Shown one piece after another: positions 1 to 60,581 of a stretch of 60,581 nucleotides of DNA (positions are counted from its first letter, which is position 1; each line of letters begins with the position of its first letter). Below the pieces are notes generated by a model. It had not been told where the DNA came from and made no database searches. It was given only the letters and a program-made list of their open reading frames with translations. Source of the DNA: Verrucomicrobiota bacterium. GTDB lineage: Bacteria; Verrucomicrobiota; Verrucomicrobiia; Chthoniobacterales; SZAS-18. The stretch lies in contig JANXRG010000100.1 of the NCBI GenBank assembly GCA_025353105.1, positions 1 through 60,581 of the forward strand. Direction: 5' to 3'. The translations under genes were made by a program, and so were the position numbers.

Positions 1-1335
1 CGCGAGATGGCCGCGCGCGTAGCCCGGCTTCAAACGGAGCGCGTCGTTTGCCGCGGCCAAAGCCCGCGCGGCGCGCGCCTCGGTGTGATCATGAAAATGC
101 CAGTACATCTGGCTGTGCATCCGGGAAAGCTCCGCGTGCGCCGCCGCGTAGTTGGGGTCCGCCGCGACCGCGCGCTGGAGCAATTTGGCCGTTTCCTCAA
201 GGTGTTTGCGGTCAACGATGTTGGTCGACGGATTCATCTCGAGGCTGCGGCGGAGGAAGTGCACGGCCTCCGGATTGGAACTGCCTCCCACGTCGATGTC
301 GGGCATCACGTTTCGGATCCGCAGCCCCACCGCCAGCCCGGCGGCCACCAGCAGGAGCGCGATGGCAATCAGCATCAATAAACGGTTTTGACGGATCCAG
401 ACCAGCAGGCGCGGCAGGAGCGGGGGCTTCCACGGCGCGAGCGGCCGGCCGTCGAGCCACCGCTGCAGATCGTCCGCCAGCGCCCCGGCGGTGGAATAGC
501 GCAGACGCCGATCCGGTTGCAGGCAGCGATCGCAAATCGCTTCCAGGTCCGACGAAACCTCCGGCGCGAGGCTGCGCACCGGCAGCGCGGAACCCTCCGA
601 GGCCCTGCGGAGAACCGTGAACGCGGTGGCGCCTGAAAACGGTGGCCGGCCGGTCAGCAACTCATAGAGAATCGCCCCGAGACTGTAGACATCGACCGCC
701 GGCGTGAGCGGGCCGCCGGTTCCACTCGCTTGCTCCGGGGCCGCGTAGTGCGGCGTGCCGAGCGCGGCATTCGACTGCGTGATGGCAATATCGGCCGCCG
801 GCTCGAGCACCTTGGCGAGACCGAAGTCCGTGACGTACGGGGTGCCGTCAGTGTCGATCAGGATGTTGGCCGGTTTCAGATCGCGATGCAGGATGCCGCG
901 ATCGTGCGCATGCTGCGTGGCGCGCGTGACGGTCAACACCAACTTGACGGACTCGCGCACCTGGCCGGCGAAACGCGGCATGGCCTCGTTGAGGTTTCCG
1001 CCGTGGGTCAGGCGCATGCTGAAATACGGAATCCCGTCGCGCTCCCCCGCTTCGTAAATGGGCAGGATGTTTGGGTGATCGAGCCTGGCGACGGCGTCGG
1101 CCTCCAAGCGAAAACGCCGCACAATTTCCGGCGCATGCAGCCGGAATGGGAGAATCATCTTCAGCGCAACGACGCGGTCCGGATTCGTCTGTTGCGCGCG
1201 GAACACGATCCCCATGCCGCCGCGCGCGACTTCCGAGAGCAGCCGATAGGGGCCGAACTGTTCGCCCGCCTGCGGCAGGAGCAGCGGGACGGGCGTCGTG
1301 GGTTTCTTGCTGGAGGGTCCGGAGGTCACCGCCAT
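1..1335 (-). CDS. Membrane Ser/Thr protein kinase with TPR repeats (C-terminus cut by window edge)
   Basis: The reading frame is open for 445 codons from ATG at 1335 to the window edge. It is a Hanks-type kinase: glycine loop RGGMGIVF near residue 40, catalytic Lys59 (VALK), Glu78, HRD at 150-152 followed by LKPAN, DFG at 170-172 and an APE motif further on. A hydrophobic segment near 316-338 is the single membrane span. After it come alternating Ala/Leu helices (for example AKLLQRAVAADPNYAAAHAE) that look like TPRs, which continue outside the window. The layout of cytoplasmic kinase, membrane span and TPR sensor is known from Planctomycetes and Verrucomicrobia. Its target is unknown. Identity as an active kinase is firm because all catalytic residues are visible. 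Confidence 0.93.
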   Translation of the reverse strand, partial: MAVTSGPSSKKPTTPVPLLLPQAGEQFGPYRLLSEVARGGMGIVFRAQQTNPDRVVALKMILPFRLHAPEIVRRFRLEADAVARLDHPNILPIYEAGERDGIPYFSMRLTHGGNLNEAMPRFAGQVRESVKLVLTVTRATQHAHDRGILHRDLKPANILIDTDGTPYVTDFGLAKVLEPAADIAITQSNAALGTPHYAAPEQASGTGGPLTPAVDVYSLGAILYELLTGRPPFSGATAFTVLRRASEGSALPVRSLAPEVSSDLEAICDRCLQPDRRLRYSTAGALADDLQRWLDGRPLAPWKPPLLPRLLVWIRQNRLLMLIAIALLLVAAGLAVGLRIRNVMPDIDVGGSSNPEAVHFLRRSLEMNPSTNIVDRKHLEETAKLLQRAVAADPNYAAAHAELSRMHSQMYWHFHDHTEARAARALAAANDALRLKPGYARGHLA

Positions 1336-1444
1336 AAAAGGCGTGGGAGGTTAAGGGAAAATTACGCTTGGCCAACGGTTTGACGATGACCCCTTGCCAA
1401 GGCGGGGCATCGACGATATCGGTTCGGGTTTCGTGTTCGCGAAT

Positions 1445-1516
1445 GCCAACGTAGCACAGTGGTAGTGCAGCGGTTTCGTAAACCGCAGGTCATGGGTTCG
1501 AATCCCATCGTTGGCT
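1445..1516 (+). tRNA. tRNA-Thr (anticodon CGT)
   Basis: A full cloverleaf can be drawn. The acceptor arm GCCAACG pairs with CGTTGGC, followed by a T discriminator. The D stem is GCAC/GTGC. The anticodon stem GCGGT/ACCGC encloses loop TTCGTAA, giving anticodon CGT, which reads ACG. The T arm is ATGGG-TTCGAAT-CCCAT. CCA is not encoded. The ABC ATPase gene begins about 50 nt downstream with no obvious terminator between them. Confidence 0.95.
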
Positions 1517-1567
1517 CGCATCTTCCTATTTGGTGCAGATCCTGTGCCGTGCGCGGATGTTCATGCG

Positions 1568-3421
1568 ATGATGCGTTCGCCCTCTTCTCTTCGCGTGCTT
1601 TCGGTTGAGGATCTCTCCGTTCGCTTCGCTTCCTCGGAGCGCGTGGTGGACGCCGTGCGTCATCTTTCCTTCCACGTGGACGGGGGCGAAACGGTCGCCC
1701 TTGTCGGCGAATCCGGGTCCGGCAAGTCCGTCTCCGCGCTCGCGATCCTGCGGCTGGTGGACCACGGGGGTGGTTGCATCGTCAGCGGCAGCGTGAATTT
1801 CCGCCGGGGTAATGGGGAAATGTTCGACCTCGCGTGCGCGAGCCAGAAAACGATGCGCAACATCCGAGGCGCGGAGATCGCGATGATCTTTCAGGAGCCC
1901 ATGACATCGCTCAATCCCGTCTTCTCGGTCGGCGAGCAAATCGCGGAATCGATCCGTCTGCATCAAGGACTCGATCGCGCCGCCGCGCGCGCGGAAGCGC
2001 TGCGGATGCTGGATCTGGTGCGTATTCCCGACGCCCGCCGGATTCTCGGTGTCCATCCGCACCAGCTCTCGGGCGGCATGCGGCAACGCGTGATGATCGC
2101 GATGGCGCTCTCGTGCAAGCCGGCGCTGCTCATCGCCGACGAGCCGACCACCGCGCTGGACGTCACGATCCAGGCCCAGATCGTGGAACTCATCCGCGCC
2201 CTGCAGGACGAGATGCACATGGCGGTGATTTTTATTACCCACGACATGGGCCTGGTGGCGGAGGTGGCCGATCGCGTGGTGGTGATGTACCGCGGGGAGA
2301 AAGTGGAGGAAGCTGAGGCCGGGCCTATTTTCCGCGCGCCACAGCACCTCTACACGCGCGCGTTGTTGTCGGCGGTGCCACAGCTTGGGTCCATGCAGGG
2401 CAAATACCAGCCTGCGAAATTTCCGCTCGTGCTGATGGACGCTCCGGCGCCGGTTGACGCCGCGGAACACCCGAATACCGCGCGGCTTGACGCGCCGCCC
2501 ATCTTGCGGGTGCGCGATCTGACCACGCGCTTCGATGTGATGGGCGGGCTCTTCGGCTGCGTCACCCACCGCGTGCACGCCGTCGAGGGCGTGAGCTTCG
2601 ATCTGTATGCCGGGGAAACGCTCGCGCTGGTGGGCGAATCCGGTTGCGGGAAATCTACGACCGGCCGTTCGCTGCTCCGGCTAGTCGACTTCCAGGCTGG
2701 CAGCGTCGAACTCGATGGCCGGAAGATCGAGACGCTGTCCGCGCGCGAGCTGCGGCCGCTCCGGCGCGACATCCAATTCATTTTTCAGGATCCGTTCGCC
2801 TCGCTGGATCCGCGCCTGACGGTTGGCTTCTCGATCGCGGAACCGCTCTACGTGCACGGCGTTGCGGGTGGCCGCGAGGCCAGGGACCGCGTGGCGTCGT
2901 TGCTTGGTCAGGTCGGTCTCCCGGCGGACGTGGCGGCGCGTTATCCGCACGAGTTTTCCGGTGGCCAGCGCCAGCGCATTTGCATCGCGCGCGCCCTTTC
3001 ACTCAATCCGAAGATCATCATCGCCGACGAGGCCGTCTCCGCGCTCGATGTCTCGATTCAGGCGCAAATCATCAACCTCCTGCTCGACTTCCAGCAGCAG
3101 CTCGGCCTCGCGTTTCTTTTCATCTCGCACGACATGGCTGTCGTCGAGCGCGTGTCGCACCGCGTCGCGGTGATGTACCTGGGTCAGATCGTCGAGCTGG
3201 GTCCGCGGCGGGCGATCTTTGAAAATCCCCAACATCCCTACACGCGGAAGCTGATGGCCGCGGTGCCCGTGGCCGATCCCACGCGCCGCCGCGGCCGTCG
3301 TGAATTGCTGGCCGATGAAATCCCCAGCCCGATCCGCGCGGTTGGCGACGAGCCCCGCCGCGCGCCGCTGCGCGAAATCGCCGCGGGTCACTTCGTTGCC
3401 GAGCCCGCCCTTCATGGTTAA
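1568..3421 (+). CDS. Oligopeptide ABC transporter, fused double ATPase (DppD-DppF / GsiA type)
   Basis: Energises peptide import at the cytoplasmic face. Two complete nucleotide-binding domains lie in one chain of about 617 residues. The first has Walker A GESGSGKS, signature LSGGMRQR and Walker B LLIADEP. The second has [17 protein letters not shown] and IIIADEA. The C-terminal end of each half carries the oligopeptide-transporter extension ([11 protein letters not shown] in the second). An in-frame TTG at 1511 would start inside tRNA-Thr, so ATG 1568 (or 1571) is preferred. The genes for the binding protein and both permeases follow directly, making a complete importer. Fusion of the two ATPases is common for glutathione or microcin-C-like dipeptide systems, so the substrate cannot be fixed from sequence alone. 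Confidence 0.93.
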
Positions 3422-3431
3422 GTCCGAGTTG

Positions 3432-4967
3432 ATGCCTAAGAAACTTCGCTTCACTGCTGCGCGGATTGCGATCTCGTTCGCCCTGGTCTCCCCGGCCGTC
3501 GCGAAGGATGTCGTGATGGCGGTCGACTCCACTTTCACCACGATGGATCCGTACGACGCCAACGACACGCTCTCGCAGGCGGTTGCAAAGTCGTTCTACG
3601 AGGGACTGTTCGGTTTTGACAAGGACATGAACGTCATAAATGTCCTCTCCGAGGGCTACGACGTGAGCGCGGACGGGCTCGTCTACACGGTCAAGCTGCG
3701 CATGGGCGTGAAGTTTCACGATGGCACCGACTTCAAGGCCGATGCCGTGAAGGCCTCGCTTGATCGCGCGACAAATCCCGAGAACAAGCTGCGCCGCTAC
3801 GCGCTCTTCAGTAACATCGACCAGACTGGGGTCGTCGATGATTACACCGTGCGCTTCACGCTGAAGAAACCGTTCTCCGCGTTCATCAACGTGCTCGCGC
3901 ATCCGGCCGCGGTGATGATTTCCCCCGTCGCCATCGCGAAATACGGCAAGGACCTCCGGGATCATCCCGTTGGAACCGGGCCCTTCAAATTCATCGAGTG
4001 GAGGCAGACGGACTACCTCAAGGTGGAAAAATTCGGCGGCTATTGGAAGCCAGGCTACCCGAAGGTGGACGGCATCGTTTGGAAGCCCGTGGTCGATAAC
4101 AACACACGAACTGCGATCCTGCAGACCGGTGAGGCGCATTTCGCATTTCGCATGCCGCCGGAGCAGATCGCGCTGTTGAAAACAAAACCCGGGCTGGAGG
4201 TCATCACGGGACCGTCGCTCTCTCAGCGCTACCTCTCCATGAACGTGCGGCAAAAGCCGTTCGACAACCCGAAGGTCCGTGCGGCCGTCAACTATGCGAT
4301 CAACAAGGAGGCCTTGGCCAAGGTGGCGTTTGCCGGTTACGCGGTGCCGTCAGACGGAGTGATTCCGGCGAAGATGGAGTTCTTCCAGAAAATGGGGCCG
4401 TGGCCGTACGACGTCGCCAAGGCGAAGCAATTGCTCGCAGAAGCGGGTTACCCGAACGGCTTTGAGACCGAGCTTTGGTCTGCGTACAACCACAGCACCG
4501 CGCAGAAGGCGATCCAGTTCCTGCAGCAGCAGCTCAACCAGGTCGGCATCAAAGTGAAGCTCACCGCGCTCGAGGCGGGCCAGCGCGTGGAGAAAGTCGA
4601 GTCCGCCCCGAATCCCGACACCGCACCCGTCCGAATGTACTACACCGGATGGTCGTCCTCGACGGGCGAGGCCGACTGGGCGATCCGGCCGTTATTGGCC
4701 GGGGACTCGGCACCGCCGAAGCTCTTTAACACCGCGTATTATCGAAACGAGAACGTGGATCGCGCCATCGCTGGCGCACTCAACACGCGCGACCCGGCGG
4801 AGAAGGCGCGATACTACAAGGAAGTGCAGGAGCAAGTCTGGAAGGACGCGCCCTGGGCGTTTCTGGTGACCGAGAATCTGCTCTACGTGCGGAACAGGAA
4901 ACTCTCCGGCGTCTCCGTGATGCCGGACGGCAATTTTCACTTCGAGGAAATGGAATTGAAGGAGTGA
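3432..4967 (+). CDS. Peptide ABC transporter periplasmic substrate-binding protein (SBP_bac_5)
   Basis: Family 5 extracellular solute-binding protein of about 511 residues. A positively charged start MPKKLRF and a hydrophobic run ending SPAVA-KD form a signal peptide. The mature part has family hallmarks such as [18 protein letters not shown] and [15 protein letters not shown]. It would capture peptides in the periplasm and deliver them to the two permeases encoded next. ATG 3432 places the signal peptide right at the N-terminus. ATG 3414, which overlaps the end of the ATPase gene, is an in-frame alternative adding six residues. The overlap or near-overlap points to one operon. Confidence 0.93.
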
Positions 4968-5022
4968 CGGGCCCCGCCTCCGATTCTACTCGGCGTCTGT
5001 GGCGCGCATTCTCCCGTGTCCA

Positions 5023-5943
5023 ATGCTTCGCTACCTGATCAAACGCCTGCTCGGGCTTGCGCCCACGCTGATCATCGTGGCGGTACTGGTGTTTCTCTGC
5101 GTGCATTTGCTGCCCGGCGATCCGGCGCGACTCGCCGCCGGACCCGATGCTCCGCCGGAAACGGTCGAACTCGTACGCAAGGATCTCGGCCTGGATCGAT
5201 CCATTCCGGAACAATTTCTGCGCTTCATCTCCGGCGCCGTGCGCGGCGATTTCGGTAAATCCATCCGCACCCGACGTCTGGTCTCCGCGGAAATCGCGGA
5301 ACGATTCTGGCCCACGTTCTGGCTCACGTTTTGGAGTATGGCGTGGTCGGTCACCGTCGGACTGGCCATCGGCACCGTCGCGGCCGTCTGGCGGAATCGA
5401 TGGCCCGATCGAATCGGCATGGTCTTTGCCATCTCAGGCATCTCGTTTCCCGCTTTCGCGCTCGGCATGGTGCTGATGGAAATTTTCGCGGTGCAACTCG
5501 GCTGGCTGCCCGCGCTCGGCGCTGAAAGTTGGAAGCACTACATCCTGCCATCGCTCACGCTGGGGGCAGCGGTCGCGGCGATCATGGCGCGCTTCACTCG
5601 CTCCTCGTTCGTCGAGATTCTGCAGGAGGATTACGTGCGCACCGCGCGCGCCAAGGGACTTTCCGAACCAGTCGTCGTGATCAAGCATGCCCTGCGCAAC
5701 GCGCTCATTCCGGTCGTGACAATGATGGGGCTTCAATTCGGCTTCCTGCTCGGCGGCTCCATCGTCGTGGAAAAAGTCTTCAATTGGCCGGGCATGGGCC
5801 GGCTTTTGGTGGATGCGGTCGAGATGCGCGACTACCCCGTCATCCAGGCCTCCGTGCTGCTCTTCTCGCTCGAATTCATCGTCATCAATCTCATTGTCGA
5901 TCTGCTCTACGGATTCATCAATCCGACGATTCGCTACAAGTGA
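5023..5943 (+). CDS. Peptide ABC transporter permease, DppB type
   Basis: Inner-membrane permease of 306 residues. The N-terminus [20 protein letters not shown] is typical of DppB/GsiC, followed by LLPGDPARL and the BPD_transp_1 region. The coupling loop is recognisable near [16 protein letters not shown], which docks on the ATPase. The C-terminal segment [14 protein letters not shown] is the usual end of the family. ATG 5023 is chosen because the upstream in-frame residues do not belong to the family. The TGA overlaps the GTG start of the next permease gene. Confidence 0.93.
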
Positions 5944-6839
5944 ACCCGCCGCCCGCCATCTGCACGTCCCCGGCTGCGCCCACGGATTCGATCCGCACGC
6001 CGTGGGCGGAATTCTGGCGCAAATTCCGCCGGCAGCCGGTTGCCCTGGTGGCGGGCGCATTTGTCGGACTGCTCGTGCTCATGGCGATCTTTGCGCCGGC
6101 ACTGGTGCCGTTCCACGCGGAGGATTACTTCGACTACGACGCGCTGAACAATCCACCTTCTTGGCAGCACTGGTTCGGAGTCGATCCACTCGGGCGCGAT
6201 ATCTTCAGCCGCATTCTTGTCGGCGCGCGCATCTCGCTCGCGGCGGGTTTCATCTCGGTGGCGGTCGGAGCGATCGTCGGCACGCTGCTTGGGCTGATCG
6301 CCGGTTATTACGAGGGTTGGGCGGGTCAACTGATCATGCGTTTTTCGGACGTGCTGTTTGCGTTTCCCGGCATCCTGCTCGCAATCGGGATCGTGGCCAT
6401 CCTCGGCAATGGCATGGTCAACGTGGTGGTCGCGGTCGCGATTTTTTCCATCCCCACGTTCGCGCGTCTCGTCCGCGGGAATGTGCTTTCGCTCAAGCAC
6501 CTGACTTACATCGAGGCCCAGCACAGCATCGGCGCGCCCGACTGGACGATCATCCTGCGGCACATCCTCCCGGGGACGATGGCCACGGTCGTGGTGTATT
6601 TCACCATGCGGATCGGCACGTCGATCATCACCGCCGCGAGTCTTTCGTTCCTTGGCATGGGCGCGCAGCCGCCGACCCCCGAGTGGGGCGCGATGTTGAA
6701 CGAGGCGCGCGCCGACATGGTGACGTCCCCGCACGTGGCCATCTTTCCCAGCCTCGCCATTTTCCTGACTGTCCTCGCCTTCAATGTTCTCGGCGACGGA
6801 CTGCGAGACTCGCTCGATCCAAAGATCGATCAGAAGTAA
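5940..6839 (+). CDS. Peptide ABC transporter permease, DppC type
   Basis: Second inner-membrane permease, 299 residues. It begins at GTG 5940, overlapping the TGA of the DppB-type gene by four bases (GTGA), which implies translational coupling. The N-terminal [18 protein letters not shown] leads into the first span. [14 protein letters not shown] is the DppC/OppC signature, and the coupling helix lies near [13 protein letters not shown]. The C-terminus [11 protein letters not shown] is standard for the family. It closes the importer operon and is followed only 21 nt later by the end of the convergent argS. Confidence 0.93.
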
Positions 6840-6860
6840 CCGGATTCAGGCTCGTCGGGC

Positions 6861-8681
6861 CTACATGCGCTCGGGAACGGCGATCCCGAGCAGATCGAGG
6901 CCGGTCCGGAGCACGCGCGCGGCGAGCTCGCAGAGCGCGAACCGCGTGGCGCGCGTCTCGCCCTCCGATTTCAAGACGGGGCACGCCTCGTAGAAACCAT
7001 GGAAGACGTTAGCCAGCTCGGACAAATAGTTCGCGAGCAAATTTGGCCGGAAATCCTCGAGCACGGCCGGCACCGTCTCGGCGAACTGGGCGAGCTTCTT
7101 CGCCAGCTCAAGCTCCGCCGGGCCCGCGAGCACGATGCGTTCGGGCGCGCTGAATGCAGTCTCCGATTTCCGAAAAATGGATCGAATCCGGACGTACGCA
7201 TTTTGCAGGTACGGCGCCGTGTTGCCCTGGAAGGACAGCATGCGGTCCCAAGCGAAGACGTAGTCGGTGAGCCGGTGCTGCGAGAGTTCCGCGTATTTCA
7301 CGGCCCCGAGTCCAATGATGCGCGCGGTCTCCGCCCGATCGCCCTCGGGCAGATCGGGGCTGCGCGCGGCGATGATCGCCGCGGCGCGCGCTTCGGCCTC
7401 GTCGAGCAGGTCGCGCAAGGCGACGTTTTCACCGGAACGCGTGCGCATGATCTTGCGATCCTCGCCGAGGATGCTGCCAAACGTGATGTGCGTGATCGGC
7501 ACGGAGATGCCCATCTGGCGGGCGGCGGCGTTGATCTGCTCGAAGTGCAGCGCCTGCGGAGCGCCTACCACATACCACAGCTTCGTGCCGCCCCATTTGT
7601 TGACCCGCAGCTCAAGTGTGGCGAGGTCGGTGGTCGCGTAGTTGAAGGCGCCATCGCGCTTGCGGATGAGGGCGGGTTTTTCTGCGAGCTTCGCGTCGTC
7701 GGGGAAGAATATGCAGATCGCGCTTTCGCTTTCGCGCGCGATGCCCCTGACGATCAATTCCTCGACCAGCGGCGCCAGCCGCGGATTGAAATGGCTCTCG
7801 CCGAGCTGATAATCAAAATGCACTCCAAGTCGCGCGTAGATGCGGTCGAGTTCCTCGCACGAGATGCGCACGCACTCCCGCCAGATCCCGACATTCTCCG
7901 GATCGCCCGACTGCAGCTTGGCGAGTTCGGCGCGGCATTGATCGGCTGCAAGCCTCTCGGCCTCATGGTCGGAGGCCAATAGCCTATTGAGTGTGTCAGC
8001 GTCGCCAATGGCCCGGGCATGAATCGCTTCAGCCGCAATTTTCTCCCCCCTTTCTGCGCGCGAGCTGGCCTCTTGGTAAATGCGAACGAGTTCCGCGAGC
8101 GGATCCTTTTCGAAGGCCACAGGGTCCCGGAACTTTTTCCAGCCGTAGATCACTTTCCCAAACTGCGTGCCCCAGTCGCCGAGATGATTATCGGTGATGA
8201 CCCGGTGGCCGAGGAAGCGCGCCACCCTCGCCAGGCAATCGCCGATCAGCGTGCTGCGCAGGTGCCCGACGTGCATCGGCTTGGCGATGTTCGGGCTGCT
8301 GAAATCGATCACCACGGTCTCCGGCTTCCCGGCCACGGGCACGCCGAGCTTGGCGTCATCCAGCAACGCGCGCGTCCGTTCCGCGAGAAACTCCGGCTTC
8401 AGCGTGAAATTGATGAAGCCCGCTCCGGCAATTGTTGGTTCCGCGCTGATCTTCGCGAGTTCCGCATCGCCCTTCAACTTCACCACGATCTCCGCCGCCA
8501 GCGCGCGCGGATTCGTTTTACGGATCTTGGCGAGCGCCATCGCGGCATTCGCCTGGTAGTCACCGAAGCGCGGGTCGGCCGCCGCGGTCACCGTCGCCGA
8601 AAAATCCGCCGGGGGCGGTTCGGGCAGCGCGTTCAGCGCGCGCCGCAGGGCGGCGGAAAGCAGCGAGGGAAGGGGGAGCAT
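6861..8681 (-). CDS. argS: Arginyl-tRNA synthetase
   Basis: Charges tRNA-Arg in the cytoplasm. At 606 residues it is of normal length for this class I enzyme. The HIGH motif reads HVGH at 137-140 within SPNIAKPMHVGHLRST. The KMSKS region is degenerate (MRTRSGE), as is usual for ArgS. An N-terminal Add1-like domain and a C-terminal DALR anticodon domain (SQHRLTDYVF onward) are present. It is convergent with the peptide importer. A heptamer array (8686-8777) lies between it and the ptsN-like gene upstream. Confidence 0.97.
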   Translation of the reverse strand: MLPLPSLLSAALRRALNALPEPPPADFSATVTAAADPRFGDYQANAAMALAKIRKTNPRALAAEIVVKLKGDAELAKISAEPTIAGAGFINFTLKPEFLAERTRALLDDAKLGVPVAGKPETVVIDFSSPNIAKPMHVGHLRSTLIGDCLARVARFLGHRVITDNHLGDWGTQFGKVIYGWKKFRDPVAFEKDPLAELVRIYQEASSRAERGEKIAAEAIHARAIGDADTLNRLLASDHEAERLAADQCRAELAKLQSGDPENVGIWRECVRISCEELDRIYARLGVHFDYQLGESHFNPRLAPLVEELIVRGIARESESAICIFFPDDAKLAEKPALIRKRDGAFNYATTDLATLELRVNKWGGTKLWYVVGAPQALHFEQINAAARQMGISVPITHITFGSILGEDRKIMRTRSGENVALRDLLDEAEARAAAIIAARSPDLPEGDRAETARIIGLGAVKYAELSQHRLTDYVFAWDRMLSFQGNTAPYLQNAYVRIRSIFRKSETAFSAPERIVLAGPAELELAKKLAQFAETVPAVLEDFRPNLLANYLSELANVFHGFYEACPVLKSEGETRATRFALCELAARVLRTGLDLLGIAVPERM

Positions 8682-8685
8682 TGAA

Positions 8686-8777
8686 GAATTCAGATTGATG
8701 ATTTCAGATTTGGCGCCGCCAGGCGCGCGAATCGTCTCGCTAAATCTGCAATCTGAAATCTCAAATCTGAAATCTCA
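8686..8777. repeat. Heptamer inverted array A (ATTTCAG type)
   Basis: Left arm at 8686-8711 and right arm at 8742-8777 are made of degenerate 7-mers: ATTTCAG, ATTTGAG and ATTGCAG on the right-arm minus strand. The arms are in opposite orientation around a 30-nt GC-rich spacer. It fills the gap between argS and the ptsN-like gene, which run in the same direction. Confidence 0.8.
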
Positions 8778-9245
8778 CGCCGTCTTCCCCGCCCGGTTCT
8801 CGAAAATGCTGAGAATCTCCTCACTGGACTGGGCGGCGCCCAACGCTTCCCGGACACCCTTGTCGTTCAGCAGCTTCGCGATCGCCGCCAGCGTGCGCAG
8901 GTGCACTTGGAACTGGTTCTTCGGCACGACGAACAGAACGATGAATTTCACCGGCGCATTGTCGAGTGACTCAAACTCAATGCCATCGAGCGAGCGCCCG
9001 AATGCCGCAACGACCTCGGTGACGCGCTCTGAGGTGGCATGCGGGATGGCGATGCCAAACCCGATGCCGGTGCTCATCGTTTCCTCGCGTTGCTTGAGCG
9101 CGGCGAGAATCGATTCCTTGTCGGTCTCCTGAATCTTCCCGACGGAAACGAGCAGCTCCATGAGCTCGACGATGGCGGACCAGCGTTCCGTCGCCTGCAT
9201 GCGCGGAACGATTTGTTGAGGCGTGAGAAGATTAACCAGCGTCAT
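8775..9245 (-). CDS. PTS IIA-like nitrogen-regulatory protein (PtsN family)
   Basis: A 156-residue single-domain EIIA of the fructose/mannitol type. The phosphorylatable histidine is His69 in GIAIPHATS, preceded by the family motif REETMSTGIGFG. No EIIB or EIIC domain is attached and no sugar PTS genes lie nearby, so a regulatory PtsN-like role is more likely than sugar transport. Its phosphodonor is not in this window. The start fits the usual N-terminus (LVNLLTPQQIV). A specific symbol is withheld because Verrucomicrobia carry several EIIA paralogues. Confidence 0.9.
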   Translation of the reverse strand: MTLVNLLTPQQIVPRMQATERWSAIVELMELLVSVGKIQETDKESILAALKQREETMSTGIGFGIAIPHATSERVTEVVAAFGRSLDGIEFESLDNAPVKFIVLFVVPKNQFQVHLRTLAAIAKLLNDKGVREALGAAQSSEEILSIFENRAGKTA

Positions 9246-9335
9246 GGGAAAGTGGGCGCGATATTAGCGGGCGGAGATACCTTGGCAAGTGGGACGATGC
9301 CCGGACGCCGGGACGAGTCGATGAACAACTTAGTC

Positions 9336-9740
9336 TCACTCTGAACCGGGCGAAGAGCGAAGTTTTTTCACCACTGAACGGCGTTCTTTTGTCTCCCGGA
9401 TCCGCCGCTTCAGGGAGCGCGGCCGGGGCGAGCTTCGGCGGCGCTCCAGCGCTCGCTGGGCCACCCGCTCCCGCCGGGCTGCTTCCTTGGCGCCGCGAAT
9501 GCGCTCCAGCATCCGCTCGCGGGCCAGCCGTCGATTCGTGAGCTGCGACCGGCTGTCCTCGACCGTGACACTGAGGCCACTTGGTGGGTGGCGCAGGGTG
9601 ACGGAGGTCGAGACCTTGTTGACGTTTTGTCCGCCCGGCCCGGAGGAGCGCGCGAACGTCTCTTCGAAATCATCCGCGCGAAAGCCGAGCCGGGCGAGTT
9701 CCTCGCGCCAACGCGTGTCGGGGGCGGCGTGCCGGGTCAT
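9336..9740 (-). CDS. Peptide chain release factor-like GGQ-domain protein (ArfB-like)
   Basis: About 134 residues. The GGQ loop reads SSGPGGQNVNKVSTSV, the catalytic motif that hydrolyses peptidyl-tRNA on the ribosome. There is no codon-recognition domain. The C-terminus is a strongly basic tail (RRRSSPRPRSLKRR onward), which in ArfB/ICT1-type proteins enters the empty mRNA channel of stalled ribosomes. That makes ribosome rescue the likely job. ATG 9740 is chosen because the extra 21 in-frame residues upstream look unlike the family. It ends 90 nt from the ptsN-like start and is probably read with manA. Confidence 0.85.
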   Translation of the reverse strand: MTRHAAPDTRWREELARLGFRADDFEETFARSSGPGGQNVNKVSTSVTLRHPPSGLSVTVEDSRSQLTNRRLARERMLERIRGAKEAARRERVAQRALERRRSSPRPRSLKRRIRETKERRSVVKKLRSSPGSE

Positions 9741-9807
9741 GCGGGGGAATCGTTGCGCGTCTTTGCGGTTGGGCCAAGACAAACCGGCATCCGGTACCAT
9801 CACCCCG

Positions 9808-10761
9808 TCAAATCGGGATGGTGGTCCGCAGCACCTGCGTGCCCGGTTCCAGCGGCGCCAACTCGAGGGCCGTCACCAAGGCGGGAACGAGGAAAAAATC
9901 GCCGGGGCGAAAGGTCGCTCCCGCGGCATCCACCCGACCGGACAGGACCGTGAAGATCGCGAAGCGCGCTTCGGTGATCGCCTTGCGCGGGGCGACCATG
10001 TCCCATTTCTCGACGCGAAAAAACTCGCATTCGACCAGCGTCTCGCCGACCGGTCGTTGTGGTTCCGGGGCAAAATCGTCGAAGCGAATCGCCTGTAGCG
10101 ATTGGGCGATGTGGAGCGGCCGGGGCTGACCGTCGAGCCCGACGCGGTTCCAGTCGGAAACGCGGTAGGTGGTGTCGCTGTTTTGCATGACCTCGACAAT
10201 GACGTTCCCGCCTCCGATGGCATGCAGGCGTCCGCTTGGAATAAAAAACGCATCGCCCTCGTGCGAATGAAAGCGATGGACGAATTCCGCGGTGCGACCC
10301 TCGGCGATTGCTTCTTCAAACGCCTTGCGGGTCGTGCCCGGCCGCAGTCCGGCAAAAATTTCCGCGCCGGGCTCGGTGTGGGTGACGTACCACATTTCGG
10401 TCTTGGCCTCGCCCCCGAGCATCTTTGCGATCGCGGCCGGCGGATGCACTTGCAGCGAAAGTGCGTCGTTCGCGTCGAGCAACTTTAGGAGCAGCGGAAA
10501 ACGCGGCGTCTCGGGCAGACCAACGCCAAAGATCTCGGCGCGGTCGTTGGTCCACAACTCCTGCAAGGTCGCGCCCTTGTAGAGACCGGCGTGGACGACG
10601 CTCTGGGCTTCTTCACGATCGACGATCTCCCACGACTCGCCGATGGGCATCCCGTGCGGCAAACGTTTGTGATAAAGAAACTCCAGGCGGTGACCGCCCC
10701 AGACGCGCTCCATGAAGAGCGGTTCGAAGACGATGGGTTGCGGCAGGGACAGAGTCGGCAT
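9808..10761 (-). CDS. manA: Class I mannose-6-phosphate isomerase
   Basis: Interconverts mannose-6-phosphate and fructose-6-phosphate. The 317-residue chain starts near PIVFEPLFMERVWGG, the usual opening of the short (Bacillus-like) type I enzymes. Zinc-site residues are visible: Gln and His in LSLQVHPP, Glu in KTEMWYV, and His in FIPSGRLHAIGGG. ATG 10761 is preferred; the longer open frame upstream to 10974 is arginine/proline-rich and overlaps the next gene. It may supply mannose units for surface polysaccharide. Confidence 0.93.
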   Translation of the reverse strand: MPTLSLPQPIVFEPLFMERVWGGHRLEFLYHKRLPHGMPIGESWEIVDREEAQSVVHAGLYKGATLQELWTNDRAEIFGVGLPETPRFPLLLKLLDANDALSLQVHPPAAIAKMLGGEAKTEMWYVTHTEPGAEIFAGLRPGTTRKAFEEAIAEGRTAEFVHRFHSHEGDAFFIPSGRLHAIGGGNVIVEVMQNSDTTYRVSDWNRVGLDGQPRPLHIAQSLQAIRFDDFAPEPQRPVGETLVECEFFRVEKWDMVAPRKAITEARFAIFTVLSGRVDAAGATFRPGDFFLVPALVTALELAPLEPGTQVLRTTIPI

Positions 10762-10811
10762 GCGGGTGCGAAATAAATGGGATGCTGCGTCGTGGGCGAG
10801 TCCCGGTGGAT

Positions 10812-11447
10812 TCAGGCCGGACGAGGCGCAGCGAGCAGCGCCTCGGCGCGGCGCCACTCCGCCAAGGTATCCACATCGGCGAGTGGCGACAGCGATTGGT
10901 GCGTCAAGTCGAGCGATTCGAGGCGCGCAACGGTTTCGGCCCGCGTGCGCCCGGTGCTCCATCCGATGCCGCAAAACAGGGCGGGCACATCGCGCTTCAA
11001 CGCCAGCAGGTAGAATCCCCCATCCTCGGACGGGCCGATGACCGCGTCTGTGTGATCAAGCGTGGCGAAAGCGGTCTCGAACACGCGGGGATTGATTTCG
11101 ATGCAATCGCTTCCGATGATCGCCACGCGCCCGCATCCGGCCCGGAACGCCGCACCGAAGGCGTCGGCCATGCGCGCACCGAGGTCGCCGTCGCATTGCG
11201 GAAGAAATAGCGTATTCGGCGCCACGCGCGGTCCAAGCCACGCGCGCACGGGAGTTTCGGCGTCCGCCGGCGCGAAGCACACGCGCAGTGGATAAGCGGC
11301 CGGCAGATTCTCGACCACGCGTTCGGCGAGACGGCGGTAGGCCCGCGCGGCGGTGGCCATGCCGATTTCCGCGCCGAGCCGCGTTTTCACCTGTCCGGCG
11401 ACGGGATCCTTCACGAAGAGGAGGATGGCTGGGGAAAATGGGGTCAT
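10812..11447 (-). CDS. TIGR04282/DUF2064 family glycosyltransferase
   Basis: A 211-residue GT-A-fold protein. It opens with ILLFVKDPVAGQVKTRLG, the nucleotide-binding signature of the TIGR04282 (DUF2064) family. It has IIGSDCIEI and GPSEDGGFYLLAL in the expected places for the sugar-nucleotide and metal sites. Some relatives have been linked to arsenosugar biosynthesis, but no arsenic genes are nearby, so the acceptor is unknown. Its ATG is preceded almost directly by a copy of the 23-bp repeat at 11451-11473. It probably precedes manA in one transcript. Confidence 0.87.
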   Translation of the reverse strand: MTPFSPAILLFVKDPVAGQVKTRLGAEIGMATAARAYRRLAERVVENLPAAYPLRVCFAPADAETPVRAWLGPRVAPNTLFLPQCDGDLGARMADAFGAAFRAGCGRVAIIGSDCIEINPRVFETAFATLDHTDAVIGPSEDGGFYLLALKRDVPALFCGIGWSTGRTRAETVARLESLDLTHQSLSPLADVDTLAEWRRAEALLAAPRPA

Positions 11448-11450
11448 GCG

Positions 11451-11473
11451 GCCAGTATTTCAACAGGCTCCTA
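11451..11473 (-). repeat. 23-bp direct repeat, copy 1 (upstream leader element)
   Basis: Identical over 23 bp to 16488-16510; the core on the plus strand is CAGTATTTCAACAGGCTCCT. On the minus strand it sits immediately before the ATG of the TIGR04282 gene. The centre is a pseudo-palindrome CCTGTT-GAAA-TACTGG (half-site CCWGTW), which could be a regulator binding site. Confidence 0.75.
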
Positions 11474-11516
11474 ATCAATTGCGTGCTTTCGCCAACCCAT
11501 TACACTCTCCCAACGA

Positions 11517-14243
11517 ATGGCACGAGCCAACGAACGCAACCGCCAGACCAAAGCGCCAACCGCCTGGGGCGAGCTTCCGGCTATCGGTCTCTTCTTCGCC
11601 GGGCTGCTGCTTTTCCTCGCGCTGATTTCGTATCATCCGGGCGACCTACCCACGTGGGTGCCGTTCAGCCAGACGTCGAAGCCGAATTCGCCGACCCAGA
11701 ATTTCGTCGGACCGGTCGGTGCGATTGTCGCTGGCACCTGCTATTTCTGCTTCGGCGCGGCCTCGTACCTCATCGCAGTGCTGCTGATGATCTTCGGCGG
11801 TTCGCGCGTCTTCACGGCGAATCTCGTGCTGACGCCGTTCCGGATGATCTGGCTGGCGGGGTCGGTCGTCACGGCGGCGTGCCTCGTTCAATCGCAGACG
11901 ACGTTCCTCCAGGACTGGCGCGGTCAATTCAACATCTCCGGGCCCGGCGGTTTCATCGGCTATTGGATCGGCGAGCGGCTCCTGCGGGATCGCCTGCTGG
12001 GTGGAGTGGGGTCAACGATGGCGCTCGGGGTTGTTTACCTCTCCAGCGTGGTGTTGCTGTTCGGGTTGCACCCGATTGCCATCGTGCGGCGGACCATCGC
12101 ATGGGTTGGGGAACGCAAGGAGGCCCGGCGGCAGGCGGCGATCGATACAGTCGACGCAGCCCAGCGGATTGAGCAGGAGCGGCAGCGGCTCGAGCGCGAG
12201 CAGCGCCGACTCGAGAAACATCTCCGCCGCAGCGGCGTTGAATCCGCGGGAGACGTGACAGGCGGGACGGCGATCGACGACGAAGATGATGCCACCTCGG
12301 GCGGCCTCGCGGAGGATTTTATCGACCGGCCGCAACCGCAAATCATCGATTCGAACACGCCCACGCCAGCCGACAGGAAGCCCCGACTCGCGGACGTGCT
12401 CGCACGATCCGGCGGACGCGCGCCCGCGCGTGCCGGCGCCGTGGCCGCCGCGGATGCGGGCGACGTGCGCTTCGCCAACTATCAGCTTCCAGGTCCGGAT
12501 CTCCTCGAGATGGCGGACGTGCAGGGCCGGCCGCCGATGGATCCCGAGGAATTGCGCCGCGTGCAGACGCAAATCGTGGAATGTCTGGATCACTTCGGCA
12601 TCAAGGTTAGCCCCGGCGACATCACGCGCGGCCCGACGATCACGCGGTACGAAGTGTACCCGGCGAAGGGGGTCCGCGTGGACAAGATCGTCTCGCTGGA
12701 ACGGGACATCGCGCGAGCGACCCGCGCTGAGCGCATCAACATTCTCGCCCCCATTCCCGGCAAGGACACGGTTGGCATCGAAATCGCCAACACGCGCAAG
12801 GTGAAGGTTGCGTTGCGCGAGCTGATCGAAAGCGAGGATTGGGCCAGTAGCAAGGCTCCCATCCCGCTTGCCCTTGGCAAAGACGTCTACGGGAAGACGA
12901 TCATCGCCGATCTGGCCGCGATGCCGCACTGCCTCGTCGCCGGCACCACCGGCAGCGGCAAGAGCGTGTGCATCAACGCGCTCATCGCGTCCATGCTGTA
13001 CCGCTTTACGCCCGAGCAACTGCGCTTCATCATGATCGACCCAAAGGTCGTCGAGATGCAGGTGTACAACGACCTGCCGCATCTCGTCGTGCCGGTCGTG
13101 ACCGATCCAAAGAAGGTCCTGCTCGCTTTGAACTGGCTGATTCACGAGATGGAAAAGCGCTACCGGATCTTTGCGAAGACGAACGTGCGCAACATCACGG
13201 GCTTCAATGCGCGCCCGATCAAGCGCACGCAGATGGAGCTCGATTTTGCCGCGGCGGAAGCCGCCAACAAAGCGGCCGCCGCGGCAAAGGCGCTGCTTGA
13301 GACCGAAGCGCTGACGTCCCTGGAGATCGACGAGGCCGCGTCCGACCTGTCGGGAACGGCCGCGGCGAACGCGGCCGAACCGACCGTGCGCCAGTTCGTG
13401 AAACTGAATGTCTCGGCCGACCCAGCGCCGGCCGTACCCGCGGGTCCGCTGGAGTCGCCGGATGATCTCGTGAATCCGGTGACGCGCGCTCCCCTTTCGC
13501 CCTTCGCCGTCGATCTGAACCGGTCCGCCCAGGTCACGCCCCCGTCCGCGCGCAACAGCCGCGACGACGATCTCATCGTGCCCGAGCGGATGCCCTACAT
13601 TGTGGTCATTGTCGATGAGCTGGCCGACCTGATGCAGACCGCCCCGGCGGACGTGGAGAACGCGATCGCCCGCATCACACAGATGGCGCGCGCGGCCGGC
13701 ATCCACATGATTGTCGCCACTCAGACGCCGCGAGCGGACATTGTGACCGGCGTCATCAAGGCGAACATCCCGAGCCGCATCGCGTTTCAGGTGGCGAGCA
13801 AGATCGACAGCCGCGTCATCCTCGACGAGAACGGCGCCGAGCGCCTGCTGGGTCAGGGCGACATGCTCTACCTGCCGCCCGGGACCTCACGTCAGATCCG
13901 TGCGCAGGGCGTGCTCGTGACCGATGAGGAGATTCACCGCCTGGTGAAATTCTGTGCCGATCAGGGGAAGGCGCATTTCGAGGTCGCCATTCACGAAAAA
14001 CTGCAGGGTGAGACCGACGAGGACGATGACGTGACCGCCGAGGACGAGGAGCTGGTGCAGAAATGCATCGAGATCATCCGGCAGGAAAAAAAGGCGAGCA
14101 CGTCGATGCTGCAGCGCCGGCTGCGCCTCGGCTACACGCGCGCGGCGCGCGTGGTGGATGTGCTGGAGCGGCGGGGTATTGTTGGTCCCGAGAATGGGGC
14201 CAAGGGGCGGGAGATTCTGGTGGATCTGGATCAGGACCTTTGA
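11517..14243 (+). CDS. ftsK: DNA translocase FtsK/SpoIIIE
   Basis: Septal DNA pump of 908 residues. The N-terminus has hydrophobic membrane segments up to about residue 195. A charged linker follows, then the alpha/beta motor with Walker A GTTGSGKS from residue 476 and Walker B YIVVIVDELADLM. The C-terminal gamma winged helix is present (STSMLQRRLRLGYTRAARV), which reads KOPS sites. About 120 extra residues, Ala-rich and then Pro-rich (roughly 565-688), are inserted between RNITGFN and the Walker B strand, where typical FtsK has only a few residues. The frame is open throughout, so this is a genuine insertion. Confidence 0.96.
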   Translation: MARANERNRQTKAPTAWGELPAIGLFFAGLLLFLALISYHPGDLPTWVPFSQTSKPNSPTQNFVGPVGAIVAGTCYFCFGAASYLIAVLLMIFGGSRVFTANLVLTPFRMIWLAGSVVTAACLVQSQTTFLQDWRGQFNISGPGGFIGYWIGERLLRDRLLGGVGSTMALGVVYLSSVVLLFGLHPIAIVRRTIAWVGERKEARRQAAIDTVDAAQRIEQERQRLEREQRRLEKHLRRSGVESAGDVTGGTAIDDEDDATSGGLAEDFIDRPQPQIIDSNTPTPADRKPRLADVLARSGGRAPARAGAVAAADAGDVRFANYQLPGPDLLEMADVQGRPPMDPEELRRVQTQIVECLDHFGIKVSPGDITRGPTITRYEVYPAKGVRVDKIVSLERDIARATRAERINILAPIPGKDTVGIEIANTRKVKVALRELIESEDWASSKAPIPLALGKDVYGKTIIADLAAMPHCLVAGTTGSGKSVCINALIASMLYRFTPEQLRFIMIDPKVVEMQVYNDLPHLVVPVVTDPKKVLLALNWLIHEMEKRYRIFAKTNVRNITGFNARPIKRTQMELDFAAAEAANKAAAAAKALLETEALTSLEIDEAASDLSGTAAANAAEPTVRQFVKLNVSADPAPAVPAGPLESPDDLVNPVTRAPLSPFAVDLNRSAQVTPPSARNSRDDDLIVPERMPYIVVIVDELADLMQTAPADVENAIARITQMARAAGIHMIVATQTPRADIVTGVIKANIPSRIAFQVASKIDSRVILDENGAERLLGQGDMLYLPPGTSRQIRAQGVLVTDEEIHRLVKFCADQGKAHFEVAIHEKLQGETDEDDDVTAEDEELVQKCIEIIRQEKKASTSMLQRRLRLGYTRAARVVDVLERRGIVGPENGAKGREILVDLDQDL

Positions 14244-14502
14244 CTACTGATGCACAAGAAGGTTACACCCTGACACTTGATATGAAATTCCTCATCTGTT
14301 TCCCATAGGGGCATACGGCGGCTCGTGCGGGTGGATGCAAAAACTACCGACAATGTCATTTGTCACGGTGTGACCCCTTTCGCCCTTTTTCTCATGAACT
14401 TCAATGAGTGCATTGCAATCGGAAGCGGTTTGGGTGCCTGCGATGGCGGGTTTTACAATAGATTATCAACCTGAGAGTTGGTTCTTTGGAAGTGATTTGT
14501 AA
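14244..14502. other. AT-richer intergenic stretch after ftsK
   Basis: About 260 bases with visibly lower GC than the surroundings and no convincing reading frame. It contains GTCACGGTGTGAC, a short inverted repeat near 14364. Together with the next gene it looks like foreign DNA inserted between ftsK and lolC. No integrase, tRNA or flanking direct repeat was found. Confidence 0.5.
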
Positions 14503-14925
14503 ATGAGCACACCCGACAAAACTGCCGCCGCCGCATTCCTCTTTTTTGGTGCTCTGTCGCTTCTCATCTGGAGTATCGCCAAGCCAAGAATGGGGCCGAG
14601 GATACACGAAAGTCCATTCGCACGGTTCAACTACCTTGGTATTTTGTTGATCCTTCTAAGCATAGCAACGGTATTACGCCCAGGAATGGGTGTAGGATCT
14701 GCGTACTCTTTCGAAACAATGGTTTCTTCACGCCCGTTTACGTTGCTCGCGGCAACAGCGTGGCTTATGCTAGATTTGCTATTTATCTTCTTCGCGGAGC
14801 CCGTTGTTCAGAAATTGGGAGTTCCTGTTGCGAGGCAGGAGTTCAATGTAAATCTTCTACGTCTCTCGGGCATCTCTATGCTAATTGGTCCTCTCGTACT
14901 TGTTTATCGCGTATTTCATGCATGA
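14503..14925 (+). CDS. Hypothetical four-span membrane protein
   Basis: I do not recognise this 140-residue protein. Hydrophobic segments near residues 9-25, 44-61, 77-96 and 118-136 suggest four membrane spans with short loops. Codon use is much more AT-rich than in its neighbours (frequent AAA, TTT, CTA and AGT-type codons) and the upstream 260 bases are also AT-richer, so recent horizontal transfer is likely. GGAAGTG about 15 nt before the ATG may serve as a weak ribosome site. It stands alone between ftsK and the end of lolC. Confidence 0.65.
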   Translation: MSTPDKTAAAAFLFFGALSLLIWSIAKPRMGPRIHESPFARFNYLGILLILLSIATVLRPGMGVGSAYSFETMVSSRPFTLLAATAWLMLDLLFIFFAEPVVQKLGVPVARQEFNVNLLRLSGISMLIGPLVLVYRVFHA

Positions 14926-15059
14926 TGGAGCCGTAGTGCAGTCCTGTACGCGCCGTTGCGTCGGGAAGGGGAGCGGAAAAGGGGTCGCGGCAGAAACGGC
15001 GGAAAGGGTCGCGATAAAATATCGAATATTGCCGTTCCCGGTTGGCTGGTGACTTCAGT

Positions 15060-15079
15060 TTCCGCGCTGCCGCGCGGAA
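15060..15079. other. Hairpin TTCCGCGC-TGCC-GCGCGGAA
   Basis: A perfect 8-bp inverted repeat with a four-base loop, 50 bases beyond the 3' end of lolC. A second small hairpin (GAAGC/GCTTC) follows at once. No T-run accompanies it, so a terminator role is only possible. Confidence 0.5.
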
Positions 15080-15128
15080 TGAAGCGTCGCTTCGCTCCGA
15101 ATGACGAAGTTCGGTAGCAGCGATCAGG

Positions 15129-16424
15129 TCATTCCGATCGTAGCGCTTTCACCGGGTCGAGGCGCGCGGCGAAATAGGCGGGAACCAGCGCGGCGAGCGA
15201 GCAGATGACGAACGCGCTGACGCAAATCCAGGCGACGTCGCCGGGCACGATCTGCGCGGGAATTTCGGTGAACTGATAGACGCTCGCGGGAAAGACTTCG
15301 ATGCCAAAGGTCCGCGCGAGCCAGCGGCTGAATTCATTCCGGAAACCCACCAGGCCTAGTCCCGCGCCCAGTCCGATCACATTGCCAAAAAATCCCACGA
15401 CCATGCCCTGCGCCAGGAAGATCCAGACGATTTGCGCCGTCCGTGAACCGAGCGCCTTGAGAATGCCGATCTCCCGAGTCTTCTGAACGGTGACCGTGAT
15501 GAGCGTGTTCATGATGCCGAACGCGGCGACGATGATGATAAAAAAGAGCAGAAAGAACATGACGGACCGCTCGAGCCGCACCGCGTCGAAGAACGAGCGG
15601 TTGAGGTCCATCCACGTGAGCGCAAAGAGCGGGGCCGGAAGTTTTTCGGTGAGCGTGTTCTTCACGTTTTCCGCGCGATAGGCGTCCTTCGTCTTCACCG
15701 CAAGGCCATGTACCATATCCTTCAGGCCATAAAGCTCCTGACCCAGGTAGAGCGGCACAAAGAGAAATTCCGAATCGTAGATGTATCGACCCGAGGAAAA
15801 GATCCCGGTCACCGTGACTTCGGTCGGCAGGACCAATTCACGGATCTGGGCGAGTTTTTTGTCCTTGGCGGCCTTGTCGCCGGCTTGCTCGAGTCCGTCC
15901 AGTTGGTCGAACACCTGCTTGAGATTGGTCGGTGAGTAAATCGTGATCTTGTCGCCAACCTGGACGCCGAGTGCCTTGGCCAGTTCGGCGCCGAGCACGG
16001 TGTTCTGGCCGTCCAGATTGAACTCGCCCGCGACGATCGAATTCTTGATTTCGCTTACTTGCGACTCAAGGACCGGATCAACGCCGCGGATCTTTGGCGC
16101 CATGCGTTGATTTTGAAACTCGACGATGACCGGCCCGAGGACGAATGGCGACACCGCCACGACGTCCGCACTGGCGGCACGGATCATTTGCGCCGCGGTC
16201 CGCCAGTCCTCGATCAGGTCGTTGTTCTTCACCAGCAAGTGCGCATCGAAGCCGATGACCTTTTTCTTTAGTTCCCGGTCGAATCCGGTCATCACCGAGA
16301 TGACGAGGATGAGCACCGTGATGCCAAGCGTGACGCCGAGGACGGAGATCAGCGTGATGACCGAGAGAAAAGTTCTCCGCGGCTTTAGGTAGCGCAGAGC
16401 GAGAAAGAGGGAGAACGATTTCAC
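15129..16424 (-). CDS. lolC: Lipoprotein-releasing ABC permease LolC/LolE
   Basis: Inner-membrane subunit that extracts lipoproteins for transfer to the outer membrane. The N-terminus SLFLALRYLKPRRTFLSVI is the family signature. One span is followed by a large periplasmic MacB_PCD-like domain, then three spans from VMFFLLFFIIIVAAFGIMN to the C-terminus, ending PVKALRSE. GTG 16424 puts the signature at the very start. An ATG at 16487, directly after the 23-bp repeat, is the longer alternative adding 21 unlikely residues. LolD, often adjacent, is absent here; the AT-rich island occupies the place where it would be expected. Confidence 0.9.
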   Translation of the reverse strand: MKSFSLFLALRYLKPRRTFLSVITLISVLGVTLGITVLILVISVMTGFDRELKKKVIGFDAHLLVKNNDLIEDWRTAAQMIRAASADVVAVSPFVLGPVIVEFQNQRMAPKIRGVDPVLESQVSEIKNSIVAGEFNLDGQNTVLGAELAKALGVQVGDKITIYSPTNLKQVFDQLDGLEQAGDKAAKDKKLAQIRELVLPTEVTVTGIFSSGRYIYDSEFLFVPLYLGQELYGLKDMVHGLAVKTKDAYRAENVKNTLTEKLPAPLFALTWMDLNRSFFDAVRLERSVMFFLLFFIIIVAAFGIMNTLITVTVQKTREIGILKALGSRTAQIVWIFLAQGMVVGFFGNVIGLGAGLGLVGFRNEFSRWLARTFGIEVFPASVYQFTEIPAQIVPGDVAWICVSAFVICSLAALVPAYFAARLDPVKALRSE

Positions 16425-16487
16425 GGAGGCCTCGAATGAAGTGCGGCTCGGGCACGCTGTCGAACGCTTTGCGTCGCGGCGGGCCAT

Positions 16488-16510
16488 GCCAGTATTTCAA
16501 CAGGCTCCTA
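16488..16510 (-). repeat. 23-bp direct repeat, copy 2
   Basis: Identical to 11451-11473. On the minus strand its first three bases are the TAG stop of the MFS gene and its last base abuts an in-frame ATG of the lolC frame, so it forms the whole gap between those two frames. Confidence 0.75.
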
Positions 16511-17875
16511 GCGCTGGATCAACTTCGCCAGGCGTTTCAGGCCCAGGGTGAGGGAAATCTCGCGAAAGAGATGGTCCATCGGCGCGCTTTTCTTCTCGTC
16601 GAGCCGGGAAATGGAAATCAAAGCGATGAGGGCGCTGATGAACAGGAGCAGGAAATACACCGTGAAAGCTCCGAGGTGAATTCCGGTTGGGTGGGCGGCG
16701 TTGCGATGGGCGAGCGCATCAATCAAGAGCCCCCACAGGATCGGGGCGAGGCCAAGGCTCAGGCTGGTGATGACCGTGAAATAGGCGAAGAAATGGTTGC
16801 GGCCGGTGGGTGGCATGGTGGCCATGGTGAGCCGCAGGTTCGCGATGTTGAAATTCCCGGTTGCCACGCCGTAGCCGAGGAACAGCGCGGGAATGAGGAG
16901 CGCTGCATATTGATTGGGCACCAAGCCGCCGGCCAGCAGGGCCCAGCCAGCGATGAGCAGGGCGTAAAGTGCGAGTGACGCCCGCAGGATTGGCCGACTG
17001 CCGGTTCGATCGATCACGCGGCCGACCACGGGCAGGCTGAGCATCGCACCGAGGAATGCCGACGCGCTCGCGAGGAGAATCTGGCCCGACGTATAGCCGT
17101 ATTGCGGCGAGTCGCGGACGAACGCGACCGAGAAAACGCTGAGGCTGCCGATGGCGAATTGATAGAGTGCGTTGAACAGGACGAGGCGGCGGAAGGGCGG
17201 ATACGAGACAATCGCCCGCCATGGCACGGGCTGATTCGTCTGCGCGGAGGGAAGCGGAGCGGCACCGGTTTCTGGCACGCGATTGATGAACGCGAGACTG
17301 ACGAAGCCCGCGACCATGCTGATGAAGAACGCGACGCTGTATTGCGACGGGTTGACGTGCTGACCGCCAAGGGTGAAGGCCGCGACGATCAAAGCGACCA
17401 GGCTGCCGGTTTGCTGAAACGTCTGGTCGCGCGAAAGAAAATGCCCGCGCACCGGCTCCGGGATGATATCGCTGATCCACGGCAACCACGCGCCCGACGC
17501 GATGCCACGCAGGAGATTGAAGGCGAAGAGGCAGCTCAGCAGGGCCACGAGTTTCGTCGGCTCATTGAGGAAGGCGAGGAGTGGAAGGACCGCGATCGCC
17601 GCCACGAAGATGTTCCGCAGGCCCCAGCCGGCGAGGATAAACCGGCGGTAGCCAACCCGTGCCATGAAATACGCGGCTGGGATCTGGAAAATGGAGAGCA
17701 GAGGCGTCAGCGCGGTGATCAGTCCAAGCACCGTGGCGCTCGCGCCCAGCGACATGGCGTAGAGAACGGTCGGCGCGCCCAGCGTGATCTGAAAGGCGAC
17801 CGCGTTCGCAAAACTAAAACCCCAGACGTTTTTCGCGCCCGGCGGGATTTGAGCTTCGTCGGTAAGATTCGCCAT
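16508..17875 (-). CDS. Major facilitator superfamily transporter
   Basis: A 455-residue integral membrane protein with about twelve hydrophobic spans. MFS-type loop motifs are seen: ARVGYRRFI between the early spans and GRVIDRTGSRPIL in the second half, the two pseudo-symmetric cytoplasmic loops. The central loop after about residue 200 is short and polar. The substrate cannot be told; no catabolic gene is next to it. The start MANLTDEAQIPPGAKNVWG is followed by the first span as expected. It lies between lysS and lolC on the same strand and its stop lies inside the 23-bp repeat. Confidence 0.88.
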   Translation of the reverse strand: MANLTDEAQIPPGAKNVWGFSFANAVAFQITLGAPTVLYAMSLGASATVLGLITALTPLLSIFQIPAAYFMARVGYRRFILAGWGLRNIFVAAIAVLPLLAFLNEPTKLVALLSCLFAFNLLRGIASGAWLPWISDIIPEPVRGHFLSRDQTFQQTGSLVALIVAAFTLGGQHVNPSQYSVAFFISMVAGFVSLAFINRVPETGAAPLPSAQTNQPVPWRAIVSYPPFRRLVLFNALYQFAIGSLSVFSVAFVRDSPQYGYTSGQILLASASAFLGAMLSLPVVGRVIDRTGSRPILRASLALYALLIAGWALLAGGLVPNQYAALLIPALFLGYGVATGNFNIANLRLTMATMPPTGRNHFFAYFTVITSLSLGLAPILWGLLIDALAHRNAAHPTGIHLGAFTVYFLLLFISALIALISISRLDEKKSAPMDHLFREISLTLGLKRLAKLIQR

Positions 17876-17889
17876 CGAGTCACCAAATT

Positions 17890-18000
17890 ACTCACACGGA
17901 GAACACGGAGGCACGGAGGATTTTGGGGAGAACGGACCCGCGCTGAAGTCACGAATCCCCAATTTCTTTCTTCACTGTGCCTCCGTGAGCTCCGGGTGAG
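17890..18000. repeat. Inverted array B (ACACGGAG type)
   Basis: Left arm 17890-17924 carries CACGGAG units spaced 8-9 nt. Right arm 17971-18000 carries the inverse (CCTCCGTG, CTCCGG). The two arms align with each other over about 35 bases when one is reverse-complemented. It lies between the MFS gene and lysS. Confidence 0.8.
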
Positions 18001-18018
18001 GCAAATCGAACGCGCGGC

Positions 18019-19491
<1,473 letters not shown>

Positions 19492-19679
19492 GGGCGGGCA
19501 GGGTCGATCCAACCGCCCCGGATTGCAAATCGCGGTCGGGACCGGGCCACCCGCCCGGGTTTCGCCGGGACCCCACCGGCAGGGATGTCCGCGTCACGGT
19601 TCTTGTTGCGCGCGGGGCGAATCTCGTTATTTTGACCACCCACCAATTACTGGCCAAATCCAGTGAAATCCCGACGACC

Positions 19680-19904
19680 ATGAAGGCCGACATCCATCCT
19701 GATTACAACGAAACCACCGTCAACTGCGCTTCCTGCGGTGCGGTCTACCACACGCGCTCCACGCGGCAGAACATGACGGTCGGCATCTGCGCCGCCTGCC
19801 ATCCGTTCTTTACCGGCCAACAGAAATTTGTCGATACCGCCGGGCGGATTGAGAAGTTCACGCGCCGTTACGGGACGTCGGTCGGCAATTCGACCGCGAG
19901 ATAG
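19680..19904 (+). CDS. rpmE: 50S ribosomal protein L31 (type A, zinc-binding)
   Basis: 74 residues beginning [20 protein letters not shown]. Four cysteines in two CxxC pairs (CASC and CAAC) mark the zinc-binding C+ form. [19 protein letters not shown] matches the family C-terminus. An intrinsic terminator follows at 19948-19972, so it is probably a single-gene transcript just ahead of prfA, an order common in bacteria. Confidence 0.97.
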
Positions 19905-19947
19905 ATTTCTGCCCCGCGCCGCCTGGCGCGGATGGCGACACGACATG

Positions 19948-19972
19948 GCGCGGGTCACTCACCCGCGCTTTT
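19948..19972 (+). terminator. Intrinsic terminator after rpmE
   Basis: Stem GCGCGGGT (19948-19955) pairs perfectly with ACCCGCGC (19961-19968) around loop CACTC, followed by TTTT. It lies 44 nt past the rpmE stop and before the prfA start. Confidence 0.85.
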
Positions 19973-20000
19973 GTCGTTATGACGCCCCATCCTCCCCGCC

Positions 20001-21077
20001 GTGGACTTTGCCTCCCTGATCGCCCGCCGGACCGAACGCTTCCTGGAATTGGAAAGCGAAGTGTCCGACCCAAGGTTTTTTGAGCAAGCCGGCCGGGCCA
20101 AGTCCGCGCTGCGCGAGCGTTCGCGCTTGAAGCAATTGCTTGATGATTGGGCCGCGCTGCAGAAGGCAAAGTCGGAGCGCGCGTCCAACGGGGAACTCGC
20201 CAGGAGCAACGACGCTGAGATGGCCGAGATGGCCGTGGCCGAGCTTCCGCCGCTCGATGCCGAAATCGAGCGCCTCGAGCACGCCGTTCAGCTTTCATTG
20301 CTGCCGCCCGATCCGAACGAGGATCGCGACGCGATCGTCGAGATTCGCGCCGGCACGGGGGGCAGCGAGGCCGCGCTCTTTGCCGCGGATTTGCACCGCA
20401 TGTACCAGCGTTATGCGGAATCGGTCGGCCTCACGCTTGAGCCGCTTGATTCATCAGTTTCCGAACTCGGCGGCTTTCGCGAGGTGGTCTTCAAAGTGAC
20501 TGGCGACGACGTCTTCCGCCGCTTGCGCTACGAGAGCGGCGTCCATCGCGTGCAGCGCGTGCCGGCCACCGAGGCCCAAGGCCGGATTCATACGTCCACC
20601 GCGACCGTCGCGGTCCTGCCCGAGGCCGAGGAAGTGGATGTCGAGCTGCGCCCGGAGGAATTGCGCATCGAAGTGTGCCGTGCCGGCGGTCCGGGCGGCC
20701 AGGGCGTAAACACCACCGATTCCGCGGTGCAGGTGCTGCACATCCCGACCGGATTGATTGTGCGCTGTCAGGACGGGCGGAGTCAGCAGAAGAACAAGGA
20801 GAAGGCACTGGGGATCCTGCGCTCGCGCCTGCTCGAGGCGAAGCAGCGGGCGGAGGCCGAGAAATACAGCGCACACCGCAAGAGTCTGATCGGGAGCGGC
20901 GGTCGCGAGGAAAAGATCCGCACCTACAATTTTCCGCAGAACCGGGTGACCGATCACCGCATTGGCCTGACGCTGCACAATCTCGATCGCGCGATGGAAG
21001 GCGAGCTCGGCGAGATCATTGCGGCGTTGCAAACGCGGGACATGGAAGAGCGGCTGAAGGAAGCGGGTGCGGCGTAA
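20001..21077 (+). CDS. prfA: Peptide chain release factor 1
   Basis: Terminates translation at UAA and UAG. 358 residues starting with GTG 20001. The stop-codon-reading PAT tripeptide is in VQRVPATEAQGRIHT. The catalytic loop GGQ is at residues 232-234 within GGPGGQGVNTTDSAV. Length and motif order match bacterial RF1; RF2 would have SPF in place of PAT. The usual partner prmC is not next to it here; instead an array of heptamers and a convergent DUF1844 gene follow. Confidence 0.97.
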   Translation: MDFASLIARRTERFLELESEVSDPRFFEQAGRAKSALRERSRLKQLLDDWAALQKAKSERASNGELARSNDAEMAEMAVAELPPLDAEIERLEHAVQLSLLPPDPNEDRDAIVEIRAGTGGSEAALFAADLHRMYQRYAESVGLTLEPLDSSVSELGGFREVVFKVTGDDVFRRLRYESGVHRVQRVPATEAQGRIHTSTATVAVLPEAEEVDVELRPEELRIEVCRAGGPGGQGVNTTDSAVQVLHIPTGLIVRCQDGRSQQKNKEKALGILRSRLLEAKQRAEAEKYSAHRKSLIGSGGREEKIRTYNFPQNRVTDHRIGLTLHNLDRAMEGELGEIIAALQTRDMEERLKEAGAA

Positions 21078-21220
21078 ACTCGAAGTTTGAAACTCGAAAC
21101 TCGAAGAAAGTCTAAGGCGGAAAAACCAAGAAAGTGAAAGAGGCCTTCCGAGGGGGCTTTAGCGCGCTTCGAAAAATTTTGACGCTTACTTCGAGTTTCG
21201 AATTTCGATTTTCGAGTTTT
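21077..21220. repeat. Heptamer inverted array C (GAAACTC type)
   Basis: Left arm 21077-21113 is built of GAAACTC and GAAGTTT-like heptamers. Right arm 21188-21220 is the inverted form (TTCGAGTTTCG). The spacer is about 75 nt. It separates the convergent prfA and DUF1844 genes. Confidence 0.8.
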
Positions 21221-21228
21221 CCTACCTT

Positions 21229-21723
21229 CTACCCGTAGCTCTTCGTAAACCGTTTCTTGCTTTCCGACTCGGGCGGCGAGTCCACCGCGCCCGGCTGGGC
21301 GGGTGGCGTCGCGGGCGCGACCGACGGCGCCGTGGCCGCGGGGTGTTCCGCGGGAGCCGGCTGCAAGAGGCCAGGCGCGTCAAGCTCCGTCTCGGCGGGA
21401 TCGTTCTCGTCCTTGGGCATGGTCGCCGAATCGTACGCGGTGATGTCGCCGGAGACGCGCACGTACGCGAACTGCAAATCGCCCAGCATCTTGGCGAGAA
21501 CCTTGGACTCTTCCGCGTTGAGATTGCCGCGCGTTTTCTCCCGGATCATCTCAAGCTGATCGATGAAGATTCGCGCCATTTCGAGGTTCTTCTCGGGGCG
21601 GCCCGTGGCGGGATGCGGGCGCAGTCCGAGCATCAGGGCGGCATTTTCCGCCTGCATCAGGATGAACTCGACGAAACGTTGGGACATTTCACCGAGGTTG
21701 GTGCTGCGTTGGACTTCGGCCAT
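21229..21723 (-). CDS. DUF1844 domain-containing protein
   Basis: 164 residues. The first 85 form the helical DUF1844 domain (FVEFILMQAENAALMLG, then the DQLEMIREKTRGNL region). The domain is widespread in Acidobacteria, Planctomycetes and Verrucomicrobia and has no established function. The second half is low-complexity Pro/Ala/Glu-rich and probably disordered. There is no signal peptide or span, so it is cytoplasmic. It is convergent with prfA. Confidence 0.85.
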   Translation of the reverse strand: MAEVQRSTNLGEMSQRFVEFILMQAENAALMLGLRPHPATGRPEKNLEMARIFIDQLEMIREKTRGNLNAEESKVLAKMLGDLQFAYVRVSGDITAYDSATMPKDENDPAETELDAPGLLQPAPAEHPAATAPSVAPATPPAQPGAVDSPPESESKKRFTKSYG

Positions 21724-21854
21724 GGAAAGGGGGATTTAGCGGGTGAACTTGGCGGGCAAAATGAGTGAAGGAATGTCCATGCGATCGGCCGCATCGCAAG
21801 CGACTCTGGCGGTCGACCCTCAACCGTCGAAGAGCGATGCCTCTTTCTTCGTTT

Positions 21855-24428
21855 CTAAGCCGGCTTTACGATGGCCACCACATTCGGTTTTTCGTGGAAA
21901 TAACGGCGTGCGACTTCGTTCACGCCCTCGAGCGTGAGGGCGCGGAGGTCGGCCTCGAGGCGCAGGTAGTGGTCATGGCCGCGACCGTAGAGCTCATCGA
22001 GCGCGACGTGATACGCGAGGCTTGCGTTGCTCTGCATTGAAATGGCCTGGCGGCCGAGCAGTTTTTTCCGCGCGCGGCTGAATTCCGCCGTGGTCAAGCC
22101 CTCCTTCGCCAGCGCCGCGATCTCGCCCTCAAATACCGTGCGCACCGCCTCAAGTTTCACCGGATCCGTGCCGAGGTAGAAAATCATCGCGCCGGGCGCC
22201 AGGCCGCCGAGTTGCGATGAGCCGACAAAATAGGCGAGCCCGAGCTCCTCGCGAATACGAATAAAGAACCGTGAGCCCAGATCGCCGCAGGCCTCGTCGA
22301 TGACGTCGAGCGCAAGCTTGTCGGGATGATTCAAATCCACGGTCTGGTACCCGACCATGAGAACCGCCTGTTCCTTGTCGTTCTTCGTCTCTCCGACCGT
22401 TTGGGAGAAGGCAAGGGACGCAGGCTGAGGCGGCGAGGTGAGGGCGGGCTGGCCCGGATGCATCCGGGCAAAGAGTTCCTCGACGCGCTCGACAATCTTT
22501 CTCGCGTTCACGTTTCCAAAAATCGCGACCACGCCGTTGCTCGCGACGAGCAAACGGTCACGATAACGGACCAGTTGATCGCGCGTCAGCGTCGCGACGG
22601 TTTCCGGCGTGCCCGAGCCGCGCAGCGCATAGGGATGGCCGGCGAAAAGGTGGGCGCGAAGTAGATTCTTCGCGGCCGATGACATGTGCTCGTCCTCGGC
22701 CTTGATGCCGGCGAGCTGGATCTGCTTTTCGCGCTCGACGGCGGTGTCGGGAAACGCGGCGTGCAATACGAGGTCGGCGAGCAGGTCGAGACCGAGATCG
22801 ATGTCGGGCTGGAGCACCTCGACCGAAACGCTGACGCTGTTGTTGCCAGCGTCGGATCCCACGCTGCCGCCGACTTCCTCGATCGCCTCCGCGATCTGAT
22901 CCGCGCTGCGGTTCTTGGTGCCCTTCGGCAGCACGCGCGCCACGAGCCGGCTGACGCCCGCATCGCGCGCGGACTCGGCGAGCGAGCCGCCCTTGAACAC
23001 GGCGTGCATCGACACCAACGGCAGGCGCGGGTCCTCCCGCACGACGAGGCGCAGTCCGTTCTTGAGCGTGAATTTTTGCACGGCGCCGGCCGCCGCGCAG
23101 CGCGCCGCCGCCCGCGCGGCCTTCGTGCCGGGCGGGTTCACGGAAGAGATTGTGAGATTTTGCTCGCGGAGATGCCTGCGGGCGATGCGGATGATGTCGT
23201 CGTTTGTGACCGTCGCGATCGCATTCAGGAAATCGCGGGTGAAATTCAAGTTGCCGGTCAGCAGCCAGTTCGCGCCGAGATCGCTCGCCTGCCCGCGCAT
23301 CGTGGAGAGCCCGTGGAGCTGGTTGGCGAGGATGATCTTCTTTGCCTTCGCGAGCTCGCGTGGATTGAGACCGTCATTCAGCACTTCCGCGACGACGTCA
23401 AACGACGCATGCAGCGCCTTGTCGCGCTGATTAGGGTCGGACGTCACGTCGATGCCAAAGAGGCCGGGATGTCCCGGCACGTACGACCAGGCCGAGGCGC
23501 CGTGCGCCAGCCCTGTCTCGCGGACGCGACGATAGAGGCGGGCGCTGCGGCCGTCGCCCAGCGCGGTGGCGAGCACTTCGAGCGCGGGGACGTCGGGATG
23601 CGTAACCGCCGGCACGTGCCAGGCAGCCACGGTGCGGCTGAGTTCGGTGGCGAGTTCGAGCGTGGCCTCGCGCCGGCCGGTCTGCGGCGGCTCCTCAGAC
23701 ACAAGCACCGGAGGCTGCGGCCGTGCCTGGTGCGGCGCAAGAGTCTCGCCCAGGCGCGCAAGCACCTGGTCAGGGCGGAAGTCGCCGGCGACAACAAAGA
23801 AAATGTTGTTCGGCGCGTAACGCGTCTTGTAGTAGGCCATCACTTCATCGCGCGTGAGCTGATTGAAGAGTGAAAGGTGGCCAATGATCGGATGCCGGTA
23901 GGGATGGGTACGGTAAGCCGTGGCGAATAACTGCTGGCTGTTCACGCGGTCCGGATCGTCGGCGAGCATCGCGAACTCGCGGCGGATGACCTCCTGTTCC
24001 TTGATGAACTCGTCCGCGGGGAGGATCGAGTTCATCGTCGCGTCGGCCAGGATATCGAGCGCCGTGTTCAGACCGGTCGAGGGAACATCGATCCAATAGA
24101 CGGTACGGTCGAAGGACGTGTAGGCATTGATGTAGCCGCCCTCGTCCTGCACGGCTTGGGCGATGGCGTTCGGGGAACGCGTGGCCGTGCCCTTGAAGAG
24201 CATGTGCTCCAGCAGGTGCGACAAGCCGGCCCCGAGATGCGAACCCTCGTGGATACTGCCCGTGCCGACCCATGCCTGCACGCTCGTCACGGGGGCACTG
24301 TGATCCTCGCAGAGGACCACGTTCAGTCCGTTGGCGAGAACGTGGTGTTCGGCCTCAACCTCCGGGAACTGCAGATCGATGGGGGATTCTTCCGACGAGG
24401 TCTTGGCGGCGGAGGGAAAGCGGGTCAT
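21855..24428 (-). CDS. M16 family zinc metallopeptidase (insulinase-like, two-domain)
   Basis: About 857 residues with two tandem M16 repeats. The N-terminal half has the inverted zinc motif HLLEH at 71-75 in GLSHLLEHMLFKGT, so it is the active half. The C-terminal half has no HxxEH at the matching place (SRLVARVLPKGT), as in most paired M16 proteins. No signal peptide is visible from ATG 24428. A much longer in-frame start to 24728 is rejected because that part is arginine-rich and lies antisense over the next gene's coding frame. Likely degrades peptides or processes proteins. Confidence 0.93.
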   Translation of the reverse strand: MTRFPSAAKTSSEESPIDLQFPEVEAEHHVLANGLNVVLCEDHSAPVTSVQAWVGTGSIHEGSHLGAGLSHLLEHMLFKGTATRSPNAIAQAVQDEGGYINAYTSFDRTVYWIDVPSTGLNTALDILADATMNSILPADEFIKEQEVIRREFAMLADDPDRVNSQQLFATAYRTHPYRHPIIGHLSLFNQLTRDEVMAYYKTRYAPNNIFFVVAGDFRPDQVLARLGETLAPHQARPQPPVLVSEEPPQTGRREATLELATELSRTVAAWHVPAVTHPDVPALEVLATALGDGRSARLYRRVRETGLAHGASAWSYVPGHPGLFGIDVTSDPNQRDKALHASFDVVAEVLNDGLNPRELAKAKKIILANQLHGLSTMRGQASDLGANWLLTGNLNFTRDFLNAIATVTNDDIIRIARRHLREQNLTISSVNPPGTKAARAAARCAAAGAVQKFTLKNGLRLVVREDPRLPLVSMHAVFKGGSLAESARDAGVSRLVARVLPKGTKNRSADQIAEAIEEVGGSVGSDAGNNSVSVSVEVLQPDIDLGLDLLADLVLHAAFPDTAVEREKQIQLAGIKAEDEHMSSAAKNLLRAHLFAGHPYALRGSGTPETVATLTRDQLVRYRDRLLVASNGVVAIFGNVNARKIVERVEELFARMHPGQPALTSPPQPASLAFSQTVGETKNDKEQAVLMVGYQTVDLNHPDKLALDVIDEACGDLGSRFFIRIREELGLAYFVGSSQLGGLAPGAMIFYLGTDPVKLEAVRTVFEGEIAALAKEGLTTAEFSRARKKLLGRQAISMQSNASLAYHVALDELYGRGHDHYLRLEADLRALTLEGVNEVARRYFHEKPNVVAIVKPA

Positions 24429-24523
24429 GGGAAAATTTGATTCGCGGCGGGCGGCGTGGCTCCGCTTCGGCCGGAGCAGAGCAATCGCACCGGGGCAGCC
24501 CACTGCAACGGGCGAGCCGCGTC

Positions 24524-24991
24524 TTACGCCGGCTGCGGCGCGGCCGTGGCCGCACCGGCGGGGTCGCTTGCGCACGCGCCGCGGGAGGGCGACGCGGCCA
24601 GGCGGGCGCCGGGCTGAAAGGGGTCGACGAACGCTTCCCGAAAATCGAACACGTCGCGAAAATCCTCCAGCGAATCGCGATCGGTTTTTCCGAAGATGCC
24701 TGCGCCGATTAGATTGAAGACGATGCAACCGATGTCATAGGTTGCGCGGATGCCCCAATGCTCAAGGACCGTGGGTACCATGGGCCCGAACTGCTGCAGG
24801 GCGTATTGGCGCAGTCCGATGAGAAGTTCCTGGCCGGTCACGTGCTCGCGCACTTCGCCGCGCGCCTTGCCGCGGTGTTTAACGGTGTGGTCAAGCGCAT
24901 CGCGCACAAACGCATAGGCTTCGCGATCATAGCGGGGATCGCGCAGAATGATTTCCTCGACAGCGTCAGCGAAGCAGGGGGTCTCGATCAC
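24524..24991 (-). CDS. Minf_1886 family protein (TIGR04138, Verrucomicrobia/Planctomycetes-restricted)
   Basis: About 155 residues. The core FADAVEEIILRDPRYDREAY, then FVRDALDHTVKHRGKARGEV and GQELLIGLRQYALQQFG, match the family named after Methylacidiphilum Minf_1886. Its function is unknown. Restriction to this phylum group is strong lineage evidence. GTG 24991 is chosen because the longer frame to 25123 is a Pro/Arg-rich stretch overlapping the upstream small gene. The C-terminal 30 residues are Ala-rich and variable. Confidence 0.85.
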   Translation of the reverse strand: MIETPCFADAVEEIILRDPRYDREAYAFVRDALDHTVKHRGKARGEVREHVTGQELLIGLRQYALQQFGPMVPTVLEHWGIRATYDIGCIVFNLIGAGIFGKTDRDSLEDFRDVFDFREAFVDPFQPGARLAASPSRGACASDPAGAATAAPQPA

Positions 24992-25007
24992 GACGGCGGG
25001 CGGGAAT

Positions 25008-25163
25008 TCAGCGGGCGGCGGACGCCGCGGCCGGGGGCGGGGATTGCTGGGCGAGGTCGCGACTGAGGCGGACGTCCCGCCAATGCCGGACGCCGGCGCC
25101 GAGGACGACGGCCAGAGCGGCAAGCACGATCCACATTCGTTCGCGGGGGGTGAGGGAAAACAT
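25008..25163 (-). CDS. Small single-span membrane protein (51 aa)
   Basis: Begins MFSLTPRERMWIVLAALAVV, with one hydrophobic segment then a polar RHWRDVRLSRDL tail and a Pro/Ala end. The LTPRER-plus-span opening resembles the N-terminus of ComEA-like proteins but the helix-hairpin-helix part is missing. The stop lies 16 nt before the GTG of the Minf_1886-type gene, so the two are probably co-transcribed. Short, so only moderately sure it is expressed. Confidence 0.55.
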   Translation of the reverse strand: MFSLTPRERMWIVLAALAVVLGAGVRHWRDVRLSRDLAQQSPPPAAASAAR

Positions 25164-25256
25164 GGACGCGAGACGTCGACAAATCCTGACCAGCGCGCTC
25201 TTAACGCCCGATGAGCCCCTTGTCAATCGACGGCGATTGCAGATTTGTCCCCGCGC

Positions 25257-26018
25257 CTAGCCCCGGGTTTGAAATTCGACGACGCCGTTGCGAAAGGTGA
25301 CGGATTGCAGCTGCTGGATGACGCGCTTGTCGCGATCCAGAAGTTTCCACAGCGGATCGAGCCCGATGTCGAGGAACTGCATCAGAACTCCGGGAATCTG
25401 GAGCCGGCCCATGTGCCCGCCGAGGCATTCACGCTCAAGCTTGCCGCTGCGCAGGTTGAGCGCGTACGTTCCGCCGGCGTAAAACTGCAGCCCAAAGAGG
25501 CTCATCTGCGCGGTGATCTGGACATTGCCATCATTGAACTTCGTGTAGGCACGTTCGAAGCGAAACGGAATCAGGACGATCTCAACGTCGCGCGAACGAT
25601 ACGCCGCCTGTAGATAGCCGTTGGCGCCGGCTTCGGAATAAGCCAGACGCCGCGCGACCGGCTGCCCCACGGCCGCGGTCAAGTCATCGTAGATGGAAGG
25701 CGAAGCGGCCAGATCCTTGATGTTCAGCGGGGCCGGCTCATCGACGGGAGGCAGGAAAATGACGACCAAAAAGGCCAGAATCATCGCCGTCCCGACGCTC
25801 TTCGCGATGGCCTTGAGCACCGCGCTGAACTTGCCGCGCCGCGGGTTGGTCATTTTCCGGATGTGCTGCTCAACCTTCGCCGTGGTCTTCTTGGCGGTGA
25901 GTTCGCTGGGCAGCGCTGACCGGTCCAGCTTGGTCCCGCAGTTGTGGCAATACACCCGCTGGTGTTCGTTATCGTATCCGCAATTGTGGCAGCGGAGACT
26001 GACTTCTGGTGTCGGCAT
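25257..26018 (-). CDS. Zinc-ribbon membrane-anchored hypothetical protein
   Basis: About 253 residues. An N-terminal zinc ribbon (CHNCGYDN ... YCHNCGTKL) is followed by a basic region, one membrane span near residues 72-92 (SVGTAMILAFLVVIFLPPV), then about 150 residues of extracytoplasmic beta-rich sequence with LFGLQFYAGGTYAL. I do not recognise the C-terminal domain. ATG 26018 is chosen since upstream in-frame sequence is Pro/Arg-rich and non-family. It lies 28 nt from the fmdB-like gene on the same strand and is probably in one operon with it. Confidence 0.8.
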   Translation of the reverse strand: MPTPEVSLRCHNCGYDNEHQRVYCHNCGTKLDRSALPSELTAKKTTAKVEQHIRKMTNPRRGKFSAVLKAIAKSVGTAMILAFLVVIFLPPVDEPAPLNIKDLAASPSIYDDLTAAVGQPVARRLAYSEAGANGYLQAAYRSRDVEIVLIPFRFERAYTKFNDGNVQITAQMSLFGLQFYAGGTYALNLRSGKLERECLGGHMGRLQIPGVLMQFLDIGLDPLWKLLDRDKRVIQQLQSVTFRNGVVEFQTRG

Positions 26019-26046
26019 GGCTCGGTCGGGGCAGGCGGTAAATTGG

Positions 26047-26400
26047 TTACTCGGTGCTCGTCGCGGCGGCCGGTTTGGGCGGCGCGGCAGCGGGCGGAGG
26101 GGTAGGTTTGGGATTTGCAGTAGCAGAATCCCCGCCACTTGCCGCCGGAGCGCTGTTTCCGGCGGATTCCTTCCGGGCCGCCTTCTTGTAGCCCTCGCTC
26201 CGATAGTCCGTGGTGTAGAATCCGGACCCCTTAAAGATAAGTCCGGCCCCCGAGCCCATCGCGCGTTTGACGCGACCGCGCCCCCACCTTGCCATGCGGC
26301 ACAACTCCTGCGGACAAACGGTGAGATGAGGGTCCTTCATCGATTGGCGGATCTCGAAAGATTTATCACATTTTTCACAATGGTAGTCGTAGGTGGGCAT
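26047..26400 (-). CDS. FmdB-family zinc-ribbon regulatory protein
   Basis: 117 residues opening MPTYDYHCEKCDKSFEIRQS, the exact FmdB signature, with the ribbon's second half CPQELC. The motif GLIFKGSGFYTTDYR follows as in other FmdB/CxxC_CxxC_SSSS proteins. A Pro/Ala-rich tail makes up the last third. The molecular role of the family is not settled, though it is annotated as a putative regulator. Divergent from the L,D-transpeptidase gene. Confidence 0.92.
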   Translation of the reverse strand: MPTYDYHCEKCDKSFEIRQSMKDPHLTVCPQELCRMARWGRGRVKRAMGSGAGLIFKGSGFYTTDYRSEGYKKAARKESAGNSAPAASGGDSATANPKPTPPPAAAPPKPAAATSTE

Positions 26401-26425
26401 GACAAAAAATAGGACCGACGACTGA

Positions 26426-26440
26426 TGCTATCCGATAGCA
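26426..26440. promoter_or_regulatory. Perfect 15-bp palindrome between divergent genes
   Basis: TGCTATC-C-GATAGCA is a 7+1+7 perfect inverted repeat in the gap between the divergent fmdB-like and L,D-transpeptidase genes. It could be an operator. No regulator gene is adjacent. Confidence 0.4.
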
Positions 26441-26525
26441 AAGGAACGCTCTCCCGGCAATTGAGTTGTTGACGATGCCGCCCAACCCGATGTATCTCGC
26501 GCCTCCATTTTTTTCGTTTTTCCTC

Positions 26526-27146
26526 ATGATCAGGGCTCTCGTTTCTTCATCCATCTTGGTCGCTTTCGGTCTCGCCGTTGGGGGCTGTTCCTCCGATCCA
26601 CGCTGGGCGCGCGGCGACACCGGCTATTTGGGAACAACCGGCGGCGCCGCACCTTATGGCGGGCCTCCGCGGGGGGAATCCGGTGACTCCGTCTCTTTCT
26701 GGGATGGTGACGGGGTGAAAGGCGCGCCGCGCATCGAAATCCGCCTGTCCGAGCAGCGCGCCTATTTTTATAAGGGAGACATTCTTGTCGGTGTGGCGGC
26801 GATTTCGTCCGGCAAGGAAGGCTATGATACGCCTCCCGGAAACTACAAGGTCCTCCAAAAGGACAAAGACCATCACTCGACGCTCTACGGGGAATTTGTC
26901 GACATCGCGACGGGGGCGGTCATCAACCCCGATGCGGACATGTCAAAGGACAAGGTGCCCCGAGGCGCGAAGTATGTCGGAGCGCCCATGCCGAATTTTT
27001 TGCGCATCGTGGGGGGTGTCGGAATGCACGCAGGCTACCTGCCGGGGGTGGCCGCGTCGCACGGTTGCATTCGCATGCCGATGTTCATGTCGGAGAATTA
27101 CTTCAACAACGTGGTGGTCGGGACCCCGGTCACCGTGACTAGGTAA
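26526..27146 (+). CDS. L,D-transpeptidase (YkuD) lipoprotein
   Basis: Cross-links peptidoglycan or anchors proteins to it in the periplasm. Signal peptide MIRALVSSSILVAFGLAVGG ends in lipobox cysteine Cys21. The YkuD domain starts at RIEIRLSEQRAYFYKG and contains the catalytic motif ASHGCIRMP with both His and Cys. TPPGNYKV and HAGYLPG are typical. ATG 26526 is preferred to 26466 because it gives a proper lipoprotein signal. Followed 10 nt later by the rhodanese gene. Confidence 0.92.
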   Translation: MIRALVSSSILVAFGLAVGGCSSDPRWARGDTGYLGTTGGAAPYGGPPRGESGDSVSFWDGDGVKGAPRIEIRLSEQRAYFYKGDILVGVAAISSGKEGYDTPPGNYKVLQKDKDHHSTLYGEFVDIATGAVINPDADMSKDKVPRGAKYVGAPMPNFLRIVGGVGMHAGYLPGVAASHGCIRMPMFMSENYFNNVVVGTPVTVTR

Positions 27147-27156
27147 AGCCTTCGCC

Positions 27157-27498
27157 GTGACCAATTTCCTGCCCTTTGAAATCAGCGCCGCCGAAGCTTC
27201 CCGCCTGCTGGAAAGCGGGATCGCCGGGCTCCGCGTCGTGGATGTGCGCGACCCGGAGGAATTCCAAATCTGCCGGCTTGCCCGAGCGGAGTTGATGCCA
27301 TTGGTCACACTTCCAAACGACGCGATGACGAAGCTCGGTGATGTCGAGGCGCGAATTTTGGTCTACTGCCATCACGGCATGCGCTCGTTGAGGGCCGTGG
27401 AAATGTTGCGCCATCTCGGGTACCACGGTGCTCAGAGTGTCACGGGTGGCATCGAACAGTGGGCGGTGGAAATCGACCCCAAAGTGCCGCGGTACTGA
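27157..27498 (+). CDS. Rhodanese-like domain protein
   Basis: Single rhodanese domain of 113 residues from GTG 27157. The substrate-loading cysteine is in LVYCHHGMRS, the six-residue active loop CHHGMR of single-domain sulfurtransferases such as GlpE-like proteins. The CH2A-like motif VVDVRDPEEFQICRL and the C-terminal GGIEQWAVEID are intact. It may move sulfane sulfur or detoxify cyanide; the physiological partner is unknown. Probably co-transcribed with the L,D-transpeptidase. Confidence 0.93.
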   Translation: MTNFLPFEISAAEASRLLESGIAGLRVVDVRDPEEFQICRLARAELMPLVTLPNDAMTKLGDVEARILVYCHHGMRSLRAVEMLRHLGYHGAQSVTGGIEQWAVEIDPKVPRY

Positions 27499-27537
27499 CG
27501 GGGTTTGTAAACCATGTTCCGCGGGCCGGTTCCGCGT

Positions 27538-27912
27538 TTACCCCCGCGCGCGTCGCGCGTGCATCCAGTCGTCCAGGCGCATCAGGACGAAGCCGGGATG
27601 GATGAGCGCCAGACCGTTCCAGAGCGCGCGTTTTGTGCCGCCGGCCTGCGCCCGCTCGTTCAGCCACCGAGCCACCTCCGCGTCATCCGCACCGGTGGAC
27701 ACGAACTGGCGGAATTCGATTGCATTGATCCCCGCAAAGCCAAAAAAAAGTCGGTCAACCGGGCAGTTGAAATGATACTCACCGTTGGTCCCGGCGATTT
27801 CCGCCCGACATTTGTCGAGCACGCGCGCCGCGACGGTAAAATTGCCCAGTCGGGCCCACGGACTGCGTGGCGCAACCCGCGTCAAATCGGGGCCGGACGA
27901 ACGATGGCTCAT
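27538..27912 (-). CDS. DUF5069 domain-containing protein
   Basis: 124 residues. The core ARVLDKCRAEIAGTNGEYH then FNCPVDRLFFGFAGI matches DUF5069, found mainly in Verrucomicrobia and Planctomycetes, of unknown function. There is no signal peptide or span. ATG 27912 (MSHRSSGPDLTRV) is favoured over 27948. A short heptamer array lies between it and the argG stop. Confidence 0.85.
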   Translation of the reverse strand: MSHRSSGPDLTRVAPRSPWARLGNFTVAARVLDKCRAEIAGTNGEYHFNCPVDRLFFGFAGINAIEFRQFVSTGADDAEVARWLNERAQAGGTKRALWNGLALIHPGFVLMRLDDWMHARRARG

Positions 27913-27936
27913 CAGGTGGCCCTCACAAGCGATTCC

Positions 27937-27972
27937 AGAATTCGGCATCCCTCATTCGGTGTTCGGCGTTTC
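27937..27972. repeat. Single-arm heptamer array J (ATTCGGN type)
   Basis: Heptamers ATTCGGC, ATCCCTC, ATTCGGT, GTTCGGC follow each other between the DUF5069 gene and the argG stop. No inverted partner is present. Confidence 0.55.
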
Positions 27973-27974
27973 CT

Positions 27975-29213
27975 TTACCGTCGCCGTTTTGCGTGAACGC
28001 GGGAGCCGACCTTAAGACGCAGGGCGTTGAGGGCGATGAAACCGGTCGCGTCGCTCTGGTTGTAGGCCTTGGTTGGGTCCGCTTCCATCGTCGCGATGTG
28101 TGGATTGTAGAGGCTGACCGGTGACTTGCGTCCGGCGGCGTAGAGTCCGCCCTTGTAAAGCTTCACGCGCACGGTGCCGGTGACATTTTTCTGCGAGTCG
28201 GCCACGAGCGCCTGGAGCATCTCGCGCTCGGGGGCGAACCAGAATCCATTATAGACTAACTCCGCGTATTTCGGAATCAGCGAATCGCGGAGGTGCATCA
28301 CTTCGCGGTCCATCGTCAGGGATTCGATCTGGCGATGGGCAAAATGCAGGATGGCGCCACCCGGCGTCTCGTACACGCCGCGCGACTTCATGCCGACGAA
28401 ACGATTTTCGACCATATCCACGCGGCCGATGCCGTGCTTGCCACCGATGCGGTTGAGCGTCTTCATCACGCCCAACGGGGTACGGGACTTGCCGTTGACG
28501 GCCACGCAATTTCCGCGTTTAAAGTCGAGCGTGGCATGTTCCGGACGATCGGGAGCGTCTTCCGGCGCGGTCGACAGGACGAACATGCCCTTGTTTTGAG
28601 GCGCAAAGGCATCGAACCAAGGGTCCTCAAGAATGCCTGCCTCGAACGAGATGTGCAGGAGATTACGATCCGTGGAATACGGCTTCTTTGCGCTCGCCTG
28701 GACCGGAATGTTCTTTCGCTCACAATAGGCAATCATCTCGGCGCGACCGGGGAATTCGGCGCGGAATGATTCGTCGCGCCAAGGTGCGATAACCTGCAAC
28801 TCCGGCGCGAGCGCGGCGGCGGTCAGTTCAAAGCGAACCTGGTCGTTGCCCTTGCCGGTCGCGCCGTGCGCGATGGCGTCCGCGCCTTCCGCGCGGGCAA
28901 TTTCGACCATTCGCTTCGCGATGAGCGGACGCGCGATGCTTGTCCCCAGGAAATATTGGCCCTCGTAAATGGCGTTGGCCTGGATCATCGGGAAGATGAA
29001 ATCGCGCGCGAATTCCTCCTGCAGATCGTCGATGTAAATCTTTGATGCGCCAGTCTGGCGGGCCTTTTTCTTTAGGCCGCGAAGTTCCTCGGCTTGACCG
29101 ATATCGGCGCAGAAGGCGATGACCTCGGCGTGATAGGTTTCCTTCAGCCAGGTGAGAATGACTGAGGTGTCGAGTCCACCGGAATACGCGACGACAATCT
29201 TGTTGATGTCCAT
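27975..29213 (-). CDS. argG: Argininosuccinate synthase
   Basis: Joins citrulline and aspartate using ATP in arginine biosynthesis. 412 residues. The PP-loop nucleotide site is [11 protein letters not shown] near the N-terminus. [26 protein letters not shown] and [20 protein letters not shown] are family signatures. ATG 29213 ([13 protein letters not shown]) matches the usual start. No other arginine genes are nearby except argS about 20 kb away. Confidence 0.97.
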
Positions 29214-29346
29214 AAGCGCGCATCGGTAACACATTGGGACCGCCCGGCAAATGCGAAGCGGGGATCAGTGACGTTGCAACAGACCGAATGTCGGAAAGAA
29301 AGTTGTTGCAGCAGAGCCACGCCGCGGTAGCTTCAATATATCAAAT

Positions 29347-29423
<77 letters not shown>

Positions 29424-29432
29424 ATTTTCGAA

Positions 29433-29455
29433 AGCGCGCCTTTGGGCGCGTTTTT
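29433..29455 (+). terminator. Intrinsic terminator of tRNA-fMet
   Basis: CGCGCC (29435-29440), loop TTTG, GGCGCG (29445-29450), followed by TTTTT at 29451-29455, ten bases beyond the tRNA CCA end. Confidence 0.85.
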
Positions 29456-29466
29456 CATTGGGTGGG

Positions 29467-29626
29467 ATGACTGAGCGCGCGAATTCCTATCCGGTCTACG
29501 TGATTCAAAACGGCGAGGCACGATACCACACATCGGCTTGTCGTTGAGCGATGCACGGCGATTGGAAAACGAGCTGAAGCGGCAAAAGGGCGGCGTCGGA
29601 TTTTTTGCTAGGACCAGACCGGATAA
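29467..29626 (+). pseudogene. Remnant of a GIY-YIG nuclease gene
   Basis: The frame from ATG 29467 starts MTERANSYPVYVIQNGEAR, the VYV and GIY-side strand of a GIY-YIG domain, and stops after 26 codons. With a frame change the text continues HIGLS then SDARRLENELKRQKGGVGFF, which is the YIG element joined directly to the C-terminal helix region of these nucleases. The middle of the domain, with the catalytic Arg helix and Glu, is missing. So the gene has both an internal deletion and a frameshift. It sits directly behind tRNA-fMet, a known target site for such elements. Confidence 0.7.
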
Positions 29627-29683
29627 GTCAGGCTCATCATCCCGCGGCGCGGGATCCTGGGTTCAAATCTCACCCCCGCAACC
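29627..29683 (+). repeat. Partial, degenerate copy of tRNA-fMet 3' part
   Basis: GTCAGGCTCAT (29627-29637) and GTTCAAATCTCACCCCCGCA with the next bases (29661-29683) repeat the anticodon arm and T-arm/acceptor of the tRNA at 29373-29422. Seven extra bases lie between them. The T stem no longer pairs and the 5' half is absent, so this is not a functional tRNA. It marks the far edge of the nuclease remnant. Confidence 0.8.
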
Positions 29684-29702
29684 CGCCGATCCGCAAGCCA
29701 GC

Positions 29703-32216
29703 CTACCGGGCGTGGGCGGCCTTCTCGGTCAGGATGTGGAGGAGTTGCTCCCCGCTCATGCGCTCGGCCGCCTCGTGCGGACAGGCATAAACGCAGCGCG
29801 GCATCGGGCTCGCCCGGTCGCCCTCGGCGTCACACAGGTCGCACGTCGATGCCTTGGGCTGCGCGACCTTCATTTTGTGGCTCGGGCGTTCCGGGTCGAT
29901 CACCTCGATCCGCCGGCGCTCGTTCGGGACAATGTTGATGTTGCCATACGGGCAATTTGCCGCGCACAGACCGCAGCCAATGCAGTGATCCTCAATCACG
30001 ATTTGCAGATGCCGTCCGCGATGAATCGCATCGACCGGGCATCCGGCCATGCAATACGGATCCTTGCACGAGCGGCACGCCGTCCCAATCAGGAAATTCT
30101 CCAGCCGCAGGCCGTCGCGGAGCATGCGCGGAATGGGGACGCCATGTGAATCCGAACCGTGCTGTTCGATGCAGGCATTCGTGCAGGCGTCGCATCGCGT
30201 GCACTTTTCCATGTCGATGACGAGCAGGGCCTGGCCCTCGTAAAGGCCTTGGTCAACGTACTTCTGCACCAAGGCGGTCGGGGCGTTGTCGCTTTGGAGT
30301 GCGGCCAGCGACTGCTCGACGAGGCGACGGCGTAAGACGGGGAAATCGCGCACCATCTGGAGAAAATCGCCGCGGCTGATGCGGGCCAGTTCCAAGTTGT
30401 CCAGGGCCGAGCACGTGGCAGTCCGGAATCCGGTCGCAATCGCGGCGGTCAAGTCGCCGTTGGTTGCGCGGTCCAGCGCTGACCCGATGGCCATGTCCAC
30501 CTCCGCTGCGCCCTTGCGGATGTCCTGCGGGGAGATCGCAAGCAATCCGATTTCGCCCAGGATGGCACCGGGCGCGCGCGAAACCAGGGTGGGGGCATTA
30601 CCGAAACGCTGCACGGCGACCTGGACGTGGCCAAGCCGCACGAGATACATGTCGCGGGCGGGATCGCCCTGGCGAAAGAGCGTTTGGCCACGGCTGACGC
30701 GCACGAACTTGAGCCGCGGCCGAAGGAATTCGACAATGTGTTTGTATTGATCCAGCGCGATGCCCCTGAACAATTCCGAGCTTTGCAAGGCGAGGTCGAG
30801 CGCGCGCTCGCGATAAATGGTCTCAAATTTCTGCCGCAGGCTGGGCAGACGCATGAGGCGATCGAGCACGTTTCGCCGCAACTCCCAGATTTCGCCCGCC
30901 TCCAGCGCCGTCACGTCGGCCGACCGCGGCAATCCGCTGAGGCACGCCATCTCGCCCACGATGAGATCCGCCGCCGTCTGCTCGAAGCGCAAGCTGGGCT
31001 TTTCGGCGGGCGGAAAGAGGCCGGCGAGACCCTTGCGGGGTGGTGGCGTGGGCGGGAAGACCGCCACCTCGAGTTTTCCGCTCTTGATGATGAAGGCCGT
31101 GTTGCCCGCCTCACCGTGACGGCAAAGCTCCTCGCCCTTCTTCACGCGACGCCGCACGACGAGGCCCTGCTGCCAGAGCAGAAACTTGGGCGGTACGCCG
31201 GCGAAAAGTGGATCGGCGATCAATTCCTTGGCGGGCATTACCTCGGCGTGGCGATTGCCGGTGGGAAGCTTGACCTGTGCGACCGGCTTGAAGGTGATCG
31301 CGCTGGTCGGGCAGGACACCATGCACTCGCCGCAACGTACGCAGCTCGAGTCGCCCATGCGATCATTCAGATCGAACCCGATGCCCGCGTTGGCACCCTT
31401 GCCGGTGCGGCCGATGACGCGGTTTTCCTTGACGTCGTTGCACGCGCGGATGCAGCGCTCACAGACGATGCAGGCGCTGTGGTCGACGAGGAAGACCGGG
31501 GACGAGGCGTCCAGCTTGCGGCGGCCCACATTGGCCGGCGCGGCCGGGGCCGGATTCGACATGACATCGACGCGGAAGCGCGCGGCATCCGCGCCGCAAC
31601 GCGTCGTCATTTGTCCAAGTTCGTTGAAGGGCGCGAGTTCCTCGGCCGGCGCGGGCGCGGGCGCGGGCTTCAAGTGATCGGCGGCGAGCAATTCTGTCAC
31701 GATCTTCACCGCTCCGCGCACGCGATCGCCGTCCGCTCCCGGATCGGCCATGGTGAAGACCTCCATCCCGTCCTTCACCGGGTGCTGGCAGGCAGGCATA
31801 AGTTTTCTTTCGGCCGCACGCGCGCCGCGCTTCTGGCCGTAGATTTGCACCATGCACATGCGGCAGACCGCCACGGGCGTCATGTGCGGTTGATGGCAGA
31901 GTATCGGAATCGGAATCTTCGCTTCGTCGCCCGGCTGCTTCACGATCAACTTCACCGCCGCGTCGTAAATGGTCGTGTACTTCGGCGTGGTCCGCCCATC
32001 GACGTCGAGCTCGATGTTCCCGTTCGCGTCCTTCAACGGCTCCGCCAGCGGCACGGTGACCGACTGCCCGTCGATCTGCAGTGTGACCATTTTCTCATAG
32101 TCATTCTCCGTCGGAGCGTCGACGCGGACGAGCTCGCCATTGATGTCGCGGCTGAACAACCCCTCGTCGTCATCGCGAATGAAGAGATTTTGTACGGGTT
32201 CTTGATCGGTCGGCAT
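29703..32216 (-). CDS. NuoG-like Fe-S / double cyclic-nucleotide-binding / four-cluster ferredoxin fusion protein
   Basis: 837 residues with an unusual domain order. An N-terminal [2Fe-2S] domain has Cys107, 118, 121 and 143. The next element, normally the His-Cys3 cluster of NuoG/HydA, keeps only His181 in ELLAADH and has no cysteines after it. Two [4Fe-4S] motifs follow (Cys249/252/255/259 and 292/295/298/302). Then come two CNB domains: the first (about 350-460) has an intact phosphate cassette GEMACL-x3-PRSA; the second (about 480-625) has its cassette split by some 36 residues between GEIGLL and RTATCSAL. The C-terminus is a DmsB/HybA-like ferredoxin with four complete [4Fe-4S] motifs from Cys672 to Cys812. 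It pairs with the NuoEF fusion 16 nt upstream. Soluble; electron acceptor unknown. Confidence 0.88.
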   Translation of the reverse strand: MPTDQEPVQNLFIRDDDEGLFSRDINGELVRVDAPTENDYEKMVTLQIDGQSVTVPLAEPLKDANGNIELDVDGRTTPKYTTIYDAAVKLIVKQPGDEAKIPIPILCHQPHMTPVAVCRMCMVQIYGQKRGARAAERKLMPACQHPVKDGMEVFTMADPGADGDRVRGAVKIVTELLAADHLKPAPAPAPAEELAPFNELGQMTTRCGADAARFRVDVMSNPAPAAPANVGRRKLDASSPVFLVDHSACIVCERCIRACNDVKENRVIGRTGKGANAGIGFDLNDRMGDSSCVRCGECMVSCPTSAITFKPVAQVKLPTGNRHAEVMPAKELIADPLFAGVPPKFLLWQQGLVVRRRVKKGEELCRHGEAGNTAFIIKSGKLEVAVFPPTPPPRKGLAGLFPPAEKPSLRFEQTAADLIVGEMACLSGLPRSADVTALEAGEIWELRRNVLDRLMRLPSLRQKFETIYRERALDLALQSSELFRGIALDQYKHIVEFLRPRLKFVRVSRGQTLFRQGDPARDMYLVRLGHVQVAVQRFGNAPTLVSRAPGAILGEIGLLAISPQDIRKGAAEVDMAIGSALDRATNGDLTAAIATGFRTATCSALDNLELARISRGDFLQMVRDFPVLRRRLVEQSLAALQSDNAPTALVQKYVDQGLYEGQALLVIDMEKCTRCDACTNACIEQHGSDSHGVPIPRMLRDGLRLENFLIGTACRSCKDPYCMAGCPVDAIHRGRHLQIVIEDHCIGCGLCAANCPYGNINIVPNERRRIEVIDPERPSHKMKVAQPKASTCDLCDAEGDRASPMPRCVYACPHEAAERMSGEQLLHILTEKAAHAR

Positions 32217-32232
32217 GGCAGGCGTCCTTTTC

Positions 32233-34275
32233 CTAAGTTCCGTTGTGTTTTCCCGGACCGGACAAATGTTTCGCGAGGTCGGCGGGGAAATAATTCATGA
32301 CCGTGCGGAGCGGGACCGGAACGGAACGGCCCAGCCCACAGATCGAGGCGAGCTCGATCGCCTTGCTCATATCCTTCACCAGCGGCACGATTTCGTCCTT
32401 CCACCGCCCGGCATCGATCTGGCCGCCCATGAGATGCGTCCCGAGGGAAGCCATCTTTTGTGAGCCGGTGCGGCAAGGCACGCATTTGCCGCACGACTCG
32501 TTGCGGAAAAACTCCATCGAGTTGACCGCTTGCTCCGCCATGTCCCGGTCGTCGCCGTAGACCACGAGCCCCGCGCCCAACGCCTGGGTCGGACTGAGGC
32601 CGCGGAAGACGTTGAGCTCGAGTTCGAGGTCCAGCAGATCCATCTCGGTGGCGGCAGGATCGAATCCCCGCCGGCCCGCGACCGCCAGCCAGGTCTTGTT
32701 CTTCACGTGGTCGCGAGGCAGTCCGCCGGTCGCGGTAAGCTTGGCCGGCAGGAATCCGCCCGATGGGCCGGACGGGGCAAACGCCTTGAGTTTTCGGTTC
32801 CCCGACATGCCCTGGCAATACTGCTCGCCGAAGAGGAGTTCGCGCAAAGTCATGCCCATCGGAACCTCGTATACCCCCGGCCGTTTAACATCGCCGGAAA
32901 CGGAGAAGAATCGCCCGCCCTTCCAGGTGTTCGTGCCAAGCGCAGCACAGGCCTGGCCTCCGTTTACGATGATGAAAGGAACCCACGCATAGGTCTCGAC
33001 GTTACTCACGAGCGTCGGAAGATCGATCAGGCCGTTCGTCTCGAGCTTGGGCGGCATGTTTCGTGGTTCGCCACGGTGGTCGGACATCGCCTCGATCAGC
33101 GCGCTCTGTTCCCCGCAGATGTAACCGCCCGGACTGATAAACACCGACATATGGAACGACCGCCCCAGCATGGAGGCGTTTTCGCCGCAATAACCGAGCT
33201 TCTCGGCCCGGCGAATCTCCTCGCGGCAGGCTTCGATCTGCTCCGGATATTCGTGACGGATATAAATGAATCCTTGGGTCGCCTCCGTGATCATTCCGGC
33301 CAAAATCACGCCCTCGACGATGAGGTGCGGCGTGCGCAGCAAGAGCTCCCGATCCTTGAAGGTCGCTGGTTCGCTCTCGTCGCCGTTGACCACAATGAAG
33401 GCGCGATCGTCGCTCTCGCGCCGGCGCGCGCCGCGCACCGCCTCCCGCACGTCACGCCATTTCTGAATGGCCGGAATGCCGGCTCCGCCCATGCCACGCA
33501 GGTCCGCCTCTGTGAATTCCTTCAGCAGGCTCTCGGTCCAGTTGCCGAGCGTCGGGCCCTTCGCCCAGTCGGAATCCGTCTGCCACGCGCGCACGGCCGC
33601 GACAAGCTCTGGATCGCCGGAGAAATCGCCGCGCAACTGGCCGGCGGCGGCATGCCGGAAGCGTTCGAGGCGCGCCGGCGACCAGCCCGGCATTGTCATC
33701 AGGATTTGCTCCGCCGCGGCAATCGAGGCATCGCGGGCGGCGACGGCCTTCCTCACCCCGGCGTAGTCGCAGGGATTCGCGCCGTAGGGATTGGCCTTCC
33801 AGTGGGCGCCGGAATAAGGCAAATCGATGTCCTTGTCATCCGGCGGCGGGGCGTTGTTCAGGCACGCCTCGACGATCTGCTTCAACTGCGCCGCGGTACG
33901 GCCGAGGTAATAGCGTTCGTGGTGCGAGCCGAGCATCGCAACGAAGGTCGCGGGTTGGCGATCGCAACGGCCGAGGCAGGACACGCCCTCGACCGCGAAA
34001 TTTTCGCCGGCGAGCGATTCCAGCTCCTTCATGATTGGAACCGCGCCCGCCACGTGACACGCCATGTCGCGGCAGACTCTGAGCGTGACGCGAGGTGGCT
34101 TCGCGAAGCGGAAGAACGGGAAGAAACTCGCGACAGCCTGCAGGCGATGCAGGGGAACGCCGGCGTCCTTGGCCCACCGCACCATGGCCTCCCGGTTCAG
34201 GTAGCCAAATTCATCCTGGATATGGTGCAACGCAGGAATAAGGGCGGCGGCATAGAGAGGAGGCGTGGAACTCAT
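32233..34275 (-). CDS. NuoE-NuoF fusion, NADH-dehydrogenase-like flavo-iron-sulfur protein
   Basis: 680 residues. The first 140 are the thioredoxin-like NuoE domain with [2Fe-2S] ligands Cys68, 73, 100 and 104. The rest is NuoF/HydB: FMN loop GMGGAGIP at 261-268, NADH-site VNGDESEPATFKDRE, GGYICGEQSALIEAM, an SLBB region, and the [4Fe-4S] ligands Cys595, 598, 601 and 646. Some site residues differ from the consensus (GRGGAGFP, GEETAL). No other complex I, hydrogenase or formate dehydrogenase gene is nearby. With the next gene it would oxidise or reduce NAD(H) and pass electrons through the Fe-S chain. Divergent from the hydroxyproline cluster. Confidence 0.92.
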   Translation of the reverse strand: MSSTPPLYAAALIPALHHIQDEFGYLNREAMVRWAKDAGVPLHRLQAVASFFPFFRFAKPPRVTLRVCRDMACHVAGAVPIMKELESLAGENFAVEGVSCLGRCDRQPATFVAMLGSHHERYYLGRTAAQLKQIVEACLNNAPPPDDKDIDLPYSGAHWKANPYGANPCDYAGVRKAVAARDASIAAAEQILMTMPGWSPARLERFRHAAAGQLRGDFSGDPELVAAVRAWQTDSDWAKGPTLGNWTESLLKEFTEADLRGMGGAGIPAIQKWRDVREAVRGARRRESDDRAFIVVNGDESEPATFKDRELLLRTPHLIVEGVILAGMITEATQGFIYIRHEYPEQIEACREEIRRAEKLGYCGENASMLGRSFHMSVFISPGGYICGEQSALIEAMSDHRGEPRNMPPKLETNGLIDLPTLVSNVETYAWVPFIIVNGGQACAALGTNTWKGGRFFSVSGDVKRPGVYEVPMGMTLRELLFGEQYCQGMSGNRKLKAFAPSGPSGGFLPAKLTATGGLPRDHVKNKTWLAVAGRRGFDPAATEMDLLDLELELNVFRGLSPTQALGAGLVVYGDDRDMAEQAVNSMEFFRNESCGKCVPCRTGSQKMASLGTHLMGGQIDAGRWKDEIVPLVKDMSKAIELASICGLGRSVPVPLRTVMNYFPADLAKHLSGPGKHNGT

Positions 34276-34354
34276 CGGGAATGGTCGCTTCGGAAATTCT
34301 ATGGGCCGCCGGGGATGCAGTCTGGTTCAAGCGCGTCGCGCCGACCTGGCAGAG

Positions 34355-34379
34355 AAACGACGGATGCCAAATGTCGTTT
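34355..34379. promoter_or_regulatory. Inverted repeat AAACGAC-N11-GTCGTTT in divergent promoter region
   Basis: Seven-base perfect arms (34355-34361 and 34373-34379), centre to centre 18 nt, in the 292-bp gap between the redox module and the hydroxyproline genes. The spacing suits a dimeric regulator on one face of DNA. No other gene-like feature was seen in that gap (34276-34567). Confidence 0.4.
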
Positions 34380-34567
34380 TTCCCCGGACCGCGCAGCGAG
34401 AAAACTTTGCCGGAGCCGCGCCCGACTCGTCAATGCAATTTCACACGTCCGCGGGGGCGGAAAGCCGCCCCGCGATCGGCCGCGGGCGCAGAGAGGTAAT
34501 TCCGGGGCAATGTTTCCGGGTGGGTTCGACTTGGCGATTTCCCCCAAAGCGTGGAAGCTGCCAGCCT

Positions 34568-35521
34568 ATGTCCGCCGTCGCCCAGCGTTTGCACGTGATC
34601 GATTCCCACACCGGCGGCGAGCCGACGCGGGTGGTCGTGGCGGGTGGGCCGGATCTCGGGAACGGCCCGTGGGAGGAACGCGTGGTCCGCTTCCGCGAAA
34701 AATTCGACCGCTACCGCTCGGCGGTCGTCCACGAACCGCGCGGATCCGACCCGGTCGTCGGCGCGCTGCTGTGCCCGCCGCACCGGTCCGATTGCGACTT
34801 CGGCGTCATTTATTTCAACAATTCCGGTTATCTCGGAATGTGCGGTCATGGCACCATCGGCTTGGTCGCCACGCTTGCGCATCTCGGCCGCTTCGCCCCC
34901 GGGGTCTGCCGGATCGACACGCCCGTCGGGGCGGTCGACGCGCAACTTTCAGCCCAAGGTGACATTTCGATCACCAACGTCGCGAGCTATCGCCACGCGA
35001 AGGACGTGACCGTGCAGGTGCCGGGCATCGGCGTGGTGCGCGGCGACGTCGCTTACGGTGGCAACTGGTTCTATCTGATCGAAACACACGGACTCGGGAT
35101 CGATCGGGCGAATCTTTCGGCGTTGGCCGACTACACCAATCGCGTCCGGCAGGCCGTGAATGAGCAGGGGCATCCCGAGGTGGATCACGTGGAGCTCTTC
35201 GCGTCATCTCCGTCGCCGGGGGCGCAAAGCCGCAACTATGTGCTGTGCCCTGGAGGGGCACACGATCGTTCTCCCTGCGGCACCGGCACGAGCGCCAAGC
35301 TCGCGTGCCTGGCGGCCGACGGAAAACTCGGCGAAGGCGAACCATGGGTGCAGGAAAGCATCATCGGCAGCCGTTTCACCGGTCGTTACCGCTGGCTCGA
35401 TCGCGCGAAAGGGCTGATTGCGCCGACCATCACGGGCACCGCCCACGTGAATGCCGAGTCCGTTTTGATTCTCGATCCCGGCGACCCATTTTGTTGGGGG
35501 ATCCGCGACGCGGCCGAATAA
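34568..35521 (+). CDS. 4-hydroxyproline epimerase (proline racemase family)
   Basis: First step of trans-4-hydroxy-L-proline breakdown: epimerises it to cis-4-hydroxy-D-proline. 317 residues. The two catalytic cysteines are Cys92 (GMCGHGTIG) and Cys237 (DRSPCGTGTSAK). Both being cysteines points to a racemase or epimerase and against the dehydratase branch, where the first is Ser or Thr. The next three genes encode the remaining steps, which favours hydroxyproline over proline. ATG 34568 begins the family-like part (HVIDSHTGGEPTRV); a longer open frame to 34265 is not supported. Confidence 0.93.
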   Translation: MSAVAQRLHVIDSHTGGEPTRVVVAGGPDLGNGPWEERVVRFREKFDRYRSAVVHEPRGSDPVVGALLCPPHRSDCDFGVIYFNNSGYLGMCGHGTIGLVATLAHLGRFAPGVCRIDTPVGAVDAQLSAQGDISITNVASYRHAKDVTVQVPGIGVVRGDVAYGGNWFYLIETHGLGIDRANLSALADYTNRVRQAVNEQGHPEVDHVELFASSPSPGAQSRNYVLCPGGAHDRSPCGTGTSAKLACLAADGKLGEGEPWVQESIIGSRFTGRYRWLDRAKGLIAPTITGTAHVNAESVLILDPGDPFCWGIRDAAE

Positions 35522-35527
35522 ATTTTA

Positions 35528-36787
35528 ATGACGAAACAAAAACACGTGGTGGTTTGCGGCGGGGGCGTCATCGGACTGTGTTGCGCGTATTACCTGGCGC
35601 GCGAGGGGCATCGCGTCACGGTCGTCGAGCGCGACGCTGAGGATCACGATTCGTGCGCGAACGGCAGCGCGGGATATGTCTCACCCAGCCATGTCATTCC
35701 GCTCGCGGCGCCGGGCATGGTCGCGATGGGGATCAAGTGGATGCTTAGTCCGCGCAGCCCGTTCTACATCAAGCCGCGGCTGGATGCGGATCTGGTGCGC
35801 TGGGGCTGGCTCTTCATGCGGTCGTGCACGAAGCAGCACGTCGAGCGCGCCGCGCCGGTGCTGCGCGATCTCTGCCTCGCGAGCCGGACGCTCTTCGAGG
35901 AGTTCGCCGATCTCACGCGGAACGAATTCCTGCTCGAGAAACAGGGCCTGCTCATGCTTTGCAAAACGGAGCAGGCGCTGGAGCACGAAGACGGCCTCAT
36001 CCGTCTGGCCAATGGACTGGGCGTCGAGGCGAAAGTCTTCAATGCCGCCGAGACGGCGGCGTTCGATGGCGGCGTGCGCATGGACATCGCCGGTTCCGTC
36101 TTTTTTCCGATCGATTGCCATCTCTCTCCGCGGCGGTTCATGACTTCGCTGACGAAGTTGCTGCACGCCGCCGGCGTGACCTTCCGCTGGGGCACGAGCG
36201 TCACCGGCTGGCGTGCGGACGGAACTTGTCTTGCGGCGGTGCAGACGGACGGGGGCGAAATTGAAGCGAAGGAATTCGTGCTCGCGGGCGGATCGTGGTC
36301 GCCCTCCATGCTCGCGGGTCTCGGCGTGCGCCTTCCGATGCAGGCCGGGAAGGGCTACAGCCTGACGTTGGAAAACCCGCGGTTCCGGCCGCGCGTGCCG
36401 GCCATTCTCACCGAGGCGCGCACCGCCGTGACGCCGATTGGAAGGACGCTGCGGTTCGGTGGGACGATGGAACTCAGCGGCATCAACGATGTCGTGCGCC
36501 CCGAACGCGTCCGCCAGATCATGGAGTCGGTGCCGAAGTACTATCCCGATTTTGGCCCGGAGGATTTCGCCGGCGTGAAGCCTTGGTTCGGCCTGCGACC
36601 GGTGTCGCCGGATGGCATGCCGTACATCGGACGGTTCCGCCAGCATCCAAATCTCCTAGCCGCGTCCGGGCACGCGATGCTCGGCGTCACCCTCGCGCCG
36701 ATCACCGGTCGTCTCATCGCCGAGTTGGTCGACGGCCGCGAGCCATCCATCGCGCTGGAAGCGGTGGCGCCGGATCGATTTGGTTGA
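35528..36787 (+). CDS. FAD-dependent D-hydroxyproline (D-amino acid) dehydrogenase
   Basis: 419-residue DAO-family flavoprotein. The FAD Rossmann motif is VVVCGGGVIGLCCAYYLAR at the N-terminus. NGSAGYVSPSHVIPLAAPG and the C-terminal GLRPVSPDGMPYIG then GHAMLGVTLAPITGRL are typical of DadA-like enzymes. In this cluster it should oxidise cis-4-hydroxy-D-proline to 1-pyrroline-4-hydroxy-2-carboxylate. It starts 6 nt after the epimerase stop, so the two are co-transcribed. Electrons probably go to a quinone or a carrier. Confidence 0.92.
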   Translation: MTKQKHVVVCGGGVIGLCCAYYLAREGHRVTVVERDAEDHDSCANGSAGYVSPSHVIPLAAPGMVAMGIKWMLSPRSPFYIKPRLDADLVRWGWLFMRSCTKQHVERAAPVLRDLCLASRTLFEEFADLTRNEFLLEKQGLLMLCKTEQALEHEDGLIRLANGLGVEAKVFNAAETAAFDGGVRMDIAGSVFFPIDCHLSPRRFMTSLTKLLHAAGVTFRWGTSVTGWRADGTCLAAVQTDGGEIEAKEFVLAGGSWSPSMLAGLGVRLPMQAGKGYSLTLENPRFRPRVPAILTEARTAVTPIGRTLRFGGTMELSGINDVVRPERVRQIMESVPKYYPDFGPEDFAGVKPWFGLRPVSPDGMPYIGRFRQHPNLLAASGHAMLGVTLAPITGRLIAELVDGREPSIALEAVAPDRFG

Positions 36788-36866
36788 TTCTTGACCACGC
36801 TCCGCGGTCCGCGACACCGGTTTTTCATCGTATTCGCGGCGCAGTGGGCTAAATACATTTCTCCCC

Positions 36867-37760
36867 ATGAATTGGACCGGCGTCATTCCTGCCATCACGA
36901 CCAACTTCCGCCCCCGCGGCGCGATCGATCATCCGGCACTCGCGAAGCATTGCCACTGGATGATCGACAGCGGCTGCACCGGCATCGTTTGCGGTGGATC
37001 CCTCGGCGAGGCCGCGACACTCAGCTTCGACGAGAAGTGCGCCGTGATTGCGACCTGCATTAAGGCCGTCGGCGACCGCGCGCCCGTCGTCAACGGCATC
37101 TCCGCGCTCAGCACCGCCGAGGCCGTTGCGCTCGCGAAGGCTTCGGCCAAAGCGGGCTGTCAGGGCCTGATGGTCCTGCCGCCGTACGTGTACAGCTCGG
37201 ACTGGCGCGAGATGAAGGCCCACGTCGACGCGATCATCAAGTCGACGCGGCTTTCTTGCATGCTTTACAACAATCCGCCAGCCTACAAAACGGACTACAC
37301 GCCGGCGCAAGTCGTCGAACTCGCGACCGAGCACCGCAACCTTCACGCCGTGAAGGAATCAAGCGGCGACGTCCGGCGCATCACGGCGATCAAGGCGCTG
37401 CTCGGCGACCGACTGACCATTTTTGTTGGCATGGACGACGCCATCGTGGAGGGCATCTACGTGGGCGCGACCGGATGGATTGCGGGGCTCGTGAATGCCT
37501 TCCCTCGCGAATCGGTTGCGCTGTTTGAGGCAGCGATGCGGGGCGACAAGGCGCGCGCGGCAAAGCTTTACGCGTGGTTCCTGCCGATGCTCCGACTCGA
37601 TACGGTCCCGAAATTTGTGCAGTACATCAAATGGATCCAGGCCGCCGTCGGTCGCGGAACCACCGTCGTACGCTTGCCGCGCCTGCCGCTGGTGGGTGAC
37701 GAGCTAGCCCTCGTGAAGCGCGTGCTGGCTGAAGCGCGCGCGAGCCGGCCCAAGCTCTAA
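36867..37760 (+). CDS. DapA-family 1-pyrroline-4-hydroxy-2-carboxylate deaminase
   Basis: 297-residue class I aldolase-fold protein. The Schiff-base lysine is Lys163 (HAVKESSGDVR) and the conserved tyrosine is Tyr134 (CMLYNNPPAYK). GSLGEAATLS near residue 45 replaces the GTTGE substrate loop of true DapA. Placed between the dehydrogenase and the semialdehyde dehydrogenase, it should deaminate and dehydrate the pyrroline to 2,5-dioxopentanoate. Lysine biosynthesis DapA is the alternative, but the context argues against it. Confidence 0.9.
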   Translation: MNWTGVIPAITTNFRPRGAIDHPALAKHCHWMIDSGCTGIVCGGSLGEAATLSFDEKCAVIATCIKAVGDRAPVVNGISALSTAEAVALAKASAKAGCQGLMVLPPYVYSSDWREMKAHVDAIIKSTRLSCMLYNNPPAYKTDYTPAQVVELATEHRNLHAVKESSGDVRRITAIKALLGDRLTIFVGMDDAIVEGIYVGATGWIAGLVNAFPRESVALFEAAMRGDKARAAKLYAWFLPMLRLDTVPKFVQYIKWIQAAVGRGTTVVRLPRLPLVGDELALVKRVLAEARASRPKL

Positions 37761-37773
37761 CCACGCGCCTCCG

Positions 37774-39357
37774 GTGGACATACAAGGCTTCTCCCTGATT
37801 GGTTTTGGTCGCGGCGCGGCGGGCGGGGCAACCTGGCAGGCGACAAATCCCGCGGCGGGCGAAAAGCTCTCACCGGTTTTTCATTCGGCGAGCTCCGCCG
37901 AATTGGACGGCGCCGCACGCCTTGCGTCGGATGCGGCGCCGGCGCTTGCCCAATCCAGCGGGGCGGATCGCGGCAAACTTTTGCGCGCGGTTGCGTCGCG
38001 ACTCGAAGGCGCCGCTGCGGAACTTGCGGCGCGCGGGAACGCGGAGACGGCGCTGCCGCTCGCGCGGTGCAACGGTGAGATCGCGCGCACCGTGGGCCAG
38101 CTCCGCCTGTTTGCCGGCGTCGCCGAGACCGGCGACTGGTGCGATGCGCGGATCGAAACCGCGCAGCCCGATCGCAAGCCGGTGCCGAAGCCAGATCATC
38201 GCTCCATGTTCCGCGCCATCGGGCCCGTGGTGGTCTTTGGCGCGAGCAATTTCCCCTTCGCGTTCTCCACCGCCGGTGGCGACACCGCTTCCGCGCTCGC
38301 GGCCGGCAATCCCGTCGTCGTAAAAGCCCATCCGGCGCATCCCGGAACCGCGGAACTGGTGGGCCGATGCGTCGTGGACGCCGTGCGCGAAACCGGATTT
38401 CCGGAAGGAACTTTCTCCGTCCTGTTCGATGTCGGTTACGAAATCGGGGCGGCATTGGTCGGTCATCCGGCGATCAAGGCGGTGGGATTCACCGGGTCGC
38501 GGAAGGGCGGCCTGACGTTGATGGAGATCGCCGCAAAACGGCCCGAGCCCATTCCGGTCTTTGCCGAAATGAGCTCGGTAAATCCCGTGTTCGTGATGCC
38601 GCAGGCGTTGGCGGCGCGTTCCGCCACCATTGCGGGCGGCCTGCTCCAGTCCGTCACGATGGGCGTCGGGCAATTCTGCACGAATCCCGGATTAGTCGTC
38701 CTCGAGGCGTCGCCGGGCGCGACCGAATTTATCGCGCGTCTCGCCGATGGAATGGGTGCAGCTGCGGCCGAGCCGATGCTAACGTCCGGCATTCAAGCGG
38801 CTTATGCGCGAGGCGTCGCCGAGCGGTCCGCGGAACCCGGCGTGCGGGTCATTGCCCGTGGGACAAAGGGCGGACCCGGTTGCGCGGAGACGGCGCTATT
38901 TGCCACCGATGCCGCGACGTTTCTTGGCCGCCCCGCTCTCGCGGAAGAAATCTTCGGACCGGCCACCCTCGTCGTCGAATGCCGCGATCGCGCAGAGATG
39001 CATGCGGTCGCCCGGCATTTGAAGGGCAGTCTCACCGCGACGATTCAAGCTGACTCCGGGGACGACGGGGCCGAGTTGGCCGCCAGGCTCGCGGAGCGTG
39101 CCGGGCGTGTGCTGTTCGGCGGCTACCCGACCGGGGTGGAGGTGAGTCAGGCGATGGTGCATGGGGGGCCGTTTCCGGCGACGAGCGACGCGCGCACGAC
39201 CTCGGTCGGCAGCCGCGCGATTCATCGGTTCGCCCGCTTAATTTGTTACCAGGGATTTCCAGACGCGCTGCTGCCGCCGGAACTCCAGAACTCGAACCCC
39301 GGGGGTCTATTCCGGCTGGTCGATGGCCAGTTCAGTCGCGGGCCGGTAATTCCATAG
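37774..39357 (+). CDS. 2,5-dioxovalerate (alpha-ketoglutaric semialdehyde) dehydrogenase
   Basis: 527-residue aldehyde dehydrogenase of the type that ends hydroxyproline and pentose/glucarate pathways, giving 2-oxoglutarate. Catalytic Cys302 is in GVGQFCTNPGL and the general base Glu265 in VFAEMSSVNPVFV. NAD(P)-site GASNFPFAFSTAGGDTASAL is characteristic of this subfamily. It starts with GTG 37774, 13 nt after the deaminase stop. It completes the four-step route. A 12-bp hairpin follows about 90 nt downstream. Confidence 0.93.
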   Translation: MDIQGFSLIGFGRGAAGGATWQATNPAAGEKLSPVFHSASSAELDGAARLASDAAPALAQSSGADRGKLLRAVASRLEGAAAELAARGNAETALPLARCNGEIARTVGQLRLFAGVAETGDWCDARIETAQPDRKPVPKPDHRSMFRAIGPVVVFGASNFPFAFSTAGGDTASALAAGNPVVVKAHPAHPGTAELVGRCVVDAVRETGFPEGTFSVLFDVGYEIGAALVGHPAIKAVGFTGSRKGGLTLMEIAAKRPEPIPVFAEMSSVNPVFVMPQALAARSATIAGGLLQSVTMGVGQFCTNPGLVVLEASPGATEFIARLADGMGAAAAEPMLTSGIQAAYARGVAERSAEPGVRVIARGTKGGPGCAETALFATDAATFLGRPALAEEIFGPATLVVECRDRAEMHAVARHLKGSLTATIQADSGDDGAELAARLAERAGRVLFGGYPTGVEVSQAMVHGGPFPATSDARTTSVGSRAIHRFARLICYQGFPDALLPPELQNSNPGGLFRLVDGQFSRGPVIP

Positions 39358-39740
39358 GGCGTCATCGGGGGCGAAAATCGCCGTTTTGGCCGCGTAAACC
39401 GGCAACGTTGGCACGCGGTAGGCTACTCAAGTTGGTTGCCTGACCAGGCCCTTTCGCGCGGAAAATGTCCGGCGAAGGGGCCTTGGGCGGGCAAAGGTCA
39501 ACCCCGCGATTCATGTCTCCGTACATACGCGCAGGTTGGCGGACGGAATATTATCGCCCCCGGTGGCGTCCGGGATTCCGTGGTTCTCACCCCGCGAGAG
39601 CGTCGCTGGGCCGAGGAAGGGCGGTGCCCCCCGACCCCGGCATCACGATCGTCGAGGTCGATCGGAAACACTGGTTGGTGCGGATTTCCGAATCGTTGGT
39701 GGTCGTTTCCAAACCGGCGCCCTGACGATGCCACCGCGGC
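39358..39740. other. Intergenic region between the hydroxyproline cluster and lysA
   Basis: 383 bases with no convincing gene. The only structured part I see is the hairpin at 39446-39483. A 33-codon GTG frame (39624-39725) has a plausible beta-strand-like text (VEVDRKHWLVRIS) but no other support. Confidence 0.5.
39446..39483. terminator. Long hairpin after the hydroxyproline operon
   Basis: AGGCCCTTTCGC (39446-39457) pairs with GCGAAGGGGCCT (39472-39483) over 12 positions with one G:T wobble around a 14-nt loop. There is no T-run, so it may be a weak or factor-dependent terminator or protect the 3' end. Confidence 0.5.
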
Positions 39741-41042
39741 TTACCAGGCCGGGATGCTCTCGCCGCGGATGAGGTCGGCCAGAGATTGCCGCTCGCGCAC
39801 GACGGCGGCGCGTTGGCCGTCGACCAGGATTTCGGCGGGCATGGGTCGGGAATTGTAATTGGACGCCATCGCGAATCCGTAGGCGCCCGCGCTCATGAGC
39901 GCGACGACATCACCCGCATTGGTCAGCGGCAGTTCCCGGCCCTGCGCGAAGAAGTCGCCGCTTTCGCACACCGGGCCGACGACATCGGCCGTTTCACGTC
40001 TCGCGTCGCGGGCAGGCTCGCGGACCGGCACGATCTCATGGTAGCCGCTGTACAACGCCGGCCGGATGAGATCGTTCATGCCCGCGTCGACGATCACGAA
40101 GCGCTTGGCCGGTGTGACCTTACGGTACAGCACGCGCGTGAGCAGAACGCCGGCGTTGCCCACGATGAGCCGGCCGGGCTCGAGGAGGATGCGCAGTCCG
40201 AGCCCGCGCAGCAACGGCGCCACCGCGGCGGCGTAACCCTCGAGCGTGAGCGTCGGCGCGGGGGTGTCGCGGCGGTGCCACCATTCGTTTTCGCCGCTCG
40301 CGAGCGACGACTGGTACGCGATGCCGATGCCGCCGCCGATGCTCAGAAATTCGATGTCGTGCCCGGTCTTGAGTTTTTCGGCGAGCGGCAGCATGCGTTC
40401 CACCGCCATCGCGAAGGGCCCGGCCTCGGTGATCTGCGAGCCGATGTGCATCTGCACGCCCACCGGGCGCACGCCGCCAAGTTTGGCGGCCTTGGCGTAC
40501 ACGTCGGCGACGCGCTCGATGCCGATGCCGAACTTGTTTTCGCTCTTGCCGGTCGAGATGTATTTGTGGCCGCCGGCCGCCACGTCCGGATTCACCCGGA
40601 TGGCGAAGGGCGCCACTTTGCCGTGCGCCCGGGCGACCTCGGAGATGGCCGCGAGCTCGCTCTCGGACTCGACGTTGAAACTGTGGACGCCGGCCTCGAG
40701 CGCGTAGGCGATCTCGGCCTTCGTCTTTCCGACTCCCGCAAAAGTGCACTGCTCCGCCTTGCCGCCGGCCTGGAGCACGCGGAACAACTCGCCCGCGGAG
40801 ACGATGTCGAATCCGGCGCCCTCGCGGACGAGCAGATTCAGAATCGCGAGATTGGAGTTCGCTTTGACCGCGTAGCAGACGAGGTGATCGAGTGAGTGCA
40901 GCGAGCCCGAGAGACGGCGGTAGTGATCCCGCACCGTCGCGCTGGAATAGACGTACAGCGGCGTGCCGTGCTGGTCTGCGAGCGTCTCGAGGTTGACCTC
41001 TTCACAATGCAACGTGCCATTGCGATAGTGGAAGGAATGCAT
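39741..41042 (-). CDS. lysA: Diaminopimelate decarboxylase
   Basis: Last step of lysine synthesis, decarboxylating meso-diaminopimelate. 433 residues. The PLP lysine is Lys60 in VCYAVKANSN. HIGSQITEAGPF and the GGGIGI phosphate-binding loop follow. The C-terminal domain has the PVCESGDFFAQGRELP motif, whose cysteine reaches the partner active site in the dimer. It lies 24 nt behind pal on the same strand, so it may be read through from the tol genes. Confidence 0.96.
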   Translation of the reverse strand: MHSFHYRNGTLHCEEVNLETLADQHGTPLYVYSSATVRDHYRRLSGSLHSLDHLVCYAVKANSNLAILNLLVREGAGFDIVSAGELFRVLQAGGKAEQCTFAGVGKTKAEIAYALEAGVHSFNVESESELAAISEVARAHGKVAPFAIRVNPDVAAGGHKYISTGKSENKFGIGIERVADVYAKAAKLGGVRPVGVQMHIGSQITEAGPFAMAVERMLPLAEKLKTGHDIEFLSIGGGIGIAYQSSLASGENEWWHRRDTPAPTLTLEGYAAAVAPLLRGLGLRILLEPGRLIVGNAGVLLTRVLYRKVTPAKRFVIVDAGMNDLIRPALYSGYHEIVPVREPARDARRETADVVGPVCESGDFFAQGRELPLTNAGDVVALMSAGAYGFAMASNYNSRPMPAEILVDGQRAAVVRERQSLADLIRGESIPAW

Positions 41043-41066
41043 GGCGGCGACGAGCCAGCGGCCGGC

Positions 41067-41573
41067 CTACTTGGTAATGCCAAATTCCGCGCGGCGATTT
41101 TTCGCGTACGCAGCCTCGCTGGAGCCGGAGTCCACCGGCATCTCCATGCCGAAGCTGACCGTTTGGATGCGGTTCGGGTCGATGCCGAAACTGATGAGTT
41201 GCTCGCGCACCGCACCGGCGCGTTTCTCGCCCAGCGCACGATTATATTCGGGCGTGCCGCGTGCATCGGTGAAGCCGGCGATGATCAGATTGTTGCGCCC
41301 GCCCCTCAGGAAATCCGCGACGGCGCGAATCTTGGCGCTTTCCGAGGAGGGGACGGAAAAATTGTCGAATTCGAAATACACCGCCCCAAACTGGCTCTTG
41401 GAAACGTTCGAGCTGAGGAACGAGACGCCCTCGTCGCGGTTCGGCAGCGGCGTGCCGGTGACGTTGTCGGAGTCGCCGAACTGGCCGGGCTGTTGGGTGG
41501 TCTTCTTATCGGCGCAGGACGTGAAGGCGCAAATAAGCAGAAGGGCGAAAAGGGAGCGAAGCGTGGATGTCAT
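41067..41573 (-). CDS. pal: Peptidoglycan-associated lipoprotein (Pal, OmpA-like)
   Basis: 168 residues. The lipoprotein signal MTSTLRSLFALLLICAFTSC gives Cys20 for lipidation. The C-terminal OmpA domain has VYFEFDNFSVP and the peptidoglycan-binding consensus FTDARGTPEYNRALGEKRA. It links the outer membrane to peptidoglycan and works with TolB, encoded upstream. A heptamer array separates it from tolB. Family function and operon position agree. Confidence 0.94.
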   Translation of the reverse strand: MTSTLRSLFALLLICAFTSCADKKTTQQPGQFGDSDNVTGTPLPNRDEGVSFLSSNVSKSQFGAVYFEFDNFSVPSSESAKIRAVADFLRGGRNNLIIAGFTDARGTPEYNRALGEKRAGAVREQLISFGIDPNRIQTVSFGMEMPVDSGSSEAAYAKNRRAEFGITK

Positions 41574-41576
41574 GGT

Positions 41577-41748
41577 GAGAAACTCGAAATTCGAAACGAG
41601 AAGTAAGTTGAAAAGTTAGAAACTCAAAAGACGCCGCCGTTATTTCTTGGCGCGCGAAGAACGGCGAAGGGATATTGTACCGATGGGAATCGATGAGGCG
41701 CAGACTCTTTGAAACTTGGTTGTTTGATTTCCTTTTCTTCGAGTTTCC
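41577..41748. repeat. Heptamer inverted array D (GAAACTC type) between tolB and pal
   Basis: Left arm 41577-41625 carries GAAACTC, GAAATTC, GAAACGA and GAAGTAA heptamers. A short inverted arm (CTTCGAGTTTCC) lies at 41732-41748. It interrupts the tolB-pal gap inside a likely operon. Confidence 0.7.
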
Positions 41749-41760
41749 CGCCCAGCAGCG

Positions 41761-42642
41761 TCACCTTGACATCGAGGGTTCCGAAATCTGCCCGAGTCCG
41801 CTCGCGAGCGTTTTCTGCGCGCCCGTCAGAGTGTCGATCATCATCAACGACGATCCGTTGCTGAACACGACGTGGCGCGAATCCGACGCCCAGGCGGGAT
41901 CCTGGCCGGCGGCGATGATTTTCGATCCGCCGGTCGCCAGATCGAGCACCGCAATCTGGAAGCCGCCGCTTCGCGCGACGAAGGCCACCTTGCTGCCGTC
42001 CGGCGACCAGCTCGGCTCGGTGCAGTAGGAGTAGCCGCTGTTGATCCGCGAAGCACCTCCGCCGCCCGCGGAGATGCGGTACAGTTGCGGGGAGCCGCCC
42101 GCATCCGATACGTAGATGATCTCATCGCCGCGCGGCGACCACGTCGGCGAGGATTCGACTGAAGGCGTGCGGGTCAGGCGTCGCGCGGCCCCGCCGGAAA
42201 CCGACGAGACGTAAAGCTCAGGGTTGCCGTCCTTCGAGGCGGTGAACGCGAGCTGCGAGCCGTCCGGTGAAAACGCCGCTCCCGTGTTCGTGCCCGGGAA
42301 TTTGATCACCCGGTCGCGCGAGCCACTCGCGAGATCGATGACGTAAATGTCGGCGTAACCGCTTTGGTAACCCGTGTATGCCAGCTTCCGGCGGTCCGCG
42401 CTCAGGGCGGGACCGACGCTGATGCCGTTGTCACGCGTGAGCTGTTGCAGGCCAGAACCATCGCCGTTGCAGGTATAGACCTCCTTATGGCCGGTCTTGT
42501 TCGCGATGAACGCGATTTTCGCGCTGGCGAGTTCCGGTGGGAACGCGACGCCGGACTTCTTGATCGTAATCGTGGGCTCCTCGCCGAGCAGTGGAAGCGT
42601 GACGACGGAGAGGGCGAGCGCGGCGAGGAGGCGTGGATTCAT
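41761..42642 (-). CDS. tolB: Tol-Pal system beta-propeller protein TolB
   Basis: 293 residues from ATG 42642, with signal sequence MNPRLLAALALSVVTLPLLG. The propeller carries repeated WSPDG/FSPDGSQLAF-type motifs (AAFSPDGSQLAFTAS, PTWSPRGDEIIYVS, PSWSPDGSKVAFVA). TolB is periplasmic and binds Pal. The chain is shorter than E. coli TolB (about 430) and lacks most of the N-terminal alpha/beta domain. Upstream in-frame sequence to 42792 overlaps the TolA-like gene and is not used. Confidence 0.9.
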   Translation of the reverse strand: MNPRLLAALALSVVTLPLLGEEPTITIKKSGVAFPPELASAKIAFIANKTGHKEVYTCNGDGSGLQQLTRDNGISVGPALSADRRKLAYTGYQSGYADIYVIDLASGSRDRVIKFPGTNTGAAFSPDGSQLAFTASKDGNPELYVSSVSGGAARRLTRTPSVESSPTWSPRGDEIIYVSDAGGSPQLYRISAGGGGASRINSGYSYCTEPSWSPDGSKVAFVARSGGFQIAVLDLATGGSKIIAAGQDPAWASDSRHVVFSNGSSLMMIDTLTGAQKTLASGLGQISEPSMSR

Positions 42643-42721
42643 CGAAGGAGCGGACAAAAAAAGTGAACGGAACTTTTCGGCGAAAGCACGGGAATCGCAA
42701 GTGGCGGACGTGTCGCACCGA

Positions 42722-43912
42722 TCAGTCCAGCTCGAAATCGATCGAAAGCGTGTACGGCGCGCTCTTGGCGAGGCTTTCGGGCAGGGCCTCAATTTTTTTC
42801 ACGCGTGACGCGGCGTCGAGGACGGATTGATCCATCAGCTCAAGGCCCGACGATCGCGCGATCTCGTAATGCGAAACGGTGCCGTCCCGCTCAATCCGGA
42901 TGCGCAGCTTGGTGGCGTATTTCTTCTCGGTCGTCGAAATGGATGTCGGCTGATTCCACTGCCCGTTGAAACGCTCGTGAATGAGGTTGTAGTACCAGCC
43001 CACATCCGCACCTTTGTTGCCGCCGGCGCTCTTCGCCGTCGCTGAAGTGCCGCGCCCCTCGCGCGCGGTACCGCCCGGGCCGCCGGCGGCGCCCGGTTCA
43101 CCCGCATCGGGTCGGGTTGCCGGCCGCACGGCAATTTCCTCGGCGGCGCTGTTCTCGGTGCCGTCGGGCCGCGTGCCCTTTCGGACGTCCACGCCGGATT
43201 CGGGGGTGGGGCCCGCCGGATTCGGCGGCGCCTCAGCGAGCACGGGCTTGGGCGTGGCGGACGGAGTCTTCGGGACGGAGTTGGTCTTCCTTTTTGGCGT
43301 GGGCGCCGGGTCGACCTCTTCCTGGACGGGCGTGGGCGTCGCCTTGGGTCTGGAAATTTCGGTCGGTTTCTTCGTCGGCGTTAGGGTGGGCTTCGGCGTC
43401 GGTTTTGGCGTCGGTTTCGGCGTCGACTTCGGCTTCGGTGTTGGCGTCGGGGTCGGTGGAGCGGTCGGCTCGGGACTGAGCAGCTGCGTTGGCAACGGCG
43501 TGCGGGTCGGCTGCGGCGTGGGCGCCGGCGTGCGGGTGGGGCGAGGCGTGGGCGTGGCCTGGACCGGCGGCGTCGCGCCAACCGTTGCAATCTCGCTTTC
43601 GGGCTCGGGCCCGCGCGGCGTGGGCGTCGCCCGCGCATTTCGGTTTGGGGTCGGTGCAGGCGGGGCGGCGGGCTGGTCGGGAATCACGATTACCGGCTCC
43701 TTCGTGATCGGTTGCGCGGCCCTCGCCTTGGGTGCGGGTTCGCGTGCAGCACCCGCCATCGCGGCGGGGTCGAGCCAGGTGGGTGTCTCCGGCGGTTTCT
43801 TCGGTGCGCTGCGCTCGGAAAATCCCCACCAGACCAGGCCGCCGATCACGACGACGTGGGCCGCGGCGATCAGCATCACCGAGCGGCGGAAATTGGGTTC
43901 GGACGAAGACAT
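42722..43912 (-). CDS. TolA/TonB-like energy transducer with Pro-Thr-rich linker
   Basis: 396 residues. An N-terminal span (SVMLIAAAHVVVIGGLVWW) is followed by a roughly 200-residue linker of PTP and KPTPKPTP repeats, which could stretch across the periplasm. The C-terminal domain of about 90 residues (GWYYNLIHERFNGQWNQP ... KLRIRIERDGTVSHYEI) is TonB_C/TolA-like. Position between tolR and tolB makes it the TolA functional counterpart, though the linker is proline-rich like TonB and not alpha-helical like E. coli TolA. Confidence 0.88.
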   Translation of the reverse strand: MSSSEPNFRRSVMLIAAAHVVVIGGLVWWGFSERSAPKKPPETPTWLDPAAMAGAAREPAPKARAAQPITKEPVIVIPDQPAAPPAPTPNRNARATPTPRGPEPESEIATVGATPPVQATPTPRPTRTPAPTPQPTRTPLPTQLLSPEPTAPPTPTPTPKPKSTPKPTPKPTPKPTLTPTKKPTEISRPKATPTPVQEEVDPAPTPKRKTNSVPKTPSATPKPVLAEAPPNPAGPTPESGVDVRKGTRPDGTENSAAEEIAVRPATRPDAGEPGAAGGPGGTAREGRGTSATAKSAGGNKGADVGWYYNLIHERFNGQWNQPTSISTTEKKYATKLRIRIERDGTVSHYEIARSSGLELMDQSVLDAASRVKKIEALPESLAKSAPYTLSIDFELD

Positions 43913-43969
43913 CGGCGCTACGACAACGGCAGCGACGGGCGCCGCGAACGAGGCGGTGAAGCGATCATG

Positions 43970-44404
43970 TCATGGGGTCGCCGCCGATTCACTCTGCGCC
44001 AGCACGCCGACTTTTGTGATGCCCGCCGCCTTCAACGCATCGAGCAGGTTCATTAGTTTTTGCACGGAGAGCTCACGGTGGGGGCGAATTACCACGGCGG
44101 CGTCGGGCTTGTTCCGCCGCAACTCCACGAGTCGTGCGGTGAGCGCGTCCGGCGACACGGCCTCCCCGTTGAGCGTGATTCTCTCGAGTCGATCGATCGC
44201 CAGGGTCTGGACCTTGTCGGGGTCGACCGCGTTTCTTCCGGCCTTGCTGCTGGGGACGATCAGATCGGTGCTGCTTTCGAGCAGCGGCGTCGTAATCATG
44301 AAGATCACCAGCAAGACAAAGCAAAGGTCGAGCAACGGCGTGACGTTGATTTCCGCCAGCGAGCTCTGGCCGCGGCTGGAGAATCGCTGGGAGTAACGGC
44401 GCAT
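43970..44404 (-). CDS. tolR: Biopolymer transport protein TolR/ExbD
   Basis: 144 residues. The single N-terminal span contains INVTPLLDLCFVLLVIFM with the proton-path aspartate of the DxxFxLLxFF motif. The periplasmic domain follows. It works with TolQ as the proton-driven motor that pulls the TolA-like protein. The gene lies between tolQ and the TolA-like gene, with array E in the gap to tolQ. Confidence 0.94.
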   Translation of the reverse strand: MRRYSQRFSSRGQSSLAEINVTPLLDLCFVLLVIFMITTPLLESSTDLIVPSSKAGRNAVDPDKVQTLAIDRLERITLNGEAVSPDALTARLVELRRNKPDAAVVIRPHRELSVQKLMNLLDALKAAGITKVGVLAQSESAATP

Positions 44405-44405
44405 T

Positions 44406-44541
44406 AGAAGAAAAGGAACAAGGAAGAGGGAGGAAGGAGGAAATGGACGTTTCCCTGAGACGCGCGGCGGAAGCGATGACGATCAACCCGGCAACAGGAT
44501 TGCAGAGTTCCTCCTTCCTTTATGTTCCTTCTTCCCTTCAT
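44406..44541. repeat. Heptamer inverted array E (AAGGAAG type) inside the tol operon
   Basis: Left arm 44406-44440 is AAGGAAC, AAGGAAG, AGGGAGG, AAGGAGG. Right arm 44510-44541 is the inverted form (CCTCCTTCC ... GTTCCTTC). It lies exactly in the tolQ-tolR gap. The right arm overlaps the last few bases of tolQ and the left arm starts just upstream of tolR. Confidence 0.75.
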
Positions 44542-45311
44542 CTAAATGTCGCCAGGCGCTCGACGAGGTTCGGCCCGTGGCTCACGTACTTGTGCTCGAA
44601 CTCGCTCGAGAGCTCGGCTGCGAAATTCTCCATCTGCACGAGCTGCGAGCGGATGCTCGTGACGATGTAGTTGTAGCCGAACATCGCTGGAATCGCGACG
44701 AGCAGAGCGACCACCGTCGTGATCAGCGCGCCGGAAACTCCGGGCGCCATCGCCGCGAGGTTTGGCGCGCCCGCGATCGCTACGCTCGTGAAGGTGTCCA
44801 TCACGCCCCAGACCGTCCCGAGCAGGCCCAGGAAGGGAGCGCCGCTCACCGCGGTGGCCAGCAGGATGGTCTGAGATTCAAGCTTGAGGCCCTGTTCGCC
44901 AACCGCCCGCTCCATCGCGGTGACGACCGCGCGATGTTGCACCGGTGAAATCTTGGGCGCCATCTCGAGCCGCGCGGGAAAGGTCTCGTCGATCTCCGTC
45001 GAACCGAGCAATTGAAACGCCAGTTCGTCGCAACCCGCCACGTAGACCGCAAACGACGGCGCGCCTTCGAAGCTGGCTCCGTCGCGATACAGCCGCAGCG
45101 GCTCCCGGTCCGAGCGGAAATGCGCGAGGAAATGGTCGGTCTGCCGACGCGCGAAATTCAGCGTCCGGATCTTCGTCACCATGATCGCCCAGCTAAAAAT
45201 CGAGCCGACGAAAAGCACCCCGAGGACAATTTTCCCGGGAATAGACGACTCCTGCAGCGCAAAGGTCAGCGCGTTCGTCGCGAGGATCGGGAAAAGGACG
45301 GTCGTTGCCAT
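44538..45311 (-). CDS. tolQ: Biopolymer transport protein TolQ/ExbB (MotA family)
   Basis: 257 residues from ATG 45311. Three hydrophobic segments: the first near residue 25 (KIVLGVLFVGSIFSWAIMV), the second and third in LATAVSGAPFLGLLGTVWGV and ALITTVVALLVAIPAMFGYN. GTVWGVMDTF is the ExbB/TolQ signature. It forms the proton channel with TolR. The Tol-Pal set here is complete: tolQ, tolR, TolA-like, tolB, pal. Confidence 0.94.
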   Translation of the reverse strand: MATTVLFPILATNALTFALQESSIPGKIVLGVLFVGSIFSWAIMVTKIRTLNFARRQTDHFLAHFRSDREPLRLYRDGASFEGAPSFAVYVAGCDELAFQLLGSTEIDETFPARLEMAPKISPVQHRAVVTAMERAVGEQGLKLESQTILLATAVSGAPFLGLLGTVWGVMDTFTSVAIAGAPNLAAMAPGVSGALITTVVALLVAIPAMFGYNYIVTSIRSQLVQMENFAAELSSEFEHKYVSHGPNLVERLATFR

Positions 45312-45417
45312 CAGCGCCGGAATGTTGCCCACAATCGCGGGCAATCCAAGCCGGGAATCGAGACGGCGACGGACGGCGTTTCATTCAGCGCGCCGCGCCG
45401 GAAAATTTTTCCGCCGA

Positions 45418-45744
45418 TCAGGCGAGCGAATCCAGTTTCGCCAGAATCGTCTGCTTGTTCGTCGCGCCGAGGTGCTGCGCCTTCAGTTCGCCGCCGTTGA
45501 AGAACAACAGCAGCGGGATGCTCTGCACCTTGAAGCGCACGGCTGCCAGCTCCTGGTTTTCGTCCACGTTGACCTTCGCGATTTTCACCGCGCCGTCGCG
45601 CTCCTTGGCAATCTCGTCGAGTACCGGCGAGATCATCCGGCACGGGCCGCACCAAGGGGCCCAGAAATCGACGATGACGGGGGTCTTGGCCTGAAGGACT
45701 TCCTGGTCGAAATTGGCGCTCGTGAGTTCAATGGCGTTGGACAT
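45418..45744 (-). CDS. trxA: Thioredoxin
   Basis: 108-residue classical thioredoxin with active site FWAPWCGPCRMISP and the cis-proline in VQSIPLLLFFNGG. Cytoplasmic disulfide reductant for ribonucleotide reductase and other enzymes. The cognate reductase is not in this window. It precedes tolQ by about 100 nt on the same strand. Confidence 0.97.
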   Translation of the reverse strand: MSNAIELTSANFDQEVLQAKTPVIVDFWAPWCGPCRMISPVLDEIAKERDGAVKIAKVNVDENQELAAVRFKVQSIPLLLFFNGGELKAQHLGATNKQTILAKLDSLA

Positions 45745-45854
45745 GGGGATATGTAATTTTCGTTGTTACAATTGATCCTTCCCTAATTTTGCGGGGCACG
45801 CAAGGGGATCGGAAGAAGGATGACATTCTCCGGAGGACCGGCCCGCCGGCAAGC

Positions 45855-47294
45855 TCAAATCCGGCGCGCGACGAGGTCGTAGATCTGCGGGCCCGTGATT
45901 TCGACGTCGATGAACTCGCCCACGGGCGCGGGGCGGTCGAGCAGGACGCGTCCGTCGATATCCGGCGCATCGGCCTCGCTGCGGGCGACGAGCGGCGCCT
46001 CGACGAGCACGCGGATCCGGCGGCCAACCTGCTCGAGGCAGATGGCGCGGGCGATGCGCTGTTGCAGGGCCATGGCGCGGCCGTAGCGCGAGCGCTTGGT
46101 CGCCGCGTGCACGTGGTCGTCCATCTTCGCCGCGCGCGAACCGTCCTCGCGGGAGTAGGTGAAGATGCCCAGCCGCTCAAACCGCGTCGCTTCGATAAAC
46201 TCGAGCAACGCTGCGAAATGCTCCTCCGTCTCGCTCGGGAAACCGACAATAAAAGTGGTCCGCAGCGCGATCCCGGGCACGCCGGCGCGAATGCGCGCGA
46301 TCAGATTTACGATGTGCTCGGACGACGTTTCCCGGCGCATGCGGTTCAGCATCACCGGGTGAATATGCTGCAGCGGCATGTCGACGTACCGCGCGACCTT
46401 CCGCGAACGCGCGATGGTCGCGATCAATTCGTCACTCCAGTGCGCCGGATGCGTGTAGAGCAGGCGGATCCAGAAATCGCCCTCGATCGCGTCGAGCGCC
46501 TCGATGAGACGGCAAAGCGTGACCCCGCGAGTCGAATCGACGGGCTGCGTCGGTCCGGCCTTCTGGTCCCAAAGGTCCATGCCGTAGTAGGTCGTGTCCT
46601 GGCTGATGAGGTTGATCTCCCGCGTGCCCACGGCCACGAGATCGCGAACTTCGTGCACGACGGAGTCGATGGTCCGGCTGCGGTGCCGACCGCGCATCTG
46701 GGGAATCACGCAAAAGCTGCACGGGTGATTGCAGCCCTCGGCTATTTTGACGTACGCGCTGTGCGCCGGAGTCAGCCGGAAGCGCGGCGTATCGTAGTCC
46801 GGGATGTACTGCGGTTTGCGCGTGACGAGATTCAATGGCTGCCAGGAATCGTCGACCAATGGCGGATGGCGGATGGCGGCTTTCGAATCGGGGGAACTTC
46901 CGGGGCGAGAGAGGACTTTTGCAATGATGCTGCCGGTGTCGGCGATCTGGTCAAGGCCCATGAAGGCATCCACCTCGGGCATTTCGTCCTGAAGTTTTGT
47001 GGCAAAGCGCTGCGCCATGCAACCGCTCACAATGAGTTTTTGCCCCGCGCGGCGCTTGAGACCGCGGCCGCGATGCGCGTCCAGAATCGCCTCGATCGAT
47101 TCCTCCTTGGCGGAGTCGATGAACGCGCAGGTGTTGACGATGAGGACGTCGGCTTCGTCGGCGTCAGCGGTGACCTCCATGCCCTGGGCGCGAGCGCTGC
47201 CCAACATGATCTCGGCGTCCACGAGGTTCTTCGCGCAGCCCAGGCTGATCATGCCGACTTTCTTCGGCGCAATAGAGGGCACGGCAGCAGGCAT
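45855..47294 (-). CDS. rimO: Ribosomal protein S12 methylthiotransferase RimO
   Basis: Adds a methylthio group to the conserved aspartate of S12 using radical SAM chemistry. About 479 residues. The N-terminal MTTase cysteines are in SLGCAKN, NTCAFI and SGCMAQ. The radical SAM triad is CNHPCSFC. A TRAM domain closes the protein (GRRIRVLVEAPL). Between the first two domains there is an extra segment (SRPGSSPDSKAAIRHPPLVD) encoded by a heptamer repeat, array K. ATG 47294 is used; the longer frame to 47417 runs past the family start. Confidence 0.95.
   Translation of the reverse strand: MPAAVPSIAPKKVGMISLGCAKNLVDAEIMLGSARAQGMEVTADADEADVLIVNTCAFIDSAKEESIEAILDAHRGRGLKRRAGQKLIVSGCMAQRFATKLQDEMPEVDAFMGLDQIADTGSIIAKVLSRPGSSPDSKAAIRHPPLVDDSWQPLNLVTRKPQYIPDYDTPRFRLTPAHSAYVKIAEGCNHPCSFCVIPQMRGRHRSRTIDSVVHEVRDLVAVGTREINLISQDTTYYGMDLWDQKAGPTQPVDSTRGVTLCRLIEALDAIEGDFWIRLLYTHPAHWSDELIATIARSRKVARYVDMPLQHIHPVMLNRMRRETSSEHIVNLIARIRAGVPGIALRTTFIVGFPSETEEHFAALLEFIEATRFERLGIFTYSREDGSRAAKMDDHVHAATKRSRYGRAMALQQRIARAICLEQVGRRIRVLVEAPLVARSEADAPDIDGRVLLDRPAPVGEFIDVEITGPQIYDLVARRI
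46858..46880. repeat. Heptamer array K (ATGGCGG x3) inside rimO
   Basis: Three perfect tandem copies of ATGGCGG lie within the rimO reading frame, encoding part of the non-conserved segment KAAIRHPPLV on the opposite strand. The frame stays open because 21 bases equal seven codons. Confidence 0.75.
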
Positions 47295-47426
47295 GAGCGG
47301 ACACCCTAAGCGAATTCGGGCGGTTTCGCCAGTGAAGGCGGGCAAAATCACCCCGGGAAGCTCAGGACGTGAAATCCCGCTGGCAAATCTGCCGTGGTCG
47401 ACGATTTTTCGGACCAATTTTCCCGC

Positions 47427-48584
47427 ATGGCCACCACGAAAAAACGCGATTATTACGAAGTCCTGGGCGTCTCACGCGAGGTCACGTCCGACGAATTGAA
47501 GAAGGCCTACCGCAAGTTGGCGGTGAAGTTTCATCCCGACAAGAATCCGGGCGACGCGAAGGCCGAGGAGCGCTTCAAGGAACTCGGCGAGGCCTATGAC
47601 GTCCTCAACGACGCGGACAAACGCGCCGCGTATGACCGTTATGGCCACGCGGCCTTTAGCGGCGGCATGGGTGGCCCTGGTCGCAGTGCGGGGGGCGCGG
47701 ATCCCTTCGACATCTTCCGCGAAGTTTTCGGCGGCATGGGCGGCGGCGAGGGCGGCGGCATCTTCGAGCAATTTTTTGGCGGCAGCGTGCGCTCGGACCG
47801 CGAAGGCCGGCAGCGGGGCTCCGATCTGCGCTACGACCTCCAAATCCGGCTCGAAGAAGCGGCAAAGGGCGTCGAGAAGGAGATCGAGATCACCAAGCTT
47901 GACGCTTGCGACACGTGCAACAGCACGGGCGCGGAAGCCGGCAGCAAGGCCGTTACGTGCCCCATGTGCCACGGCCGCGGACAGGTCATTTCCTCGCGCG
48001 GATTTTTCCAGGTTTCGCAAACCTGCCCGCGCTGCCGCGGCACCGGCACGACCATCGAGAAGCCCTGCAAGAAATGCGCTGGTGATGGGCGGATTGAGAA
48101 GACGTCGCGCATCAAGCTAAAGATTCCCGCCGGCATCGAGGACGCCGCGCGGCTGCGGTCGACGCGCAACGGCGAGGCGGGCATCCGCGGCGGCCCCTCG
48201 GGCGATTTGTACGTGGTCATCCACATCGCCGAGCACGAGATCTTCCAACGCGATGGCGAAACGCTTTTTTGCGAAGTCCCGATTTCGTTCGCGGCCGCCG
48301 CGCTCGGCGGGGAGACGAAGGTGCCGACGCTCGATGGTCCCGCGTCGCTGCGCATTCCGCCCGGTACGCAAAGCGGGACGACGTTCCGGCTGCGCAACCG
48401 CGGCATGCCCGTCCTCAATGCCCGCGATCGCGGCGATCTCATGACGCGCGTGGTTGTCGAGGTGCCGACCAAACTCAATGCCGAGCAGCGCGAGAAGCTC
48501 GAGTCCTTTTCCCAATCCTGCGGCGAGGACAACAGTCCCCAGCAAAAAACGTTTTGGGACAAGGCGAAGGACTTCTTTAGCTAG
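47427..48584 (+). CDS. dnaJ: Chaperone protein DnaJ
   Basis: 385-residue full-length (type I) DnaJ. The J domain has HPD at 36-38 ([10 protein letters not shown]). A Gly/Phe-rich region follows. Four CxxCxGxG zinc motifs are read as [24 protein letters not shown] and CKKCAGDG. The C-terminal substrate domain is intact. It stimulates DnaK ATPase; dnaK and grpE are not in this window. ATG 47427 is chosen over 47394. Divergent from rimO. Confidence 0.97.
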
Positions 48585-48587
48585 GGC

Positions 48588-48737
48588 GTCGAAACCGAAA
48601 GTCGAACGTCGAAAGTCAAAGCGGTGGACTCGACTTTGATGCGTCGCCGGGCCAAGTCATTCATCCTCGCGATTGCGATCATCCTGGGGCAAGACGGATT
48701 CCCGCTTTCGACCCTTGACCTTCGACCTTCGACTTCC
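48588..48737. repeat. Heptamer inverted array F (GTCGAAA type)
   Basis: Left arm 48588-48622 has GTCGAAA, GTCGAAC and GTCAAAG heptamers. Right arm 48704-48737 has the inverse (CTTCGACCTTCGAC). It fills the gap between dnaJ and rsmE, which run in the same direction. Confidence 0.8.
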
Positions 48738-48744
48738 TTTACCC

Positions 48745-49506
48745 ATGCACCGCTTCTACATCGCTCCCCCGGCGTGGAATCCGGCGGCGTTACAGCTTGA
48801 GGATGCGGAGGCACATCACGCGTTGAGCGTGCTGCGGCTCAAGGCGGGCGACCGCGTGGTGGTGTTCGATGGTCGCGGGCAGGAGGCGACCGCGGAGATC
48901 ACGGCCGTGGGATCAAAAAAGGCGGTCTCGCTACGGATCGTGCACGCGGCGAAGACGCCGCCGCTCCCGTGCCGAATTGTTCTCGCGCAAGCCGTGCCGA
49001 AGGGGAAAAACATGGATCTCATCATCCAAAAAGCGACGGAGTTGGGCGCCGCGGAAATTGCACCATTGCTTTCGGACCGCACCGTCGTGCGGATCGAGGA
49101 TGAGCGCGGCGAGGCGGAATCGAAGCGGGAGAAATGGCAGTCGGTCGCCATCGAAGCTGCCAAGCAATGCGGCCAGAACTGGCTGCCAACGGTCGGGCTG
49201 CCGATGTCACCGAAGGAATTTCTCGCGGAACGCGCCAAAGAATTCGATCTTCTCTGGATCGCGTCGTTGCAACCCGACGCGAAACACCCGCGTGCCTGGC
49301 TGTCGGAGTATGCATCGGGAGCTCGGCCCAAGTCGGCGTTGATCCTGGTCGGTCCAGAGGGCGACTTTACGCCCGCAGAGATTGCGATGGCCAAGGCCGC
49401 CGGCTGCCGGCCGATTTCGCTCGGACCAATCGTCCTTCGGACCGAGACCGCCGCGATTTACTGCCTGAGCGTGCTGTCGTACGAGCTTTTAAGCCATCCA
49501 TTGTGA
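48745..49506 (+). CDS. rsmE: 16S rRNA (uracil-1498-N3)-methyltransferase RsmE
   Basis: 253 residues. An N-terminal PUA-like part (MHRFYIAPPAWNP ... EAHHALSVLRLKAGD) precedes the SPOUT knot with KGKNMDLIIQKATELGAAEI, LILVGPEGDFTPAE and SLGPIVLRTETAAIY, all family signatures. It methylates U1498 of 16S rRNA late in 30S assembly. ATG 48745 gives the standard start. The dnaJ-rsmE order is seen in other bacteria. Confidence 0.95.
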   Translation: MHRFYIAPPAWNPAALQLEDAEAHHALSVLRLKAGDRVVVFDGRGQEATAEITAVGSKKAVSLRIVHAAKTPPLPCRIVLAQAVPKGKNMDLIIQKATELGAAEIAPLLSDRTVVRIEDERGEAESKREKWQSVAIEAAKQCGQNWLPTVGLPMSPKEFLAERAKEFDLLWIASLQPDAKHPRAWLSEYASGARPKSALILVGPEGDFTPAEIAMAKAAGCRPISLGPIVLRTETAAIYCLSVLSYELLSHPL

Positions 49507-49519
49507 GCTTCCAAGGATG

Positions 49520-49644
49520 GGGGAGCGCACGCGTCTCGCGGGCTGCGTTCGGCGTCTCGCCCAATGCTTGAGTTGCGCAGGCAGCATGGAAAGAAGCATT
49601 CCGGCGGGACGCCGGAACGGACACGCGGGAGGCACGCGCTCCCC
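49520..49644. repeat. Imperfect palindromic element of about 125 bp
   Basis: Outer arms GGGGAGCGC (49520-49528) and GCGCTCCCC (49636-49644) are inverted. Inside is a perfect hairpin TTCCGGCG-GGA-CGCCGGAA (49599-49617). It lies between the convergent rsmE and the secreted hypothetical gene. No reading frame or transposase is present. It may be a REP-like or MITE-like unit or act as a bidirectional terminator. Confidence 0.6.
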
Positions 49645-49653
49645 AGCGCCCAG

Positions 49654-50223
49654 CTAGCGGATCAGATCTACGATGCGCCCGTCGGGCAGCTTGATCGGGC
49701 CGTAGAGCATGGGCTCCTCGCGCTTCATCTGGCGGAGCATCTCACGCGACTTCGCGAAATGGTCGTCCAGCCCGGATCGATCCCGCTTCTCCCAATAACC
49801 GCCATCGTCGTCCACTCTCAGCGATTTAAGCAGGGGCTTCAGCTGGTCGAACAACTTAATGATTGCGACGTGGATATCCGCGCCGGCGAATTGGGTTTTA
49901 ACGTAATTCTGGAAGAAAAGATCGTCGCCGAATTGCAGCCAGACCGGCTCGCACAGTTCCGCTGGATAAAAAACGATCCCGGTAAGTTTCCCTTCATACG
50001 GTTCGTTTTTTTCGGCCCCGACGCGCACGTGCTTTCGGTGCTCGGCGGACGCATCTTCGACCTTCCAGCCGTATTGTTTGGCGAACGATCGCGCGGTCGC
50101 AACGACCGCGGCGACGTCGGAGGCGGAGCGGACCGTGCCCTCAAAGTGAATCGTCACCCCGGCGTGCATCGAGGGCGCCAGCAGAAGCGCACCGATCGTT
50201 GCGACGACGGCTCGAAGACTCAT
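49654..50223 (-). CDS. Secreted hypothetical protein
   Basis: 189 residues with a signal peptide MSLRAVVATIGALLLAPSMHA. I do not recognise the mature domain. It has VTIHFEGTVRSASDVAAVVA at the start and GIVFYPAELCEPVWLQFGDD in the middle, predicted mixed alpha/beta, and ends with ELPDG-like LPDGRIVDLIR. ATG 50223 is chosen for the signal peptide. It abuts the CPBP protease gene (1 nt gap), so the pair is probably one operon. Confidence 0.78.
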   Translation of the reverse strand: MSLRAVVATIGALLLAPSMHAGVTIHFEGTVRSASDVAAVVATARSFAKQYGWKVEDASAEHRKHVRVGAEKNEPYEGKLTGIVFYPAELCEPVWLQFGDDLFFQNYVKTQFAGADIHVAIIKLFDQLKPLLKSLRVDDDGGYWEKRDRSGLDDHFAKSREMLRQMKREEPMLYGPIKLPDGRIVDLIR

Positions 50224-50224
50224 T

Positions 50225-51133
50225 TTATGCCCTTGGAGTCGGCGTTTCGCGGGGCCGAAACCAAAACAGGATCGCCGCCGTGAGGGCCACCGTGACCAAG
50301 GGTCCCAAGCCAATCAGCAGATTCTGTCCGACCCACGGCAACAGGTCAGCCCGGGTGGGTGCGGTGAGCGCGCTGAACGTCTTCAGGCCGAACACCCAGC
50401 CGGCGTGCAGGCCAATCGCAGACCAAAGCGAATGCGTCGCGCGCGTGATCAGGCCCAGCGTGAGTCCGACCACGAAAAGCGTGAGGAAACCGCCGAGGAG
50501 TAGCCACGGGTCAGAGAATTGCCAGAAAACCTTCGGCAACAACTCGAAGCCGGACAGCCAGTGGATCGATCCAAGTGACGCGAGGAGCGGCGTGGTATTT
50601 TCCGGCGGCTTGAGGAAATGGACGATCGCAAAAAGTGCCGCGACAAAATTCTGCGCGGGCCACGCGCCGGCGGTGCGGAGGACCACGCCAAGGAGCGCGC
50701 CGCGGAAGAGGGACTCCTCAAGAATCGACACTGCCGCAGCCGACACGGCCGCATTTGGCAGATCGGTCCATTTCAAACCCTGCCGCCAATCGTAAAGTCC
50801 TGCGACGAGCAACACCGCGCCGAGCGCGAACAACAATCCGCATGCGAGCGCAAAGCCGAGGCCGAGATCGCGTCGCCACGCCGGGTTCGGCGATAGGCCG
50901 AGGTCGGACCTGCTCCGCACGTGGAGCGACTTCGCCAGCGGCCAGAGCAGGGCGACGGCGGCGACGAGCATCGCGCGGTTAAAATATCGCTGGAAGGTCA
51001 CGCGCTGCAGAAACTCGAGCGACGGCATCGCGCCGCCCAGCCAGATACCGCCCCAGTAAAGCCACGGTGCGAGCAGCGCACCGAGTCCAAGCACGGCGAC
51101 GAAGTACAGGGCGATGCGGCGGATGTCGGACAC
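50225..51133 (-). CDS. CPBP family intramembrane glutamic endopeptidase
   Basis: About 302 residues with eight or so hydrophobic segments. Catalytic motif EESLFRGALLG carries the double Glu and Arg; the later motifs are FAIVHFLK and IGLHAGWVF with the two histidines. This is the Rce1/CAAX-protease-like family, which cleaves within the membrane; bacterial substrates are mostly unknown. GTG 51133 is chosen because the long upstream frame to 51892 runs through repeats and another gene's antisense. Confidence 0.9.
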   Translation of the reverse strand: MSDIRRIALYFVAVLGLGALLAPWLYWGGIWLGGAMPSLEFLQRVTFQRYFNRAMLVAAVALLWPLAKSLHVRSRSDLGLSPNPAWRRDLGLGFALACGLLFALGAVLLVAGLYDWRQGLKWTDLPNAAVSAAAVSILEESLFRGALLGVVLRTAGAWPAQNFVAALFAIVHFLKPPENTTPLLASLGSIHWLSGFELLPKVFWQFSDPWLLLGGFLTLFVVGLTLGLITRATHSLWSAIGLHAGWVFGLKTFSALTAPTRADLLPWVGQNLLIGLGPLVTVALTAAILFWFRPRETPTPRA

Positions 51134-51139
51134 TCGCGA

Positions 51140-51215
51140 ATTTTGCCACAGAGTTACCGACGACACAGAGAAAAGCAGAGTTTTTCTCATCTTCTCTGCG
51201 TCTCTGTGGCAATCT
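51140..51215. repeat. Inverted array G (ACACAGAG type)
   Basis: Left arm 51140-51180 (TTGCCACAGAG ... ACACAGAG ... GCAGAG) and right arm 51191-51215 (CTCTGCG TCTCTGTGGCAA) are inverted over a 10-nt spacer. It lies between the divergent CPBP and small hypothetical genes. Confidence 0.8.
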
Positions 51216-51223
51216 TCCGCGAA

Positions 51224-51529
51224 ATGAAGCGAAACGTGCACGCTTGGTGGGACTGGACTCCCGAGGTCGTCAAGCGCGAATGGCGCGTGAGTCGGTTCGG
51301 CAAGCGCTGGACGTTTCAGTCGAAGGTCAAGGGCCAGGAGTATTGGACGGGTCACGACCCGCTCGAGATCAATGTGCTCGCGCAGTTCCGCGACCTGCTC
51401 TTTCGCAAGTACCAGCGCCGCCGCGCGACGTGGGAGGACTACGATGAGATCGATCGCATGGTGAAGTTGAGGGTCGCCAAAGGGGAGAAGCTTGCGGAAA
51501 TGACCAGGCCTCTGGAGGAAGACGAATAA
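51224..51529 (+). CDS. Small hypothetical protein (101 aa)
   Basis: Begins MKRNVHAWWDWTPEVVKREW and is rich in Trp, Arg and charged residues, with no signal or span. Continuous motifs such as WTFQSKVKGQEYWT and RRRATWEDYDEID look like a real folded domain, but I do not know the family. It lies between two repeat arrays (G and H), and the shared codon bias with neighbours supports it as a gene. Confidence 0.65.
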   Translation: MKRNVHAWWDWTPEVVKREWRVSRFGKRWTFQSKVKGQEYWTGHDPLEINVLAQFRDLLFRKYQRRRATWEDYDEIDRMVKLRVAKGEKLAEMTRPLEEDE

Positions 51530-51683
51530 GTTCGAAATTCGAAATTCGAAACTCGAAGTAAACGAAGCCAAGTAGCAACTGACGGAAAACGAAGAAAGCT
51601 TGCCGCGGCGCCAGCTTAGATATTCTGCGATTTCGAGCATTTTAGACTTTCTTCGAGTTTCGAATTTCGAACTTCGAGTTTCC
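51530..51683. repeat. Heptamer inverted array H (GAAATTC type)
   Basis: Left arm 51530-51562 (GAAATTC GAAATTC GAAACTC GAAGTAA) and right arm 51647-51683 (inverse, TTCGAGTTTCGAATTTCG) enclose about 85 nt. It lies between the small hypothetical gene and bioA. Confidence 0.85.
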
Positions 51684-51692
51684 CGCCAAAAA

Positions 51693-52988
51693 ATGGACAC
51701 CGACTCGCTCCTGGCGCTGGATCGCCAATACGCCTGGCATCCATTCACGCCGATTCGCGAGTGGCTGGATCCGGATTTCTCGCCGGAGCCGCCGGTGCTC
51801 GTGTCGGGGCTGGGCGCGGTCCTGCGGGACAGCCGGGGAAACGAATACATCGACGGAAACTCGTCGATCTGGACCAATCTCCATGGCCACAATCATCCAC
51901 GCCTGAACGCGGCGATCACGGCCCAACTTGAACGTTTCGCCCACGTTTCATTCCTCGGCGCGACGCATCCGCTCGCGATCGAGCTGGCGCGGGAACTCGT
52001 GGCGCTGTGGCCAGCTGGCGGGCTTGCCCGCGTGTTCTATTCGGATGACGGATCAACGGCGATCGAGTCGGCGCTGCGGATGGCGCGGCAGTTTCATCAA
52101 TTTCGCGGCCAGCCGGAGCGGCGCGCGTTTGTCGCATTCGACGGCGCGTACCACGGCGACACGCTCGGGGCGGCGGGCCTGGGCGGAATCCCGACCTTTC
52201 ACGATGCGATGAAGCAGGGTGGTGAACCACTCGAGGTGGTTCGCGTGGCGGACGTGGAGCAAGTGTTCGCGCTCGCGCCGGCGCGGGCGAATACCGTCGC
52301 GGCCGCGGTGATCGAGCCGCTGATCCAAGGCGCGGCTGGCATGCGGCTTTGGCCGGCCGGAACGCTCCGGCGATTGCGCGAGTGGTGTAACGCGAACGGC
52401 GTGCTGTTGATTGCGGACGAAGTCATGACCGGCTTTGGCCGGACGGGGACGATGTTCGCGTGCGAGCAGGAAGGCGTGGCGCCGGATTTTCTGTGTCTCG
52501 CGAAAGGGCTGACCGCGGGATACCTGCCGCTGGCCGCGACGTTGACGACGGAGCGCGTGTTCGAGGCGTTTCGCGGGGAACCGGGCGAGCGCCGGGCTTT
52601 TTACTACGGCCACAGCTACACGGCGAATGCATTGGGCTGCGCCGTGGCCCTGGAGAACTTAAAAATTTTTCGCGACGAAAACGTGTTGGAGAATCTTGGT
52701 TCGAAAATCGCGCGGATGGCGGAGTTGCTGCGCGAGCGAATCGCACAGCTGCGGCCGGTAGTCGAGGTCAGGCAATGCGGGTTCATTGCGGGTGTCGAAT
52801 TGCACGGCGATCCGGCGGGCCGGCTGATCGGGCGGGACGTCTGCCACGTGGCCCGTCAGCACGGCTTGCTCACGCGGCCGATCGGAGATGTGATCGTGTT
52901 GATGCCGCCATATTGCATCACGGATTTGCAGCTGGAATCGGCGGTCGAGGCGATTCGCGCGGGGATCGTGGAGGTGACGGAAGCTTGA
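51693..52988 (+). CDS. bioA: Adenosylmethionine-8-amino-7-oxononanoate aminotransferase
   Basis: Biotin pathway PLP enzyme that makes 7,8-diaminopelargonate. 431 residues. The opening LDRQYAWHPFTPIREW is typical of BioA. PLP-site features: SDDGSTAIESALRMA, DEVMTGFGRTG and the Schiff-base lysine in LCLAKGLTAGYLP. The C-terminal region has PYCITDLQL. Other biotin genes are absent here, so the locus is scattered. A related class III aminotransferase role is a less likely alternative. Confidence 0.92.
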   Translation: MDTDSLLALDRQYAWHPFTPIREWLDPDFSPEPPVLVSGLGAVLRDSRGNEYIDGNSSIWTNLHGHNHPRLNAAITAQLERFAHVSFLGATHPLAIELARELVALWPAGGLARVFYSDDGSTAIESALRMARQFHQFRGQPERRAFVAFDGAYHGDTLGAAGLGGIPTFHDAMKQGGEPLEVVRVADVEQVFALAPARANTVAAAVIEPLIQGAAGMRLWPAGTLRRLREWCNANGVLLIADEVMTGFGRTGTMFACEQEGVAPDFLCLAKGLTAGYLPLAATLTTERVFEAFRGEPGERRAFYYGHSYTANALGCAVALENLKIFRDENVLENLGSKIARMAELLRERIAQLRPVVEVRQCGFIAGVELHGDPAGRLIGRDVCHVARQHGLLTRPIGDVIVLMPPYCITDLQLESAVEAIRAGIVEVTEA

Positions 52989-52991
52989 CTG

Positions 52992-53178
52992 GTGGAACGC
53001 GACCGGGCGCGTCGGCGAAGGGTGGGGACGCGCGTCCTCGCGCGTCCCAAACTTTTGGCCATGATGTGGCTGCGGATGCGGTCGTGAAAGACGCAGCGTA
53101 CCTGCGCACGCAAGATTTGGGACGACCGGGGAAGGTCGTCGCTACCTTTGGCAACGCGCCCGGAGGTCGCGTTCCACC
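52992..53178. repeat. MITE-like palindromic element, 187 bp
   Basis: The left end GGTGGAACGCGACC-GGGCGCGT and the reverse complement of the right end (53154-53178) match over 22 bases with one 3-nt insertion. An inner hairpin GGGACGCGCG-TCCT-CGCGCGTCCC lies near 53016-53039. It holds no reading frame with any match and lies between the convergent bioA and pheS. Confidence 0.65.
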
Positions 53179-53190
53179 TGACGACGTTCC

Positions 53191-54210
53191 CTATTTAAAC
53201 TGTTCCAGAAACCTCACGTCGTTCTCGATGAGCAGACGGATGTCGGGCAAGCCGAGGAGGATCATCGCGAGACGATCGAGACCGAATCCAAACGCGAAGC
53301 CGGTGTACTTCTCGGAATCGTAAGCCTGATCGCCGCGGCGCTGGTTGACCTGATCGTACACCGCCGGATCGACCAGGCCGCAGCCGCAGACCTCGAGCCA
53401 GCGCTCGCCGCCGCGCAACGCGGGCGATTTCACGTCGATCTCAAAACTGGGTTCCGTGAACGGGAAGAAATGCGGCCGGAAGCGAATCGCGGTTTTCGCC
53501 CCAAACAATTCGCGCAGGAAGTATTCCAGCGTGCCCTTCAAGTCGGCAAGCGTGATGCCCTCGTCGACCACCAGGCCCTCCATCTGGTTGAACTGCGCGA
53601 GGTGCGACGCGTCCACTTCATCACGGCGATAGGCCGCACCAGGCGCGATGATGCGCACGGGCGGGGGCTGGGTCTCCATCGCGCGGATTTGCACGGTCGA
53701 GGTGTGGGTGCGGAGCAGGCGGCCGTCCGGCAGGTAAAACGTGTCCTGCTCGTTGCGCGCCGGGTGATCCGCGGGCGTGTTGAGCGCGTCGAAGCAGTGG
53801 AATTCATCGTCGACATCCGGTCCATCGGCGAGCGCGAAACCGAGCCGCCGAAAAATCTGGACCGCGCGATCCTGCAACTGCGTGAGCGGATGCAGCGCGC
53901 CGATCGGCAGCAGCGGCGTGCCGGGAAGCGTGACATCCACGGAGACCAGCGCGCTCGATTCCGCGCGGGCGCTGAGGCCTTGGGCTGCGGCGTCGAAGGC
54001 CGCGGTCACCGCCGTGCGGACTTCGTTGAGCTTCTTGCCTGCCGCCGGGCGTTCTTCCTTCGAGAGGGTCTTCATGCGCTCGCCGAGCGCGGAAAGGGTG
54101 CCCTGGCGACCGAGATATCGCACGCGCGCGACTTCGAGCGCGGGCGCGTCGTCGGCGGCCGCGATGTCGGCCAGCGCGGCGGCCTGGAGTTGGTCGAGTT
54201 CCGTCAGCAT
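53191..54210 (-). CDS. pheS: Phenylalanyl-tRNA synthetase alpha subunit
   Basis: 339 residues. An N-terminal coiled-coil is followed by the class II core: HPLTQLQDRAVQIFRRLGF, then FDALNTPADHPARNEQDTFY, and motif 3 FGFGLDRLAMILLGLPDIRL. Pairs with PheT to charge tRNA-Phe. PheT is not downstream, unlike in many bacteria; bioA and the palindromic element are there instead. It follows rplT on the same strand after an intrinsic terminator that may be an attenuator. Confidence 0.97.
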   Translation of the reverse strand: MLTELDQLQAAALADIAAADDAPALEVARVRYLGRQGTLSALGERMKTLSKEERPAAGKKLNEVRTAVTAAFDAAAQGLSARAESSALVSVDVTLPGTPLLPIGALHPLTQLQDRAVQIFRRLGFALADGPDVDDEFHCFDALNTPADHPARNEQDTFYLPDGRLLRTHTSTVQIRAMETQPPPVRIIAPGAAYRRDEVDASHLAQFNQMEGLVVDEGITLADLKGTLEYFLRELFGAKTAIRFRPHFFPFTEPSFEIDVKSPALRGGERWLEVCGCGLVDPAVYDQVNQRRGDQAYDSEKYTGFAFGFGLDRLAMILLGLPDIRLLIENDVRFLEQFK

Positions 54211-54225
54211 GGATCGTAGGGAAAC

Positions 54226-54251
54226 GAAAAAGGCGCGATTGGTATCGCGCC
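54226..54251 (-). terminator. Intrinsic terminator/attenuator between rplT and pheS
   Basis: On the minus strand GGCGCGAT, a four-base loop and ATCGCGCC form a perfect 8-bp stem followed by TTTTT. It ends only 16 nt before the pheS ATG, so it either stops the ribosomal transcript or attenuates pheS. An alternative hairpin CCGGC-CAC-GCCGG lies just upstream. Confidence 0.85.
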
Positions 54252-54292
54252 GTCCCCGTTTAGAATCATTCGTTCCGGCGTGGCCGGTTGGA

Positions 54293-54679
54293 TCAGGCAG
54301 CTTGGAGAACCGCGCCCTTCTTGTTCTTAATCGCCTTGTGGGCGGTTTCGAAAAGGGCGTTGAAGGCGGCCTCGTCGTTGACCGCGAGCTCCGACATCAT
54401 CTTGCGGTCGACCTGGACGTTGGCGGCCCGGAGGCCCTCCATGAAGCGGCTGTAGCTGAGGCCGTGGACGCGGCACGCGGCATTGATGCGCTGAATCCAC
54501 AGGCTGCGGAAGTTGCGCTTGCGCGTCTTGCGGTCGCGGTAGGCCCAGTAGCGCGCCTTGTAGATGGCGTCCTTGGCGTAGCGGAAAAGTTTGGAACGAC
54601 GACCGCGAAAGCCACTGGCGGCTTTGATCATCTTCTTGCGGCGGCGGCGACTGGCGACGGCGTTGGTGGCGCGAGGCAT
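54293..54679 (-). CDS. rplT: 50S ribosomal protein L20
   Basis: 128 residues starting MPRATNAVASRRRRKKMIK. The family core GFRGRRSKLFRYAKDAIYKA, then WIQRINAACRVHGLSYSRFM, is intact. The N-terminus is the basic extension that reaches into 23S rRNA. Downstream of rpmI, the standard order. infC, often first in this operon, is not present here. Confidence 0.97.
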   Translation of the reverse strand: MPRATNAVASRRRRKKMIKAASGFRGRRSKLFRYAKDAIYKARYWAYRDRKTRKRNFRSLWIQRINAACRVHGLSYSRFMEGLRAANVQVDRKMMSELAVNDEAAFNALFETAHKAIKNKKGAVLQAA

Positions 54680-54718
54680 AGGATTAGGTCAGCAGGGGTA
54701 AAGGAGAGGAGCCGGGAG

Positions 54719-54931
54719 TCAGCCGAAGGGCAGACATTCCTTGATCTTCTTAATCTCGGTCTTGTCGACGAGGGCGGATTTGGCGAGCAGGCGCTTCCGC
54801 TTCGAGCTCTTCTTCTGGAGAATGTGTCGGCGCCCGGCCTGGGTGCGCTTCACTTTCATGCCAGAACCAGTGATTTTGAACCGCTTTGCGACGGCCTTTT
54901 TCGTCTTCCGACGGGCAATGGATTTCGGCAT
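54719..54931 (-). CDS. rpmI: 50S ribosomal protein L35
   Basis: 70 residues starting MPKSIARRKTKKAVAKRFK. It has the family pattern FKITGSGMKVKRTQAGRRHI and is strongly basic. ATG 54931 matches the conserved start; the upstream open frame to 55042 is repeat array sequence. First gene of rpmI-rplT-pheS. Confidence 0.97.
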   Translation of the reverse strand: MPKSIARRKTKKAVAKRFKITGSGMKVKRTQAGRRHILQKKSSKRKRLLAKSALVDKTEIKKIKECLPFG

Positions 54932-55000
54932 AGGGAGGGGGACGGTAGCCAGAGACGGAGGTTGCACAACTGTTTTTTGGAAACTCGAGGCCCGAATCGG

Positions 55001-55176
55001 GGAAACTCGAAACTCGAAATTCGAAACTCGAAGGAAGCTCAAATGGGCGGCAAACGTCGGAAAGTCCCAATAAAGAACGCGGAATGAGCGCGTTCCCCAA
55101 GTACGGCATCTTTTAGACTTTTCCCCGTTGAAACTTCTGTGCTTCCTTCGAGTTTCGAGTTTCGTCCTTCGAGTTT
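55001..55176. repeat. Heptamer inverted array I (GAAACTC type)
   Basis: Left arm 55001-55040 is GAAACTC GAAACTC GAAATTC GAAACTC GAAGGAA. Right arm 55141-55176 is the inverse (CCTTCGAGTTTCGAGTTTCG). It lies in the gap between the divergent rpmI and fabD genes, so any promoters there share this region. Confidence 0.85.
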
Positions 55177-55200
55177 ATCGGACGAAGTTCCTTCGTCCGA

Positions 55201-56154
55201 ATGCCTCCCCCGATTGCTCTTCTCTTCCCCGGTCAGGGCGCTCAAACCGTCGGCATGGGCCGCGATCTCAAAGATTCTTCGCCGGCTGCTGCCGCGTTGT
55301 TTGCTCGGGCCGACGCTTGCCTGGGCCGCGACCTGACGAAAATCATGTGGGAGGGGCCAAAGGAGGAGCTGACCCGGACCGCGAATTGCCAGCCCGCGCT
55401 TTATTTGCATGGGCTCGCGGCGCTCGCGGCAGTGCGCGAGTCGCTTGACAATCGCGCCGCGGAATTTGACGCCGCGATTGTTGGCGCAGCGGGGCTCTCT
55501 CTCGGCGAACTCACCGCACACGCCGCCGCGGGCACCGTCGATTTTGAAAATGGGCTCAAGCTGGTGGAACGGCGCGGTGAATTGATGGAGGAAGCCTGCC
55601 GGCTTGCCGGCGGGACGATGGCCGCGCTGCTTGGCGGCGACGCACCGTCGGCCCTTGCGCTGGCGGAAGCGTGCGGTGTCGAAGTGGCCAATTTCAATTC
55701 CCCCGGCCAGTATGTGCTCTCGGGCGCCGTCGATGGCATCACCAAGGCCGTTGCGCAGGCGAGGGATCGCGGATTTCGCAAGGCCGTGCCGCTCGATGTC
55801 GCGGGCGCGTATCACTCGCGCCTGATGGAGCCGGCCCGCACTCGGCTGGCCGAGGCGCTCGCCACGACCCCGATGGATGCGCCGCGCTTTCCGGTGATCG
55901 CGAATTTTTCCGCGGAACCTGTCCGCGATCCGGTGACAGCGCGCGATCTCCTCACTAAACAGGTGACGGGATCCGTCCGCTGGATCGAATCGATCGAGCG
56001 CCTCGCCAAGGAATTTGGCGTGATGCTGTTCCTCGAACTTGGACCGGGCGCCGTGCTGGCCGGCCTTGTCGGCCGAATCGTGGGCGCGGCGGAAGTGATT
56101 TCGATCGGCGATCCCGCGTCGGTGGCCAAGGCTGCCGAACGACTGAAGGCCTGA
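55201..56154 (+). CDS. fabD: Malonyl-CoA:ACP transacylase
   Basis: 317 residues. The N-terminal LLFPGQGAQTVGMGRDL and the nucleophile elbow GLSLGE are diagnostic; AYHSRLMEPA carries the catalytic histidine. It loads malonate on ACP for fatty acid synthesis. The other fab genes are not adjacent; M3 peptidase genes follow. GAAGGCCTGA ends the frame at 56154. Confidence 0.95.
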   Translation: MPPPIALLFPGQGAQTVGMGRDLKDSSPAAAALFARADACLGRDLTKIMWEGPKEELTRTANCQPALYLHGLAALAAVRESLDNRAAEFDAAIVGAAGLSLGELTAHAAAGTVDFENGLKLVERRGELMEEACRLAGGTMAALLGGDAPSALALAEACGVEVANFNSPGQYVLSGAVDGITKAVAQARDRGFRKAVPLDVAGAYHSRLMEPARTRLAEALATTPMDAPRFPVIANFSAEPVRDPVTARDLLTKQVTGSVRWIESIERLAKEFGVMLFLELGPGAVLAGLVGRIVGAAEVISIGDPASVAKAAERLKA

Positions 56155-56180
56155 ATTTGTCGGTCGGTTCCCCTCATCTT

Positions 56181-58358
56181 ATGCGTCATTCATTTACTTT
56201 TGCCCTGGCCGCGCTGCTGCTTGCCGTTCATTGCCTGGCCTCGTGGAGCGCCGGCGCGGATCCGTCCGCGCCCGCGGCGTCGCCGAGTTCGACTCCCACG
56301 ACCGAAAATCCACTGTTCGAGCCGAGTACGCTTCCGTATCACCTGCCGCCGTTCGACCGGATCAAGGACAGCGACTTCGCCCCGGCCTATGCCAAGGGCA
56401 TGGCGGATCAGCTCAAGGAAGTGGCCGACATCGCGGACAACAAGGAACCCGCCACCTTCGATAACACCATCGTGGCGCTGGAGCGCTCGGGTCAGTTGCT
56501 CACGCGGGTGGACCGCATATTTTCGAATCTCGCCGGCGCAAACACGAATCCGGCGCTGCAACAACTGGAGGCCGCGGTTGCCCCCAAGCTCTCCGCACAT
56601 CGCGATGCCATCGCGCTCAACGGCGCGCTGTTTGCCCGGATTCAGTCCCTTTACGAGCAACGCGAGAAACTGGGCCTCGACCCTGAGTCGAAGCGGTTGC
56701 TCGAGCGGTACGACAAAGATTTTGTCCGGGCCGGAGCCAAACTCCCGGAGGCTGACAAAACCAAGCTGAAGGCGATGAACGCGGAAATCGCAACGCTCCA
56801 AACGACGTTCACGCAGAATGTTCAGAAGGAGAAGAATGCCGCGTCGATCGTGGTCGAGCGGCGCGAGGATCTGGCCGGGCTGTCCGAGAACGAAATCGCC
56901 GCCGCGGCGGCCGTCGCCAAGGAGGAGGGCAAGGAGGGCAAATACGTGATCGCGCTACTCAATACCAGCGGTCAACCCGCGCTGTCGTCGTTGACGAACC
57001 GAAAACTGCGCCAGCAGATCATGCAGACGTCGCTCGCGCGCAACAGTCACGGGGGCGAGTTCGACAATCTCGCGCTTGTGTCGCGCATCGCGAAGCTGCG
57101 CGCGGAGCAGGCCCATCTCCTCGGCTACGCCAATCACGCCTCCTACCAGCTGGAGGAGCAGACCGCGCGCAACGTGCAGACGGTGAACACCCTCCTTGCC
57201 AAGCTCGCGCCGCCCGCCGTGGCCAACGCGCGCCGCGAGGCCGCGGACATGCAGGCGGTCATCGACCGCGAGAAAGGCGGCTTCAAGCTTACCGCGGCCG
57301 ACTGGGATCTTTATTCCGAGAAGGTGCGCAAGGCGCGCTACGCTTTTGACGAATCGCAGCTCAAACCATACTTCGAGCTGAATCGGGTGCTGCAGGACGG
57401 GGTGTTCTACGCGGCCAACAAGTTTTACGGTCTGACCTTCAAGGAGCGCAAGGACCTGCCGGTCTATCATCCCGACGTGCGCGTGTTCGAGGTCTTCAAT
57501 GCGGATGGCTCCCCGCTCGCGCTTTTCCTGGCGGACATGTACGCCCGCCCGTCCAAGCGGGGCGGCGCATGGATGAACGAGTACGTGTCGCAATCGCAAC
57601 TGTTCGGCGACAAGGCTGTGGTCGCGAACCATCTCAATATCCCGAAACCACCGGACGGCGGGCCGACGCTGCTGACCTTTGACGAAGTTGTGACGATGTT
57701 TCACGAGTTCGGTCACGCGCTGCACGGTATGTTCTCCAACGTGAAATATCCGCGCTTCAGCGGAACGAATGTCCCGAGCGATTTCGTGGAGTACCCGTCG
57801 CAGGTAAATGAGATGTGGGCGATCTGGCCCGAGGTGCTCAGGAACTACGCGAAGCACTACCAGACCGGCGAGCCGCTCCCGCTCGCGCTCGTCGAGAAGT
57901 TCAAGGCGGGGGAGAAATTCAACCAGGGCTTCAAGACGACGGAGTACCTCGCCGCGACTCTGCTCGACCAGGCCTGGCACCAGCTCAAGCCCGAGGAAGT
58001 GCCGACGGACACGCTGGTCTTCGAGGCCGCGACGCTGAAGAAATATGGCGTGGACTACGCGCCCGTTCCGCCGCGTTATCGGTCCGCGTATTTCTCGCAC
58101 ACGTTTTCCGGGGGCTATTCCGCAGGCTATTATTCCTACATCTGGAGCGAGGTGCTCGATGCCGACAGCGTCGATTGGATCAAAAACCACGGCGGTCTGA
58201 AGCGCGAGAACGGCGACCGCTTTCGGGAAATGCTTCTCTCGCGCGGCGGCAGCGACGAGGCGCTCACGCTCTTCCGCAATTTCACGGGTGGCGACCCGGA
58301 TATCGCGCCGTTGCTGAAACGTCGCGGGCTGGATGTACCGCCACCGGCAAAGAAATAG
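56181..58358 (+). CDS. M3 family oligopeptidase (Dcp/OpdA-like), copy 1
   Basis: 725 residues. A signal-like N-terminus (MRHSFTFALAALLLAVHCLA) suggests export. The zinc motif is HEFGH in TMFHEFGHALHGMFS, with the third ligand Glu downstream (DFVEYPSQVNE). GGYSAGYYSYIWSEVLDAD near the C-terminus is the family substrate site. It would cleave dipeptides or short peptides. A close paralogue follows immediately. Confidence 0.94.
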   Translation: MRHSFTFALAALLLAVHCLASWSAGADPSAPAASPSSTPTTENPLFEPSTLPYHLPPFDRIKDSDFAPAYAKGMADQLKEVADIADNKEPATFDNTIVALERSGQLLTRVDRIFSNLAGANTNPALQQLEAAVAPKLSAHRDAIALNGALFARIQSLYEQREKLGLDPESKRLLERYDKDFVRAGAKLPEADKTKLKAMNAEIATLQTTFTQNVQKEKNAASIVVERREDLAGLSENEIAAAAAVAKEEGKEGKYVIALLNTSGQPALSSLTNRKLRQQIMQTSLARNSHGGEFDNLALVSRIAKLRAEQAHLLGYANHASYQLEEQTARNVQTVNTLLAKLAPPAVANARREAADMQAVIDREKGGFKLTAADWDLYSEKVRKARYAFDESQLKPYFELNRVLQDGVFYAANKFYGLTFKERKDLPVYHPDVRVFEVFNADGSPLALFLADMYARPSKRGGAWMNEYVSQSQLFGDKAVVANHLNIPKPPDGGPTLLTFDEVVTMFHEFGHALHGMFSNVKYPRFSGTNVPSDFVEYPSQVNEMWAIWPEVLRNYAKHYQTGEPLPLALVEKFKAGEKFNQGFKTTEYLAATLLDQAWHQLKPEEVPTDTLVFEAATLKKYGVDYAPVPPRYRSAYFSHTFSGGYSAGYYSYIWSEVLDADSVDWIKNHGGLKRENGDRFREMLLSRGGSDEALTLFRNFTGGDPDIAPLLKRRGLDVPPPAKK

Positions 58359-58413
58359 GACCGCGCTATCCCACCCCCGTCGATTTTTCAATCTGTTCCG
58401 TTCGTCAATTCAC

Positions 58414-60581
58414 ATGCGTCCTTTCTCTCCCTTCCGTTTGTTCACCACGCTCCTGGTCGCGACCACTGGCTTCGCCGCGTCGCTGCGCGCAGCCGGCGAG
58501 ACGCTGGCCCCCGCCGCCGCGGTCGAAAACCCCCTGCTCACGGAGAGCACGCTGTCGTACCAGTATCCGCTGTTTGATCGCATCAAGGATGACGACTATC
58601 CCCCGGCATTCGAAAAGGGCATGGCCGAGCAGCTCAAGGAAGTCGATTCCATCGCGAACAACAAGGCGCCGGCCACGTTCGACAACACCATCGTGGCGCT
58701 CGAGCGCTCCGGACAGTTGCTCGCGCGGGTGAACCGCGTTTTCTCGAATCTCGCGGGCGCGAACACCAATCCAACTCTGCAAAAAATCGAGGCGGCGAAC
58801 GCGCCAAGACTTTCGGCTCAGCGTGACGCGATCACGCTGAACGGCGCGCTGTTTGTCCGAATCCACTCGCTCTACGACCAGCGCGACCAGCTCGGGCTCG
58901 ACCCGGAATCGAAGCGGCTGCTGGAACATTACGACAAGGACTTCGTGCGATCTGGCGCGAAGCTTTCGGAGGCCGATAAGACTACGCTCAAAGCGATGAA
59001 CGCCGAGCTGGCGACGCTCCAGACCACGTTCGCGCAGAACGTGCTGAAGGAAAAGAACGCCGCCTCGATCCTGGTGGAAAAGAAGGAGGATTTGGCCGGG
59101 CTTTCGGAAAACGAAATTTCTGCCGCGGCGGCCGCGGCGAAAGCGGCAGGCAAGGAAGGCAAGTTCCTCATCGCACTGTTGAATACGACCGGACAACCGA
59201 CGCTCGCCTCACTGCAGAACCGAAAGTTGCGCGAGCAGATCATGCAGGTGTCCCTCCGCCGCAACAGCAACGGGGGCGACTTCGACAACCGCGCCATCGT
59301 TCTCCGCATCGCGAAACTGCGCGCGGAACGCGCCCAGTTGCTCGGTTACGCGAACCACGCCGCGTATCAGCTGGAGGATCAGACTGCGGGCAACGTCGAG
59401 ACGGTCAACGCCCTGCTCGCCAAGCTTGCGCCGCCGGCCGTGGCCAATGCGCGGCGCGAGGCCGCTGACATGCAGACGATCATCGACCAGGAGAAGGGCG
59501 GCTTCGCGCTTACCGCGGCCGACTGGGATCTTTACGCGGAGAAGGTGCGGAAAGCGCGGTACGACTTCGATGCGGCGCAGCTGAAGCCGTATTTTGAAAT
59601 CAACCGCGTCCTGCAGGACGGCGTGTTTTTCGCCGCGAACAAATTCTACGGGGTGACGTTCAAGGAGCGCAAGGACCTGCCGGTTTATCATCCGGATGTC
59701 CGCGTGTTCGAAGTCTGCAACGCCGACGGCAAGCCGCTTGCGTTGTTCCTGGCTGATCTTTACGCGCGCCCGTCCAAGCGCGGCGGGGCTTGGATGAATG
59801 CGTACGTGCCGCAGGCCGGGCTTTTCGCCAACCGGCCGGTCGTCGCGAATCATCTCAACATCCCCAAGCCACCCGCGGGCGAGCCGACGCTGCTGACCTT
59901 TGACGAGGTGAACACCATGTTTCACGAATTTGGCCACGCGCTGCACGGGATGTTCTCAAACGTGAAGTACCCGCGCTTCAGCGGCACGAGCGTGCCGCGC
60001 GACTTCGTGGAGTATCCGTCGCAGGTGAATGAGATGTGGGCGACATGGCCCGAGGTTTTGCAGAATTACGCGAAGCACCACAAGACCGGCGAACCGCTCC
60101 CGATCGCGCTGCTCGAAAAATTCAAGGCGTCCGACAAGTTTAACCAGGGCCAGAAGACGACCGAATATCTGGCCGCTACCTTGCTCGATCAGGCGTGGCA
60201 TCAGCTCAAGCCCGAGGAAATACCCACCGACACGATGGCCTTCGAGGCGGACGCATTGAAGAAAGCCGGTGTGGAGTTCGGTCCCGTGCCGCCGCGTTAT
60301 CGCAGCCCGTATTTCTCGCACACGTTCGCCGGGGGCTACTCGGCGGGCTATTATTCATACATCTGGAGCGAGGTGCTCGATGCCGACAGCGTCGACTGGA
60401 TCAAGAACCACGGCGGCCTGACGCGCGAGAATGGGGATCGATTCCGCGACACGCTGCTCTCGCGCGGCGGCAGCGAGGAGGCGATGGTGCTCTTCAAAAA
60501 CTTCACCGGCCGCGAACCCTACATCGCGCCGCTGCTCGCGCGCCGCGGACTCGACGCGGCAGGCACGTCTGGCGGCAATTA
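58414..60581 (+). CDS. M3 family oligopeptidase, copy 2 (stop codon cut by window end)
   Basis: 722 codons are visible, then TA of the stop codon at the edge. Signal-like start MRPFSPFRLFTTLLVATTGF. The same motifs occur in the same order as copy 1 (TMFHEFGHALHGMFS, DFVEYPSQVNEMWA, GGYSAGYYSYIWSEV). Most of the chain is identical or similar to copy 1, so it is a tandem duplication. The N-terminal 40 residues and several loops differ, and both copies keep all zinc ligands. Their division of labour is unknown. Confidence 0.93.
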   Translation, partial: MRPFSPFRLFTTLLVATTGFAASLRAAGETLAPAAAVENPLLTESTLSYQYPLFDRIKDDDYPPAFEKGMAEQLKEVDSIANNKAPATFDNTIVALERSGQLLARVNRVFSNLAGANTNPTLQKIEAANAPRLSAQRDAITLNGALFVRIHSLYDQRDQLGLDPESKRLLEHYDKDFVRSGAKLSEADKTTLKAMNAELATLQTTFAQNVLKEKNAASILVEKKEDLAGLSENEISAAAAAAKAAGKEGKFLIALLNTTGQPTLASLQNRKLREQIMQVSLRRNSNGGDFDNRAIVLRIAKLRAERAQLLGYANHAAYQLEDQTAGNVETVNALLAKLAPPAVANARREAADMQTIIDQEKGGFALTAADWDLYAEKVRKARYDFDAAQLKPYFEINRVLQDGVFFAANKFYGVTFKERKDLPVYHPDVRVFEVCNADGKPLALFLADLYARPSKRGGAWMNAYVPQAGLFANRPVVANHLNIPKPPAGEPTLLTFDEVNTMFHEFGHALHGMFSNVKYPRFSGTSVPRDFVEYPSQVNEMWATWPEVLQNYAKHHKTGEPLPIALLEKFKASDKFNQGQKTTEYLAATLLDQAWHQLKPEEIPTDTMAFEADALKKAGVEFGPVPPRYRSPYFSHTFAGGYSAGYYSYIWSEVLDADSVDWIKNHGGLTRENGDRFRDTLLSRGGSEEAMVLFKNFTGREPYIAPLLARRGLDAAGTSGGN

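Follow-up and report, generated by a model that had tools for sequence, protein, structure and literature searches.

A NuoEF-NuoG gene pair with tandem cyclic-nucleotide-binding domains as the putative cytoplasmic arm of a membrane electron-transfer system in Verrucomicrobia and Planctomycetota

Complex I (NuoEFG/Nqo1-3), FdsABG and HoxEFU resemble the gene pair considered here in joining a NuoE-NuoF diaphorase to a head with one [2Fe-2S] and two [4Fe-4S] clusters. Ferredoxins of the HycB type serve Mo/W enzymes, and cAMP is known to control bacterial respiration mainly via transcription or protein modification. We know of no previous example of an electron conduit that is switched within the protein by a cyclic nucleotide, and the roles of these nucleotides in the Verrucomicrobia and Planctomycetota treated below are, to our knowledge, little explored. 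The electron-bifurcating BfuABC/HydABC family has NuoF- and HydA-like subunits related to the pair, and the text of its description, which does not contain the terms ‘cyclic’ or ‘CNB’, defines BfuB by a C-terminal ferredoxin-type 4Fe-4S domain, IPR017896 (PMC9304861). Multihaem cytochromes c, four-cluster Fe-S proteins and membrane subunits are combined in ACIII, Qrc, Nhc and Nrf (PMC8076601), and the same three kinds of component recur in the system described here.

The window, a stretch of 60,581 nucleotides from a genome of the Chthoniobacterales (G000), contains two minus-strand genes separated by a 16-base gap that includes a purine-rich stretch, AGGAAAAGGA. An earlier note, made from the letters alone, had read positions 29703-34275 as a NuoEF fusion next to an Fe-S protein with two cyclic-nucleotide-binding (CNB) domains; the open reading frames lie exactly there, and Pfam agrees. 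The upstream gene (32233..34275) encodes P0002, a NuoE-NuoF fusion of 680 aa that is predicted from Pfam, loop motifs and Fe-S cysteines to be an NAD(P)H:FMN diaphorase subunit. The downstream gene (29703..32216) encodes P0001 (837 aa), in which, according to Pfam and orthologues, a NuoG-type head is followed by two CNB domains and a four-cluster ferredoxin. We refer to this architecture as the long form.

The FMN loop, the NADH loop and the N3 [4Fe-4S] cysteines expected of a NuoF/HoxF-type diaphorase are found in P0002. The NuoE-like thioredoxin-fold [2Fe-2S] domain (33865..34251, minus strand; C68, C73, C100, C104; Pfam 2Fe-2S_thioredx, residues 9-137, and alignment) precedes a NuoF core predicted to bind FMN/NAD(H) (32956..33540, minus strand; Complex1_51K, residues 255-433, E 5e-36, and loop motifs), an SLBB match and an N3-type [4Fe-4S] domain with invariant C595, C598, C601 and C646 (32266..32529, minus strand; NADH_4Fe-4S, residues 583-670, E 6e-20). 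In the alignment the Fe-S cysteines and the majority of the FMN/NADH loop residues are intact, with ‘GMGGAG’ and ‘NGDESEP’ in the NuoF loops and ‘GEQ’ where ‘GEE’ is usual. The GEQ variant (window 33058-33138, P0002 residues 380-406) occurs in nearly all long forms. This position presumably affects the exclusion of NADPH, so that use of NADPH is possible; literature searches on GEE to GEQ and NADPH preference returned nothing.

The head of P0001 contains a NuoG/HydA-type [2Fe-2S] domain (31737..32093, minus strand; Fer2_4, residues 42-155, E 4e-7) with invariant C107, C118, C121 and C143, and two NuoG/HydA-type [4Fe-4S] clusters are predicted from Pfam (Fer4 dicluster, residues ~244-304) and from the invariant cysteines C249/252/255/259 and C292/295/298/302 (31284..31487, minus strand). 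At the opposite end lies a HycB/HydN-type ferredoxin domain for four [4Fe-4S] clusters (29727..30233, minus strand; Fer4 families, matches at residues ~670-816), which is HydN/DmsB/DsrO-like in searches and has 16 invariant cysteines. The cysteines of head and ferredoxin are invariant across ten aligned orthologues, which bears out the NuoG/HydA-like head and the four-cluster ferredoxin that the earlier note had proposed. Among the domain families it named, Fer4_11 stays below the cut-off, even though the HycB-type cysteines it pointed to are all present, and NADH-G_4Fe-4S_3 is absent. Three cysteines of the latter's His/Cys3 cluster are missing from 15/15 aligned verrucomicrobial long forms and present in the planctomycete L155 and L159; the third NuoG cluster has been lost from P0001. 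No signal peptide was seen in P0001, and judged by its sequence this Fe-S subunit is cytoplasmic. A near-invariant acidic motif, RDDDEGLFSRD, occurs at the N-terminus of the long form (window 32140-32180, P0001 residues ~13-26), and planctomycete long forms have a similar DDEELF.RD. This motif is possibly a docking site.

The CNB region matches cNMP_binding in three stretches (E 3e-28; 98 bits against a cut-off of 27.5), and P0001 has both a profile score above the cut-off and a cassette of the form G-E ... R-[STA]-A. CNB domain 1 (30846..31205, minus strand; cNMP_binding, model and Foldseek) carries its phosphate-binding cassette, IVGEMACLSGLPRSADV, at residues 419-435. CNB domain 2 (30342..30767, minus strand; sequence, alignment and model) is marked by GEIGLL ... 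RTATCSAL. The GE and R of the first cassette, whose Glu and Arg the earlier note had singled out as kept, are conserved in 37/37 aligned proteins from two phyla; in the second cassette E and R are each found in 36/37, the Arg being lost in the orthologue L009. By alignment, then, both domains retain cAMP-type phosphate-binding residues nearly everywhere. A helical insert is predicted within the CNB2 cassette of the long form (window 30435-30533) and is missing from the short forms introduced below. The top Foldseek matches of the predicted CNB region are the tandem CNB domains of PKA regulatory subunits and PKG. Sequence profiles and predicted fold together dispel the concern that these regions might fail profile searches. 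The AlphaFold model of P0001 has a mean pLDDT of 53, with mostly 60-86 in the CNB region, and it is too weak elsewhere for cluster distances to be judged.

Next to the pair, at 34265-39357 on the plus strand, Pfam identifies proline racemase-, D-amino-acid-oxidase- and DHDPS-family genes and an aldehyde dehydrogenase gene in a row. Running divergently from the NuoEF gene, they resemble an operon for the catabolism of trans-4-hydroxyproline. A functional tie between the pair and this hydroxyproline-type flank is unsupported, as orthologous loci have other neighbors.

A scan of genome contigs recovered nine orthologous loci of the same architecture from further verrucomicrobial assemblies, with 61-74% full-length identity, together with a distant planctomycete relative. 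In a search of 197 genomes of the Chthoniobacterales with a ten-sequence profile, the long form was recovered from 23, and in four of these a contig end truncates it. The same architecture in these other assemblies excludes an assembly fusion, which the earlier note had raised as a refutation. It had also asked whether the two genes always co-occur: the NuoEF gene is immediately upstream at orthologous loci wherever the contig reaches that far, and the outer neighbors of the pair vary. The same profile also found a short form, a CNB-CNB-four-cluster ferredoxin of usually ~560-700 aa that lacks the NuoG head and whose gene is followed by two others, one for a membrane protein (mem) and one for a decahaem cytochrome c (MHC).

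Mem is a protein of ~300 aa with five predicted helices, two of which contain invariant His pairs 14 residues apart (H99/H113 and H280/H294; A3). Searches of Pfam, NCBIfam and PDB sequences gave no match to it, and no solved cytochrome b homologous to it was found; from the His pattern it is probably a dihaem-b membrane protein. Ten CxxCH motifs occur in MHC, and its planctomycete relatives have nine to fourteen; its similarity to ActA, HmcA and QrcA is weak. In the window there are no haem genes near the pair, in line with the earlier note's remark that no membrane gene is adjacent. That remark does not extend to other loci: mem and MHC adjoin the long-form pair at L012 (Ca. Udaeobacter), L062, L066, L069, L070 (where the contig stops within MHC) and L127-L129. 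G000 itself encodes both on a contig apart from the pair (G000:C63:48240-49166 and 49179-50660). What had been taken for a whole enzyme therefore appears to be its cytoplasmic part only.

Within the order, a CNB-ferredoxin of either form occurs in 48/197 genomes, mem in 47/197 and both in 46/197 (Fisher p = 2.5e-41, a nominal value that ignores relatedness). Mem is kept in 22 of the 23 long-form genomes and is unlinked to the pair in 13, including the window's own; the sole exception, G539, has a contig that ends in a decahaem gene. Long and short forms are nearly mutually exclusive, with an additional short CNB-ferredoxin fragment in G543. Since long-form genomes otherwise yielded no short form, no other CNB-ferredoxin partner was found for their mem-MHC, a claim that is weaker outside G000, as the second-copy check covered four scored candidates per genome. 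An odd CNB-ferredoxin of 895 aa with long unrelated inserts is encoded at L056 (7484-10171), with the mem-MHC genes on another contig (L126).

Relatives of mem occur in 48/294 sampled Planctomycetota. At 17 of the 20 planctomycete loci examined, mem-MHC lies near a CNB-ferredoxin, and six of the 17 include the NADH pair (L155, L159, L164, L169, L171 and L173); G631 encodes a further NuoEF and NuoG-CNB head apart from its mem-MHC. Distribution across the Chthoniobacterales is patchy (a Ca. Udaeobacter genome is one of the carriers), and the system is also present in sampled Planctomycetota. In the CNB-ferredoxin tree, one clade consists of the verrucomicrobial long forms and the other of all short forms plus the head-bearing L159 and L171. 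This tree needs two changes of head state, and an independent double gain of the head in the planctomycete ‘hybrids’ is not established; a single clade of head-bearing forms is not rejected (AU test, p = 0.27). The NuoF tree unites the module sequences with L183 and L184 in a single supported group; as L184 is a further module copy, the group contains one orphan. Some planctomycete short forms (L158, L165, L166 and L167) have an N-terminal extension, which is an FHA domain in L165 (Pfam) and looks similar in the others; it is a possible second signal input. Extra cytochromes with four, five or nine haems (C554-like, LVIVD-repeat) occur by the planctomycete system at L155 (10222-18086) and L156 (11060-16601), with more such genes at L164 (10427-11977) and L173 (8976-12552). 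These are candidate periplasmic partners.

The comparative genomics supports the four-gene composition of the system well. In our reading, four genes encode a membrane conduit, of which the pair is the cytoplasmic arm; the conduit would carry electrons from NADH via Fe-S clusters and haem b to periplasmic haem c under cyclic-nucleotide gating. We assign this reading a probability of about 0.5. Complex formation, occupancy of haem and cluster sites, cyclic-nucleotide binding, gating and the direction of flow are parts of it that we infer. NADH (or NADPH) would donate electrons to the FMN of the NuoEF subunit, from which they would pass through the NuoG-type head clusters to the four-cluster ferredoxin at the opposite end of the protein, on to the five-helix dihaem-b protein and finally to the membrane-anchored decahaem cytochrome c on the periplasmic side; the parts suggest the order NADH, FMN, N3, head clusters, ferredoxin clusters, haem b, haem c. 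As the two CNB domains sit between two cluster groups of one chain, a signaling molecule may switch electron flow directly. On binding cAMP or cGMP from class III cyclases, the CNB domains would move in the manner of PKA regulatory subunits or CRP. This movement would connect or disconnect head and ferredoxin electrically, or would establish or release docking to the membrane subunit. The head-less form suggests that CNB-ferredoxin, haem b and haem c are the core and that the NADH module is one input. We put forward only tentatively, and with somewhat less confidence, that this is a respiratory transmembrane conduit whose conductivity is switched within the protein by a cyclic nucleotide from cyclases encoded alongside.

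In 9/25 genomes the system has class III cyclase genes no more than 10 kb away, whereas 1.6 such genomes would be expected if the cyclase density of each genome is taken into account. Counted by lineage, the figure is 6/15 against 1.0 expected, with an approximate p of 1e-4 that is a guide rather than a planned test, since the 10-kb limit and the lineage boundaries were set after the loci had been inspected. The neighboring cyclases comprise CHASE2-cyclases (two diverged groups), a TPR-cyclase, a cyclase-kinase and two planctomycete cyclases that have no other Pfam domain. No cyclase was found near the system in 9/15 lineages. G000 has 15 class III cyclases, none of them near the pair or the mem-MHC locus. 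Five class III cyclase domains, most with TPR-type regions, occur within 19 kb at G000:C119:26385-45237 (L125). The second-messenger control of an NAD-linked enzyme proposed in the earlier note is partly supported by these cyclase neighborhoods and by the cassette residues of the 37 proteins.

Alternatively, the same membrane system might contain CNB domains that are structural, or that bind a nucleoside, a dinucleotide or a protein, and not be gated by cAMP or cGMP. Numerous domains of the CNB fold do not bind cyclic nucleotides, and T. cruzi PKA-R structures with bound nucleosides are among the Foldseek matches; the helical insert in CNB2, the Arg missing from one long-form protein and the lack of an adjacent cyclase in most lineages point the same way. 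This seems somewhat unlikely to us given that the cassette Glu and Arg persist in two phyla (in all proteins for CNB1 and all but one for CNB2) and that cyclases of four architectures are enriched by the system in six lineages. Electrons could also run the other way, with periplasmic cytochromes or quinol feeding the complex and NAD+ being reduced at the NuoEF end, which would amount to reverse electron transfer or to the exploitation of an outside donor. The parts permit either direction, and the additional multihaem cytochromes in planctomycete loci would suit such a flow, but no donor-side enzyme is conserved with the system in Verrucomicrobia, and G000 also encodes heme-copper oxidases and another NuoF (C59), which fit an aerobe with ordinary NADH oxidation without settling the direction. 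We regard reverse flow as improbable.

Least probable of all, in our judgment, is that in genomes where the genes are unlinked, including the window's, the pair acts as a soluble NADH-dependent reductase of some protein partner, independently of the haem genes. The pair does stand alone in the window, with neighbors that vary by locus, and its ferredoxin domain is HycB/HydN-like; yet mem is retained in all but one of the long-form genomes whether linked or not, and the neighbors include no conserved alternative partner. A soluble two-gene enzyme was accordingly demoted as an explanation, haem genes being linked to the pair at other loci and present in G000. The gated four-gene conduit remains our preferred reading. 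If it is correct, a receptor domain within the electron path would give fast and direct control of electron flow, and there is a real chance that this is the first case of direct gating of an electron conduit by a second messenger. The system in any case brings in a membrane protein family, probably of dihaem b type, unmatched in Pfam, NCBIfam and the PDB. The titles and abstracts searched contain no description of this electron-transfer system, carried by Verrucomicrobia and Planctomycetes of soil, and it is apparently undescribed; as the searches reached few subscription journals, this is not proof of novelty.

The pair is distinct from complex I, hydrogenase and the Bfu enzyme: for each of them, a search for one defining component gave a negative result. 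For complex I, the Mo-like domain of NuoG is absent from P0001, and neither the window nor the orthologous loci showed NuoH/L/M/N next to the pair. Matches to group A [FeFe] hydrogenases span only the head (~96-311) and part of the ferredoxin, and there is no H-cluster domain. P0002 has no Fer4 match in Pfam, and so lacks the C-terminal domain of a Bfu bifurcating enzyme by the definition of BfuB (PMC9304861). Unlike NuoEFG, FdsABG and HoxEFU, the system has a CNB-CNB-ferredoxin instead of a hydrogenase, Mo or quinone module, has lost the His/Cys3 ligands and carries GEQ rather than GEE. Its haem part would function much as ACIII, Qrc or Nrf do, but it differs from them in that the place of the cofactor-free NrfD is taken by the dihaem-b-like, database-unmatched mem with its two conserved His pairs, and in that the Fe-S subunit is predicted to be cytoplasmic, is fused to CNB domains and, in the long form, is joined to an NADH module. 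CRP and the mycobacterial acetyltransferase Pat, both among the best CNB matches, share the canonical cassette; they regulate transcription or acetylation, whereas here an electron-transfer subunit contains the CNB domains. Their tandem arrangement recurs in the PKA regulatory subunits and PKG of eukaryotes, but in the system described here there is no kinase and the domains that flank the CNB pair are redox domains.
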